Shown here one piece after another: positions 1 to 40,497 of a stretch of 40,497 nucleotides of DNA. The DNA is from Flammeovirgaceae bacterium BBD 1991-12 (GTDB taxonomy: Bacteria; Bacteroidota; Bacteroidia; Cytophagales; Cyclobacteriaceae), in NCBI GenBank assembly GCA_001657315.1, contig LYSV01000100.1, positions 1 through 40,497 of the forward strand. The letters are read 5' to 3'. How positions within the stretch are numbered: position 1 is the stretch's first letter; each line of letters opens with the position of its first letter. Position numbers and translations under genes: made by a program. Under the pieces are notes generated by a model. The model was not told the origin of the DNA. It worked only from the letters and a program-made list of their open reading frames with translations, and made no database searches.

Positions 1-367
1 CTTTGAAGAAGTAATTGCCCTCTCTAAGCGCCTGATTCAAATGCTTACCGGAGTGGAAGATCAGGCTCACGGGCGTTTTCACCATGCGGATGGCCTGCAG
101 CTCGTCCACCCGGGTCTCTATTTTGAAGTTCGCCTTCAGGTCATCGTTACGGGTCACCACCAGCAGGTCGTAGTCGCTTTTGTATTCGTACAGGATGCCG
201 TTTTCCACATAGGTGTCTTCCACATACTCGCCGCGGGCGTAGCTGCCGAAGAGGATCACCATCTCTACTTCCTTGTAGCTGCTGAGCAGGTCGGTCAGGT
301 GCTTTAGCTCTTCCTGTTTGGTGAGGGGGAGTTTTTGTAAGGATCCGTTCACGGATGTAAAGTACAT
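1..367 (-). CDS. Nucleotidyltransferase-domain protein, N-terminal part (cut by window edge)
   Basis: The reading frame starts at the ATG complementary to 365-367 and is open to the left edge, giving 122 residues. Residues 41-46 read GSYARG and are followed by D65 and D67 in SDYDLLVV, the GSxxRG...DxD signature of minimal (MNT/Pol-beta-like) nucleotidyltransferases. About 17 residues are inserted between the two halves (VEDTYVENGILYEYK), which I associate with Bacteroidota proteins that carry a HEPN domain after the nucleotidyltransferase domain. Such MNT-HEPN proteins are often antitoxin/toxin-like and common in accessory regions. Whether a HEPN domain follows cannot be seen here. The fold call is solid; a toxin-antitoxin role is inference. 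Confidence 0.8.
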   Translation of the reverse strand, partial: MYFTSVNGSLQKLPLTKQEELKHLTDLLSSYKEVEMVILFGSYARGEYVEDTYVENGILYEYKSDYDLLVVTRNDDLKANFKIETRVDELQAIRMVKTPVSLIFHSGKHLNQALREGNYFFK

Positions 368-493
368 TTTGTTTACTGAAAACTTAATATAGGGAATTTT
401 TTTAGTCGGGAATCTTGAGTAATTAGTCGTGAGGAATCTACTGACTCGTTAAAAGAGTACTTTGAAAATCAACAGGGTTTTCGCTAATCCCAT

Positions 494-513
494 GGTCTGT
501 GGAGACACAGACC
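494..513. repeat. Perfect 8-bp hairpin with GAGA loop
   Basis: GGTCTGTG, loop GAGA, then CACAGACC. The loop fits the GNRA tetraloop pattern, so the RNA hairpin would be very stable. It lies in the 258-base gap between the nucleotidyltransferase gene and the DinD-like scrap. No T-run follows (next bases GGGTAGGGG), so it is a poor terminator; a dispersed repeat or RNA element is more likely. The rest of the gap (368-625) shows no gene; AGT at 404, 418 and 425 may be a decayed relic of the 7-bp phased repeats described elsewhere. Confidence 0.5.
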
Positions 514-625
514 GGGTAGGGGAAGGTACTTGTGAGCCATTTTTAGGTGTTTGCAAACGTTTGAAAGTGGAATTGTTTATATTCGGATGTTATCTTTTCA
601 TTGTGCAAACCGCTAACTTTAACTC

Positions 626-868
626 ATGAAGAAAGAACTGATATCTGAGTTTTTCTCAAAGCTTGAAGAAGCTTGTTACAATCTTGACGGTTGGGAATGT
701 TGGAGTGCCTGGAAGTTACAGGAGATACTTGCCTACAAAAATTGGAGAAACTTTGCCAATGCGATTCAGAAAGCTTCCAAATCCTGTGAAAACTCGGGAG
801 AACGAATAGATGATCATTTCGTTGGGGTCACCAAAATGATCGATATCGGCAAAGGAAGCATAACTTAG
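626..868 (+). pseudogene. DinD/BRO-like DNA-damage-inducible protein, N-terminal fragment
   Basis: The 80 residues match the start of DinD-type proteins: WECWSAWKLQEILAYKNWRN, then IQKASKSC and DDHF near residue 60. Full DinD proteins are roughly 270-290 residues, so only the first quarter or so is present. Similarity stops near GKGS (residues 75-78) and the frame closes two codons later, inside an inverted repeat at 860-914. I find no continuation in another frame before the next gene at 1037. DinD of Escherichia coli is LexA-controlled and acts on RecA filaments; this fragment is unlikely to keep that activity. It reads as the remnant of a gene cut by rearrangement, though expression of an 80-residue peptide is possible. 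Confidence 0.7.
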
Positions 869-914
869 AGCTCACCTGTTTCAGCAAGTTCCATACCCCG
901 CTCTAATGGTTATC
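860..914. repeat. attC-like imperfect palindrome, overlapped by a second inverted repeat (883-943)
   Basis: ATAAC plus TTAGAGC (860-871) faces GCTCTAA, TG, GTTAT (900-913): two paired boxes, an unpaired TG on one side, and AAC/GTT at the outer ends. This resembles the R and L boxes of integron attC sites in size (about 55 bp) and geometry. The stop codon of the DinD fragment (866-868) lies inside the left box. A second, mutually exclusive pairing is AGCAAGTT (883-890) with AACTTGCT (936-943), followed by TTTTT, which could act as a weak terminator. A further nested pair, CGTCA-GTTGC with GCAAC...TGACG, lies at about 964-1013. No integrase gene is in the window, so function is unproven. Confidence 0.4.
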
Positions 915-1036
915 GGAGCTTCGGCAGACATGTGTAACTTGCTTTTTCGAAACCTGATTAAACGTCAGTTGCAAACTGCCAGCACTCGGGGGGCAACGGA
1001 CACAATGACGAATAAATAAACTCTTCTTAAATAAAC

Positions 1037-4000
1037 ATGCCCTCAATTGCATTCGTTGATACGGAAGTTGAGCCAAAGAGCCGAAAGATCCTTGACATTG
1101 GAAGTGTCAGGGGAGATGGAAGCTTCTTTCACAAAAGTTCGGTAGCCGATTTCATCCGGTTCCTTATGGGTACGCAATTCATTTGCGGACATAACATTTT
1201 CAATCATGACATTAAGTTTATTGGCAAGGCACTTGATGATGCCGGGATAAATCCTGCAAACATCATTGACACGCTATTCCTTTCCCCTCTTCTTTTTCCG
1301 GCCAAACCCTACCATGCATTGGTAAAAGACGATAAGCTTCAATCTGATTATACAAACAACCCGCTTAATGACGCAATCAAAGCCAGGGATTTATTCAATG
1401 ATGAAGTTGCAGCCTTCAAACAAACCGATGAAACACTTAAACAAATTTTGTATTTGCTATTGCATGACAAGAAGGAGTTCCACTCCTTTTTTCGTTTCAT
1501 GGCATACTCAAGTGAAAGCGCTGATGTAGAAAAATTGATTCGTGATAAATTCAAAAATGAAATTTGCGAACAAGTTGACCTCGTTAAAATAATTTCAGAA
1601 CACGCAATTGAACTTGCTTACTGCCTGTCCCTGCTTAACTCATTCATCCAGCATAAGAAAATACATTCTATCACACCTCCATGGGTGTTGAAAAATTATC
1701 CTGAAGTTGAGCAGATCATGTTTCGTCTGCGAAATAAACCTTGCTTAAGTGGTTGTATTTACTGCAACAATGCATTGGACATACACAAAGGCCTGAAAAG
1801 GTTGTTCGGTTTTGATTCCTTCAGAACGTATGGAGGTGAGCCGTTGCAGGAGAGGGCGGTTAAAGCAGCCGTTGACAATAGATCCATACTTGCAGTTTTC
1901 CCGACTGGTGGCGGTAAGTCAATCACCTTTCAGGTACCTGCATTGATGAGTGGTGAAAGTTCAAAAGGTTTGACAATTGTGATTTCACCTTTGCAATCGC
2001 TGATGAAAGACCAGGTGGACAATCTTGAAAAAGTCGGAATCACCGAAGCAGTTACAATAAACGGCTTACTAGACCCGATTGAACGGGCAAAATCCTTTGA
2101 ACGGGTTGAAGATGGTTCCGCCTCTATCCTTTACATTTCGCCGGAATCTCTGCGTTCACCGACCATTGAACGATTGATTTTAGGACGGAAAACTGTTCGT
2201 TTTGTCATTGATGAGGCACACTGTTTTTCTTCTTGGGGGCAGGACTTCAGGGTTGATTATCTATACATAGGTGATTTCATCAAATCGATCCAGGAACAGA
2301 AAAATCTTGAAGATGGAATTCCTGTTTCATGCCTTACAGCAACGGCTAAGCAAAAGGTCATTCAAGATATTCGTGACTACTTCAAGGAAAAACTTTCCCT
2401 TGACCTTGAACTGTTCACTTCCAAAACATCAAGAACAAACCTTCAATACAAGGTTTTTGAAAAAGGCAACGAAGAAGAAAAGTACCAGGCAGTAAGGGAT
2501 TTGATCGAGGAGAAAAATTGCCCGACAATCATTTATGTTTCAAGAACACGGAAAGCATACAAACTTGCCGAGAGGCTGACAGAAGATGGTTTCAATGCAA
2601 AACCTTACCACGGCAAAATGGATGCGGAAGAAAAAACTGCCAACCAGGATGCTTTTATCTCCGGTGAAGTCCCGATCATGGTGGCGACTTCCGCTTTTGG
2701 AATGGGTGTCGACAAAAAAGATGTAGGCATGGTGATTCACTATGAAATTTCCGATTCACTTGAAAACTACATCCAGGAAGCGGGCAGGGCAGGACGAGAT
2801 GAAAACATCGTTGCCGATTGCTTTGTGTTGTTTAACGAGGAAGATCTTGGCAAACATTTCATCTTGCTAAACCAAACAAAACTTTCCATCAAAGAGATCC
2901 AGCAGGTTTGGAAAGCCATAAAGGAGATAACAAGATTTCGTTCAACAGTTTCAAATTCAGCCTTGGAGATTGCGCGAAAAGCCGGCTGGGATGATAGTGT
3001 TGTAGAGATCGAAACGAGGGTAACCACAGCCATTGCGGCACTGGAAGATTCGGGCTATTTGAAGCGAGGCCAAAATATGCCGAGAGTTTTTGCCAGTAGT
3101 ATTCTTTCCAGGAATGCACAGGAGGCCATTGACAAAATCAATGCTTCAGAAAGATTTGAGGAGAAGCAGAAAGAAAAAGGGGTCCGGATCATCAAAAAAC
3201 TTTTTTCCAGTAAAAGCAGAAAGCAATCAAATGAAGAAACGGCTGAATCAAGGGTTGATTACATCGGTGATCATTTGGGAATTGTAAAAGAAGAAGTAAT
3301 AAACATTGTGAATCTTCTCCGCGAGGAGAAGATTTTGGCTGATGCAAAGGATTTAACAGCCTTCATCAAAAAGGGAGAAAACAAGAACCGCTCACTCAAT
3401 ATCGTCGAAACTTTCAGCAGGATTGAAAACTTCCTGCTTTCCGTATTTGATGAACAGGAAAAAACATTTCACATCAAGGAGCTCAACGAAGAAGCTGAGA
3501 CCAAAGGTTGCGATAATGTGAATACCAACAGGATTAAAACCATCATCAACTTTTGGGCCATTAAGAATTGGATTAAGCGGCAAAACCTGGCGTATTCCAG
3601 GAATCATGTGCTTGTGCTCTGCCTGCATCCGAAAGAATTGCTGAAAGAAAAGCTGGAAAGGCGGCATGAGCTGGCAAGGTTCATTGTTGAATTCCTTTAT
3701 CAAAGAAACCTGAATTCATCGGAGGATGATACAAAAGACGAGGTTTTGGTAGAGTTTTCGGTGCACGAATTGAAAACCGCCTATGAGATCAGTCAAAATC
3801 TCTTCAAACAAAGCATCCGTATAGATGACATTGAAGATACTCTGTTTTATCTGTCAAGAATTGAAGCCATCAAAATTGAAGGAGGCTTTCTTGTGGTTTA
3901 TAACCGGTTGACTATCGAAAGAGTAGAAGAGGACAATTATAAGCGATATACGAAGGAGGACTATCAGAAACTCAATCAGTTTTACGAAAACAAGGTTCAG

Positions 4001-5848
4001 CAAATTCATATCGTTGGTGAATATGCAAAGAAGATGATAGGCGACTACAAAGATGCATTACAGTTTATAGAGGATTATTTTCAGCTAAACTATGGCTCGT
4101 TCTTAAAAAAATATTTTCCGGGCAGCAGGGTTGACGACCTTAAACTCAAAATGACCCCGGGAAAATTCAAACAACTTTTCGGAGAACTTTCACCCACCCA
4201 ATTGAAAATCATAAACGACAATGAAACAAAATATATTGTCGTATCAGCCGGACCCGGAAGCGGAAAAACCAGGGTGCTGGTGCACAAACTTGCTTCATTG
4301 CTTTTGATGGAAGACGTAAAGCATGAGCAATTGCTTATGGTTACGTTCTCAAGAGCAGCCGCAACGGAATTTAAAAAGAGATTGCTCAAACTCATTGGCA
4401 ATGCGGCAAATTACATTGAGATAAAAACATTTCACTCCTACTGCTTTGACTTATTAGGCAAGGTTGGCAGTTTGGAAAAATCCGATGTGATTTTGAAAAA
4501 GACCATTGAGAAAATCAGGAACAAGGAAGTTGAAGCCAGCCGGATTACCAAAACAGTTTTGGTGATTGATGAGGCGCAGGATATGGACGAAGATGAGTTC
4601 AGTCTGATAACTGCTTTGATGGAACAGAATGAGGAAATGAGAGTGATCGCAGTGGGGGACGATGACCAAAACATTTACGAATTCAGGGGAGCAAGCTCCA
4701 AATATCTCGAACAGTTTATTCAAATAAACAAGGCAACGAAATATGAATTGGTTGAAAATTACAGGAGCAAAAGTAACCTTGTTGAATTCACCAATCAGTT
4801 TGTAAAGAGCATCCGCCATCGTTTAAAAGACACGCCAATTATTGCCAGACAAGCTAACAATGGAAAAATAAAATTGGTGTGTTACCAGGGTGGTAATCTT
4901 ATTACTCCGCTTGTACATGACATACTTACAACCGGACTTACAGGAACTACATGTGTGCTTACAAAGACGAATGAGGAAGCATTGCAAATCACAGGACTAC
5001 TTTTGAAAAATGGTATGCAGGCGAAATTGATCCAAACGAATGACAGTTTCAGTTTGTATAATCTTTCGGAAGTCAGATACTTTTTAAGTCGCTTGAATTT
5101 GGCTGATGACGTTTTTATAATCAGTGATGATATTTGGGCAAATGCAAAACGAGAATTGATAAACACGTTCAGGAACAGCACGAAATTAGAAGTATGCTGT
5201 ACTATTATTAATGATTTTGAGGCAACCAACCCAAAGAAAAAATGCAAATCGGATCTGGAAGTTTTCATACGGGAATCCAGGCTGGAAGACTTCTTCAATG
5301 AGAACGGAGAAACCATTTTCGTTTCAACTATTCACAAAGCCAAGGGTAAAGAGTTTGACAATGTTTTCCTGATGCTTGAAAACTTCAACCCTGCCACGGA
5401 TGAAGCCAAACGACAGTTATATGTTGCCATGACAAGGGCAAAGCGGAATTTAACCATTCACCTGGACTCAGATTTCCTTGACAACATTTCGGTAGAAAAT
5501 TTAGAACAGGTTAAAGATGTAGAGATCTACCTGACCCCAAACGACATGGCAATGCATCTGACTTACAAAGATGTTTGGCTGGATTACTTTATAAACAAAC
5601 AACATTTGGTTTCTCAATTGATAAGTGGAGATCGTTTGACTTTGAACGGGGACGAATATTTGAATTCAAGAGGGCAATCTGTTTTAAAATTCTCACGGCA
5701 GTTCGTAAAACAAATTGAATTAATGAAAGAAAAAAATTACGAACTGAAAAGTGCCAGTGTGAACTTCATTGTTTACTGGCTTAAAGAAGGAGCAGAACAA
5801 GAGGTAAAGGTCATTTTACCAGAACTTTATTTTGAGAAAAAATTATAG
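1037..5848 (+). CDS. Exonuclease-RecQ-UvrD three-enzyme fusion (1603 aa)
   Basis: Three enzyme modules in one chain. Residues 1-125 look like a DEDD-family 3'-5' exonuclease: D8/E10 in FVDTEVEP, D58 in HNIFNHDIKF, D112 in NNPLNDA; the His expected five residues before D112 is Asn107. C236, C240 and C243 form CX3CX2C, a possible metal site, just before the RecQ core. The RecQ-like SF2 helicase has Walker A PTGGGKS at 289-295, DEAH at 392-395 and GRAGRD at 583-588. A long linker (about 620-1050) resembles winged-helix material. The C-terminal UvrD/Rep-like SF1 helicase has GPGSGKT at 1072-1078, DEAQD at 1178-1182, then STIHKAKGKEFD and YVAMTRAKR. The gene is visibly more AT-rich than ptrB and its neighbours and sits alone among inverted repeats beside a broken gene, suggesting horizontal gain. 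DNA repair or anti-phage defence are both possible; the role is inference. Confidence 0.9.
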   Translation: MPSIAFVDTEVEPKSRKILDIGSVRGDGSFFHKSSVADFIRFLMGTQFICGHNIFNHDIKFIGKALDDAGINPANIIDTLFLSPLLFPAKPYHALVKDDKLQSDYTNNPLNDAIKARDLFNDEVAAFKQTDETLKQILYLLLHDKKEFHSFFRFMAYSSESADVEKLIRDKFKNEICEQVDLVKIISEHAIELAYCLSLLNSFIQHKKIHSITPPWVLKNYPEVEQIMFRLRNKPCLSGCIYCNNALDIHKGLKRLFGFDSFRTYGGEPLQERAVKAAVDNRSILAVFPTGGGKSITFQVPALMSGESSKGLTIVISPLQSLMKDQVDNLEKVGITEAVTINGLLDPIERAKSFERVEDGSASILYISPESLRSPTIERLILGRKTVRFVIDEAHCFSSWGQDFRVDYLYIGDFIKSIQEQKNLEDGIPVSCLTATAKQKVIQDIRDYFKEKLSLDLELFTSKTSRTNLQYKVFEKGNEEEKYQAVRDLIEEKNCPTIIYVSRTRKAYKLAERLTEDGFNAKPYHGKMDAEEKTANQDAFISGEVPIMVATSAFGMGVDKKDVGMVIHYEISDSLENYIQEAGRAGRDENIVADCFVLFNEEDLGKHFILLNQTKLSIKEIQQVWKAIKEITRFRSTVSNSALEIARKAGWDDSVVEIETRVTTAIAALEDSGYLKRGQNMPRVFASSILSRNAQEAIDKINASERFEEKQKEKGVRIIKKLFSSKSRKQSNEETAESRVDYIGDHLGIVKEEVINIVNLLREEKILADAKDLTAFIKKGENKNRSLNIVETFSRIENFLLSVFDEQEKTFHIKELNEEAETKGCDNVNTNRIKTIINFWAIKNWIKRQNLAYSRNHVLVLCLHPKELLKEKLERRHELARFIVEFLYQRNLNSSEDDTKDEVLVEFSVHELKTAYEISQNLFKQSIRIDDIEDTLFYLSRIEAIKIEGGFLVVYNRLTIERVEEDNYKRYTKEDYQKLNQFYENKVQQIHIVGEYAKKMIGDYKDALQFIEDYFQLNYGSFLKKYFPGSRVDDLKLKMTPGKFKQLFGELSPTQLKIINDNETKYIVVSAGPGSGKTRVLVHKLASLLLMEDVKHEQLLMVTFSRAAATEFKKRLLKLIGNAANYIEIKTFHSYCFDLLGKVGSLEKSDVILKKTIEKIRNKEVEASRITKTVLVIDEAQDMDEDEFSLITALMEQNEEMRVIAVGDDDQNIYEFRGASSKYLEQFIQINKATKYELVENYRSKSNLVEFTNQFVKSIRHRLKDTPIIARQANNGKIKLVCYQGGNLITPLVHDILTTGLTGTTCVLTKTNEEALQITGLLLKNGMQAKLIQTNDSFSLYNLSEVRYFLSRLNLADDVFIISDDIWANAKRELINTFRNSTKLEVCCTIINDFEATNPKKKCKSDLEVFIRESRLEDFFNENGETIFVSTIHKAKGKEFDNVFLMLENFNPATDEAKRQLYVAMTRAKRNLTIHLDSDFLDNISVENLEQVKDVEIYLTPNDMAMHLTYKDVWLDYFINKQHLVSQLISGDRLTLNGDEYLNSRGQSVLKFSRQFVKQIELMKEKNYELKSASVNFIVYWLKEGAEQEVKVILPELYFEKKL

Positions 5849-5895
5849 TAAAAATTGAAGATAATAAAAGCACAATGCCCCAGATTGTATGGGTG

Positions 5896-6044
5896 TAATG
5901 TGCGCTAAATGGCTAAAATTGAACTTATCTGCTTCTAATGACCTTCCGTGTAGGGGATCGGTGAATTACTTCGAATTCCGCACCACGCTTTTACGTGGCA
6001 GGAGGCTCTATATTGGAACTTAGTTATGGGAAGCTTGCACATTA
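5896..6044. repeat. Long inverted repeat behind the helicase fusion gene
   Basis: TAATGTGC-GCT (5896-5906) pairs with AGC-TT-GCACATTA (6032-6044), an 8 + 3 bp stem with a two-base bulge, closing a 125-base interior. Inside is a small hairpin, CCACG-CTTTTA-CGTGG. GAACTTA occurs twice as a direct repeat, and GCTAAAATT recurs just outside. It begins 47 bases after the helicase stop codon. It could be an RNA 3' structure or a recombination end of the accessory block. No gene is seen in 5849-6095. Confidence 0.4.
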
Positions 6045-6095
6045 AAAAGCTAAAATTCCTCATTTCCTAAATAACTCAGTAACCAATAACCATCA

Positions 6096-6233
6096 CTAAC
6101 CACACCCAAGATTCTTCTTAAGATCCCGGTCAGGAAATCCACCAAAACCTGCAGGCTCAGACTGGTCTTCCTGATCCTTCCGGTCACGCTCCTTTTCGCT
6201 GGCTTTCTCTTTCAATTTCTTTTTCCTCGTCAT
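6096..6233 (-). CDS. Small basic/acidic protein with GGFPDRDLKKNLGCG tail (45 aa)
   Basis: ATG at the complement of 6231-6233, stop TAG at 6098-6096, 45 residues. The N-terminal half is highly charged (MTRKKKLKEKASEKERDRKD), and the C-terminus GGFPDRDLKKNLGCG has the look of a conserved motif rather than random translation. It has no signal peptide or membrane segment, so it is probably cytoplasmic; a single Cys sits in the GCG end. It is divergent from ptrB across a 171-base spacer. I do not recognise a named family. The composition and defined tail motif make coding likely, but a chance frame cannot be excluded from one sequence. Confidence 0.55.
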   Translation of the reverse strand: MTRKKKLKEKASEKERDRKDQEDQSEPAGFGGFPDRDLKKNLGCG

Positions 6234-6370
6234 AGCTGTTCCAATCTTGTCGTACGTTAGGTAGTCCGTCGCACACTTGTATACCCCTAAACAAAAATAT
6301 ACCTCTGATCGTTGCAGTTAAAGGTCATTTACAGAGGGATTAAAATTTCCTTGTATAGTCCGGATATCCT

Positions 6371-6378
6371 TATGTTTG
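6371..6378 (+). promoter_or_regulatory. Bacteroidota -7 box (TATGTTTG) upstream of ptrB
   Basis: An exact match to TAnnTTTG, ending 26 bases before the GTG start of ptrB. The -33 box is weak (TTTC about 21 bases upstream). It places transcription start near 6385, leaving a short leader of about 20 bases and supporting the GTG start. Confidence 0.5.
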
Positions 6379-6404
6379 CATCCGGCGGACAAAAAGAAGA
6401 ATAA

Positions 6405-8456
6405 GTGGAAGACCATCCCATCGCTCCCCGGGCGGGAAAAATTGAAAAAGAGCTGATCGCGCATGATCACAAAAGGACGGACCCGTACTATTGGCTCAAT
6501 GACAGAGATAATCCGGAGGTGATCCGGTACCTGAAGACTGAAAATGACTACACGGAAAAGGTGATGAAGCACACCGTAGCATTTCAGGAAACACTTTACA
6601 AGGAAATTGTTGGGCGCATTAAACAAACGGACGAATCTGTTCCCTACCTTTCAAATGGTTACTGGTACTATCTGAGGTACGAGGAGGGCAGGGAATATCC
6701 TATCCACTGCAGAAAAAAGGAAACCCTGGAAGCGGCCGAGGAGATAATGCTGGATGTTAACGTAATGGCAGAGGGCCATGACTATTATCAGGTGGTCGGG
6801 CTGAATGTAAGTCCGGATAACAGGCTGTTGGCTTTTGGAGTGGACCCGGTAAGTCGTAGACAATACACCATCTACATTAAGGATCTGCATACCGGTGAAC
6901 TGCTGGATGTGGAGATTACCCAAACAACAGGAGGCAGCACCTGGGCCAATGACAGCAAAACACTTTTTTATACCAAAAAGGATGAACGAACGCTGCGTTC
7001 CCATCAGATCTACCGGCATATATTGGGCTCTGCCTCTGCTGACGTGCTCATTTATGAGGAAAAGGATGACACCTTTTATACTGGCATTTACAAAACCCGG
7101 TCTGACCGGTTTCTGGTGATCTGGTCGGGCAGTACGCTTACCAATGACTACCGGATACTGGATGCCGATACACCGGAGGGTGAATTCAGGCCGTTTACTC
7201 TGCGGGAAAGAGGACTGGAATACTCCATTGAACATTTTGAAGATAAATTCTACGTGGTCACCAACCTGGAGGCACAAAACTTCCGGCTGATGGAAACTCC
7301 GGTGGACAGGACGGACTGGTCCCACTGGAAGGAAGTGATTGCCCACCGGCCGGATGTGCTGTTGGAAGGGGTGGAGGCATTTCGTGAATATCTGGTGGTA
7401 GAAGAACGCAAAAACGGACTTACCGAGCTGCGGATCATCCACCAGAAAACCGGAAAGGAGCACTATCTCGATTTTGGAGAAGAAGCCTATACCTCCTATG
7501 TTTCTGTCAACAGAGAATTTGATACTACAGTACTTCGCTACGGATACACATCATTGACCACTCCGAATTCTACCTTCGACTATAACATGGCCTCAGGAGA
7601 AAAGACCCTGCTCAAACAGCAGGAGATAGTAGGAGGCTATGATCCTGCTCTGTATGAGACCAGGCGTCTCTATGCCAAAGCCAGGGACGGTGTAAAGGTG
7701 CCTTTGTCGCTGGTGTACAAAAAAGACCTGAAAAGGGAAGCTGGTAATCCGGCCCTCCTCTATGGTTATGGGTCGTATGGGGCCACCATTGATCCCACTT
7801 TCAGCTCCGTAAGGCTTAGCCTGCTGGACAGAGGATTTGTTTTTGCTATTGCCCATGTTCGGGGTGGGCAAATGCTGGGCCGTCCATGGTATGAAGACGG
7901 CAAAATGTTCAAAAAGAAAAACACTTTCAATGACTTCATTGATTGTGCAGAGCATCTGACAGCGACAGGTTACACAGATCCTTCCAGGCTTTTTGCCATG
8001 GGGGGAAGTGCTGGTGGACTGCTTATGGGTGTGGTGATCAATGAGCGGCCGGACCTTTGGAAGGGAGTAGTGGCGGCTGTACCTTTTGTGGATGTCATGA
8101 CTACCATGCTGGATGAGAATATCCCCCTTACCACTGGAGAATATGATGAGTGGGGGAACCCCAATGAGAAGCAGTCTTATGATTATATGCTTTCCTATTC
8201 CCCCTATGACAATGTGAAAGCGGTGTCCTATCCCAATCTGCTGATCACTACAGGCCTGCATGATTCACAGGTGCAATACTGGGAGCCTGCCAAGTGGGTA
8301 GCCAAACTTCGCGATCTGAAAACTGATAGCAACAGGCTGTTGCTGAAAATCAATATGGAGACCGGACACGGTGGCGCCTCAGGCAGATTTGAGCAATACC
8401 GGGAAACCGCGCTGGAATACGCCTTTATCCTTGATCTGGCAGAAATAAAAGAATGA
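6405..8456 (+). CDS. ptrB: Oligopeptidase B (S9A prolyl oligopeptidase family)
   Basis: A 683-residue serine peptidase of the usual oligopeptidase B length, predicted to cleave short peptides after Arg/Lys. The opening PIAPRAGKIEKELIAHDHKR with DPYYWLNDRDNPEVIRYL is typical of the family, followed by the beta-propeller (to about residue 410) and the alpha/beta-hydrolase domain. The catalytic triad is visible: Ser535 in GGSAGG, Asp620 in LHDSQV, His655 in TGHGG. The start is GTG at 6405, because a TAA sits directly upstream in frame and the next Met lies beyond the conserved start. No signal peptide, so cytoplasmic. Its stop overlaps the next gene by four bases (ATGA), so the two are probably translated together. 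Confidence 0.95.
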   Translation: MEDHPIAPRAGKIEKELIAHDHKRTDPYYWLNDRDNPEVIRYLKTENDYTEKVMKHTVAFQETLYKEIVGRIKQTDESVPYLSNGYWYYLRYEEGREYPIHCRKKETLEAAEEIMLDVNVMAEGHDYYQVVGLNVSPDNRLLAFGVDPVSRRQYTIYIKDLHTGELLDVEITQTTGGSTWANDSKTLFYTKKDERTLRSHQIYRHILGSASADVLIYEEKDDTFYTGIYKTRSDRFLVIWSGSTLTNDYRILDADTPEGEFRPFTLRERGLEYSIEHFEDKFYVVTNLEAQNFRLMETPVDRTDWSHWKEVIAHRPDVLLEGVEAFREYLVVEERKNGLTELRIIHQKTGKEHYLDFGEEAYTSYVSVNREFDTTVLRYGYTSLTTPNSTFDYNMASGEKTLLKQQEIVGGYDPALYETRRLYAKARDGVKVPLSLVYKKDLKREAGNPALLYGYGSYGATIDPTFSSVRLSLLDRGFVFAIAHVRGGQMLGRPWYEDGKMFKKKNTFNDFIDCAEHLTATGYTDPSRLFAMGGSAGGLLMGVVINERPDLWKGVVAAVPFVDVMTTMLDENIPLTTGEYDEWGNPNEKQSYDYMLSYSPYDNVKAVSYPNLLITTGLHDSQVQYWEPAKWVAKLRDLKTDSNRLLLKINMETGHGGASGRFEQYRETALEYAFILDLAEIKE

Positions 8457-9241
8457 AAATGACGTGGTTGTGCTTTATACTGATCTGGGCTCCTGAACCG
8501 GAGCTGACCGTTACCAAAAGACAGGTAGCCCAGGGGGTAGTGGAAGTTATTGCTATCAATAACAACTACTGCGACTATTCAGTACTGGTGGATGCTGATC
8601 TTGAAAACATGGAGTCTGACCATGAGCTGCCGGCGGTACGGATCGCCAAACCCCGGGATACTACCGTGCTTGTTACCTTCAGAAGAAAAAACGGGAATGT
8701 ATGGAAATACAAGTACCGGTACCGGTTTGTAAGGGGTAATGTAAACAAAGCACAACATTCGGAGGATGCAGTATATCATCTGCCATTTGAGCAAGGCCAG
8801 TCCTACAGACTGTTCCAGGGATATAACGGGCAGTTTTCACATCATAGTAAGAAGGCGCTGGACTTTACTATGGAAGAGGGGACACGTGTAGCCGCTGCCC
8901 GTTCGGGTAGAGTGATTGGCATCAAGGAAGATTCGGACCGGGGTTGTCCGGAAGAAAGCTGCCGGGAGTTGGGTAACTATATTCTCATAGAACACAACGA
9001 TGGCACCATAGCCAAATACTTTCATCTGCAAAAAGGTGGCGTTACCGTCGAACCCGGCGATGAAGTAGTTCAGGGCCAGTTCATTGGCCTCAGTGGCAAC
9101 ACAGGCTGGTCCACCGGGCCACACCTTCATTTCGAGGTTTACAGACCGGAAATGGATGGGGAGGTTACGCTGGAGACTTACTTTAGTCTAAAAAACGGTG
9201 AAAGAGTGTTACTTCGTGAGGGGAGAAAGTACTCACGTTAA
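8453..9241 (+). CDS. M23 family metallopeptidase (LytM-like endopeptidase)
   Basis: 262 residues. The C-terminal half is an M23 domain: His131 and Asp137 in HSKKALDF and His224-Leu-His226 in GPHLHFEV are the zinc ligands, with the usual EGTRVAAARSGRV and HNDGTIAKYFHL strands between. This fold cuts peptidoglycan cross-bridges, or acts as a divisome or cell-wall regulator when degenerate; here the ligands look intact. The N-terminus has a short hydrophobic run (MTWLCFILIWA), compatible with export though short for a signal peptide. The N-terminal 120 residues form a beta-rich region I do not recognise. It overlaps ptrB by ATGA, so it depends on that transcript; the pair's functional link is not obvious. 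Confidence 0.88.
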   Translation: MKMTWLCFILIWAPEPELTVTKRQVAQGVVEVIAINNNYCDYSVLVDADLENMESDHELPAVRIAKPRDTTVLVTFRRKNGNVWKYKYRYRFVRGNVNKAQHSEDAVYHLPFEQGQSYRLFQGYNGQFSHHSKKALDFTMEEGTRVAAARSGRVIGIKEDSDRGCPEESCRELGNYILIEHNDGTIAKYFHLQKGGVTVEPGDEVVQGQFIGLSGNTGWSTGPHLHFEVYRPEMDGEVTLETYFSLKNGERVLLREGRKYSR

Positions 9242-9327
9242 GTTTTTTCTTAAGTAGGGGCATAAGGAATTGAGCATGTCCACGTAAGGTTTGACTTTTG
9301 AGATAGGAAATAAATTACAAGCAACTC

Positions 9328-9666
9328 CTAAACCGTTACTTCAAGGATCTCATCATTGTCGCTATTCAGGAAATTTCTAATAGTGTGAAGATTGTTTTCC
9401 ATCAATGATGCGATGGCTTTGGTAGTCATATTGCCTGTTTTTAACCAGATTACTTTAGGGGGAGTGCCTCTTATTGTATTCAGATCCAGAAAATCTGAAT
9501 CAAAAGTCACAATGGTAAAACCATTTAACTTCGCATATTCATAAATTTCGCCATCCGCGGCATCTTCCAGCCCTACATATCTTACCTGAGTGGATTCGGA
9601 AAACGATGAGGCTTCCAGGTGCCGGACTATTCTGGGGGATATATTTTGGTCGAAAAGAAGTTTCAA
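9328..9666 (-). CDS. DUF5615 PIN-like toxin
   Basis: 112 residues with the DUF5615 layout: KLLFDQNIS at the start (Asp6), an acidic LEDAADGEIYEYA stretch near 33-45, and TFDSDFLDL near residues 54-62. These acidic residues form the PIN-like nuclease centre, so it is predicted to be an RNase toxin. It begins inside the last codons of the upstream DUF433 gene (ATGA overlap at 9663-9666), the standard antitoxin-then-toxin order. The target RNA is unknown. The 86-base gap between this gene's end and the M23 peptidase end shows nothing notable. Confidence 0.85.
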   Translation of the reverse strand: MKLLFDQNISPRIVRHLEASSFSESTQVRYVGLEDAADGEIYEYAKLNGFTIVTFDSDFLDLNTIRGTPPKVIWLKTGNMTTKAIASLMENNLHTIRNFLNSDNDEILEVTV

Positions 9667-9884
9667 GAGGCTATTCTCAGCCTCCTTTCCTTATCAGCGG
9701 CAAATGCGAGGCAGGCTTTTATCATTTCTTCGTTTATTTCTTCGAAATCCTGCATTATCTCTTCCACGGACATTCCGTTGGATAACCAGTTAAGGACATC
9801 ATAAACTGAAATTCGCGTTCCCTTAAGACAAGGGCGTCCAAACCTTTTGTCAGGTCTGATTTCAATATAATTCTGATATTCCAT
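9663..9884 (-). CDS. DUF433 antitoxin
   Basis: 73 residues beginning MEYQNYIEIRPDKRFGRPCL; an in-frame Met 13 codons further upstream exists, but the DUF433 family starts close to the I-x-P-x-GKPC-like block, so I chose 9884. The motif RPCLKGTRISVYDVLNWL and the following helix-turn-helix (GMSVEEIMQDFEEINEEMI) are diagnostic. DUF433 proteins are DNA-binding antitoxins of DUF5615 toxins and usually repress their own operon. The four-base overlap with the toxin gene suggests coupled translation. The gap to the next minus-strand gene (9885-10168) holds a terminator and otherwise nothing I recognise. Confidence 0.85.
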   Translation of the reverse strand: MEYQNYIEIRPDKRFGRPCLKGTRISVYDVLNWLSNGMSVEEIMQDFEEINEEMIKACLAFAADKERRLRIAS

Positions 9885-10085
9885 CGAGTGAAGATACGAA
9901 AACTGTCTGGTTTTTACCACCAAACTCTCTGCTCAATACCCTGTGGGTAGCGGGATGATACCTGAAAAATTCAAGGCTTCTGAGGTCTTTGTTTAGCAAC
10001 CCTACTTCTTCTTCTTAAAGATCCAAAATCATATTGCTCTGGCCATACGAAATACAATTTTACATTCTGCAACCCTCAAACAGAA

Positions 10086-10113
10086 GAGGCCGCCTCATTT
10101 ACAGGACGGCCTC
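10086..10113 (-). terminator. Terminator of the acidic-lipoprotein operon
   Basis: GAGGCCG-CCT, loop CATTTAC, AGG-A-CGGCCTC: a 10-bp GC-rich stem with one bulged A. On the minus strand it is followed by a pyrimidine-rich TTCTGTTTG. It lies 56 bases past the stop of the 10169-10960 gene. Confidence 0.65.
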
Positions 10114-10168
10114 CGGTGAGTATTAAGCTAAAGGTTAAAAAATGTGTTTGATACTAATGGATGATCCG

Positions 10169-10960
10169 TTAATCATCATCAATGTCACCATCATCGTCAT
10201 CATCCTCTCCTGCCTCCAGTACGTCATCCAGATTGTTTTCAATGATATCCGCCAGATCGGCATTGGAATTCTCATTGATCCTTACAACCCCATCTGTGTC
10301 TGCTGAGGCAGTATTCAGGTCTACTCCGTCAAACAGGGCATCCAGATCGAAGATGATCAGTATCCGGTTCAAAGCACCATCATCCAGTGTGAATCCGGCG
10401 TCTCTTTCAATTTCAAACTCAAGGTCATACTTGTTGGAATACTCCACGTTTACGGGATCTGCTCCTTCCGGGGTAAACTCAAAGGCAATGAACATGGTGT
10501 TGCCACCTTCCAGTATGGGTTCCATTTCGATCTCAATTTCCTCATAGACGCCGGGTACTACAGTCGAAACACCAAAGTCAGGAGTGCTGGTGCCATTGAT
10601 GAGGTCCACTACAAAACGCCCTTCAAATTCTACCTCTTCGTTATCATCTTCGCCATCGCCATCTTCATCATCGTATTCACCATTCTCTTCTGCGTCATCC
10701 TCTTCCAGTGTCTCAAATTCCAGCTCCGTTACACCGATAAGTACTTCCTGAAATTCCAGACCGGAGTTCTTTGTTCGTCCGCTTTTCAGTGTAGACAGGC
10801 TGGTGGTAGCCTTCATCTCCAGATCAACCCGGGTTGCCGAGGGGTCATCGCTATCACTGCAGCTTTGCAATACTGTGCCCAGGATCATTAAAAAAACCAT
10901 GGCAGCTACTGTAAAAAATGTTACCGCAGTTGTCTTTATCTGTTTTTCGATACTTCTCAT
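10169..10960 (-). CDS. Acidic surface lipoprotein, DUF4382-like
   Basis: 263 residues with a lipoprotein signal ending at Cys34 (VLQSC). The residues after it, SDSDDPS, are acidic, like the lipoprotein export signals that send Bacteroidota lipoproteins to the cell surface. The mature part starts with a segment like DUF4382 (EFQEVLIGVTELEFE), has a spacer of almost pure Asp/Glu near residues 88-112, then beta-rich material (PGVYEEIEIEMEP), and ends in a second Asp-rich tail (EAGEDDDDDGDIDDD). The acidic runs could bind Ca2+ or other cations; that is inference. It is the second gene of a two-gene minus-strand operon, 29 bases after the lipoprotein gene at 10990-12411, divergent from a sigma/FecR/TonB-receptor set. 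Confidence 0.75.
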   Translation of the reverse strand: MRSIEKQIKTTAVTFFTVAAMVFLMILGTVLQSCSDSDDPSATRVDLEMKATTSLSTLKSGRTKNSGLEFQEVLIGVTELEFETLEEDDAEENGEYDDEDGDGEDDNEEVEFEGRFVVDLINGTSTPDFGVSTVVPGVYEEIEIEMEPILEGGNTMFIAFEFTPEGADPVNVEYSNKYDLEFEIERDAGFTLDDGALNRILIIFDLDALFDGVDLNTASADTDGVVRINENSNADLADIIENNLDDVLEAGEDDDDDGDIDDD

Positions 10961-10989
10961 GACAAAAAATTTATTTATTAAGTTTTAAA

Positions 10990-12411
10990 TTAGATTCTTT
11001 CAAATACAAGTGTTTCAGGGCTGCTGTCATCTTTCAGTTCCACCCGTGTGTCAGTCGCGTCCACTATCTCCCAGTCATCATTGAATTCATCGAACGGTTC
11101 GTTGGATCCGAAATCCAGAAGTGCCTTTTGTTTGCCATCGTTTGTGATTTCTGACCATGTGCCCTCCAAATTGACGGACCCATTGGTGACCTGTACAGTG
11201 CCGCTGTTGGAAAAAGTCAGTGTAAAACCCTCATAATCCGAAGTCTTGTTTTCTCCGTTATCATCGTAAAGGGCTACTTTCCAGGTGCCTTCGGTGATAA
11301 CACCTGACAGAAGGGAACTGCCTGATCCGTTACCGGATGGCCGCTCAAAGGTGAGGAACTCATCGGACGTACCGCCGTCTTCCTCATCTGTCAGTCGGAT
11401 GATCGTTCCATCAAATTCGATCAGCTTCCAGTCCTCGTTCAGTTCGTCAAAAGGAGAATTGCTGCCAAAATCCAGTTCCAGCTCCAGCACTCCATCATCT
11501 CCGTTGGTATCCCACGAACCTTCTATGACCACGCTACCATTTTCCGCTACCGCAGTCTGATCTTCAAGGAATGTGAAAACAAACCCATTGAAATCAGCGG
11601 TCTCATCCACTTCGTCGAAAAAGAAGGTGATCTCCCATTTTCCGTCGGTCAGCACATTGATCAGAGGGGTGTCATCTATGTCGTCCTCATCGAAATCATT
11701 GTCGTCATCTTCGTCGCAATCATCCTTTACTTCTTCAATAGTGCGTTCCAGCTCTTCATTACTGTTGATCTCGATCTCTTCACCATCGTACAGTACCACC
11801 AGGATGGGATATACAAAGCTTATCCGGTCATTCTCGTCCAGGTCATCAAACAGATTGTACAACTCTTCGTCGTTGTTGAGCGTAACAGTCTGTGCCACCT
11901 GACTGTTGGTATCAAAGGTGTTTACCGTAACAGGGTATATGAAGTCCAGACATTCTATGTCATCATCGTCACCACCTTCAATGCAGTCTTCCACCAGATC
12001 CTCGAGCTGATCTTCATTGGAGATCACCATTTCAGTATGATCAGCAAGTACTACAGTAATGGGAAAAAGGATTTCCAGTATATCCTCATCATCGTCAAGC
12101 TCATCAAAAATCTTTTCCAGCGTAGCCAGATCGTCATCATCATCAATAGTGATCTCAAGGCCATTCGCAATAACCGTCACCGGCAGCACTACGGAGGTAC
12201 AGCTTGAGCGGTCCAGTATATTGTCTTTTGAGCCATCTCTCAGCGCGGTACGACCGACGAGTCCCGCTATGTTGGAATCTGCCGCTATAGCTTCATCCGG
12301 GGCTGGATCAATGAGCTCGTCGGACTCATCCTGACAACTGCTGAGTACCAGCACTGCCAGAATAATGGCAAAGAACATCAGCAGGGTAATTAATCTATCT
12401 ATGGATTTCAT
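10990..12411 (-). CDS. Repeat-built acidic surface lipoprotein
   Basis: 473 residues, lipobox LSSC with Cys26, then an acidic QDESDE consistent with surface export. The mature protein is modular. Four units of about 42 residues start near 77, 117, 160 and 202 with LPVTV, LFPITV, IYPVTV and VYPILV; each ends in Asp/Glu-rich helix-like sequence. An Asp-only linker (about 230-247) follows. Two lipocalin-like units (253-357 and 371-473) share GxWE/GTWK, a GFxFTF/GFTLTF strand, EGSW/EGTW, DFGSN-PFDE-N-DW, and LTFER/LVFERI endings. I do not know a named family for the first repeat. It heads the minus-strand operon, divergent from the ECF sigma gene across 96 bases, so co-regulation with the TonB receptor is plausible. 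Its role could be ligand binding at the surface; no ligand can be read from sequence. Confidence 0.8.
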   Translation of the reverse strand: MKSIDRLITLLMFFAIILAVLVLSSCQDESDELIDPAPDEAIAADSNIAGLVGRTALRDGSKDNILDRSSCTSVVLPVTVIANGLEITIDDDDDLATLEKIFDELDDDEDILEILFPITVVLADHTEMVISNEDQLEDLVEDCIEGGDDDDIECLDFIYPVTVNTFDTNSQVAQTVTLNNDEELYNLFDDLDENDRISFVYPILVVLYDGEEIEINSNEELERTIEEVKDDCDEDDDNDFDEDDIDDTPLINVLTDGKWEITFFFDEVDETADFNGFVFTFLEDQTAVAENGSVVIEGSWDTNGDDGVLELELDFGSNSPFDELNEDWKLIEFDGTIIRLTDEEDGGTSDEFLTFERPSGNGSGSSLLSGVITEGTWKVALYDDNGENKTSDYEGFTLTFSNSGTVQVTNGSVNLEGTWSEITNDGKQKALLDFGSNEPFDEFNDDWEIVDATDTRVELKDDSSPETLVFERI

Positions 12412-12436
12412 ATTTTATGGCGTATTTTAGTATGAA

Positions 12437-12465
12437 ACAGGTGACGGAGCCGAACTCCTACCTGT
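12437..12465. promoter_or_regulatory. Nested inverted repeat in the divergent promoter region
   Basis: ACAGGT...GGAG-CCGAA-CTCC...ACCTGT: two nested stems within the 96-base spacer between the lipoprotein operon and the ECF sigma gene. The position is right for an operator serving both directions, or for a leader hairpin of the lipoprotein transcript. No clear TAnnTTTG box is visible on either strand here, which would fit ECF-dependent promoters. Confidence 0.4.
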
Positions 12466-12507
12466 GGCGGGAAAAAATTTTCACACGGCATAAAAAAATG
12501 GCAGGCG

Positions 12508-13023
12508 TTGAGTCAGGAACCGAAAGACAATAGCTGCGATGAGCAGGTTTTTGATGAGCTATTCAGAACTCATTCCAGGGACCTTCATAACTTTTTGTAT
12601 TATAAATATGGCTCAGCTTTTAATCCGAAAGATGTGGTGCAGGATGCATTCATCAAGCTGTGGGATAACTGCGAAAAGGTAATGCCGGAGAAGGCGCGGT
12701 CCTTTTTGTTTACCGTGGCCAATAACAAAATGCTCAACGAGGTGGCGCGGCGCAAAACAGTCGTCAATTACCGGCAGGAAAAACCAAAGTCCCATACGGA
12801 AGAGTCCCCACAGTATATAATGGAGGGGAATGAATACATGGACAGACTTCAGCAGGCAATCGAAAGTCTGACGGAAGAACAAAGGGTCACGTTCATGCTG
12901 AACCGCATCGAGGGTAAGAAACACAAGGAAATAGCCCATATGCTGGGCATATCCCGTAAGGCTGTGGAAAAGCGGATTTACACCGCTCTGGCTATTCTGA
13001 GAGAAAAAGTTGGAAAAATTTAG
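12508..13023 (+). CDS. ECF sigma factor (FecI type)
   Basis: 171 residues with sigma region 2 (DLHNFLYYKYG, KDVVQDAFIKLWDN, near residues 20-60) and region 4 (LTEEQRVTFMLNRIEG, HKEIAHMLGISRKAVEKRI, near 115-158). The only start fitting region 1/2 is TTG at 12508; the nearby ATG at 12498 is in another frame and soon hits a stop, and no in-frame ATG lies between. It is followed by fecR and an STN-TonB receptor gene, the standard trans-envelope signalling set in which substrate binding at the receptor frees the sigma factor through FecR. Likely targets are the receptor gene itself and perhaps the divergent lipoproteins. Confidence 0.92.
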   Translation: MSQEPKDNSCDEQVFDELFRTHSRDLHNFLYYKYGSAFNPKDVVQDAFIKLWDNCEKVMPEKARSFLFTVANNKMLNEVARRKTVVNYRQEKPKSHTEESPQYIMEGNEYMDRLQQAIESLTEEQRVTFMLNRIEGKKHKEIAHMLGISRKAVEKRIYTALAILREKVGKI

Positions 13024-13080
13024 GTTGGGAGGGTAGGAAAATGAAGGGTGAACCTGTTGTAGTGTTATCCGGTATAAGAT

Positions 13081-13992
13081 ATGGCAAATGAAGAATACAT
13101 AAAAAAGTGGCTCGAAGGTACTCTGAACGAGGAGGAGGAAAAGGAGTTCAGAGACACTGCTGACTTCAGGGAGCTGAACAGATTGCTTAACGCCGTACCG
13201 TCCTTCAGGGCGCCTGATTATAACGTAGAGGCCGAACTGAAGCAGGTACGTGAGCAAAGATCAGCAGTGGGGAAGGTGATCAGCATGACATGGGTAAAAC
13301 CCCTGCTGCGTGTGGCGGCAGTATTTCTGGTAGTGACAGTGGGTTACCTGCTCTTCCTTCGTGATCCGGTCACCACCATTCGTACCCAGGCAGGTGAACA
13401 GAAAGAAGTCTATTTACCGGACTCATCGGTGGTCATACTCAATGCAGCCTCATACATGGCCTATAGCAAAGAAAGCTGGGAAAGAAATCGTCAACTGAAA
13501 CTGGAGGGTGAGGCCTTTTTCAAGGTAGCCCGTGGTTCAGAATTTGCCGTGCAGACTCCCGCAGGAGTTGTCAGCGTTCTCGGTACGCAGTTCAATGTAA
13601 AATTCAGGCAAGGCTATTTTGACGTGACCTGCTATGAGGGCCTCGTGAAAGTAGATACAGATCAGAAACAGGTGGAACTGTCTGTCGGAAAGGGCTTCCG
13701 GAACATGGACGGTGAGATACAGGAGTATGCTGCTACGGCAGCGAGCTCACCCCGCTGGATTGCCAGTGAAAGCTATTTTCAAAGTGTTCCGTTCGCAGAG
13801 GTCATCCGCGAGCTGGAAAGACAGTATGATCTGTCCGTAGAAATTAAAAATGTAAATACCAAACAGTTATTCACAGGGGGCTTTACCCATGAGGATATCA
13901 CCCTTGCACTAAGATCAATTTCCAGGCCACTGGACCTTTCGTGGCAGGTGGTTGATGACAGGCGTATTATTCTCTCCGGTGATAATGATTAG
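13081..13992 (+). CDS. FecR-family anti-sigma factor with DUF4974 domain
   Basis: 303 residues. The N-terminal 70 residues are cytoplasmic and bear the short sigma-binding region (YIKKWLEGTLNEEEEKEF). A single membrane helix spans about 75-93 (LLRVAAVFLVVTVGYLLFL). The periplasmic FecR domain follows (TQAGEQKEVYLPDSSVVILN, LEGEAFFKVA, VLGTQFNVK), and the C-terminal DUF4974 domain (SVPFAEVIRELERQYDLSV, LALRSI) contacts the STN domain of the receptor. It lies 57 bases after the sigma gene and its last codons overlap the receptor start by 8 bases, indicating coupled translation. It transmits the occupied/unoccupied state of the receptor to the sigma factor. Confidence 0.93.
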   Translation: MANEEYIKKWLEGTLNEEEEKEFRDTADFRELNRLLNAVPSFRAPDYNVEAELKQVREQRSAVGKVISMTWVKPLLRVAAVFLVVTVGYLLFLRDPVTTIRTQAGEQKEVYLPDSSVVILNAASYMAYSKESWERNRQLKLEGEAFFKVARGSEFAVQTPAGVVSVLGTQFNVKFRQGYFDVTCYEGLVKVDTDQKQVELSVGKGFRNMDGEIQEYAATAASSPRWIASESYFQSVPFAEVIRELERQYDLSVEIKNVNTKQLFTGGFTHEDITLALRSISRPLDLSWQVVDDRRIILSGDND

Positions 13993-16492
13993 GAAAACGC
14001 TCCTCTCTACCTTTCTTTTCTGGATAAGCCTGGTAGCACTACCACAGGAAAAAAAGACCGCACTGCCGGAGGTATTGAAAGAACTACAACTACGCCATGA
14101 AGTCACGTTTACCTATGCTGACGAAAATATTCAGGGCTTTGAGATTATTCCCCCGGCAAAAGAGCTCTCCATGGAAGATGTTCTCGCCTACCTGGAGCAG
14201 TCTACCGGCCTTGTTTTTGAGACTTTGAATGAGCAATTCATAGCCGTGCGCAAGGCAGAGAAGCGAAAGACCACCGTATGCGGGATCCTGATGGATGAAG
14301 AAACCAGCGAGCCTGTGTTGGGAGCTACCGTACAGGTGGGTGAGAAATATGATGTAAGTAATGAACAGGGGCGTTTCGAAATAAAGGATCTTGAAGAAGG
14401 CGAGGTCATTGTCATCCGGTCTGTCGGGTACAATACGCAAACTATGGCTACTGATATACTAAACGACGGTTCATGCCCGACGCTGCTCATGCAGATCAAA
14501 CCCATAACACTTCAGGAGATCACAGTAACCAATTTTCTGGCAAGGGGTATTGACAGAACCTCCGTAGGTTCATTTGCTATTAATACTGCTCAGCTCGGGA
14601 TACTGCCGGGCCTTATAGAACCCGACGTATTGCAGACCATTCAGGCGCTACCCGGGATTCAAAGTACCAATGAAACCGTGTCCGATATCAATGTGCGTGG
14701 TGGTACCAATGATCAGAATCTGGTGCTGTGGGATGGCATCAAAATGTATCAGACCGGTCATTTTTTCGGCCTCATTTCTGCCTATAACCCTTATCTGGCG
14801 GATAAGGTCACACTTGTTAAAAATGGTACAACAGCCGCACTGGGTGATGGAGTATCCAGCACCATAGATGTCCGGTCAGAGGATCAACTGGCACAGGAAT
14901 TTTCCGGCGGAGGAGGCATAAACATGATCAATGCCGACTTTTTTGTGAAAATACCTCTGTCCAAAAAGATAACAGCCCAGTTATCCACACGCGGTTCATT
15001 TGCAGGGGTGGTTCAAACACCTACATACAGTCAGTATTTCGACAGGGCCTTCCGTGATACGGATGTATTCCGTGATGTGGTCACTGCCAATGACGACCGG
15101 ATAGCAACGGACGAAAACTTTGATTTCTTTGATGTCAGCGCCCGCCTGCTGTATGATGCTACACCCAAAGACAAGCTTAGGGTTAACTTTCTGAACGTAT
15201 CCAATGATATAGAATATCAGGAAAATGCCGTTATTGACAATGTGCTGGAGTCGAGGACAAGTGGTCTTGAGCAAAACAGCCTGGCATCATCCATAGTGTA
15301 CAGCCGGTTATGGAATAACAGCCTCAGGACCTCAGCTCAGGTATACCTGAGCAGATATCAGCTCCTGGCCGTTAACTATGACGTTTTCAATGACCAACGC
15401 CTGCAGCAGGAAAATGAAGTGCTGGACACCGGGATTAAGCTCGACAGCAGACTCGCTCTTTCAGACAGGATCGGATTGTTCTCCGGGTATCAGTTCTTTG
15501 AAATAGGGGTGAGCAACCTGGAAGATATCAATAATCCGAGGTTCAGAAGGTTTACAAAAAGAGTGGTCAGAAGCCATGCCGTGTTTAGTGAAGCAGAATA
15601 TACATCATCTTCAGGCCGTACCAACCTGGCCATGGGGATCAGGGGAAACTACTTTCCCAGGTTCGGACGAATTCTGCCGGAACCGCGTCTTGCCTTTAGC
15701 CACAGGTTCATGGACTATTTCACCTGGGAGGTGCTTGGAGAGTTCAAAAGCCAGACCACCACGCAAGCCATAGATTTTCAAAATGATTTTCTCGGCATAG
15801 AACAAAGACGATGGGTGCTTTCCAACGATGAGGACATTCCCATTGTACAGAGCCGCCAGGCCTCCACAGGGCTTCACTTTCAGAAGGGCGGACTGCTGAT
15901 AAGTCTGGAAGGCTACTACAAGGAGGTGGAAGGGATCACCTCTTCCAGCCAGGGTTTTCAGAATCAGTTCCGGTTCGTGCGGTCCACCGGAAACTACGAT
16001 GCCCTAGGGCTTGATCTTTTGATCAACCAACGATTCAACAGATTTTCAGCCTGGATGAGCTACTCCTACGCTGATAACACCTTTGAGTTTCCGGAGTTCA
16101 TGCCTTCCACCTTTCCCAATAATCTGGACATAGAGCACATTGTAACGGCCGGCGGGAGTTATGAATCAGACCGGTTTGAGTTTTCGGCGGGGTTGAATTG
16201 GCACTCCGGGAAACCTTTCACTGAGCCCGATAGCATTTCCAATAATGAGATCGTTTATAAAAGTCCGAATAGTTCCAGGCTTGAAGACTACCTGCGGGTG
16301 GATGTTTCCGCAAGGTATAATTTCACATTGTTCAAAACCGTCAAGGCGCAGGCCGGCGCTGCAGTCTGGAATGTACTGGACAGGGAAAATGTGGTGGATA
16401 TCTACTACCGGATCGTTAATGATCAACCCCAGGTAGTAGAGCAAAACGCCCTGGGGATCACTCCCAATTTTACGTTTCGGGTGTTTTTTTAG
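13985..16492 (+). CDS. TonB-dependent outer-membrane receptor with STN domain
   Basis: 835 residues from the ATG at 13985; the in-frame ATG at 13952 would only prepend 11 residues from the fecR end, whereas this one gives a clean Sec signal (MIRKTLLSTFLFWISLVAL). Order: STN signalling domain (about 27-90), carboxypeptidase-regulatory-like beta-sandwich (about 97-175; GATVQVGEKYDVSNEQGRF), plug (from about 205; VLQTIQALPGIQST, VRGGTNDQNLVLWDG), then a 22-strand barrel ending in FRVFF with the C-terminal aromatic residue needed for assembly. The substrate is not evident; adjacency to feoAB and the FecI/FecR pairing suggest iron, but SusC-like features are absent and this is inference. It is the last gene of the sigma-fecR-receptor operon. 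Confidence 0.92.
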   Translation: MIRKTLLSTFLFWISLVALPQEKKTALPEVLKELQLRHEVTFTYADENIQGFEIIPPAKELSMEDVLAYLEQSTGLVFETLNEQFIAVRKAEKRKTTVCGILMDEETSEPVLGATVQVGEKYDVSNEQGRFEIKDLEEGEVIVIRSVGYNTQTMATDILNDGSCPTLLMQIKPITLQEITVTNFLARGIDRTSVGSFAINTAQLGILPGLIEPDVLQTIQALPGIQSTNETVSDINVRGGTNDQNLVLWDGIKMYQTGHFFGLISAYNPYLADKVTLVKNGTTAALGDGVSSTIDVRSEDQLAQEFSGGGGINMINADFFVKIPLSKKITAQLSTRGSFAGVVQTPTYSQYFDRAFRDTDVFRDVVTANDDRIATDENFDFFDVSARLLYDATPKDKLRVNFLNVSNDIEYQENAVIDNVLESRTSGLEQNSLASSIVYSRLWNNSLRTSAQVYLSRYQLLAVNYDVFNDQRLQQENEVLDTGIKLDSRLALSDRIGLFSGYQFFEIGVSNLEDINNPRFRRFTKRVVRSHAVFSEAEYTSSSGRTNLAMGIRGNYFPRFGRILPEPRLAFSHRFMDYFTWEVLGEFKSQTTTQAIDFQNDFLGIEQRRWVLSNDEDIPIVQSRQASTGLHFQKGGLLISLEGYYKEVEGITSSSQGFQNQFRFVRSTGNYDALGLDLLINQRFNRFSAWMSYSYADNTFEFPEFMPSTFPNNLDIEHIVTAGGSYESDRFEFSAGLNWHSGKPFTEPDSISNNEIVYKSPNSSRLEDYLRVDVSARYNFTLFKTVKAQAGAAVWNVLDRENVVDIYYRIVNDQPQVVEQNALGITPNFTFRVFF

Positions 16493-16511
16493 GCAGTAGC
16501 TGATGAGCTAA

Positions 16512-16592
16512 GGATCATGAATTTCCAAGGTATCATCGAACTGACGGCGCCCGCTGTCAGGCATATCCTGTGGGCGGCATGATCCGGTTTTT
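16512..16592 (+). terminator. Branched terminator after the TonB-receptor gene
   Basis: GGATCATG (16512-16519) pairs with CATGATCC (16578-16585), followed by GG and TTTTT. Inside is the hairpin CTGACGGCGCCCGCTGTCAG (16541-16560). It begins 20 bases after the receptor stop. The outer helix plus T-run fits rho-independent termination, though the enclosed loop is long. Confidence 0.5.
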
Positions 16593-16707
16593 CTCAAAAC
16601 CATAAAAATCACTTTTCCGCTCCACCCGATTTCCTTAAGATTCCTTGTTTGACAAGGTTTTACGGCATATCTTCGCATTGTTTATAATTAATCTAAATAA
16701 GAAGAAG

Positions 16708-16932
16708 TTGAAGATAAAAAGTGTAGCCGATCTGAATCCCGGGGAAAGCGGCATCATAAGTGGGTTGCTGGATGAGGCTTTGTCTTTAAAACTTCTTGAA
16801 ATGGGATGTCTTCCCGGCCAGCCTATCCGGCTTAATTTTGCCGCCCCTCTGGGGGATCCTATTTGTGTGAGCGTGGCCGGGTATGATCTTTCGCTCAGGC
16901 TCGACGAGGCCAACACCATCTCCATACAATAA
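16708..16932 (+). CDS. feoA: Ferrous iron transport protein A
   Basis: 74 residues from TTG at 16708; family members are about 75 residues and start just before the KSVADL-like strand, so the 21 extra residues reachable from an earlier TTG (16645) look non-coding. An SH3-like fold is indicated by the spacing of LNPGESGIISGL, LKLLEMGCLPGQPIRL, GDPICVSVAGYDLSLR and the C-terminal EANTISI. FeoA is a small cytoplasmic protein that assists the FeoB pore. feoB starts immediately after its stop codon with no spacer. A near-match -7 box, TATCTTCG (16666-16673), lies in the would-be 5' extension and also argues for the later start. Confidence 0.85.
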   Translation: MKIKSVADLNPGESGIISGLLDEALSLKLLEMGCLPGQPIRLNFAAPLGDPICVSVAGYDLSLRLDEANTISIQ

Positions 16933-19041
16933 ATGACTGGAACGGCTGCAAGAAGAGTTGCACTGGTCGGCAATCCCAATTCCGGCAAATCCTCTCTTTT
17001 TAACCATTTAACAGGCCTTAACCAGAAAATCGGGAACTTCCCGGGAGTAACGGTAGACAAGAAAACCGGCTCATGCCAGCTTGATGCAGACACCCGCGCA
17101 GAGATCATTGACCTGCCCGGCACCTACAGTATCTATCCGAATTCCACTGACGAAAAAATCGTATTCGATATATTGGGAGACAAGAACAACGCTCTTCATC
17201 CGGATCAGGTAGTGGTAATCGTGGATGCTTCCAATTTCAAGCGCAACCTGCTTCTTTTTACCCAGATCCATGACCTGAACATACCCACAGTCCTGGTCCT
17301 GAATATGATGGACCTGGTCAAAAAAACGGGATTGGTAATAGATCATGAAAAGCTGTCTGAAGAGCTGGGAGTACCGGTGGTTACTATGGACGCCCGAAGG
17401 GGAAAAGGGCTGGACCGGTTAAAAAAAGAGCTGCTTAAAACATGTGAAATTCGATCAAACCCCATTTTTGATGCGCGCACATACGCTGCAGAGGCCGTTG
17501 ATTCTGTGAAGGAGATCTTTTCTGTTAAGCAGGATTATGCTGCCTATCAACTCTTGCAGCAGCATCGTATAAGCCAGGGGCTCACGGAAAATGAAAAGAA
17601 TCTGCTGCAGGATATTGCAGAGAAGCATGGTTTCAATAAAGATGAACTAAGAAGGAAGGAAACGCTGGAAAGGTACGCTGCCATTAATGAATACATCAAT
17701 GGAGCTGTGAGGGAGAACTTCACACATTTACCCCGTCGCTGGACCCAGCGGCTGGACAGGGTATTCACCCACCGGATATGGGGCTACCTTATTTTTATGG
17801 GCATCCTGTTCCTCATCTTTCAGGCCATATTCGCCTGGGCTACAGTGCCCATGGACTTCATAGATCTTACCTTCTCGGAGTTTAGCTCCTTTTTACAATC
17901 CCGGTTGCCCGATGGAGTGCTGACCAGATTAATGACGGAAGGTATTATTCCGGGCATTGGAGGTATCGTTATTTTCATCCCGCAGATCGCTATTCTGTTT
18001 GCCTTCATTGCCATTTTGGAGGAATCCGGCTACATGTCACGCGTGGTATTCCTGATGGACAAGATCATGCGTAAATTTGGCCTGAATGGTAAAAGCGTGG
18101 TCCCGTTGATCTCCGGCGTAGCCTGTGCCATTCCAGCCATTATGGCTACCCGCACCATTGACAACTGGAAAGAACGGCTGATCACCATATTTGTGACACC
18201 CCTCATGAGCTGCTCCGCTCGCCTGCCGGTTTACACTATACTCATTGCCCTTATCATACCTGACCAGCCCGTATGGGGAATACTCAACCTGCAGGGGCTT
18301 GCACTCATGGGAATGTACCTGATCGGTTTTCTGGCGGCCATCCTGTCGGCTGCCGTTATGAAGGTTATCCTTAAAACCCGGGAAAGAAGCTTTCTGGTGA
18401 TGGAACTACCTACCTACAAGATGCCGCGATGGGGCAATGTGGGCATGACCATGTATGAGAAATCCAAAACCTTTGTGCTGGAGGCTGGTAAAGTCATACT
18501 GGCTATTTCCATTATACTCTGGGTCTTCGCATCCTATGGCCCGGGTGACAGGATGGAAAACGCAGAAGAGGTGGTAGCCGCCCGTTATCCCGAGCTGGGC
18601 CAGACCGAGCTGCAGAACAGGATCGACGCTTTTCGGCTTGAGAATTCCTATGCGGGTATTTTTGGCAAGACTATAGAGCCTGTTATCGAGCCGCTGGGCT
18701 ATGATTGGAAAATTGGCATTGCACTCATTACCTCGTTTGCGGCCCGGGAGGTATTTGTGGGTACCATGGCTACCATTTACAGTATCGGAGGAGTGGAAGA
18801 TGAATCCACGATCAAGAACAGAATGCGCGCCGAGATCAATCCGGCTACGGGATTGCCCCGCTATGATTTCGCTACCGGATTTTCCCTGTTGATATTTTAC
18901 GCATTCGCTATGCAATGCATGAGTACCCTGGCTGTTGTGTATCGTGAAACCAAGGGCTGGAAGTGGCCTGTATTACAGCTTTTTTATATGTCCGGACTGG
19001 CTTATGTATCGGCGCTCATCGTCTACCAGGTTTTTTCCTAA
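16933..19041 (+). CDS. feoB: Ferrous iron transporter B
   Basis: 702 residues. The N-terminal G domain has G1 GNPNSGKS (13-20), G3 DLPG (60-63) and G4 NMMD (124-127). The rest is the membrane region with two gate repeats: IPGIGGIVIFIPQIAILF, SGVACAIPAIMATR with LMSCSARLPVYT, and FAAREVFVGTMATIY. It imports Fe2+ across the inner membrane under GTPase control. The length is normal for Bacteroidota. It begins directly at the feoA stop codon, so the two form one unit. No textbook 7-1-7 Fur box is visible upstream. Confidence 0.97.
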   Translation: MTGTAARRVALVGNPNSGKSSLFNHLTGLNQKIGNFPGVTVDKKTGSCQLDADTRAEIIDLPGTYSIYPNSTDEKIVFDILGDKNNALHPDQVVVIVDASNFKRNLLLFTQIHDLNIPTVLVLNMMDLVKKTGLVIDHEKLSEELGVPVVTMDARRGKGLDRLKKELLKTCEIRSNPIFDARTYAAEAVDSVKEIFSVKQDYAAYQLLQQHRISQGLTENEKNLLQDIAEKHGFNKDELRRKETLERYAAINEYINGAVRENFTHLPRRWTQRLDRVFTHRIWGYLIFMGILFLIFQAIFAWATVPMDFIDLTFSEFSSFLQSRLPDGVLTRLMTEGIIPGIGGIVIFIPQIAILFAFIAILEESGYMSRVVFLMDKIMRKFGLNGKSVVPLISGVACAIPAIMATRTIDNWKERLITIFVTPLMSCSARLPVYTILIALIIPDQPVWGILNLQGLALMGMYLIGFLAAILSAAVMKVILKTRERSFLVMELPTYKMPRWGNVGMTMYEKSKTFVLEAGKVILAISIILWVFASYGPGDRMENAEEVVAARYPELGQTELQNRIDAFRLENSYAGIFGKTIEPVIEPLGYDWKIGIALITSFAAREVFVGTMATIYSIGGVEDESTIKNRMRAEINPATGLPRYDFATGFSLLIFYAFAMQCMSTLAVVYRETKGWKWPVLQLFYMSGLAYVSALIVYQVFS

Positions 19042-19199
19042 CGCCTGATCAATCCAGAGAAGAAAAATAAGAAAACTCCTCGCTCGGCTGTTTTTCCCGA
19101 ATGCAAGTAGCCGATATGAATGTCTGTTGTATTTTAGTCACGGGTTATGTGTGCACAAAAAGAACGGAACTGTCAGCAATAACTTAAATTTATGTTGGG

Positions 19200-20009
19200 A
19201 TGACCAGGACAGAGAAATATCAGAACGAGTTTGTACAATTCAGGAATGAGTTGAGGTCTTTCATCTACCGCATGGTAAATCACAGACAGGAAACCGAAGA
19301 TATTGCTCAGGATACCTACATCAGGGCATTTAAAAATCTCAGCTCATTTCAGGAAAGATCATCATTTAAATCGTGGGTGTTTTCCATTGCAACCAACCTC
19401 ATAAAAGATAGTTTTAGGGCGAGCCGAAAATGGGGAGAGAACTGGCAGGATCTTGGAAAAGAGTTCAATCTGGAAAACGAACAAATACTGCAAGACAAGG
19501 TGAGTATTTCCCGCACCTCAGAACAGGGGAAGTTTGTGATCCGTGAACATATAAGCTTTTGCTTTACGTGTATTACCAAAACACTCCCTCTTACCCATCA
19601 AATTTGCCTTCTGCTTAAGGAAGTTTACAGCTTCAAGGTGCATGAAATAATGCTCATCACGGGTTTGACAGAAGGCAGGGTAAAACATGCCATAGCTGAT
19701 GCAAGAAGAGATATGAGCCGCATTTTTGAAAGGCGATGCTCTCTGATCAATAAAAAGGGGATATGTCATCAGTGTACTGAACTGAATGGTATATTCAATC
19801 CTGAACAGGATGCCTGCATTGAAACCAACAGGATCAGGATGGTTAAGGAAGCCGGACGAGCAAACTATAACGAGCTATTGAAACTCAGGCTCCAATTGAT
19901 CAAATCGATAGACCCGCTTAATTCTGAAGGAACCAATCTGCACAATTACATCATGGAGAACTGCCCGGATTGGGCAGAGCACCAAATCTCAAGACAATCA
20001 AGAAATTGA
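19200..20009 (+). CDS. ECF sigma factor with cysteine-bearing C-terminal extension
   Basis: 269 residues, about 90 longer than a minimal ECF sigma factor. Region 2 is seen at about 15-70 (FRNELRSFIYRMV, TEDIAQDTYIRAFKNL, FKSWVFSIATNLIKDSFR), region 4 at about 120-172 (LPLTHQICLLLKEVYSF, GLTEGRVKHAIADARRDM). After it comes Cys180, Cys189-His-Gln-Cys192 in CSLINKKGICHQC, then LNGIFNPEQDAC, and a helical tail. This tail could bind a metal or sense redox state and hold the sigma factor in check; no FecR/anti-sigma gene follows. Next, 88 bases downstream, is a DHFR-fold gene. The 158-base gap upstream shows no clear promoter. Confidence 0.85.
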   Translation: MTRTEKYQNEFVQFRNELRSFIYRMVNHRQETEDIAQDTYIRAFKNLSSFQERSSFKSWVFSIATNLIKDSFRASRKWGENWQDLGKEFNLENEQILQDKVSISRTSEQGKFVIREHISFCFTCITKTLPLTHQICLLLKEVYSFKVHEIMLITGLTEGRVKHAIADARRDMSRIFERRCSLINKKGICHQCTELNGIFNPEQDACIETNRIRMVKEAGRANYNELLKLRLQLIKSIDPLNSEGTNLHNYIMENCPDWAEHQISRQSRN

Positions 20010-20035
20010 TTATCAAATAGTTATATCATTTTCGT

Positions 20036-20095
20036 TCGTTTTCGATCCCTCTTTCGTCTAAACTTAAGACGATAAAATTTTATAACCGAAAACGA
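20036..20095 (+). promoter_or_regulatory. Stacked inverted repeats upstream of the DHFR-fold gene
   Basis: TCGTTTTCG (20036-20044) pairs with CGAAAACGA (20087-20095), ending two bases before the ATG. Inside are CGTCT/AGACG (20055-20071) and the self-complementary ATAAAATTTTAT (20072-20083). As RNA this could fold the start region shut; as DNA the palindromes could be operators for the preceding sigma factor's regulon. No clear -7 box. Confidence 0.4.
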
Positions 20096-20097
20096 TT

Positions 20098-20664
20098 ATG
20101 AGAAAACTTGCTGTTTTAACCTTTTTATCTCTTGATGGTGTGATGCAGGCGGTCAGGTTGCCGGAGGAAGATACTTCAAACGGTTTTGAACATGGAGGGT
20201 GGGCTACTAGGTACTGGGATGAAGTAATGGTACAGGTCAAAGAGGAAGCTATGTCCAAACCCTATGATCTGCTACTGGGTAGAAAAACCTACGAGCTTTT
20301 TGCGGCCAATGCAAAGGAATCTGATCCCAGTCCACTCAATGATTTAACCAAATATGTGGTAACCAATACCCTCGACAGGCTGGAGTGGAGAAATTCCATA
20401 CCTGTCCCGGGTGACCTCGTTAGGGAGGTAACCAGACTTAAGTCACAGGATGGACCTTTGTTGCAGGTCCATGGTAGCTGGCAATTGATCAATACTCTTC
20501 TCGTGAATGATCTTGTCGATGAACTTCGTTTGTGGATCTTTCCGGTTGTTCTTGGCGGGGGAAAGCGTTTATTTCAGCATTGCAAATTCCTGGGTGATCT
20601 GTCATTGCTAAGAACCGGATCCACTGCAAATGGTGTAATAATGGCTATTTACAAATGCCGGTAA
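20098..20664 (+). CDS. Dihydrofolate reductase / RibD C-terminal-fold protein
   Basis: 188 residues: KLAVLTFLSLDGVMQ at the start, LLLGRKTYELF near 59-69, LLQVHGSWQLINTLL near 121-135, and LWIFPVVLGGGKRLF near 147-161. This is the RibD_C/DHFR superfamily that binds NADPH; members of this small-protein branch have no assigned substrate and should not be equated with folA. It follows the cysteine-tailed ECF sigma gene, a pairing suggesting the sigma factor controls it. A perfect hairpin terminator lies just downstream. Probably cytoplasmic. Confidence 0.88.
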   Translation: MRKLAVLTFLSLDGVMQAVRLPEEDTSNGFEHGGWATRYWDEVMVQVKEEAMSKPYDLLLGRKTYELFAANAKESDPSPLNDLTKYVVTNTLDRLEWRNSIPVPGDLVREVTRLKSQDGPLLQVHGSWQLINTLLVNDLVDELRLWIFPVVLGGGKRLFQHCKFLGDLSLLRTGSTANGVIMAIYKCR

Positions 20665-20680
20665 CTTGAGCACCTTCTAA

Positions 20681-20717
20681 GTCATAGGCCTTTACAATGG
20701 CCTATGACTTTTATTTT
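20681..20717 (+). terminator. Terminator between convergent genes
   Basis: GTCATAGGCC, loop TTTACAAT, GGCCTATGAC, then TTTTATTTT: a perfect 10-bp stem with a T-run. It terminates the plus-strand DHFR-fold gene, and its sequence also encodes the last codons and stop of the minus-strand kinase. Confidence 0.85.
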
Positions 20718-21239
20718 GTCAAGCACAAGGTCCATCCTTTCCGTAATGGTGGTATCGCCTTCAATCCTGAGTATTGGACAATTGAGCCGGTCCATCCATT
20801 TCTGATGTGTGCTGATGCTACGTCCGTCAAACGTCTCATCGTCATAACGTGAGGCCCAGCCAAGAAAAGCTTCAAAACGGGAAATGGCGGCTTTATCGGT
20901 CGTTAATACATTGCCATAACGTTCAAACTCCCGTTTTCTGAGTCTTTCCATTCGGATGGCATGAGGTATATAGAGAAATACAGCGAGGTCAAAGACACTT
21001 TCCCATTGTTTGCCCCAACTTACCATGGAACCACTGATGATGACCTCATTGTGTTGCTTAAAATCGCTGGTTATCCGTGCGGTTCTCAGTGACAGGGGTA
21101 TTTTTTGTAGGTACGGAGGGTCAGTGGGCTTCCAGTAGTAATCATCGGTATCCAGGTGCTTCCAGCGCAATTTTGCGGCGAGATGTTCGCCCAGTGTGGT
21201 AGTTCCTGAACCGGAAGCTCCGAATATATGCAACTTCAT
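20682..21239 (-). CDS. P-loop kinase (adenylate-kinase-like AAA family)
   Basis: 185 residues. The phosphate-binding loop is GASGSGTTT (residues 7-15), with Thr where Walker A has Lys; this GTTT form is recurrent in the family and is not necessarily inactivating. The block HLDTDDYYW near 33-41 with PTDPPY is characteristic, and FLYIPHAIRMERLRKREFERYG is the lid-like arginine segment. Predicted small-molecule kinase; substrate unknown. It converges on the DHFR-fold gene and shares its terminator, with the small lipoprotein gene at 21268-21717 just upstream on the same strand. Confidence 0.85.
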   Translation of the reverse strand: MKLHIFGASGSGTTTLGEHLAAKLRWKHLDTDDYYWKPTDPPYLQKIPLSLRTARITSDFKQHNEVIISGSMVSWGKQWESVFDLAVFLYIPHAIRMERLRKREFERYGNVLTTDKAAISRFEAFLGWASRYDDETFDGRSISTHQKWMDRLNCPILRIEGDTTITERMDLVLDKIKVIGHCKGL

Positions 21240-21267
21240 TGTTTACGGATAAAAGTGGGCATGTGCG

Positions 21268-21717
21268 TTATAACGACAGCACCACCTCTTTCCTTGGGAT
21301 GCGTATGAAGATGAGTTTCTGCAGGCTGTCCCCGGCGGCATTTAAAACGGGTTTTGAGTAGATCAGATACTTCTCTCCCTGTTTCTGTATATTATCCTCA
21401 AGCTCACCCGGGTCAGGAGCGTAGGAGTAGGCCTTCAGCACCTTCAGCTCGGTCTCATCAAGGCCCAACGAATCCGCCAGGTGTACCATTTTGATCTCCG
21501 CATTATACTTTTCCATGATGCGGTTGGTAATCGTGTCACCTGTTTCTGCGGCGATGGCCTTTCCCATCTCCAGCGCCTTTCTGAAAATTTCATGTTCACT
21601 TACCTTCTTAACCTCCCGGTTTTCCATCTCCTCCCTCAATGCTTTTCGCTGCTCCTCCGGCAAACCGGCGTTACATCCCCAGATAAAAAACATCAATAAA
21701 ACACCTAACTTATTCAT
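21268..21717 (-). CDS. Small helical lipoprotein, DUF3365-like
   Basis: 149 residues from the ATG complementary to 21715-21717; the longer frame starting at 21765 would add 16 residues before a lipoprotein signal, so I reject it. The signal is MNKLGVLLMFFIWGC with Cys15. The mature part begins with charged helix (EEQRKALREEMENREVKKV), then a domain with the segment IFRKALEMGKAIAAETGD and a LIYSKPVLNAAG stretch near 118-130, which resembles haem-type periplasmic sensor domains of the DUF3365 kind but lacks a CxxCH. It is probably membrane-anchored on the periplasmic side. Function not established. Confidence 0.7.
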   Translation of the reverse strand: MNKLGVLLMFFIWGCNAGLPEEQRKALREEMENREVKKVSEHEIFRKALEMGKAIAAETGDTITNRIMEKYNAEIKMVHLADSLGLDETELKVLKAYSYAPDPGELEDNIQKQGEKYLIYSKPVLNAAGDSLQKLIFIRIPRKEVVLSL

Positions 21718-21779
21718 GCCTAAGAAAATTAGTGAGACTAAATTATCACTATATTCCCAATTCAACCGCTAATACCCGT

Positions 21780-21837
21780 ACACTTTAACACTCCAACACC
21801 TTAATACTTTAACACACTTCATCACCAGAACACTTAA
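21780..21837. repeat. Degenerate 8-bp tandem repeat (ACACTTTA)
   Basis: Units ACACTTTA, ACACTCCA, ACACCTTA, ATACTTTA start at 21780, 21788, 21796 and 21804, exactly 8 bp apart; later units drift to 9 bp. It lies in the divergent spacer between the small lipoprotein gene and prfA, just upstream of the prfA promoter. Confidence 0.6.
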
Positions 21838-21866
21838 CCATTTCAAAACATATCCCACAAAATCCC

Positions 21867-21874
21867 TAATTTTG
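21867..21874 (+). promoter_or_regulatory. -7 box (TAATTTTG) of prfA
   Basis: An exact TAnnTTTG match; a weak -33 candidate (TTTC) lies about 22 bases upstream. Transcription would start about a dozen bases before the ATG at 21894, a very short leader. Confidence 0.55.
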
Positions 21875-21893
21875 CACTTTTAATTCAATTCTC

Positions 21894-22967
21894 ATGATTG
21901 AAAAGCTGGAAGAGATCAAACACCGGTTTGAGGAGGTAGGACAACTTATTGTGCAGCCGGACGCCATGTCCGATATGAAAAAGTATTCCCAGCTCAGCAA
22001 GGAATATAAGGATCTGGAAAAGATAGTGACCAAATACAAGGAGTACAGCGATGTGATTTCCAATATCGACAACGCCAGGGAGGTGCTGAAAACCGAAAAA
22101 GACGATGAGTTTCGGGAGATGGCGAAAATGGAACTCGACGAACTGGAGCCACAAAAAGAAATGCTGGAACAAGCGCTGAAGCAGATGCTTATCCCCAGGG
22201 ATCCCAATGATGACAAGGATGCCATACTGGAGATACGGGCCGGCACAGGAGGGGATGAGGCGGCAATTTTTGCCGGTGATCTGTTCCGTATGTATCAACG
22301 GTTTTGCGAAAAAAGCGGGTTGAAGCTTACTGTTCTGGATCTCACGGAGGGCTCCAGCGGTGGATACAAGGAAATTGTATGCTCCGTTACCGGAACGGAA
22401 CCCTACGGAACGCTCAAATTCGAGTCCGGAGTGCACCGTGTGCAAAGAGTGCCTCAAACAGAGACGCAGGGCCGCGTTCATACTTCTGCCGCTACCGTAG
22501 CCATCCTGCCGGAGATGGATGACGTCGAAGTAGAGATTGATATGAATGATGTGCGAAAGGATACATTCTGCTCTTCAGGACCAGGTGGACAATCCGTCAA
22601 TACCACATATTCGGCGGTAAGGCTGACCCATATTCCTACAGGCATTGTGGTTTCCTGCCAGGATCAGAAGTCACAGATCAAAAACTTTGAGAAAGCGCTT
22701 AAGGTACTCCGCTCCCGCATCTACGAAATAGAGCTGGCTAAACACAATGAGGAGGTAGGGGCACAAAGACGGTCCATGGTGGGCAGTGGCGACCGGTCAG
22801 ATAAGATCAGGACCTACAACTATCCTCAAAGCCGTGTTACTGACCACAGGATCAACTATAGTCAGCATAACCTGCCTGCCATCATGGACGGAGAGATCAA
22901 CGAGTTCATCGAACAGCTAAGAATAGCCGAAGCCGCTGAGAAAATGAAAGAAGGCGCTGTGGAATAA
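21894..22967 (+). CDS. prfA: Peptide chain release factor 1
   Basis: 357 residues, the usual RF1 length. The catalytic GGQ is at 231-233 in SSGPGGQSVNTTYSAVRLTH; the family start block RAGTGGDEAAIFA lies near 105-117, and the RVPQTETQGRVHTSAATVA region contains the codon-reading loop. It releases finished proteins at UAA and UAG codons. The Gln of GGQ is normally methylated by PrmC; no prmC lies in the window. It stands alone, driven by the TAATTTTG promoter. Confidence 0.97.
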   Translation: MIEKLEEIKHRFEEVGQLIVQPDAMSDMKKYSQLSKEYKDLEKIVTKYKEYSDVISNIDNAREVLKTEKDDEFREMAKMELDELEPQKEMLEQALKQMLIPRDPNDDKDAILEIRAGTGGDEAAIFAGDLFRMYQRFCEKSGLKLTVLDLTEGSSGGYKEIVCSVTGTEPYGTLKFESGVHRVQRVPQTETQGRVHTSAATVAILPEMDDVEVEIDMNDVRKDTFCSSGPGGQSVNTTYSAVRLTHIPTGIVVSCQDQKSQIKNFEKALKVLRSRIYEIELAKHNEEVGAQRRSMVGSGDRSDKIRTYNYPQSRVTDHRINYSQHNLPAIMDGEINEFIEQLRIAEAAEKMKEGAVE

Positions 22968-22990
22968 AAACCATCGTAAGATCGTTTTAG

Positions 22991-23085
22991 TTGATGATTG
23001 ATAGCTGATAGTGCCCCCGGATCTATTGTGTTGACGATTTCAGTCACTATAACTTACGACTTAATACTTACGACTCAGAACTAAG
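22991..23085. repeat. Inverted array of 7-bp repeats between prfA and the beta-helix lipoprotein gene
   Basis: Left arm: TTGATGA, TTGATAG, CTGATAG at 22991, 22998 and 23005. Right arm: ACT at 23046, 23052, 23059, 23066, 23073 and 23080, i.e. phased by 7 except for one 6-base step; ACTTACGACT occurs at 23052 and again at 23066. Same design as 30119-30202, where the inverse AGTCGTAAGT occurs. Confidence 0.65.
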
Positions 23086-23089
23086 ATTC

Positions 23090-24523
23090 ATGTTGAAAAA
23101 CCTTCCACACTTTGTTATAGCAATAATTGTCTCTCTGGCGGCCTGCACACCCGAGGAGGAGCAATTTACTTTTGAAGGTGACGCTACACTTCGTTTTTCG
23201 ACAGATACTCTCTTTTTTGATACCGTCTTCACACAATCCTCCCCTCAGATCAGAAATGTTACCAAACGCTTCAGGGTATACAATGACAATGACAATGCCG
23301 TGCGCATCAATGAGATTAGTCTTGAAGGTGGCGCATCATCGCCCTACACCATTTTCATTAACGGCCGGCCGGGGTCTCAATTTAACAATACCCGCTTACT
23401 GGGTAAGGATAGTATGCTGGTACTGGTGGAAGTGAATATTGATCCACAGGATGAAAACGAACCTTTCATAGTAGAGGATCGGGTGAATTTTGTATCCAAT
23501 GGTAATCAGCAACATGTGCAGCTGGTTTCCTGGGGTCAGGACGCCAACTTTTTCAGAGATGCGGTACTGGACTGCAACACCACCTGGACAGCCGGAAAGC
23601 CTTACATCATTTACAACGCAGTACTTGTGGATAGCTCCTGTACCCTCACTATTGAACCGGGCACCAGAATATTTTCACATAGCCAGTCCTTCATTTTTGT
23701 ACGAGGTACCATTGAGGTCAACGGATCGGTGGAAGAGAAGGTGATCTTTTCAAATGACCGCTTTGATGAACGATTTGAGAATGCCCCCGGGCAGTGGGGT
23801 GGGATCATCTTTTTACCGGGGAGCAAAGACAACATCATTGATCATGCGGAGATACGAAATGCAGAAGTAGGTATTTATCTGGGTACCCCGGATAATGACA
23901 CGGACCCAGACCTTATTGTAAGTAACACGCGCATTGAAAACATTGGTGGCAATACGGTCCTTCCTATTGGCGGCAACCTCGTTCAGCCTGGCTTCGGGAT
24001 CATCGCTATTACGTCAGACTTGTATGCTTACAATACCCTGATCAACAACTGCGCAGTGAACACCCTGGGAAATTATGCCGGTGGAAACTACCGCTATGAG
24101 CACTGTACATTTGCCAACTTCTCCTTCGACTTTTTCCGGGAAGATCCCTCGGTGGTACTGGCAGACAATCTTGTACTGGCCAATAATTCGCTGCTGGTGG
24201 CTGACCTCAATGTGGAGATGAAGAACACCATCATTTGGGGAAATCTGAGCGAGGAACTGATCATTAGCAATAGCGGAGAAGCCTTGGTAACGCTTGACCT
24301 GGCCAATAACCTTTTCAGAACACCTAATGAAGACCTGGCGGGTAATGATAATATTCTGAATGAGGACCCGAAATTTTTCGATCCCAGAGACTATGTTTAC
24401 GAACTGGACACGCTCTCCCCGGCTAAGGACGTAGGAGTTGACCTTGGGATACCACTTGATCTCGACGGTAACGCCCGTGATGAGATGCCAGACCTGGGAG
24501 CCTTTGAAAGAATAGAAAACTGA
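23090..24523 (+). CDS. Lipoprotein with right-handed beta-helix
   Basis: 477 residues, lipobox SLAAC with Cys19. The first half is beta-sandwich-like (STDTLFFDTVFTQSSPQ, then RFRVYND), a layout typical of Bacteroidota lipoproteins that precede parallel beta-helices. From about residue 190 the sequence falls into short turns (IEPGTRIFSH, KVIFSNDRF, IIDHAEIRNAEVGI, LIVSNTRIENIGG), as in pectate-lyase-like folds. No catalytic residues of a polysaccharide lyase are obvious, so a structural or adhesive role is as likely. The end (DLDGNARDEMPDLGAFE) is the common tail of such proteins. It is followed after one base by yjbQ. Confidence 0.8.
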   Translation: MLKNLPHFVIAIIVSLAACTPEEEQFTFEGDATLRFSTDTLFFDTVFTQSSPQIRNVTKRFRVYNDNDNAVRINEISLEGGASSPYTIFINGRPGSQFNNTRLLGKDSMLVLVEVNIDPQDENEPFIVEDRVNFVSNGNQQHVQLVSWGQDANFFRDAVLDCNTTWTAGKPYIIYNAVLVDSSCTLTIEPGTRIFSHSQSFIFVRGTIEVNGSVEEKVIFSNDRFDERFENAPGQWGGIIFLPGSKDNIIDHAEIRNAEVGIYLGTPDNDTDPDLIVSNTRIENIGGNTVLPIGGNLVQPGFGIIAITSDLYAYNTLINNCAVNTLGNYAGGNYRYEHCTFANFSFDFFREDPSVVLADNLVLANNSLLVADLNVEMKNTIIWGNLSEELIISNSGEALVTLDLANNLFRTPNEDLAGNDNILNEDPKFFDPRDYVYELDTLSPAKDVGVDLGIPLDLDGNARDEMPDLGAFERIEN

Positions 24524-24524
24524 T

Positions 24525-24947
24525 ATGAACTTCTATCAGAACGAAATAAGTCTGCCTGCCTTTCCCAGAGGTTTCCACCTGATCACGGACCTGATCACAG
24601 CATCTTTGCCTGAGATGAAAAGCATTAAAGTAGGCAGGTTGCAGGTATTCATTAAACATACGTCGGCGAGCCTTACTATCAATGAAAACGCCGACCCCAC
24701 AGTACGGCTTGATTTTGAAAGTCATATGAGCCGCATGGTACCGGAAAATCAACCTTACTACAGGCATACAATGGAGGGACCGGATGATATGCCCGCACAC
24801 ATAAAAGCCTCACTGATGGGTCCGTCGGTGGACATTCCTATTACCAATGGCCGATTGAACCTTGGGACATGGCAGGGAATCTATCTTTGTGAGCATCGTG
24901 ATTATGGCGGACGGAGAAAGGTTGTGATCACAGCGTTGGGTAATTGA
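24525..24947 (+). CDS. yjbQ: YjbQ family protein (UPF0047)
   Basis: 140 residues, the family's normal size. HTSASLTINENADPTVRLD near 44-62 and the C-terminal LGTWQGIYLCEHRDYGGRR are diagnostic. Some members have thiamine-phosphate synthase activity in vitro, but the physiological role is unsettled. It starts one base after the stop of the beta-helix lipoprotein gene, so the two share a transcript; no functional link is evident. Convergent with the DUF2784 gene, whose end is 29 bases away. Confidence 0.92.
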   Translation: MNFYQNEISLPAFPRGFHLITDLITASLPEMKSIKVGRLQVFIKHTSASLTINENADPTVRLDFESHMSRMVPENQPYYRHTMEGPDDMPAHIKASLMGPSVDIPITNGRLNLGTWQGIYLCEHRDYGGRRKVVITALGN

Positions 24948-24976
24948 TCCTGCCGGAGTCAGACGGCTCCAAACCG

Positions 24977-25345
24977 TCAGACCACCTGGCGCTTCACAAA
25001 GTTGAGATAGACCGAGCAGCCAATCGCAGCCACAAAAAGCCAGAGTGTCAGTCCGTCGACCAATGTGGTACTTAATTCCAGCCCCAGTACGTTGTTGGAT
25101 AAGTACTGGGTAAAGGAGTGTGGAAGATTTGTCTCTCCCAGCTTTCTTTTAACATCCCATTCCCAATCCGTAAGAAAGCAATATCCAAAGCCATACCATA
25201 TTCCCAGAACAAGCCAGGAAAATACCGTCACTCCGGCTACCCATAGATGAGCCCGGCGCGTCCGCTTCCAGATCCACGCAAAAAGATTTACCCCGATCAC
25301 CAGTATATGAGCTGTAAACAGAAGGGCATCCAGGAAGTACAACAT
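24977..25345 (-). CDS. DUF2784 membrane protein
   Basis: 122 residues with four hydrophobic segments (about 3-24, 35-55, 85-98, 102-117). Diagnostic pieces are FAWIWKRTRRAHLW, SWLVLGIWYGFGYCFLTDW and LGETNLPHSFTQYL. It is an inner-membrane protein of unknown function. It stands alone, divergent from the marR gene, so its promoter lies in the same 229-base region as the MarR operator candidates. Confidence 0.85.
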   Translation of the reverse strand: MLYFLDALLFTAHILVIGVNLFAWIWKRTRRAHLWVAGVTVFSWLVLGIWYGFGYCFLTDWEWDVKRKLGETNLPHSFTQYLSNNVLGLELSTTLVDGLTLWLFVAAIGCSVYLNFVKRQVV

Positions 25346-25485
25346 TCAGAAGGGGTTACGGTTATTGAGTAATATTCGGGATATGGACCAACGTTCAAAA
25401 GTGTCTTCGATCCATAAAATTTCTGTGTCCCTTTTATTTTTTAAATGTCGTGAACAAGCGGGACAGGACAATTTTTTTAAAATAG

Positions 25486-25537
25486 TATGCATGCATAACA
25501 AATTTTATTATATTTGTTACCCGTCAATATCTGACGG
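25486..25537 (+). promoter_or_regulatory. marR-fad promoter with overlapping palindromes
   Basis: The -7 box TATATTTG (25509-25516) matches TAnnTTTG exactly. It is straddled by TAACAAAT (25496-25503) and ATTTGTTA (25512-25519), an 8-bp-armed, 24-bp inverted repeat that would cover the promoter if bound. Just upstream is TATGCATGCATA (25486-25497), a perfect 12-bp palindrome, and just downstream a CCGTCA/TGACGG hairpin (25521-25537). This is a good candidate for autorepression by the MarR protein. Confidence 0.65.
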
Positions 25538-25574
25538 CAGGGAGAGTTTTTTGCAATTTCTCTCAATATACAAA

Positions 25575-26027
25575 ATGAAGCGGGAAGAAACGATAGATCA
25601 CAACATTAAGACAGCATGGCATGCCATCGCCAGAATGTACAATCAGCAGGCCGCTAAACAGGATATCACCACCTCAATAGGGTTTGTTTTGTTGAACATC
25701 AGTTCCAGGGAAGGCACCCCGGCCACCAAGATCGCCCCTCTTATGGGCCTCGAGTCCAGGAGCCTGACCAGGGTACTAAAAAATATGGAGGAAAAAGGAC
25801 TGATCTACAGAGAGCCTGACAGAAATGATAAGCGCTCCGTACGGATTTATCTGACCGAGAAGGGTAAGAAGAAAAAGGAAGTGTCAAGACAAACAGTATT
25901 ACGATTCAATGAGGTCATTCGTCATAAGATCCCTGAGGAAAAACTGCAGGTATTCTTTGAAGTGATCAATGATGTAAACGAAATAATCGAAACGAATAAC
26001 ATATATCCTAAAGGTAACAACAATTAA
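25575..26027 (+). CDS. MarR-family transcriptional regulator of the fad operon
   Basis: 150 residues from the ATG at 25575; an upstream in-frame ATG at 25365 would run through the promoter and its extra 70 residues look non-coding. The winged helix is at about 55-110 (TPATKIAPLMGLESRSLTRVLKNMEEKGLIYREPDRNDKRSVRIYL recognition-helix and wing region, read in parts), flanked by dimerisation helices. It is 2 bases upstream of fadN, so it is the first gene of the beta-oxidation operon and probably represses it until an acyl-CoA or fatty acid binds. Confidence 0.9.
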   Translation: MKREETIDHNIKTAWHAIARMYNQQAAKQDITTSIGFVLLNISSREGTPATKIAPLMGLESRSLTRVLKNMEEKGLIYREPDRNDKRSVRIYLTEKGKKKKEVSRQTVLRFNEVIRHKIPEEKLQVFFEVINDVNEIIETNNIYPKGNNN

Positions 26028-26029
26028 AT

Positions 26030-28429
26030 ATGACCAGAAGAATCAACAAAGTGGCGGTTTTGGGTTCGGGGATCATGGGATCCCGTATTGCCTGCCACTT
26101 CGCCAATATAGGAGTTGAGGTGATTTTGCTAGATATGGTACCTCGTGAGCTCACGGAGCAGGAGCAAAAAAAGGGACTCACACTGGATGATAAGGCGGTC
26201 AGGAACAGGATCGTTCAGCAGTCTTTCGATACGGCGGTTAAGTCAAAACCGGCTCCTTTGTATGACAAGGATTTTGCCACCCGTATTGCACTGGGCAACT
26301 TCACCGACGACATGGCCCTCATCAAAGACTGCGACTGGATAGTTGAGGTAGTTGTGGAAAATCTTGATATCAAAAAGAAGATCTTCGACCAGGTGGAGGA
26401 GCATAGAAAGCCCGGCACACTGGTCACCTCCAATACATCAGGTATTCCCATCCATCTCATGCTGGACGGGCGAAGTGAGGATTTTCAAAAGCACTTCTGC
26501 GGAACACACTTTTTCAACCCCCCGCGGTACCTGAAATTACTGGAGATCATACCCACAGCCAAGACCGATCAGGAGATCGTGGATTTCTTCATGCACTATG
26601 GCGACCTGTACCTGGGTAAAACCATGGTGCTGTGTAAGGACACCCCCGCTTTTATCGCCAACCGTGTTGGGATCTATGCTATTCTGAAAGTAATAGACAC
26701 CATGCAGAAACTCGACCTCAATGTGGATGAGATCGATAAACTTACCGGCCCGGTGATCGGCAGGCCAAAGTCTGCTACCTTCCGCACGTCCGATGTGGTG
26801 GGGTTGGATACGTTGATCAAAGTGGCCAATGGACTTTATCAGGGACTGCCCAATGATGAGGCCCGTGATACTTTCAAACTGCCTGAGGTAGTGGGTAAGC
26901 TTGAGGGAAATAAATGGCTTGGAGATAAAACGGGACAGGGGTTTTATAAAAAGACTAAAAAGGATGGCAAAACGGAAATCCTTACCCTGGATCTGAAAAC
27001 ATTGGAATACCAGCCTAAGCAAAAGGCTAAATTCGCTACCCTTGAAACGACCAAAACCATTGATAATCTTAAAGAGAGGTTCAAGGTGCTTTTCTCCGGT
27101 AAGGATAAAGCAGGTGAATTCTATCGTGACTCCTTCTATGCACTCTTTAAATATGTCACCAACCGAATCCCGGAAATAGCGGATGAGCTATATAAAATAG
27201 ACGACGCTATTTGTGCCGGATTTGGCTGGGAAGTAGGCCCCTTCGAGACATGGGACGCCGTAGGTGTGAAGAAGTCGGTGGAAAAAATGGAGGAGATGGG
27301 CTACAAGCCTGACCAATGGGTATATGATATGCTCGAAGCGGGTGTTGAGTCCTTCTACACGGCCAAAGAGGGCATAAGACACTATTATGATATTGATTCG
27401 AAAGCCTACAAGCCCGTACCAGGCGCCGAGGAGTATATCATGCTGGACAATCTGCGTGAAAATAAAGTGGTCTGGAGCAACTCCGGCTCCAGCATTTTTG
27501 ACCTGGGGGATGGAGTGCTGGGTATTGAGTTCCATACAAAAATGAACACACTCGGTGGTGAAGTAGTGGAAGGTATCAACAAAGCCATTGATATGGCTGA
27601 AAAAGATTACAGAGGCCTGGTCATTGGCAACCAGGGTGCTCAGTTTTCGGCTGGTGCGAACCTGGGGATGGTTTTCATGTATGCCATTGAGCAGGAGTAT
27701 GATGAGGTGGACTTTATGATCCGCCACTTTCAGAACACGATCATGAGGGTACGGTATTCCAGTGTGCCCGTGGTGGTGGCGCCCCACGGACTCACGCTGG
27801 GAGGTGGCTGTGAAATGACAATGCATGCCGACAGAGTGCAGGCGGCTGCTGAGACGTACATTGGCCTCGTCGAGGTCGGTGTCGGGCTTATCCCCGGTGG
27901 AGGCGGCACCAAAGAGCTGACCAAAAGAGTATCCGATGCCATCGAAACAGGTGATGTGGAATTAAACGCACTACAAAACGCTTTTATGAATATAGCTACG
28001 GCTAAGGTAGCTACCTCAGCGGAGGAGGCAAGAGCTATGAGCATCATCAGGCCGCAGGACAACATTACCATTAACAAGGACCGTCAGATCGCTGACGCGA
28101 AGGAGACGGTGCTGGAGCTTACCGAGGCCGGCTACACCAGGCCGGTGGAAGCTACCAATGTTAAGGTGCAGGGCAAAACGGGTATGGCGCTTTTTATGGC
28201 AGGTGTGAATGGTATGCGTATGGGTAATTACATCTCCGATCATGATGTCAAGATCGCTAAGAAGATCGCTTATGTGATGTGTGGAGGAGACCTCTCCTAC
28301 CCTCAGGAGGTTTCAGAGCAATACCTTCTGGATCTGGAAAGAGAAGCCTTCCTGTCCCTTACAGGTGAGAAAAAGACCCTTGAGCGCATACAGGCTATTT
28401 TGACGGGGGGTAAACCATTGAGGAATTAG
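26030..28429 (+). CDS. fadN: 3-hydroxyacyl-CoA dehydrogenase / enoyl-CoA hydratase, FadN type
   Basis: 799 residues with the dehydrogenase first and the hydratase last, as in FadN of Bacillus and opposite to FadB/FadJ. The NAD-binding fold starts at VAVLGSGIMGSRIACHF (8-24); FFNPPRY near 162-168 is the HAD signature; a second HAD C-terminal domain lies near 360-440. The hydratase part shows GAQFSAGAN (536-544), GGGCEM (591-596, Glu595) and LIPGGGGTKEL. It performs the second and third steps of beta-oxidation. The C-terminus LTGGKPLRN is the canonical end. Its stop codon's last base is the first base of the inverted repeat bounding the four-helix-bundle gene. Confidence 0.93.
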   Translation: MTRRINKVAVLGSGIMGSRIACHFANIGVEVILLDMVPRELTEQEQKKGLTLDDKAVRNRIVQQSFDTAVKSKPAPLYDKDFATRIALGNFTDDMALIKDCDWIVEVVVENLDIKKKIFDQVEEHRKPGTLVTSNTSGIPIHLMLDGRSEDFQKHFCGTHFFNPPRYLKLLEIIPTAKTDQEIVDFFMHYGDLYLGKTMVLCKDTPAFIANRVGIYAILKVIDTMQKLDLNVDEIDKLTGPVIGRPKSATFRTSDVVGLDTLIKVANGLYQGLPNDEARDTFKLPEVVGKLEGNKWLGDKTGQGFYKKTKKDGKTEILTLDLKTLEYQPKQKAKFATLETTKTIDNLKERFKVLFSGKDKAGEFYRDSFYALFKYVTNRIPEIADELYKIDDAICAGFGWEVGPFETWDAVGVKKSVEKMEEMGYKPDQWVYDMLEAGVESFYTAKEGIRHYYDIDSKAYKPVPGAEEYIMLDNLRENKVVWSNSGSSIFDLGDGVLGIEFHTKMNTLGGEVVEGINKAIDMAEKDYRGLVIGNQGAQFSAGANLGMVFMYAIEQEYDEVDFMIRHFQNTIMRVRYSSVPVVVAPHGLTLGGGCEMTMHADRVQAAAETYIGLVEVGVGLIPGGGGTKELTKRVSDAIETGDVELNALQNAFMNIATAKVATSAEEARAMSIIRPQDNITINKDRQIADAKETVLELTEAGYTRPVEATNVKVQGKTGMALFMAGVNGMRMGNYISDHDVKIAKKIAYVMCGGDLSYPQEVSEQYLLDLEREAFLSLTGEKKTLERIQAILTGGKPLRN

Positions 28430-28884
28430 TCGGCAGTTGGCAAATAGCAGTTGGCAAAAACTGCAAATTACAATAAAAGAATGAGTGTCAAAGGATTTAA
28501 GGATTTAACGGTTTACAAAAAGTCTTTTGAACTGGCAATGAAGATTTTCGAGGTCTCTAAATCATTTCCAAAGGAGGAGCGATACTCATTGACTGATCAG
28601 ATACGAAGATCTTCAAGATCAGTTTCGACTGCAATAGCTGAAGCATATCGCAAAAGGATTTATCCGGCTCATTTTGTCAGTAAAGCCACTGATGCGGATA
28701 TGGAAAATAGTGAAACACAGGTATGGTTGGACTTTGCTTTTGCCTGTAACTATTTGGATGAGCAAACAAAAATTGATCTTGAAAATCAATCTTCGGAAGT
28801 AGGTAGCTTATTACATCATATGATCAATAATCCCGGAAAATATGGAGCAAATTAATTGCCGACAGCTCATTGCCGATAGCCGAC
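28429..28884. mobile_element. 456-bp unit: four-helix-bundle gene bounded by 29-bp inverted repeats
   Basis: Left end 28429-28457 and right end 28856-28884 align as inverted repeats at 22 of 29 positions; both outer ends are GTCGGC/GCCGAC and inner ends TTGGCAA/TTGCCGA. Each arm is itself built of four 7-bp units: GC falls at 28433, 28440, 28447, 28454 and at 28858, 28865, 28872, 28879. The left repeat starts on the last base of the fadN stop and the right repeat starts on the base after the enclosed gene's stop. Placement inside an otherwise standard fad operon indicates insertion. No transposase is encoded, so any movement would be in trans. Confidence 0.6.
28481..28855 (+). CDS. Four-helix-bundle protein (S23 / 23S rRNA intervening-sequence family)
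   Basis: 124 residues from the ATG at 28481; an upstream in-frame start would place coding inside the inverted repeat. The family signature is clear: FKDLTVYKKSFELAMKIF at the start, then LTDQIRRSSRSVSTAIAEAY near 38-57, and SEVGSLLHHMINN near the end. Related proteins are encoded in intervening sequences of 23S rRNA genes, and the fold resembles the accessory protein (Avd) of diversity-generating retroelements, which binds nucleic acid. Its own function is unknown. It is co-oriented with the fad genes and has no terminator, so it probably rides on their transcript. Confidence 0.88.
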   Translation: MSVKGFKDLTVYKKSFELAMKIFEVSKSFPKEERYSLTDQIRRSSRSVSTAIAEAYRKRIYPAHFVSKATDADMENSETQVWLDFAFACNYLDEQTKIDLENQSSEVGSLLHHMINNPGKYGAN

Positions 28885-28946
28885 TGATCAAGGTAATGAA
28901 AGCAAAATAAACCTAAAAAGGATCAAAAGGACTAAAAAACACGAAA

Positions 28947-30122
28947 ATGGAAGCATACATAATCAAAGGATACAGAACAGCCGTAGGAAGGGCCAAAAAA
29001 GGTGGGTTTCGTTTTACCCGGCCCGATGATCTGGCGGTGGAGGTGATCAATCACCTGGTGGAATCGGTACCCGGACTGGAGAAAGGTATGGTAGACGATC
29101 TGATCGTCGGCAATGCCGTACAGGAAGCAGAGCAGGGTATGCAGATGGGACGCATGATCTCATTAATGGCCTTGGGGATAGAAACCCCGGGTATGGTGAT
29201 CAACCGGTATTGTGGGTCGGGCCTGGAGGCCATTCACCTGGCATCGGCGAAGGTACAGGCAGGTATGGCGGATGTGGTAATTGCCGGAGGCACGGAGTCT
29301 ATGAGTCTGGTGCCGGTGATGGGATGGAAAACAGCGCTTAACTACAAGATAGCATCCGAACATCCTGATTATTACACCAGTATGGGACTGACAGCGGAGC
29401 AGGTGGCACAGCAATTCGGGATCAACCGTGATCAGCAGGATGAATTCGCCTACAATTCACACATGAAGGCCACCAAAGCCCAGAGCGACAATAAGTTCAC
29501 GGATGAGATCGTACCCATCACCATAGAGGAAACATACGTAGAGGAGGGCAAGAAGAAAACGAAGGAATATGTGATGGATACAGATGAAGGCCCTCGCCCG
29601 GATACCAATGTCGAGGTACTAGCAAAGCTTAAACCGGTGTTTGCCATGGGAGGCTCAGTAACCGCCGGCAACTCTTCACCTACAAACGACGGAGCAGCCT
29701 TTGTAGTAGTGATGTCAGAAAAGAAAATGAAGGAGCTGGGTCTGGAGCCGGAAGCCCGTATGGTCAGCTATGCAGTGGCAGGTGTAGAGCCCAGGATCAT
29801 GGGCATCGGACCGGTAGAGGCTGTGCCAAAAGCGTTGAAAAGGGCAGGTCTGAAAAAAGACGATATTGACCTTATCGAGCTGAATGAGGCTTTTGCAGCT
29901 CAGTCGCTTGCGGTGATCAAGGAATTGGATCTGGACGTGAACAGGATCAATGTGAATGGAGGGGCTATAGCCCTGGGCCACCCGCTGGGAAGCACTGGAG
30001 CCCGGCTTTCCATCACGCTGCTGAATGAAATGAGGAGAAGAAAAGGAAGCAAGTACGGCATGGTGACCGCCTGCGTGGGAGGCGGTCAGGGAGTAGCCGG
30101 GATCTATGAATTTTTGAATTAG
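28947..30122 (+). CDS. fadA: Acetyl-CoA C-acyltransferase (3-ketoacyl-CoA thiolase)
   Basis: 391 residues, standard thiolase length. Catalytic Cys89 in [10 protein letters not shown], His345 in [12 protein letters not shown], Cys376 in TACVGGGQG. It performs the last step of beta-oxidation, cleaving 3-ketoacyl-CoA with CoA. It follows fadN in the operon after the 456-bp four-helix-bundle unit and a 62-base spacer, and precedes the acyl-CoA dehydrogenase gene. The start at 28947 gives the usual [19 protein letters not shown] opening. Confidence 0.95.
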
Positions 30123-30202
30123 TCTTTAGTCTTTAGTCGTAAGTCTTAAGTTGTTCCACGGTATTTGAGACTAATGACTAGTGACTTACGACTCATTACT
30201 AA
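30119..30202. repeat. Perfectly phased inverted array of 7-bp repeats between fadA and the acyl-CoA dehydrogenase gene
   Basis: AGT occurs at 30121, 30128, 30135, 30142 and 30149; ACT occurs at 30170, 30177, 30184, 30191 and 30198: five copies per arm, exactly 7 bp apart, in opposite orientation. The arms 30126-30151 and 30177-30202 align as inverted repeats with an 11-base exact core, AGTCGTAAGTC/GACTTACGACT. The array begins in the fadA stop codon. As RNA it would fold as a long hairpin inside the operon. Confidence 0.75.
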
Positions 30203-30214
30203 CTACAAAAAGAT

Positions 30215-32017
30215 ATGAGTACTATAGTAGAATCCAAACAAGCAATACAAGGCGGAGAGTTTCTTATCAAAGAAACCCCGGCTTCAGAGATCTTTATTCC
30301 TGAAGAGTGGAGTGAAGAGCAGCGAATGATCGCGCAAACCTGTCGCGATTTTCTGACACAGGAGATCGATCCCAAACTGGATGAGATTGACTCCATGCAG
30401 CATCCGGAACTTATGCCCGCCTTGCTGGATAAGGCCGGAGAGCTTGGGCTTTTGGGAACTTCCGTGCCTGAGCAGTATGGTGGATTTGGAATGAATTTTA
30501 ATACCTCTATGCTCGTGGCGGAAATATTGGGCGCAGGACACTCCTTTGCAGTAGCCATTTCTGCACATACCGGTATTGGTACATTACCCATATTGTACTA
30601 CGGTAATGAGGATCAAAAAGCCAAATACCTGCCCAAACTGGCTACAGGAGAATGGAAAGCCGCCTATTGTTTGACTGAGCCCGATTCAGGATCGGACGCC
30701 AACAGTGGCAAAACCAAGGCAGTGCTCACCGATGATGGTAAACACTACATCATCAATGGCCAGAAGATGTGGATCACCAACGGTGGCTTTGCTGATATCT
30801 ACATCGTGTTTGCAAAGATCGACGATGACAAGAACCTTTCAGCCTTCATAGTGGAAAAGGAATTCGGAGGCATCACCATGAATGAAGAAGAAAAGAAAAT
30901 GGGGATCAAGGGTTCTTCCACACGTCAGATCTTCTTCAACGACTGTAAGGTACCCGTGGAAAATCTGTTGTCAGATCGTGAGAACGGTTTTAAAATAGCT
31001 GTAAATATTTTAAACATCGGAAGGATAAAGCTGGGTGCTGCGGCTGTCGGAGCCTCCAAGTCCATTGTATCCGATGCTGTCAACTACGCTGGTGAACGAA
31101 AGCAATTCGGCACCTCTATTTCCAATTTTGGAGCCATCAAACATAAGATCGCGCAGATGACGGTTGGCGCTTTTGCTTCAGAGTCAGCGCATTACAGAGC
31201 TGGCCAGAACATTGACGATGCCTATGACGCCATGATTGCCAACGGTATGGAAGAGGCAAAGGCCAAGTTGAAGTCAGTGGAGGAATTCGCCATAGAATGC
31301 GCCATTCTGAAGGTACATGGCTCTGAAGTTCTTGACTTTGTGGTGGATGAAGGTGTGCAGATCTATGGAGGTATGGGATTCTCTGCTGAGGGACCAATGG
31401 ACCGCGCCTACAGGGATGCCCGTATCAACCGTATCTTTGAAGGCACCAACGAGATCAACAGGATGCTCTGCATTGATATGCTGTTAAAAAGAGCTATGAA
31501 AGGCAAACTGGATCTGATGAGCCCGGCCATGGCGGTGCAGAAAGAGCTGATGTCCATTCCTGACTTTGGCGCTTCGGATGGTGATGAACTGTTTACCAAA
31601 GAGAAAAAGGCTTTGATCAACCTCAAGAAAGCAGGACTGATGGTGGCCGGAGCGGCTGTACAGAAATATATGCAGAAACTGGGTGAGGAGCAGGAGATCT
31701 TAATGAATCTCGCGGATATGCTTATCGAAGGCTACGTAGCAGAATCCACATTGCTCAGGGTAGAGAAGCTGGCGCAACAGTCCGGAGAGGGAGCTGTAGC
31801 CATTCAGACAGACATCATGCGGGTTTACCTCTATGAAGCCATTGAAAAGGCAGCGTATGCAGGAAAGCAGGCGATCTATGCATTTGCAGAAGGCGACGAG
31901 CAGCGTATGATGCTGATGGGACTGAAGCGGTTCACTAAAATGGAACCATTCAACCTGAAAGAAGCAAGAAGACGTATAGCAGATCATGTGATCGAAAAAA
32001 ATGAATATCCTTTTTAA
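30215..32017 (+). CDS. Acyl-CoA dehydrogenase (600 aa form)
   Basis: FAD-dependent first step of beta-oxidation. Seen in order: N-terminal helical domain (from EEWSEEQRMIAQTCRDFL), the flavin/substrate strand block (CLTEPDSGSDA, WITNGGFADIY near 188-198), and the C-terminal helical domain with RINRIFEGTNEINR, where Glu409 is the expected catalytic base. At 600 residues it is longer than the roughly 390-residue short/medium-chain enzymes; the extra C-terminal domain (about 430-600) is typical of the Bacteroidota/Bacillus FadE-like long-chain group. Last gene of the marR-fadN-fadA operon, closed by the terminator at 32048. It probably passes electrons to electron-transfer flavoprotein encoded elsewhere. 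Confidence 0.94.
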   Translation: MSTIVESKQAIQGGEFLIKETPASEIFIPEEWSEEQRMIAQTCRDFLTQEIDPKLDEIDSMQHPELMPALLDKAGELGLLGTSVPEQYGGFGMNFNTSMLVAEILGAGHSFAVAISAHTGIGTLPILYYGNEDQKAKYLPKLATGEWKAAYCLTEPDSGSDANSGKTKAVLTDDGKHYIINGQKMWITNGGFADIYIVFAKIDDDKNLSAFIVEKEFGGITMNEEEKKMGIKGSSTRQIFFNDCKVPVENLLSDRENGFKIAVNILNIGRIKLGAAAVGASKSIVSDAVNYAGERKQFGTSISNFGAIKHKIAQMTVGAFASESAHYRAGQNIDDAYDAMIANGMEEAKAKLKSVEEFAIECAILKVHGSEVLDFVVDEGVQIYGGMGFSAEGPMDRAYRDARINRIFEGTNEINRMLCIDMLLKRAMKGKLDLMSPAMAVQKELMSIPDFGASDGDELFTKEKKALINLKKAGLMVAGAAVQKYMQKLGEEQEILMNLADMLIEGYVAESTLLRVEKLAQQSGEGAVAIQTDIMRVYLYEAIEKAAYAGKQAIYAFAEGDEQRMMLMGLKRFTKMEPFNLKEARRRIADHVIEKNEYPF

Positions 32018-32047
32018 TCAAGCTTAGCCTAAACCACTAACTTGACC

Positions 32048-32083
32048 GAGGCTGTTTCGTTCTGAGACAGCCTCAATTTTTTT
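32048..32083 (+). terminator. Terminator of the beta-oxidation operon
   Basis: GAGGCTGTTTC, loop GTTCT, GAGACAGCCTC: an 11-bp stem with a single G-U pair, followed by AA and seven T. Starts 31 bases after the acyl-CoA dehydrogenase stop. Confidence 0.9.
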
Positions 32084-32226
32084 CAGAGGTCCCGTTCGGT
32101 AATACCTCAGCTTTCGAATATTGTTCAAAGCTGTTCAAGGGTATAAAAACTGAATACTGAAAGCGTCAATTTTCAATTACCAGGGCCAGGAATAGGATGG
32201 TTTTTCAGATTTTACTTTGTGTAACC

Positions 32227-32438
32227 TTAACCTGAGTTGATGTAAAAAAACAGAAAGAACGATCTGCGAGCTTTTTGAAGGGGTTTGCGTTGGAAAAAGC
32301 GCGGCCCGCAGGACTCCGTGAGCAGTCCCCTGTTAGAATGAGATTGCCGAGGCTGCCGAAGCGCAAACCCGGCGCTGAAGCCTCGCAAATCGCGTTTTCG
32401 TTTTCGGATGAACCGTTTTTAAATCAAACTCACGTTAA
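32227..32438. mobile_element. 212-bp MITE-like element with internal stems
   Basis: Ends are inverted repeats: TTAACCTGAGTTGAT (32227-32241) against ATCAAACTCACGTTAA (32423-32438), with similarity extending inward through an A/T run to about 27 bases. Inside are three further nested pairings: CGATCTGCGAGCTTT (32260-32274) with AAGCCTCGCAAATCG (32378-32392), GGGTTTGCG (32281-32289) with CGCAAACCC (32362-32370), and GGACT with AGTCC (32311-32328). Such stacking suggests a folded RNA or a non-autonomous element. The gene-free stretch 32018-32618 contains this and the operon terminator; I see nothing else in it. A 61-codon frame inside is probably not a gene. Confidence 0.6.
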
Positions 32439-32618
32439 CCTTAGTGTTTTAGTGGCATAAAAACTTGTGTCGCTTCGCCATTAAGTCTCGAAGGCACTAA
32501 CCAGCCTACCAGCCCACTGGACCCTGTGGTGGAAATCACTAAGTTATACAAAATCAGATTTTGCTACATGAGAATAATAATAGTTGAAACACCGTCAGCA
32601 ATGATTTGTTGAATAAAT

Positions 32619-32771
32619 ATGGCACATGCAAAACATGACCTTCCGGAAAAGATCTGCCCCATCTGTAGCAGATCATTTACATGGAGGAAAAAATGGGCCA
32701 AGGTATGGAATGAGGTCAGGTATTGCAGCGAAAAATGCCGGAGAAACAGACATGCAGTTTCAAGGGGTTGA
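32619..32771 (+). CDS. DUF2256 zinc-finger-like protein (50 aa)
   Basis: 50 residues: ATG at 32619, TGA at 32769-32771. Four cysteines in two pairs, Cys13-x2-Cys16 and Cys36-x3-Cys40, with [20 protein letters not shown] and [12 protein letters not shown], match the DUF2256 pattern closely. It likely binds one zinc ion; function unknown. The downstream DUF429-like gene starts at 32752, inside this gene and in another frame, so the two overlap by 20 bases and are probably co-translated. No promoter is evident in the short gap upstream. Confidence 0.85.
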
Positions 32772-33315
32772 CTACGGATCAAAAATGGCTGGTACAACGG
32801 CCATGTGCTGGCAAGAAGGCTCCCGTCTGCAGGTCCGTCAGTCCGAAAAAAACCACGATGCTGATGAATTTGTAATAAAGATGATCCGGGATACGAATCC
32901 TCAGCGACTATACCTGGATGCTCCCCTAAGCCTGCCTTCAGTCTATAATACAGGTAAAGGTGATGATTACTTTTACCGGGAGTGTGACAGGGAGCTGGGC
33001 GCTATGTCTCCCATGTTTCTGGGAGGGCTGACGGCAAGAGCGATAAAACTCAGGGATCAGTTAGTGAAGTCAGGCATTGAGGTTTACGAGGTATATCCTG
33101 CTGCGCTTGTTCGGATACTATCGATCGGTGAGTTTTACAAAAAAGACCTGAACAGATTTCGGATGGTCCTTGAAGGGCTTTTTCATCTGGAAGTGGCCGC
33201 TATCACCAACTGGCATCAGGTGGATGCCGCTCTGGCATGGTTCGTTGGTGAGCGGCACCGGAAACAACAGTACCGGTCATACGGACGACAGAACGAGGGA
33301 ATTATTCTGGTTTAG
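32752..33315 (+). CDS. DUF429-like predicted RNase H-fold protein
   Basis: 187 residues from the ATG at 32752. A longer frame from 32626 exists, but its first 42 residues are the out-of-frame shadow of the DUF2256 gene. The start [16 protein letters not shown] carries the Asp-containing first strand, then [10 protein letters not shown] near 53-62, [20 protein letters not shown] near 81-100, YEVYPAAL, and a final HQVDAALAW with Asp. These acidic positions suit an RNase H-like nuclease, as predicted for DUF429 relatives. Substrate unknown. Overlaps and follows the DUF2256 gene. Confidence 0.78.
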
Positions 33316-33369
33316 CTATATTTAACAAGCTATCAAACACGTTTTTGTACTATAGAAAATGCAAAGGCT

Positions 33370-34779
33370 ATGAAGAAAGAGGTGATGAGATACTTTGGCT
33401 ATGGTTTATTGGTGTTGGGAATGGTATCCTGCCAGAATGATGATGATGGGATTGAAAATCCAGCAACTGACCCCATAAACGACTGGATGTTTAATACCAT
33501 GACCGACCGGTACCTTTGGACGGATGAGATGCCATCTGATCCGGACCGTACACTGGCAACAACGGATTTTTTTAATTCATTACTTTTTTCCGGCGATCGG
33601 TTCTCCAGAATATTTCCGGATTATGACCAGCTGATCAGTCAACTGGACGGCGTGGTGCTGGAAGCGGGCTATGAACTCAGCCTGGTCCGTGAGAGCGGGA
33701 CAGATAATGTGCTGGGTGTCATCATTTATGTAAAGGAGGGTAGCCCTGCACAAAACGCTGGTCTTAAACGAGGTGATATTATCAGGCGGATCAACAATAC
33801 CACCATAACACTAGGTAACTATCAGGAGCTTCTTCAGGACATAGCACAACACCACACCATCGACTACGACCGGTATAATTTTACAACGCAGGAGTATGAG
33901 CCTCTCCAGGAAACACTGAGTGTGGTGCAATTGGCAGAAAATCCCCATTTTCTGGATTCCATCTACACCATACAGAACGGTAAAAAGGTCGGATACTATA
34001 TCTACAACTTTTTTTCTCCCGGGGTGGGTGCATCCACTGCGTACAACGATCAAATGGATGATATCTTCGCGAAATTTCAGGCCGGTGGCATTGACGAGCT
34101 GGTAGTAGACCTTAGGTACAACGGGGGTGGTTCAGTGGATGCCACTACCAATCTGGCCAGTCTGATAGCTCCCGATGTTACTGATCAGGACGTATTCTAC
34201 CGCTATCAATGGAATGAGCTCTATCAAGGTCTCTTTGAAAATGATCCGCAACTGGAATCGGCCCTATCAGGTACATTCCGGATCAAGGCTGAAAACATAG
34301 GAAACAACCTTGCTTCCGGTAGGGTTTTTGTATTGGTGGGTCCCGCCACTGCCAGCGCGAGTGAATTGATCATTAACGGGCTGACTCCCTATATGGATGT
34401 GGTGATCATAGGAGGGACCACCGTGGGTAAAAATGTGAGCTCCATACCTTTTGAGGATGAGCAAAATCCAGACAATGACTACGGATTGTTACCCATTGTT
34501 TTCCGTGTGGCCAACAGCCTCGGTCAGTCCGACTATGAACAGGGCTTCGTACCAGGGCCGGAATACACCGTAAGCGACATACAATTTCCCTTGCAGCCAC
34601 TGGGAGATATTGAAGAACCTCTTCTGGCGACTGCCCTGGCTGAAATAGAGGGTCAGCTGACCGGAAGGCGGCGATATCCTGAGGGTACAGGACTCTTGCC
34701 GCTGACTTCTACCCTCCAACTCAATCCACTGAAAAACGAAATGGTGCTGCGCGATCCTGCTTTAGCATCGAAGTATTAG
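33370..34779 (+). CDS. S41-family peptidase lipoprotein with PDZ domain
   Basis: 469 residues, lipobox GMVSC with Cys21, directly followed by QNDDDG, which resembles the acidic export signal of surface lipoproteins. An N-terminal helical domain (NDWMFNTMTDRYLW, DPDRTLATTDFFNSLL) leads into a PDZ domain near 100-165 (GSPAQNAGLKRGDIIRRING-like) and the S41 core near 190-400 (VDLRYNGGGSV; TASASELIINGL with the candidate Ser; GGTTVGKNVSS with the candidate Lys). C-terminal-processing-type proteases of this branch occur widely in Bacteroidota with unknown substrates. Monocistronic as far as can be seen: 54 bases from the DUF429-like gene and 240 from ssb. Confidence 0.9.
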   Translation: MKKEVMRYFGYGLLVLGMVSCQNDDDGIENPATDPINDWMFNTMTDRYLWTDEMPSDPDRTLATTDFFNSLLFSGDRFSRIFPDYDQLISQLDGVVLEAGYELSLVRESGTDNVLGVIIYVKEGSPAQNAGLKRGDIIRRINNTTITLGNYQELLQDIAQHHTIDYDRYNFTTQEYEPLQETLSVVQLAENPHFLDSIYTIQNGKKVGYYIYNFFSPGVGASTAYNDQMDDIFAKFQAGGIDELVVDLRYNGGGSVDATTNLASLIAPDVTDQDVFYRYQWNELYQGLFENDPQLESALSGTFRIKAENIGNNLASGRVFVLVGPATASASELIINGLTPYMDVVIIGGTTVGKNVSSIPFEDEQNPDNDYGLLPIVFRVANSLGQSDYEQGFVPGPEYTVSDIQFPLQPLGDIEEPLLATALAEIEGQLTGRRRYPEGTGLLPLTSTLQLNPLKNEMVLRDPALASKY

Positions 34780-34846
34780 CTCCATTTAAAACAAGTATCA
34801 CCAATTTGTTTTTCTTTTAAGTATTTGACTTTCAATACTATAATCG

Positions 34847-34887
34847 GTTACAAACGTTTACAAACGTAATTTAAACGGATACAAACG
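34847..34887 (+). promoter_or_regulatory. Helically phased TACAAACG repeats upstream of ssb
   Basis: GTTACAAACG, TTTACAAACG, TAATTTAAACG and GATACAAACG follow each other at 10, 10 and 11 bp, so the ACAAACG/TAAACG cores lie on one face of the helix. They lie 33-73 bases upstream of a near-match -7 box, TTACTTTG (34920-34927), whose transcript would have a leader of about 90 bases. The arrangement suggests cooperative binding of an activator or repressor. Confidence 0.55.
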
Positions 34888-35019
34888 CTTATCATACGAC
34901 TCACCCTTTTCCAGCCTCCTTACTTTGCATCGTTCTCATTTGAACATTTCGGTCAAAACGAAAAAGAGTTCTGAGAACAGTATTGAAATCATTTATTCAC
35001 TTGTAAAATTTTAAGTCGT

Positions 35020-35364
35020 ATGAAAAATCTAAGAAACAGTGTACAGTTGATCGGAAGGTTGGGTAAGGACCCTGAAGTAAAAACATTGACATCCGGAAAA
35101 AATCTGGCCACGTTCACAATGGCAACATCGGATGTTTACTACAACAACGAAGGAGAAAAGGTAGAAGACACGCAATGGCACAATGTAGTGGCATGGGGCC
35201 CAAAGGCCGATCTTGTTTCAAAGTATCTCACTAAGGGTAAGGAGATTGCCATAGAAGGGAAATTGATCCATCGGTCCTATGAGACCAACGCCGGCGAAAA
35301 ACGCTATGTCACGGAGATCAATCTGAATGAGCTTTTGATGATCGGAGCGAAAAAATCCGAATAG
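35020..35364 (+). CDS. ssb: Single-stranded DNA-binding protein
   Basis: 114 residues with the OB fold of bacterial SSB: NSVQLIGRLGKDPEVKTL at the start, TMATSDVYYN, DTQWHNVVAWG near 46-56, YLTKGKEIAIEGKL and the final YVTEINLNELLMIG. It lacks the long Gly/Pro-rich tail and the acidic DDxxF-type end of housekeeping SSB, so it may be an additional or specialised copy. It binds single-stranded DNA, possibly with the RecQ helicase encoded next, though a strong terminator separates the genes. Confidence 0.93.
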   Translation: MKNLRNSVQLIGRLGKDPEVKTLTSGKNLATFTMATSDVYYNNEGEKVEDTQWHNVVAWGPKADLVSKYLTKGKEIAIEGKLIHRSYETNAGEKRYVTEINLNELLMIGAKKSE

Positions 35365-35374
35365 AATACAAACA

Positions 35375-35418
35375 GGAAAGACAACAGGCTACTTTTTCGT
35401 AGTGCCTGTTGTCTTTCC
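35375..35418 (+). terminator. Terminator after ssb
   Basis: GGAAAGACAACAGGC and GCCTGTTGTCTTTCC form a perfect 15-bp stem with a 14-base loop, 10 bases after the ssb stop. The T-run afterwards is weak (ATATATCCTTTT), but the stem is strong. Confidence 0.8.
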
Positions 35419-35503
35419 ATATATCCTTTTACCACAACAATGGAAGAGATCATATATCCCGATTGATCTTTCCACAATTACTCCATTTTAACTTTCAAAG
35501 ATC

Positions 35504-37696
35504 ATGTTAGCAAACAATCCTCTGGAAATACTAAAAAATACATTTGGCTATCAGCAGTTCCGTCCTCATCAGGAGGAGATCATTCAGAGTGTGCTTTCCG
35601 GCAGAGACACTGTCGTACTGATGCCTACCGGTGGAGGTAAATCACTCTGCTATCAGATACCGGCACTGGTAAAAGAGGGTACAGCGCTGGTGGTCTCTCC
35701 ACTCATTGCACTGATGAAAGATCAGGTGGATGTGCTGAGGCTTCATGGTATTCCCGTGGCCTTCCTGAACTCAACACAAAGCCATGAAGAGCAGAACCAC
35801 ATATTGATGCAGTTGCGTAATGGTGAGCTTAAACTAATCTATATTGCACCGGAACGCTTGCTCGGCAGGGAACAGCAGTTCATCGATCTTATAAAAAAGG
35901 TAAGAGTATCGCTTGTGGCAGTGGATGAGGCGCACTGCATTTCCTCCTGGGGTCATGATTTCCGTCCGGAGTACCTGCTGTTGTCCCGGATCACTAGCAT
36001 GTTGGGTGATAAAGTCCCCACCATTGCCCTCACAGCCACTGCAGATGACCTTACCCGGCGCGATATTGTGGAAAAGCTGGAACTTACCCGGCCAGAAATA
36101 TTCGTAACTGGTTTTAATCGTCCCAACATACAGTATACGGTGAGGCCGAAACGGAATACGTATACACAGTTGCTGGATTTTTTGAAAAGCCATAAAGACG
36201 ATTCAGGCATCATTTACACACTCAGAAGGGCTGATACAGAAATACTCGCCGAAAATCTTCGAAATGATGGCTTTCTGGCCAAATCCTATCATGCCGGTAT
36301 GGAAAGGCATGTAAAGGATCAGCATCAGGAAGAATTCCTGAAAGATGAAACAAAGATCATCGTGGCTACGATCGCCTTTGGGATGGGAATAGACAAATCG
36401 AACGTGAGGTTTGTAGTACATATGGATCTGCCAAAAAATATAGAAGGCTACTATCAGGAGACCGGGAGGGGTGGCCGGGATGGGCTGCCGTGTAGTGCCT
36501 TGTTGTTCTACTCATATGCCGATTATTTCACTCTCAGGAATCTCGTGACGATATCCGATAATCCGTCTCAGTCTGCTATCATGCAGGAGAAGCTTATGAA
36601 AATGGCTGACTACAGCAATCTGAAAACCTGCAGAAGAAAATTTTTGCTGCAATACTTTGGAGAGAGATCTGCTTCGTATTGTGGGAGCTGTGACAATTGT
36701 CTTAACAAATACGAAGAAACAGATGGTACGGAGATCGCGCAAAAAGCAATGTCGGCAGTGGTAAGGCTTCATCAACGGTTTGGGGTGAACTATGTTATCG
36801 ACTTTTTAAGAGGTTCTGCTTCACAAAAGATCAGGGAAGAGCACAGGATGCTGAAAACCTATGGAGTAGGCGCTGATGTATCAAAAGAGGACTGGAGGCA
36901 TTATATCAACGAATTGATCCAACAGGATCTTATGAAAAGATCGTCAGGTAAGTATCCTGTTCTTGAACTCACCTCACAAGGCAGGGAAGTTCTGAACGGC
37001 GGAAAAAAGGTCACGTTGATAAAGCCTTTGGAAGCAGGTCAATGGGAGCAGCGTAGCGAAGAATTTCATACCCATGAAGACCTGATTTCCTCATTAAAAG
37101 CTCTTCGAAGGATGATCGCAGATAGCGAAAACGTGCCGGCCTATATTGTTTTTTCCGATGCCAGTCTACAAGAATTAGTGACGTACCTGCCTTGTACAAA
37201 AGAAGATCTTAAACAAATCAACGGATTTGGTGAAGTTAAAGTGCAGCGCTATGGTGAGGTCATACTCAACGAGATTTCAAAGTATTGCAATGAGCAAGGG
37301 TTGGAATCCCGAATACCAGTTGTCCAAACCAAAAGAACTGGGAGCAGAACACCAGGAGAAACCTTCCAAAAAACATTTGAGCTGTTTCAACGCGGTAAGG
37401 GCATTCAGGAAATAGCGAATGAACGAGGTCTGACTAGGGGTACTATAGAATCGCATTTCAACATCCTGATTCAAAAGGGTCAGGTGCAGACCAGCGATGT
37501 TGTCCCGGAGGATCGCATAGAAAAAATCATGGACGTACTTTCTAAACTTCCTGAAGCGGGCCTTGGAGCCATTAAAAGACAACTGCCCGAAGACTTCAGC
37601 TATGGAGAGATAAGAATGGTAATTTCTTCTGATCGGAAATATCGGGAACGGAAAGTTCAACCTTTTCGGATGCAAAAACCAAACGAAAGTCTATGA
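35504..37696 (+). CDS. recQ: ATP-dependent DNA helicase RecQ
   Basis: 730 residues. Walker A MPTGGGKSLCYQ (lysine at 46), DEAH at 141-144 followed by CISSWGHDFRPEY, and the C-terminal lobe with GRGGRDG. Zinc ligands Cys376, Cys393, Cys396 and Cys399 precede the winged helix, then an HRDC domain near 525-600 and a final helix-turn-helix segment (IQEIANERGLTRGTIESHF near 635-655) seen in Bacteroidota and Bacillus RecQ. It unwinds 3'-overhang and forked DNA in repair. Its last codon overlaps the first of two ORF6N genes (ATGA), which is unusual for a housekeeping helicase gene. Confidence 0.96.
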   Translation: MLANNPLEILKNTFGYQQFRPHQEEIIQSVLSGRDTVVLMPTGGGKSLCYQIPALVKEGTALVVSPLIALMKDQVDVLRLHGIPVAFLNSTQSHEEQNHILMQLRNGELKLIYIAPERLLGREQQFIDLIKKVRVSLVAVDEAHCISSWGHDFRPEYLLLSRITSMLGDKVPTIALTATADDLTRRDIVEKLELTRPEIFVTGFNRPNIQYTVRPKRNTYTQLLDFLKSHKDDSGIIYTLRRADTEILAENLRNDGFLAKSYHAGMERHVKDQHQEEFLKDETKIIVATIAFGMGIDKSNVRFVVHMDLPKNIEGYYQETGRGGRDGLPCSALLFYSYADYFTLRNLVTISDNPSQSAIMQEKLMKMADYSNLKTCRRKFLLQYFGERSASYCGSCDNCLNKYEETDGTEIAQKAMSAVVRLHQRFGVNYVIDFLRGSASQKIREEHRMLKTYGVGADVSKEDWRHYINELIQQDLMKRSSGKYPVLELTSQGREVLNGGKKVTLIKPLEAGQWEQRSEEFHTHEDLISSLKALRRMIADSENVPAYIVFSDASLQELVTYLPCTKEDLKQINGFGEVKVQRYGEVILNEISKYCNEQGLESRIPVVQTKRTGSRTPGETFQKTFELFQRGKGIQEIANERGLTRGTIESHFNILIQKGQVQTSDVVPEDRIEKIMDVLSKLPEAGLGAIKRQLPEDFSYGEIRMVISSDRKYRERKVQPFRMQKPNESL

Positions 37697-38235
37697 GCAA
37701 CCATAGGACGATAGTACCCGAGGCAGTGGTAATGAGTAAGATCTTTCTTATCAGGCAATGTAAAGTAATGCTGGATCATGATCTGGCTGATCTTTATGAT
37801 GTAGAAACCAGAGCACTGAAACAGGCCGTAAGGCGAAATATCAAACGGTTCCCGGAAGACTTTATGTTTGAGCTGACAAAAGAAGAGTTTGATCACTTGA
37901 GATCACAAAATGTGACCTCAAGCTGGGGTGGAGCACGATATGTTCCTATGGCCTTTACAGAGCAGGGGGTAGCCATGTTATCGAGTGTTTTGAAAAGCGA
38001 TCGGGCAATACAGGTGAATATTCAGATCATACGAATATTCATGAGAATCAGGGAGATGTTACTCACGCATAAGGAACTGGTGATCAAAATGAACGAGTTG
38101 GAAGCAACCGTGTCTGATCAGGGTGAAAGCATCCGGCATATCTTCTCCTGTTTGAAGGAACTCATAACAGAAAAAGGCAGGCCGGTGGAGCCCATCGGCT
38201 TCAAGACAAGTAAGGAAAGAAGCAGATCCTGTTAA
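37693..38235 (+). CDS. ORF6N-domain protein, copy 1 (coupled to recQ)
   Basis: 180 residues with an N-terminal ORF6N domain: IFLIRQCKVMLDHDLADLYDVETRALKQAVRRN and FPEDFMFELTKEE, then SSWGGARYVPMAFTEQGVAMLSSVL near 77-101 (read in parts). ORF6N is a DNA-binding domain of phage antirepressors; the stand-alone bacterial form is common in Bacteroidota with unknown function. A coiled-coil tail (MNELEATVSDQGESI) and the ending PIGF follow. Its ATG overlaps the recQ stop, so expression depends on recQ translation. Confidence 0.85.
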   Translation: MSNHRTIVPEAVVMSKIFLIRQCKVMLDHDLADLYDVETRALKQAVRRNIKRFPEDFMFELTKEEFDHLRSQNVTSSWGGARYVPMAFTEQGVAMLSSVLKSDRAIQVNIQIIRIFMRIREMLLTHKELVIKMNELEATVSDQGESIRHIFSCLKELITEKGRPVEPIGFKTSKERSRSC

Positions 38236-38291
38236 TATTCGAGCCATTATTGTTTGGCGGCCCCATGAAAACAAAAAAATAACAGAAAACC

Positions 38292-38819
38292 ATGGATACC
38301 AGTGAGATCATAGTCCCTGAGGAGGTAGTTATGAATAAGATGTACCTCATTCGTGATGAAAAGGTAATGTTGGACAGTGACCTGGCAGAGCTTTATCAGG
38401 TGGAAACCCGGCGGCTCAACGAGCAGGTCAAAAGAAATTATGAGCGATTTCCTGAAGATTTCATGTTTCAACTTACCAACGAAGAATGGGAAAACTTGAT
38501 GTCGCAAAATGCGACATCAAGCTGGGGAGGCAGAAGAAAGCTACCTTATGTGTTTACCGAACATGGGGTTTTAATGCTGTCCAGTGTGTTGAACAGTAAA
38601 AGAGCGATCAAAGTAAATGTCCAGATCATGCGGATATACACCAAACTCAGAAAGATGTTGAGTGTAAATAAAGATCTTCTTATCAGGTTCAATGAAATGG
38701 AAAACCGATTGAATGGCCATGACGTTAGCATTCGACAGATCTTTACCTGCCTGCAGGAGCTAACTAAAGAGAAGGACCAGCCCATTACGCCTATCGGCTT
38801 CAGGACCCGAAGTAGCTGA
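38292..38819 (+). CDS. ORF6N-domain protein, copy 2
   Basis: 175 residues, clearly related to the gene just upstream: VPEEVVMNKMYLIRDEKVML, VETRRLNEQVKRNYERFPED, SQNATSSWGGRRKLPYVFTE and the shared ending PITPIGF. The spacer between the copies is 56 bases. The conserved core suggests a tandem duplication followed by divergence, or acquisition as a pair. DNA-binding is predicted; targets and role are unknown. The 143-base gap to the radical SAM gene contains only repeats (see 38911-38957). Confidence 0.85.
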   Translation: MDTSEIIVPEEVVMNKMYLIRDEKVMLDSDLAELYQVETRRLNEQVKRNYERFPEDFMFQLTNEEWENLMSQNATSSWGGRRKLPYVFTEHGVLMLSSVLNSKRAIKVNVQIMRIYTKLRKMLSVNKDLLIRFNEMENRLNGHDVSIRQIFTCLQELTKEKDQPITPIGFRTRSS

Positions 38820-38910
38820 AAGGCCACGAATCTGTAGCCCAAACCCAAGCCTACTAGGGTGCAGAAATGTGTGCATTATGGGTAGGCCCCGATTGATCAG
38901 ATGCCGTGAA

Positions 38911-38957
38911 AATTTAATAAGTAATTACTAATATTATTAGTAATTACTTATTAAATT
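38911..38957 (+). promoter_or_regulatory. 47-bp perfect palindrome in front of the radical SAM gene
   Basis: Two 23-base arms around a single central T (38934) with no mismatch; the arms read AATTTAATAAG then TAATTACTAATA. Each arm contains the smaller palindrome AGTAATTACT (38920-38929 and 38939-38948), centres 19 bp apart. It ends five bases before the ATG at 38963, so as RNA it would hide the start region, and as DNA it offers two stacked dimeric binding sites. Confidence 0.75.
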
Positions 38958-38962
38958 AGTAG

Positions 38963-40018
38963 ATGGAAAAAGAATATCGTAAAGGGAGAGGCTCTCAGAT
39001 AAAGACAGAAAACCCCTTTTTGGCTCAACAGTATGTAACTGAGCATATCGAAGGGTTGGATGAGGAGCTGATCCCTGAATCCCTCCAGACACAGATATTT
39101 TACGAAACCCCCAATAAGGTAGTCAACAAGGTGGATAGCCCCGATGTGGGCATGGAGTATTCACTAAATCCTTACCAGGGATGCGAGCATGGATGTGTCT
39201 ATTGCTATGCGCGAACCACCCATGAATACTGGGGCTTCAATGCCGGGCTCGATTTTGAGTCAAAAATTGTGGTAAAAAGGAATGCTCCCGTGCTGTTGGA
39301 ACAACACCTGCTTAAACCTTCGTGGAAACCTGCTCCTATTGTGCTCTCCGGCAATACGGATTGCTACCAACCGTTGGAAAGAAAGCTTAAAATCACAAGA
39401 GGATTGCTCGAGGTTTTTGCCAAATACAGGCATCCGGTAGCTATCATTTCCAAGAATACACTGATGTTAAGGGATCTGGACATCCTTCAGGATCTGGCCA
39501 GAGACCATCTGGTAATGGTTATTCTTTCCATTTCCACCTTAAATGAAAAGTTAAGGTCAGTGATGGAACCACGAACAGCCTCTGCCATCAAAAAGTTGAA
39601 AGCCATTGAAAAAATGAGTGCAGCCGGAATTCCTGTAATGGTCATGAATGCTCCTGTTATACCGGGGTTAACCCATCATGAAATGCCGGAAGTAATAAAA
39701 AGAGCAGCAGAACATGGAGCCCTTTCAGCAGGCTACACCATGGTAAGGTTAAACGGGCTGATCGCACGGGTTTTTGAAGACTGGCTCAAAAAGAACTTTC
39801 CTGACAGGTTCAACAAAGTATGGCATCAGGTGCAGGAAGCACATGGAGGACAGGTCAACGATAGTGTATTTGGAAGGAGGATGAGGGGTGAAGGTAGCAT
39901 TGCAGAGATCATCAATCAACTTTTTCATCAATCAAGGAACAGATACATGGGAGAGACCCAAATGCCGCCATTGGATACGACTAAATTCAGAAGAAGGGGA
40001 AATTATCAGTTGTTTTAA
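38963..40018 (+). CDS. PA0069-family radical SAM protein
   Basis: 351 residues. Cys74, Cys78 and Cys81 in [11 protein letters not shown] bind the [4Fe-4S] cluster that cleaves S-adenosylmethionine; the start [13 protein letters not shown] and the NPYQGC stretch before the cluster are diagnostic for the PA0069/Rv2578c type, related to spore photoproduct lyase-like enzymes. Further marks are [19 protein letters not shown] near 130-148 and [12 protein letters not shown]. The substrate is unknown. The 47-bp palindrome directly upstream implies tight control. Monocistronic by appearance. Confidence 0.93.
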
Positions 40019-40113
40019 ACGGAATTACATGGCAGGTAAAACCTCTGAATTGTCGTCTGGGAGATAAACATATTCTCCTGACAAACGTTCAGAGGATAAT
40101 AAAAGAAGTCACC

Positions 40114-40497
40114 ATGAATTATACCAGATCTCTGCTGCTTTATGTATTTGCCTTGTCTTTTTGCAATTGCTCAGGCACGACCCAGTCAGCTGATTATCAG
40201 GCTCAAACTATTAGTCAGGAGCAGGCTGAAAAACTGGATACAGCCTACTTTGCCAGTGGTTGCTTCTGGTGTACCGAAGCCGTTTTTGAGCGGGTCAGGG
40301 GCGTATATGATGTGGTGTCAGGCTACAGCGGCGGGAAGGAAAAAAATCCCACGTACAGGCAGGTGAGTGCAGGTGCCTCAAGCCATGCCGAGGCTGTCCG
40401 GGTTTTATATGATCCTGCCGAGGTGTCATACACAACGCTGGTAGAGATATTCTTTGGGTCTCACGATCCAACTACACTAAACAGGCAGGGGCCGGAT
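40114..40497 (+). CDS. msrA: Peptide-methionine (S)-S-oxide reductase, exported form (cut by window edge)
   Basis: The first 128 residues are present and the frame runs off the right edge. The N-terminus is a lipoprotein-like signal ([15 protein letters not shown]; Cys17 or Cys19), then [20 protein letters not shown] with the catalytic Cys in [24 protein letters not shown] and [16 protein letters not shown]. MsrA repairs oxidised methionine in proteins; the signal implies action in the periplasm or at the outer membrane. Whether an MsrB domain is fused downstream cannot be seen. Confidence 0.95.

Follow-up and report, generated by a model that had tools for sequence, protein, structure and literature searches.

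The gene at 1037..5848 of this stretch, which at its full length of 40,497 nucleotides is called the window below, raises a question of identity as well as of function: does one reading frame really join a nuclease to two helicases of different superfamilies, and what would such a protein do for its host? An earlier note, made from the letters of the window, had read it as a processive unwinding and degrading enzyme with a role in defence or in a mobile element. The features that the discussion needs are the following.

626..868, plus strand, DinD gene remnant of 80 aa, the N-terminal quarter of the protein (NCBIfam E 1.9e-21 over positions 4-79 of 288)
1037..5848, plus strand, exonuclease-RecQ-UvrD fusion gene, 1603 aa in one open frame
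1037..1426, plus strand, DEDD exonuclease-fold domain according to a predicted model, residues 1-130
1058..1066, plus strand, motif I, D8-x-E10, in 86/86 and 17/17 copies
1187..1210, plus strand, motif II, GHN..D (H52, N53, D58), invariant in both alignments
1355..1372, plus strand, motif III, N107-N-P-x-x-D112, with Asn at the position of the DEDDh catalytic His
1427..1786, plus strand, helical region with four Cys (177, 236, 240, 243), preceding RecQ
1787..2896, plus strand, RecQ-type SF2 helicase core, residues about 251-620, with TGGGKS at 290 and DEAH at 392
2897..4171, plus strand, middle region with at least two, perhaps four, winged-helix units
4172..5476, plus strand, UvrD/Rep-type SF1 helicase, residues about 1046-1480, with PGSGKT at 1073, DEAQD at 1178 and GDDDQNIYEFRG at 1207
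6405..8456, plus strand, oligopeptidase B gene (ptrB), the downstream syntenic anchor
35504..37696, plus strand, ordinary RecQ with zinc, RQC and HRDC domains present (Pfam)

The proposal that an exonuclease fold, a RecQ and a UvrD module lie on one chain is borne out by Pfam together with a structure model of the N-terminus. The order along the chain is a DEDD exonuclease fold (1-130), the helical four-Cys region, the RecQ core (250-620), a middle part rich in winged helices and a complete UvrD/Rep motor (1050-1480). Pfam places DEAD at 269-444 and Helicase_C at 481-587 within the RecQ core, and in the SF1 motor UvrD-helicase from 1052 and UvrD_C up to 1475. Membership in the RecQ family is indicated by NCBIfam TIGR00614 (272 bits against a cut-off of 220), and the SF2 motor motifs are kept; the NCBIfam equivalog cut-offs for RecQ, DpdF and UvrD all lie far above the scores of the fusion. 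Behind the RecQ motor, Pfam finds no match to the classic RecQ zinc, RQC and HRDC domains, in place of which there may be a divergent winged helix. As for the second motor, the SF1A motifs PGSGKT, DE-QD and GDDDQ each occur in 17 of 17 diverse copies, and motif VI (T-R) in all 16 copies of that set extending that far.

So long a frame might be suspected of being a chance ORF or a sequencing artefact. For comparison, 121 loci were assembled (the window, 40 genome stretches and 80 named loci), and 108 remained after 8 without a closed frame at the match and 5 duplicates had been left out. Frames of at least 1450 aa were found in 97 of these 108 distinct copies, and both Walker motifs fell within one frame of more than 1450 aa in 67 of 87 loci. 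Over the whole gene dN/dS is about 0.05 (0.050-0.057 against three relatives at a dS of 1.3-1.8, which is near saturation; of the four pairs tried, the fourth was saturated), and by this measure the gene is under strong purifying selection. The long frames, the Walker motifs within one frame and the low dN/dS together rule out an artefact. Among the 11 short copies, three break off no more than 200 bases before their stretch ends, and stops or frameshifts cut or split the remainder; since these come mostly from draft genomes, loss looks the same as error there. One same-family copy (L012, G015:C32) carries a single in-frame TAG, and its frame ends after 1292 aa. In another copy (H20), on the Nostoc sp. 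ATCC 53789 plasmid NZ_CP046704.1, an IS1634-family transposase is annotated between two helicase pieces.

The N-terminal domain is recognized mainly by its predicted structure. Pfam gave nothing credible for this region in the 17 relatives scanned (best E 0.038, to unrelated families), and a profile search of the PDB with the domain matched exonucleases weakly (best E 8e-4). The model, which has a pLDDT of 87 for residues 1-259, finds its best match in the exonuclease-bearing DinG of Staphylococcus aureus (SaDinG), and resembles DnaQ, RNase T, ExoX and Orn as well among the structure matches listed. As modelled, the domain is an RNase H-like fold of the DEDD exonuclease type; a fold unrelated to exonucleases, which the earlier note had named as an outcome that would speak against it, is not what the prediction gives.

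Within this fold every one of the 86 closer relatives, and 17 of 17 copies from several phyla, has the metal-binding acids D8, E10, D58 and D112. Five positions ahead of the last Asp, where DEDDh enzymes have their catalytic His, the closer relatives have Asn (82/86) or Ser (4/86), and all 17 diverse copies have Asn; HMMER aligns the His of PDB 9l8b with this Asn/Ser site (E 0.006). In the passages on SaDinG in PMC12345164, H149 at the equivalent site activates water, and the exchange of core residues for alanine, H149 included, nearly abolishes activity. Two conserved residues of the fusion, K97 (invariant in both sets) or H93 (86/86 and 15/17), might stand in for the missing His. Loop 98-104 of the model has a pLDDT under 50, so that its geometry cannot decide the active-site question. 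With the acids kept and the His replaced, the nuclease may be unusual, regulated, weak, altered or dead. Of the processive unwinding and degrading enzyme that had been suggested, the exonuclease fold and both motors therefore stand, but a simple degrader is uncertain because Asn or Ser replaces the catalytic His.

The three Cys (236, 240 and 243) that had been pointed out in front of the RecQ core are joined by a fourth, Cys177. All four occur in 86 of 86 closer relatives and in 14 of the 17 diverse ones; two of the 17 have none of the four, and the Aliarcobacter copy has only C243. Such a four-Cys site in front of RecQ is a probable zinc site.

How does the gene sit in its own genome? It is not the housekeeping RecQ, as had been supposed: the genome has three other RecQ-like loci, among them the gene at 35504, in which the zinc, RQC and HRDC domains are all found. 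The DinD gene beside the fusion is indeed broken, the NCBIfam match being confined to positions 4-79 of 288. Upstream of this remnant, a frame resembling an MNT-type nucleotidyltransferase (2-445, minus strand, translation read by eye) is cut by the contig end. The description of the fusion gene as AT-rich and isolated holds. With a GC3 of 0.435 it ranks lowest among the 24 genes of the window that have at least 150 aa; the remaining 23 have a mean of 0.518 (s.d. 0.040). The flanking inverted repeats proposed as element ends did not hold up; there are only short palindromes and imperfect pairs, and a search for inverted repeats found no pair linking the two flanks of the gene.

The family to which the gene belongs is both wide and patchy. 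Its N-terminal domain occurs in 2 of the 15 genomes of the genus. In the same family it turns up in 46 of 295 genomes, spread over 33 of 84 genera, and a phylum sample has it in 15 of 395. Where it does occur, the frame is usually complete: 43 of 47 places in same-family genomes belong to open frames no shorter than 1596 aa, and all 15 places in the phylum sample to frames no shorter than 1601 aa. A scan of one genome per species (84,980 species) yielded at least 579 confirmed stretches with the N-terminal domain, a count in which one gene can appear twice because two patterns were used. The 80 loci kept from it are mostly from Bacteroidota, and also from Clostridia (including Desulfosporosinus), Deltaproteobacteria and Lentisphaerae. 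Judged from these sequences, the three-module architecture recurs across several phyla. It is found on plasmids too: in a tblastn search, 3 of 505 matching records reached at least 80% query coverage, and at least 70% was reached in 24 of the 40 records listed, which come from several phyla. A phage core gene can be ruled out, since none of the 95 phage records with a match, and 0 of 50,697 overall, holds 80% of the fusion.

A conserved core gene in syntenic position across Cytophagales was another outcome considered beforehand, and is excluded by this patchiness in the genus and family and by the ptrB neighbourhoods of congeners. A relative of ptrB (E <= 1e-100) is present in 13 of the 15 genomes of the genus, the own genome included, some being only 41-43% identical. 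Around the best ptrB match in ten congeners, 7 of 10 have the same two upstream genes and one more has one of them; the fusion is absent from all ten stretches (5-15 kb). In the window, the fusion and the DinD remnant precede ptrB instead of the usual upstream genes, and the closest relative of the usual ptrB-upstream gene lies on another contig. Directly upstream of ptrB, three stretches (L232, L234 and L235) have differing extra genes, of 230 aa in two and of 437 aa in one. As different congeners have different extra genes there, the site may be an insertion hot spot.

Gene trees, built from rows over 1400 aa only (71 rows and 62 rows), lead in the same direction. With a quick method and ranks taken from submitters' titles, the tree mixes classes: Chitinophagia require 9 label changes, at least 7 of them forced by starred branches, and Flavobacteriia 7, at least 6 of them forced. 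Transfer is not free, because the labels cluster more than shuffled ones do, needing 21 changes where shuffling gives 34.0 on average, and because the 8 rows from Bacillota group together. The nearest named relative, from Hydrotalea, is 87% identical, and the partial copy of a congener 79%. From its patchy and non-syntenic occurrence, its class-mixing tree and its carriage on mobile elements, we infer that the fusion is a horizontally spread accessory gene. The mobile and accessory nature suggested earlier is thereby supported by the counts in genus and family, the tree, the lowest GC3 of the window and the plasmid copies.

Neighbouring genes might be expected to reveal a partner or a function. 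Among 824 neighbouring genes, the largest families occur at 6 of 108 loci, so there is no fixed partner, and an operon with a constant partner is ruled out. Of the full copies with a called neighbour, 14 of 95 have a gene on the same strand no more than 60 bp upstream, and 9 of 91 have one no more than 60 bp downstream. PADLOC models were run at a 1e-10 limit on two sets of near neighbours and on a control, with similar totals of matching families (85 for the family sample, 90 for the named loci, 72 for the control). The family sample comprised 143 proteins from genes of 70-1400 aa at 40 loci; 4 of the 143 are HNH restriction-type genes, and metabolic and regulatory families dominate its Pfam tally. 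At the 65 named loci, the two closest genes on either side were considered and the first with 90-1300 aa was taken; 112 of 119 proteins were scanned, 7 pieces of the fusion itself being left out. Strong matches among these 112, in the best 25 of 90 families, include type I and type IV restriction, DRT reverse transcriptase, AbiEii and HNH, as well as PDC-S14, PDC-S18, PD-T4-1, SoFic, MkoA and a type II methylase. A gene-family pair near the fusion in 3 loci we take to be McrB/McrC, and another family in 3 loci is presumably HsdR; both readings agree with the type IV and type I PADLOC matches near named loci. Genes of HNH_2-type endonucleases lie within three genes of the fusion at L177, L185 and L201, at the last on both sides, and, by clustering only, also near L066, L089 and L110.

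The control took 141 proteins encoded around 20 further recQ-like genes; the best 25 of its 72 families include RmuC, PD-T4-6 kinase, mad6 and MkoA, together with four mad3 matches of lesser strength. On protein counts estimated from the PADLOC family tallies, about 10 of 112 neighbours of the fusion are defence genes against about 4 of 141 in the control (Fisher p 0.03; with 9, 0.06; with 11, 0.02). Pooling with the family sample (16/255) gives p 0.10, and counting the four mad3 matches of the control (8/141) gives p 0.22. The control used 141 of 154 proteins and, as several of the longest were among the 13 dropped, its defence count is possibly too low. The numerical excess over the control is weak, and the type of neighbour (R-M, Abi, DRT) tells more than the number.

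Six IMG/VR contigs with the full gene (L039-L044) had their neighbour proteins checked individually, ten per batch with some overlapping. Two adjacent large serine recombinase genes lie directly upstream of the fusion in L039 (6501-9400), which suggests that this copy is carried by an integrative element. A phage capsid gene lies about 3 kb from the fusion in L040; AbiEi and two PDC genes are near it in L041, a type II methylase in L043, a methylase and a type II restriction gene in L044, and a cytochrome bd gene in L042. The search for homologues with scoring of their neighbourhoods, as the earlier note had advised, has thus recovered the three-module order again and again, with a weak excess of defence genes around it. 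Its suggestion of a defence or mobile-element role draws support from mobile carriage and from the kinds of neighbours, less so from their number (p 0.02 to 0.22, according to the way of counting).

Several known systems resemble parts of the fusion. Human Werner protein (WRN) has an exonuclease before a RecQ helicase on one chain, without a UvrD motor; its exonuclease is of the DEDDy type, and it possesses RQC and HRDC domains. Structures of WRN align with the RecQ part of the fusion, which differs in having no RQC or HRDC match in Pfam and an additional UvrD motor. ExoDinG, the S. aureus DinG, has a DinG/XPD-like helicase and neither RecQ nor UvrD. Its exonuclease fold (PDB 8zef/9ii8) is the best match of the N-terminus, and according to the passages in PMC12345164 it keeps the catalytic His149, where the fusion has Asn or Ser; the same passages bring up SaDinG in connection with sensitivity to mitomycin C and with repair by MrfAB. 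RecBCD and AddAB also unite two motors and a nuclease in one machine, with several subunits, a different nuclease fold and Chi control, whereas the fusion is one chain with RecQ, UvrD and a DEDD fold. GajB and the DRT-associated helicase each have a gene of their own, next to that for GajA or for a reverse transcriptase. Their UvrD-type PADLOC models match the UvrD half of the fusion, which, unlike them, is without a fixed partner, one near neighbour matching the DRT model. Models of PsyrT/RqlH and DpdF match the RecQ half only; the fusion scores 215 against the NCBIfam cut-off of 550 for DpdF and differs from both in having no fixed partner genes. Among the best 25 of 67 PADLOC (2023) models, all matches to the fusion cover half of the protein. 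We know of no combination of RecQ and UvrD in any of Hna, Nhi, Hachiman and Gabija. In the passages on known systems (PMC5512222, PMC12345164, PMC13381803, PMC12458937), Nhi, Hachiman and Gabija use nuclease and helicase in phage defence, and Hna is a single-effector phage-defence system that combines the two, as the fusion does; Hna is described there as having helicase domains of the SF2 type and, at its C-terminus, a PD-(D/E)XK nuclease, whereas the fusion has an N-terminal nuclease fold and UvrD on the C-terminal side. ExoDinG, WRN, Hna/Nhi, PsyrT/RqlH, DpdF and GajB thus each share one or two modules with the fusion, and none shares all three. Among the matches listed from the open-access literature (5.39 million papers, a collection outside which most subscription papers lie), we found no paper on the exonuclease-RecQ-UvrD combination; the architecture may be undescribed, and this negative is no proof of it.

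What, then, might the protein do? Both the RecQ and the UvrD families are 3'-5' motors. The Cys-rich and winged-helix parts could load the protein onto a 3' single-stranded tail or a fork, where the RecQ motor would unwind the duplex in the 3'-5' direction and the UvrD motor would add a second 3'-5' pull and strip bound proteins. The unwound 3' end would be passed to the DEDD site and trimmed or held there; by analogy with RecB in RecBCD, a 3'-5' exonuclease behind the motors could digest the tail that they leave. We tentatively favour, at a little under an even chance, a self-sufficient nuclease-helicase, spread by horizontal transfer, that would chiefly attack or clear foreign or aberrant DNA, such as phage or plasmid replication intermediates. 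This defence reading draws on mobility, on carriage by mobile elements and on the kind of neighbours. The order of the domains, the intact motifs of both motors, the acids that bind metal, the purifying selection, the mobility and the lack of a fixed partner are seen in sequence or model, while motor polarity (taken from the two families), zinc, nuclease activity, DNA as the substrate and defence itself are inferred.

Much of the same evidence could also be accommodated by an accessory enzyme of DNA repair or replication stress, comparable to ExoDinG, MrfAB and WRN, which would unwind and trim damaged 3' ends or crosslinks and spread by helping its host under stress. The best fold match, with its link to mitomycin C and MrfAB in the source cited above, the repair functions of the RecQ and UvrD families, the strong purifying selection and the mainly metabolic and regulatory neighbours of the family sample all suit such an enzyme. 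It fits less well with an occurrence that is very patchy even in one genus, with a tree that mixes classes, and with the recombinases and R-M/Abi genes adjoining the fusion in some loci; we hold this repair role to be unlikely, if still a serious contender, and defence to be the more likely of the two. A good deal more improbable is that the fusion is a helper carried by plasmids and integrative elements, which it would assist in replicating, establishing themselves or competing with other elements. Plasmids of several phyla do bear it, for example Aliarcobacter pACIB, where it lies beside parAB and replication genes, and serine recombinases adjoin it in L039, but many copies reside on contigs of megabase size, no replication or transfer gene accompanies them constantly, and the phage records offer nothing comparable.

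Compatible with any of these is the thought that the exonuclease domain has lost catalysis and acts as a sensor of 3' ends or single-stranded DNA for a two-motor remodelling helicase, no DNA being degraded. The Asn or Ser in every aligned copy (86 and 17) and the alanine exchange in SaDinG argue for it; the invariance of all four metal-binding acids and the presence of K97 and H93, either of which might take over, argue against it. Dead nucleases rarely keep all metal-binding acids, and we regard a dead domain as rather doubtful. Clearing of foreign DNA, the reading preferred above, can also be put in a bolder form, which is speculative and to our minds improbable as a whole: a widespread, undescribed class of one-protein immunity, in which RecQ and UvrD 3'-5' motors and a histidine-less DEDD exonuclease would form a self-contained counterpart of RecBCD that clears invading DNA, the nuclease either working with a new active-site set (the acids, the invariant Lys and Asn/Ser) or being held off until a trigger.

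Among the plasmid records listed, most copies of the family are annotated 'RecQ family ATP-dependent DNA helicase'; others are labelled 'UvrD-helicase domain-containing protein' or 'ATP-dependent DNA helicase RecQ', and some have no label, so that an enzyme of roughly 1600 aa and three modules is taken for a plain helicase. The loss of the His with all metal ligands kept poses the question whether a DEDD nuclease works without it. If the fusion is a repair enzyme, it would be a bacterial WRN-like fusion with an additional motor; should it act in defence, a single gene would make up a large system that no model among those best PADLOC matches covers at full length.
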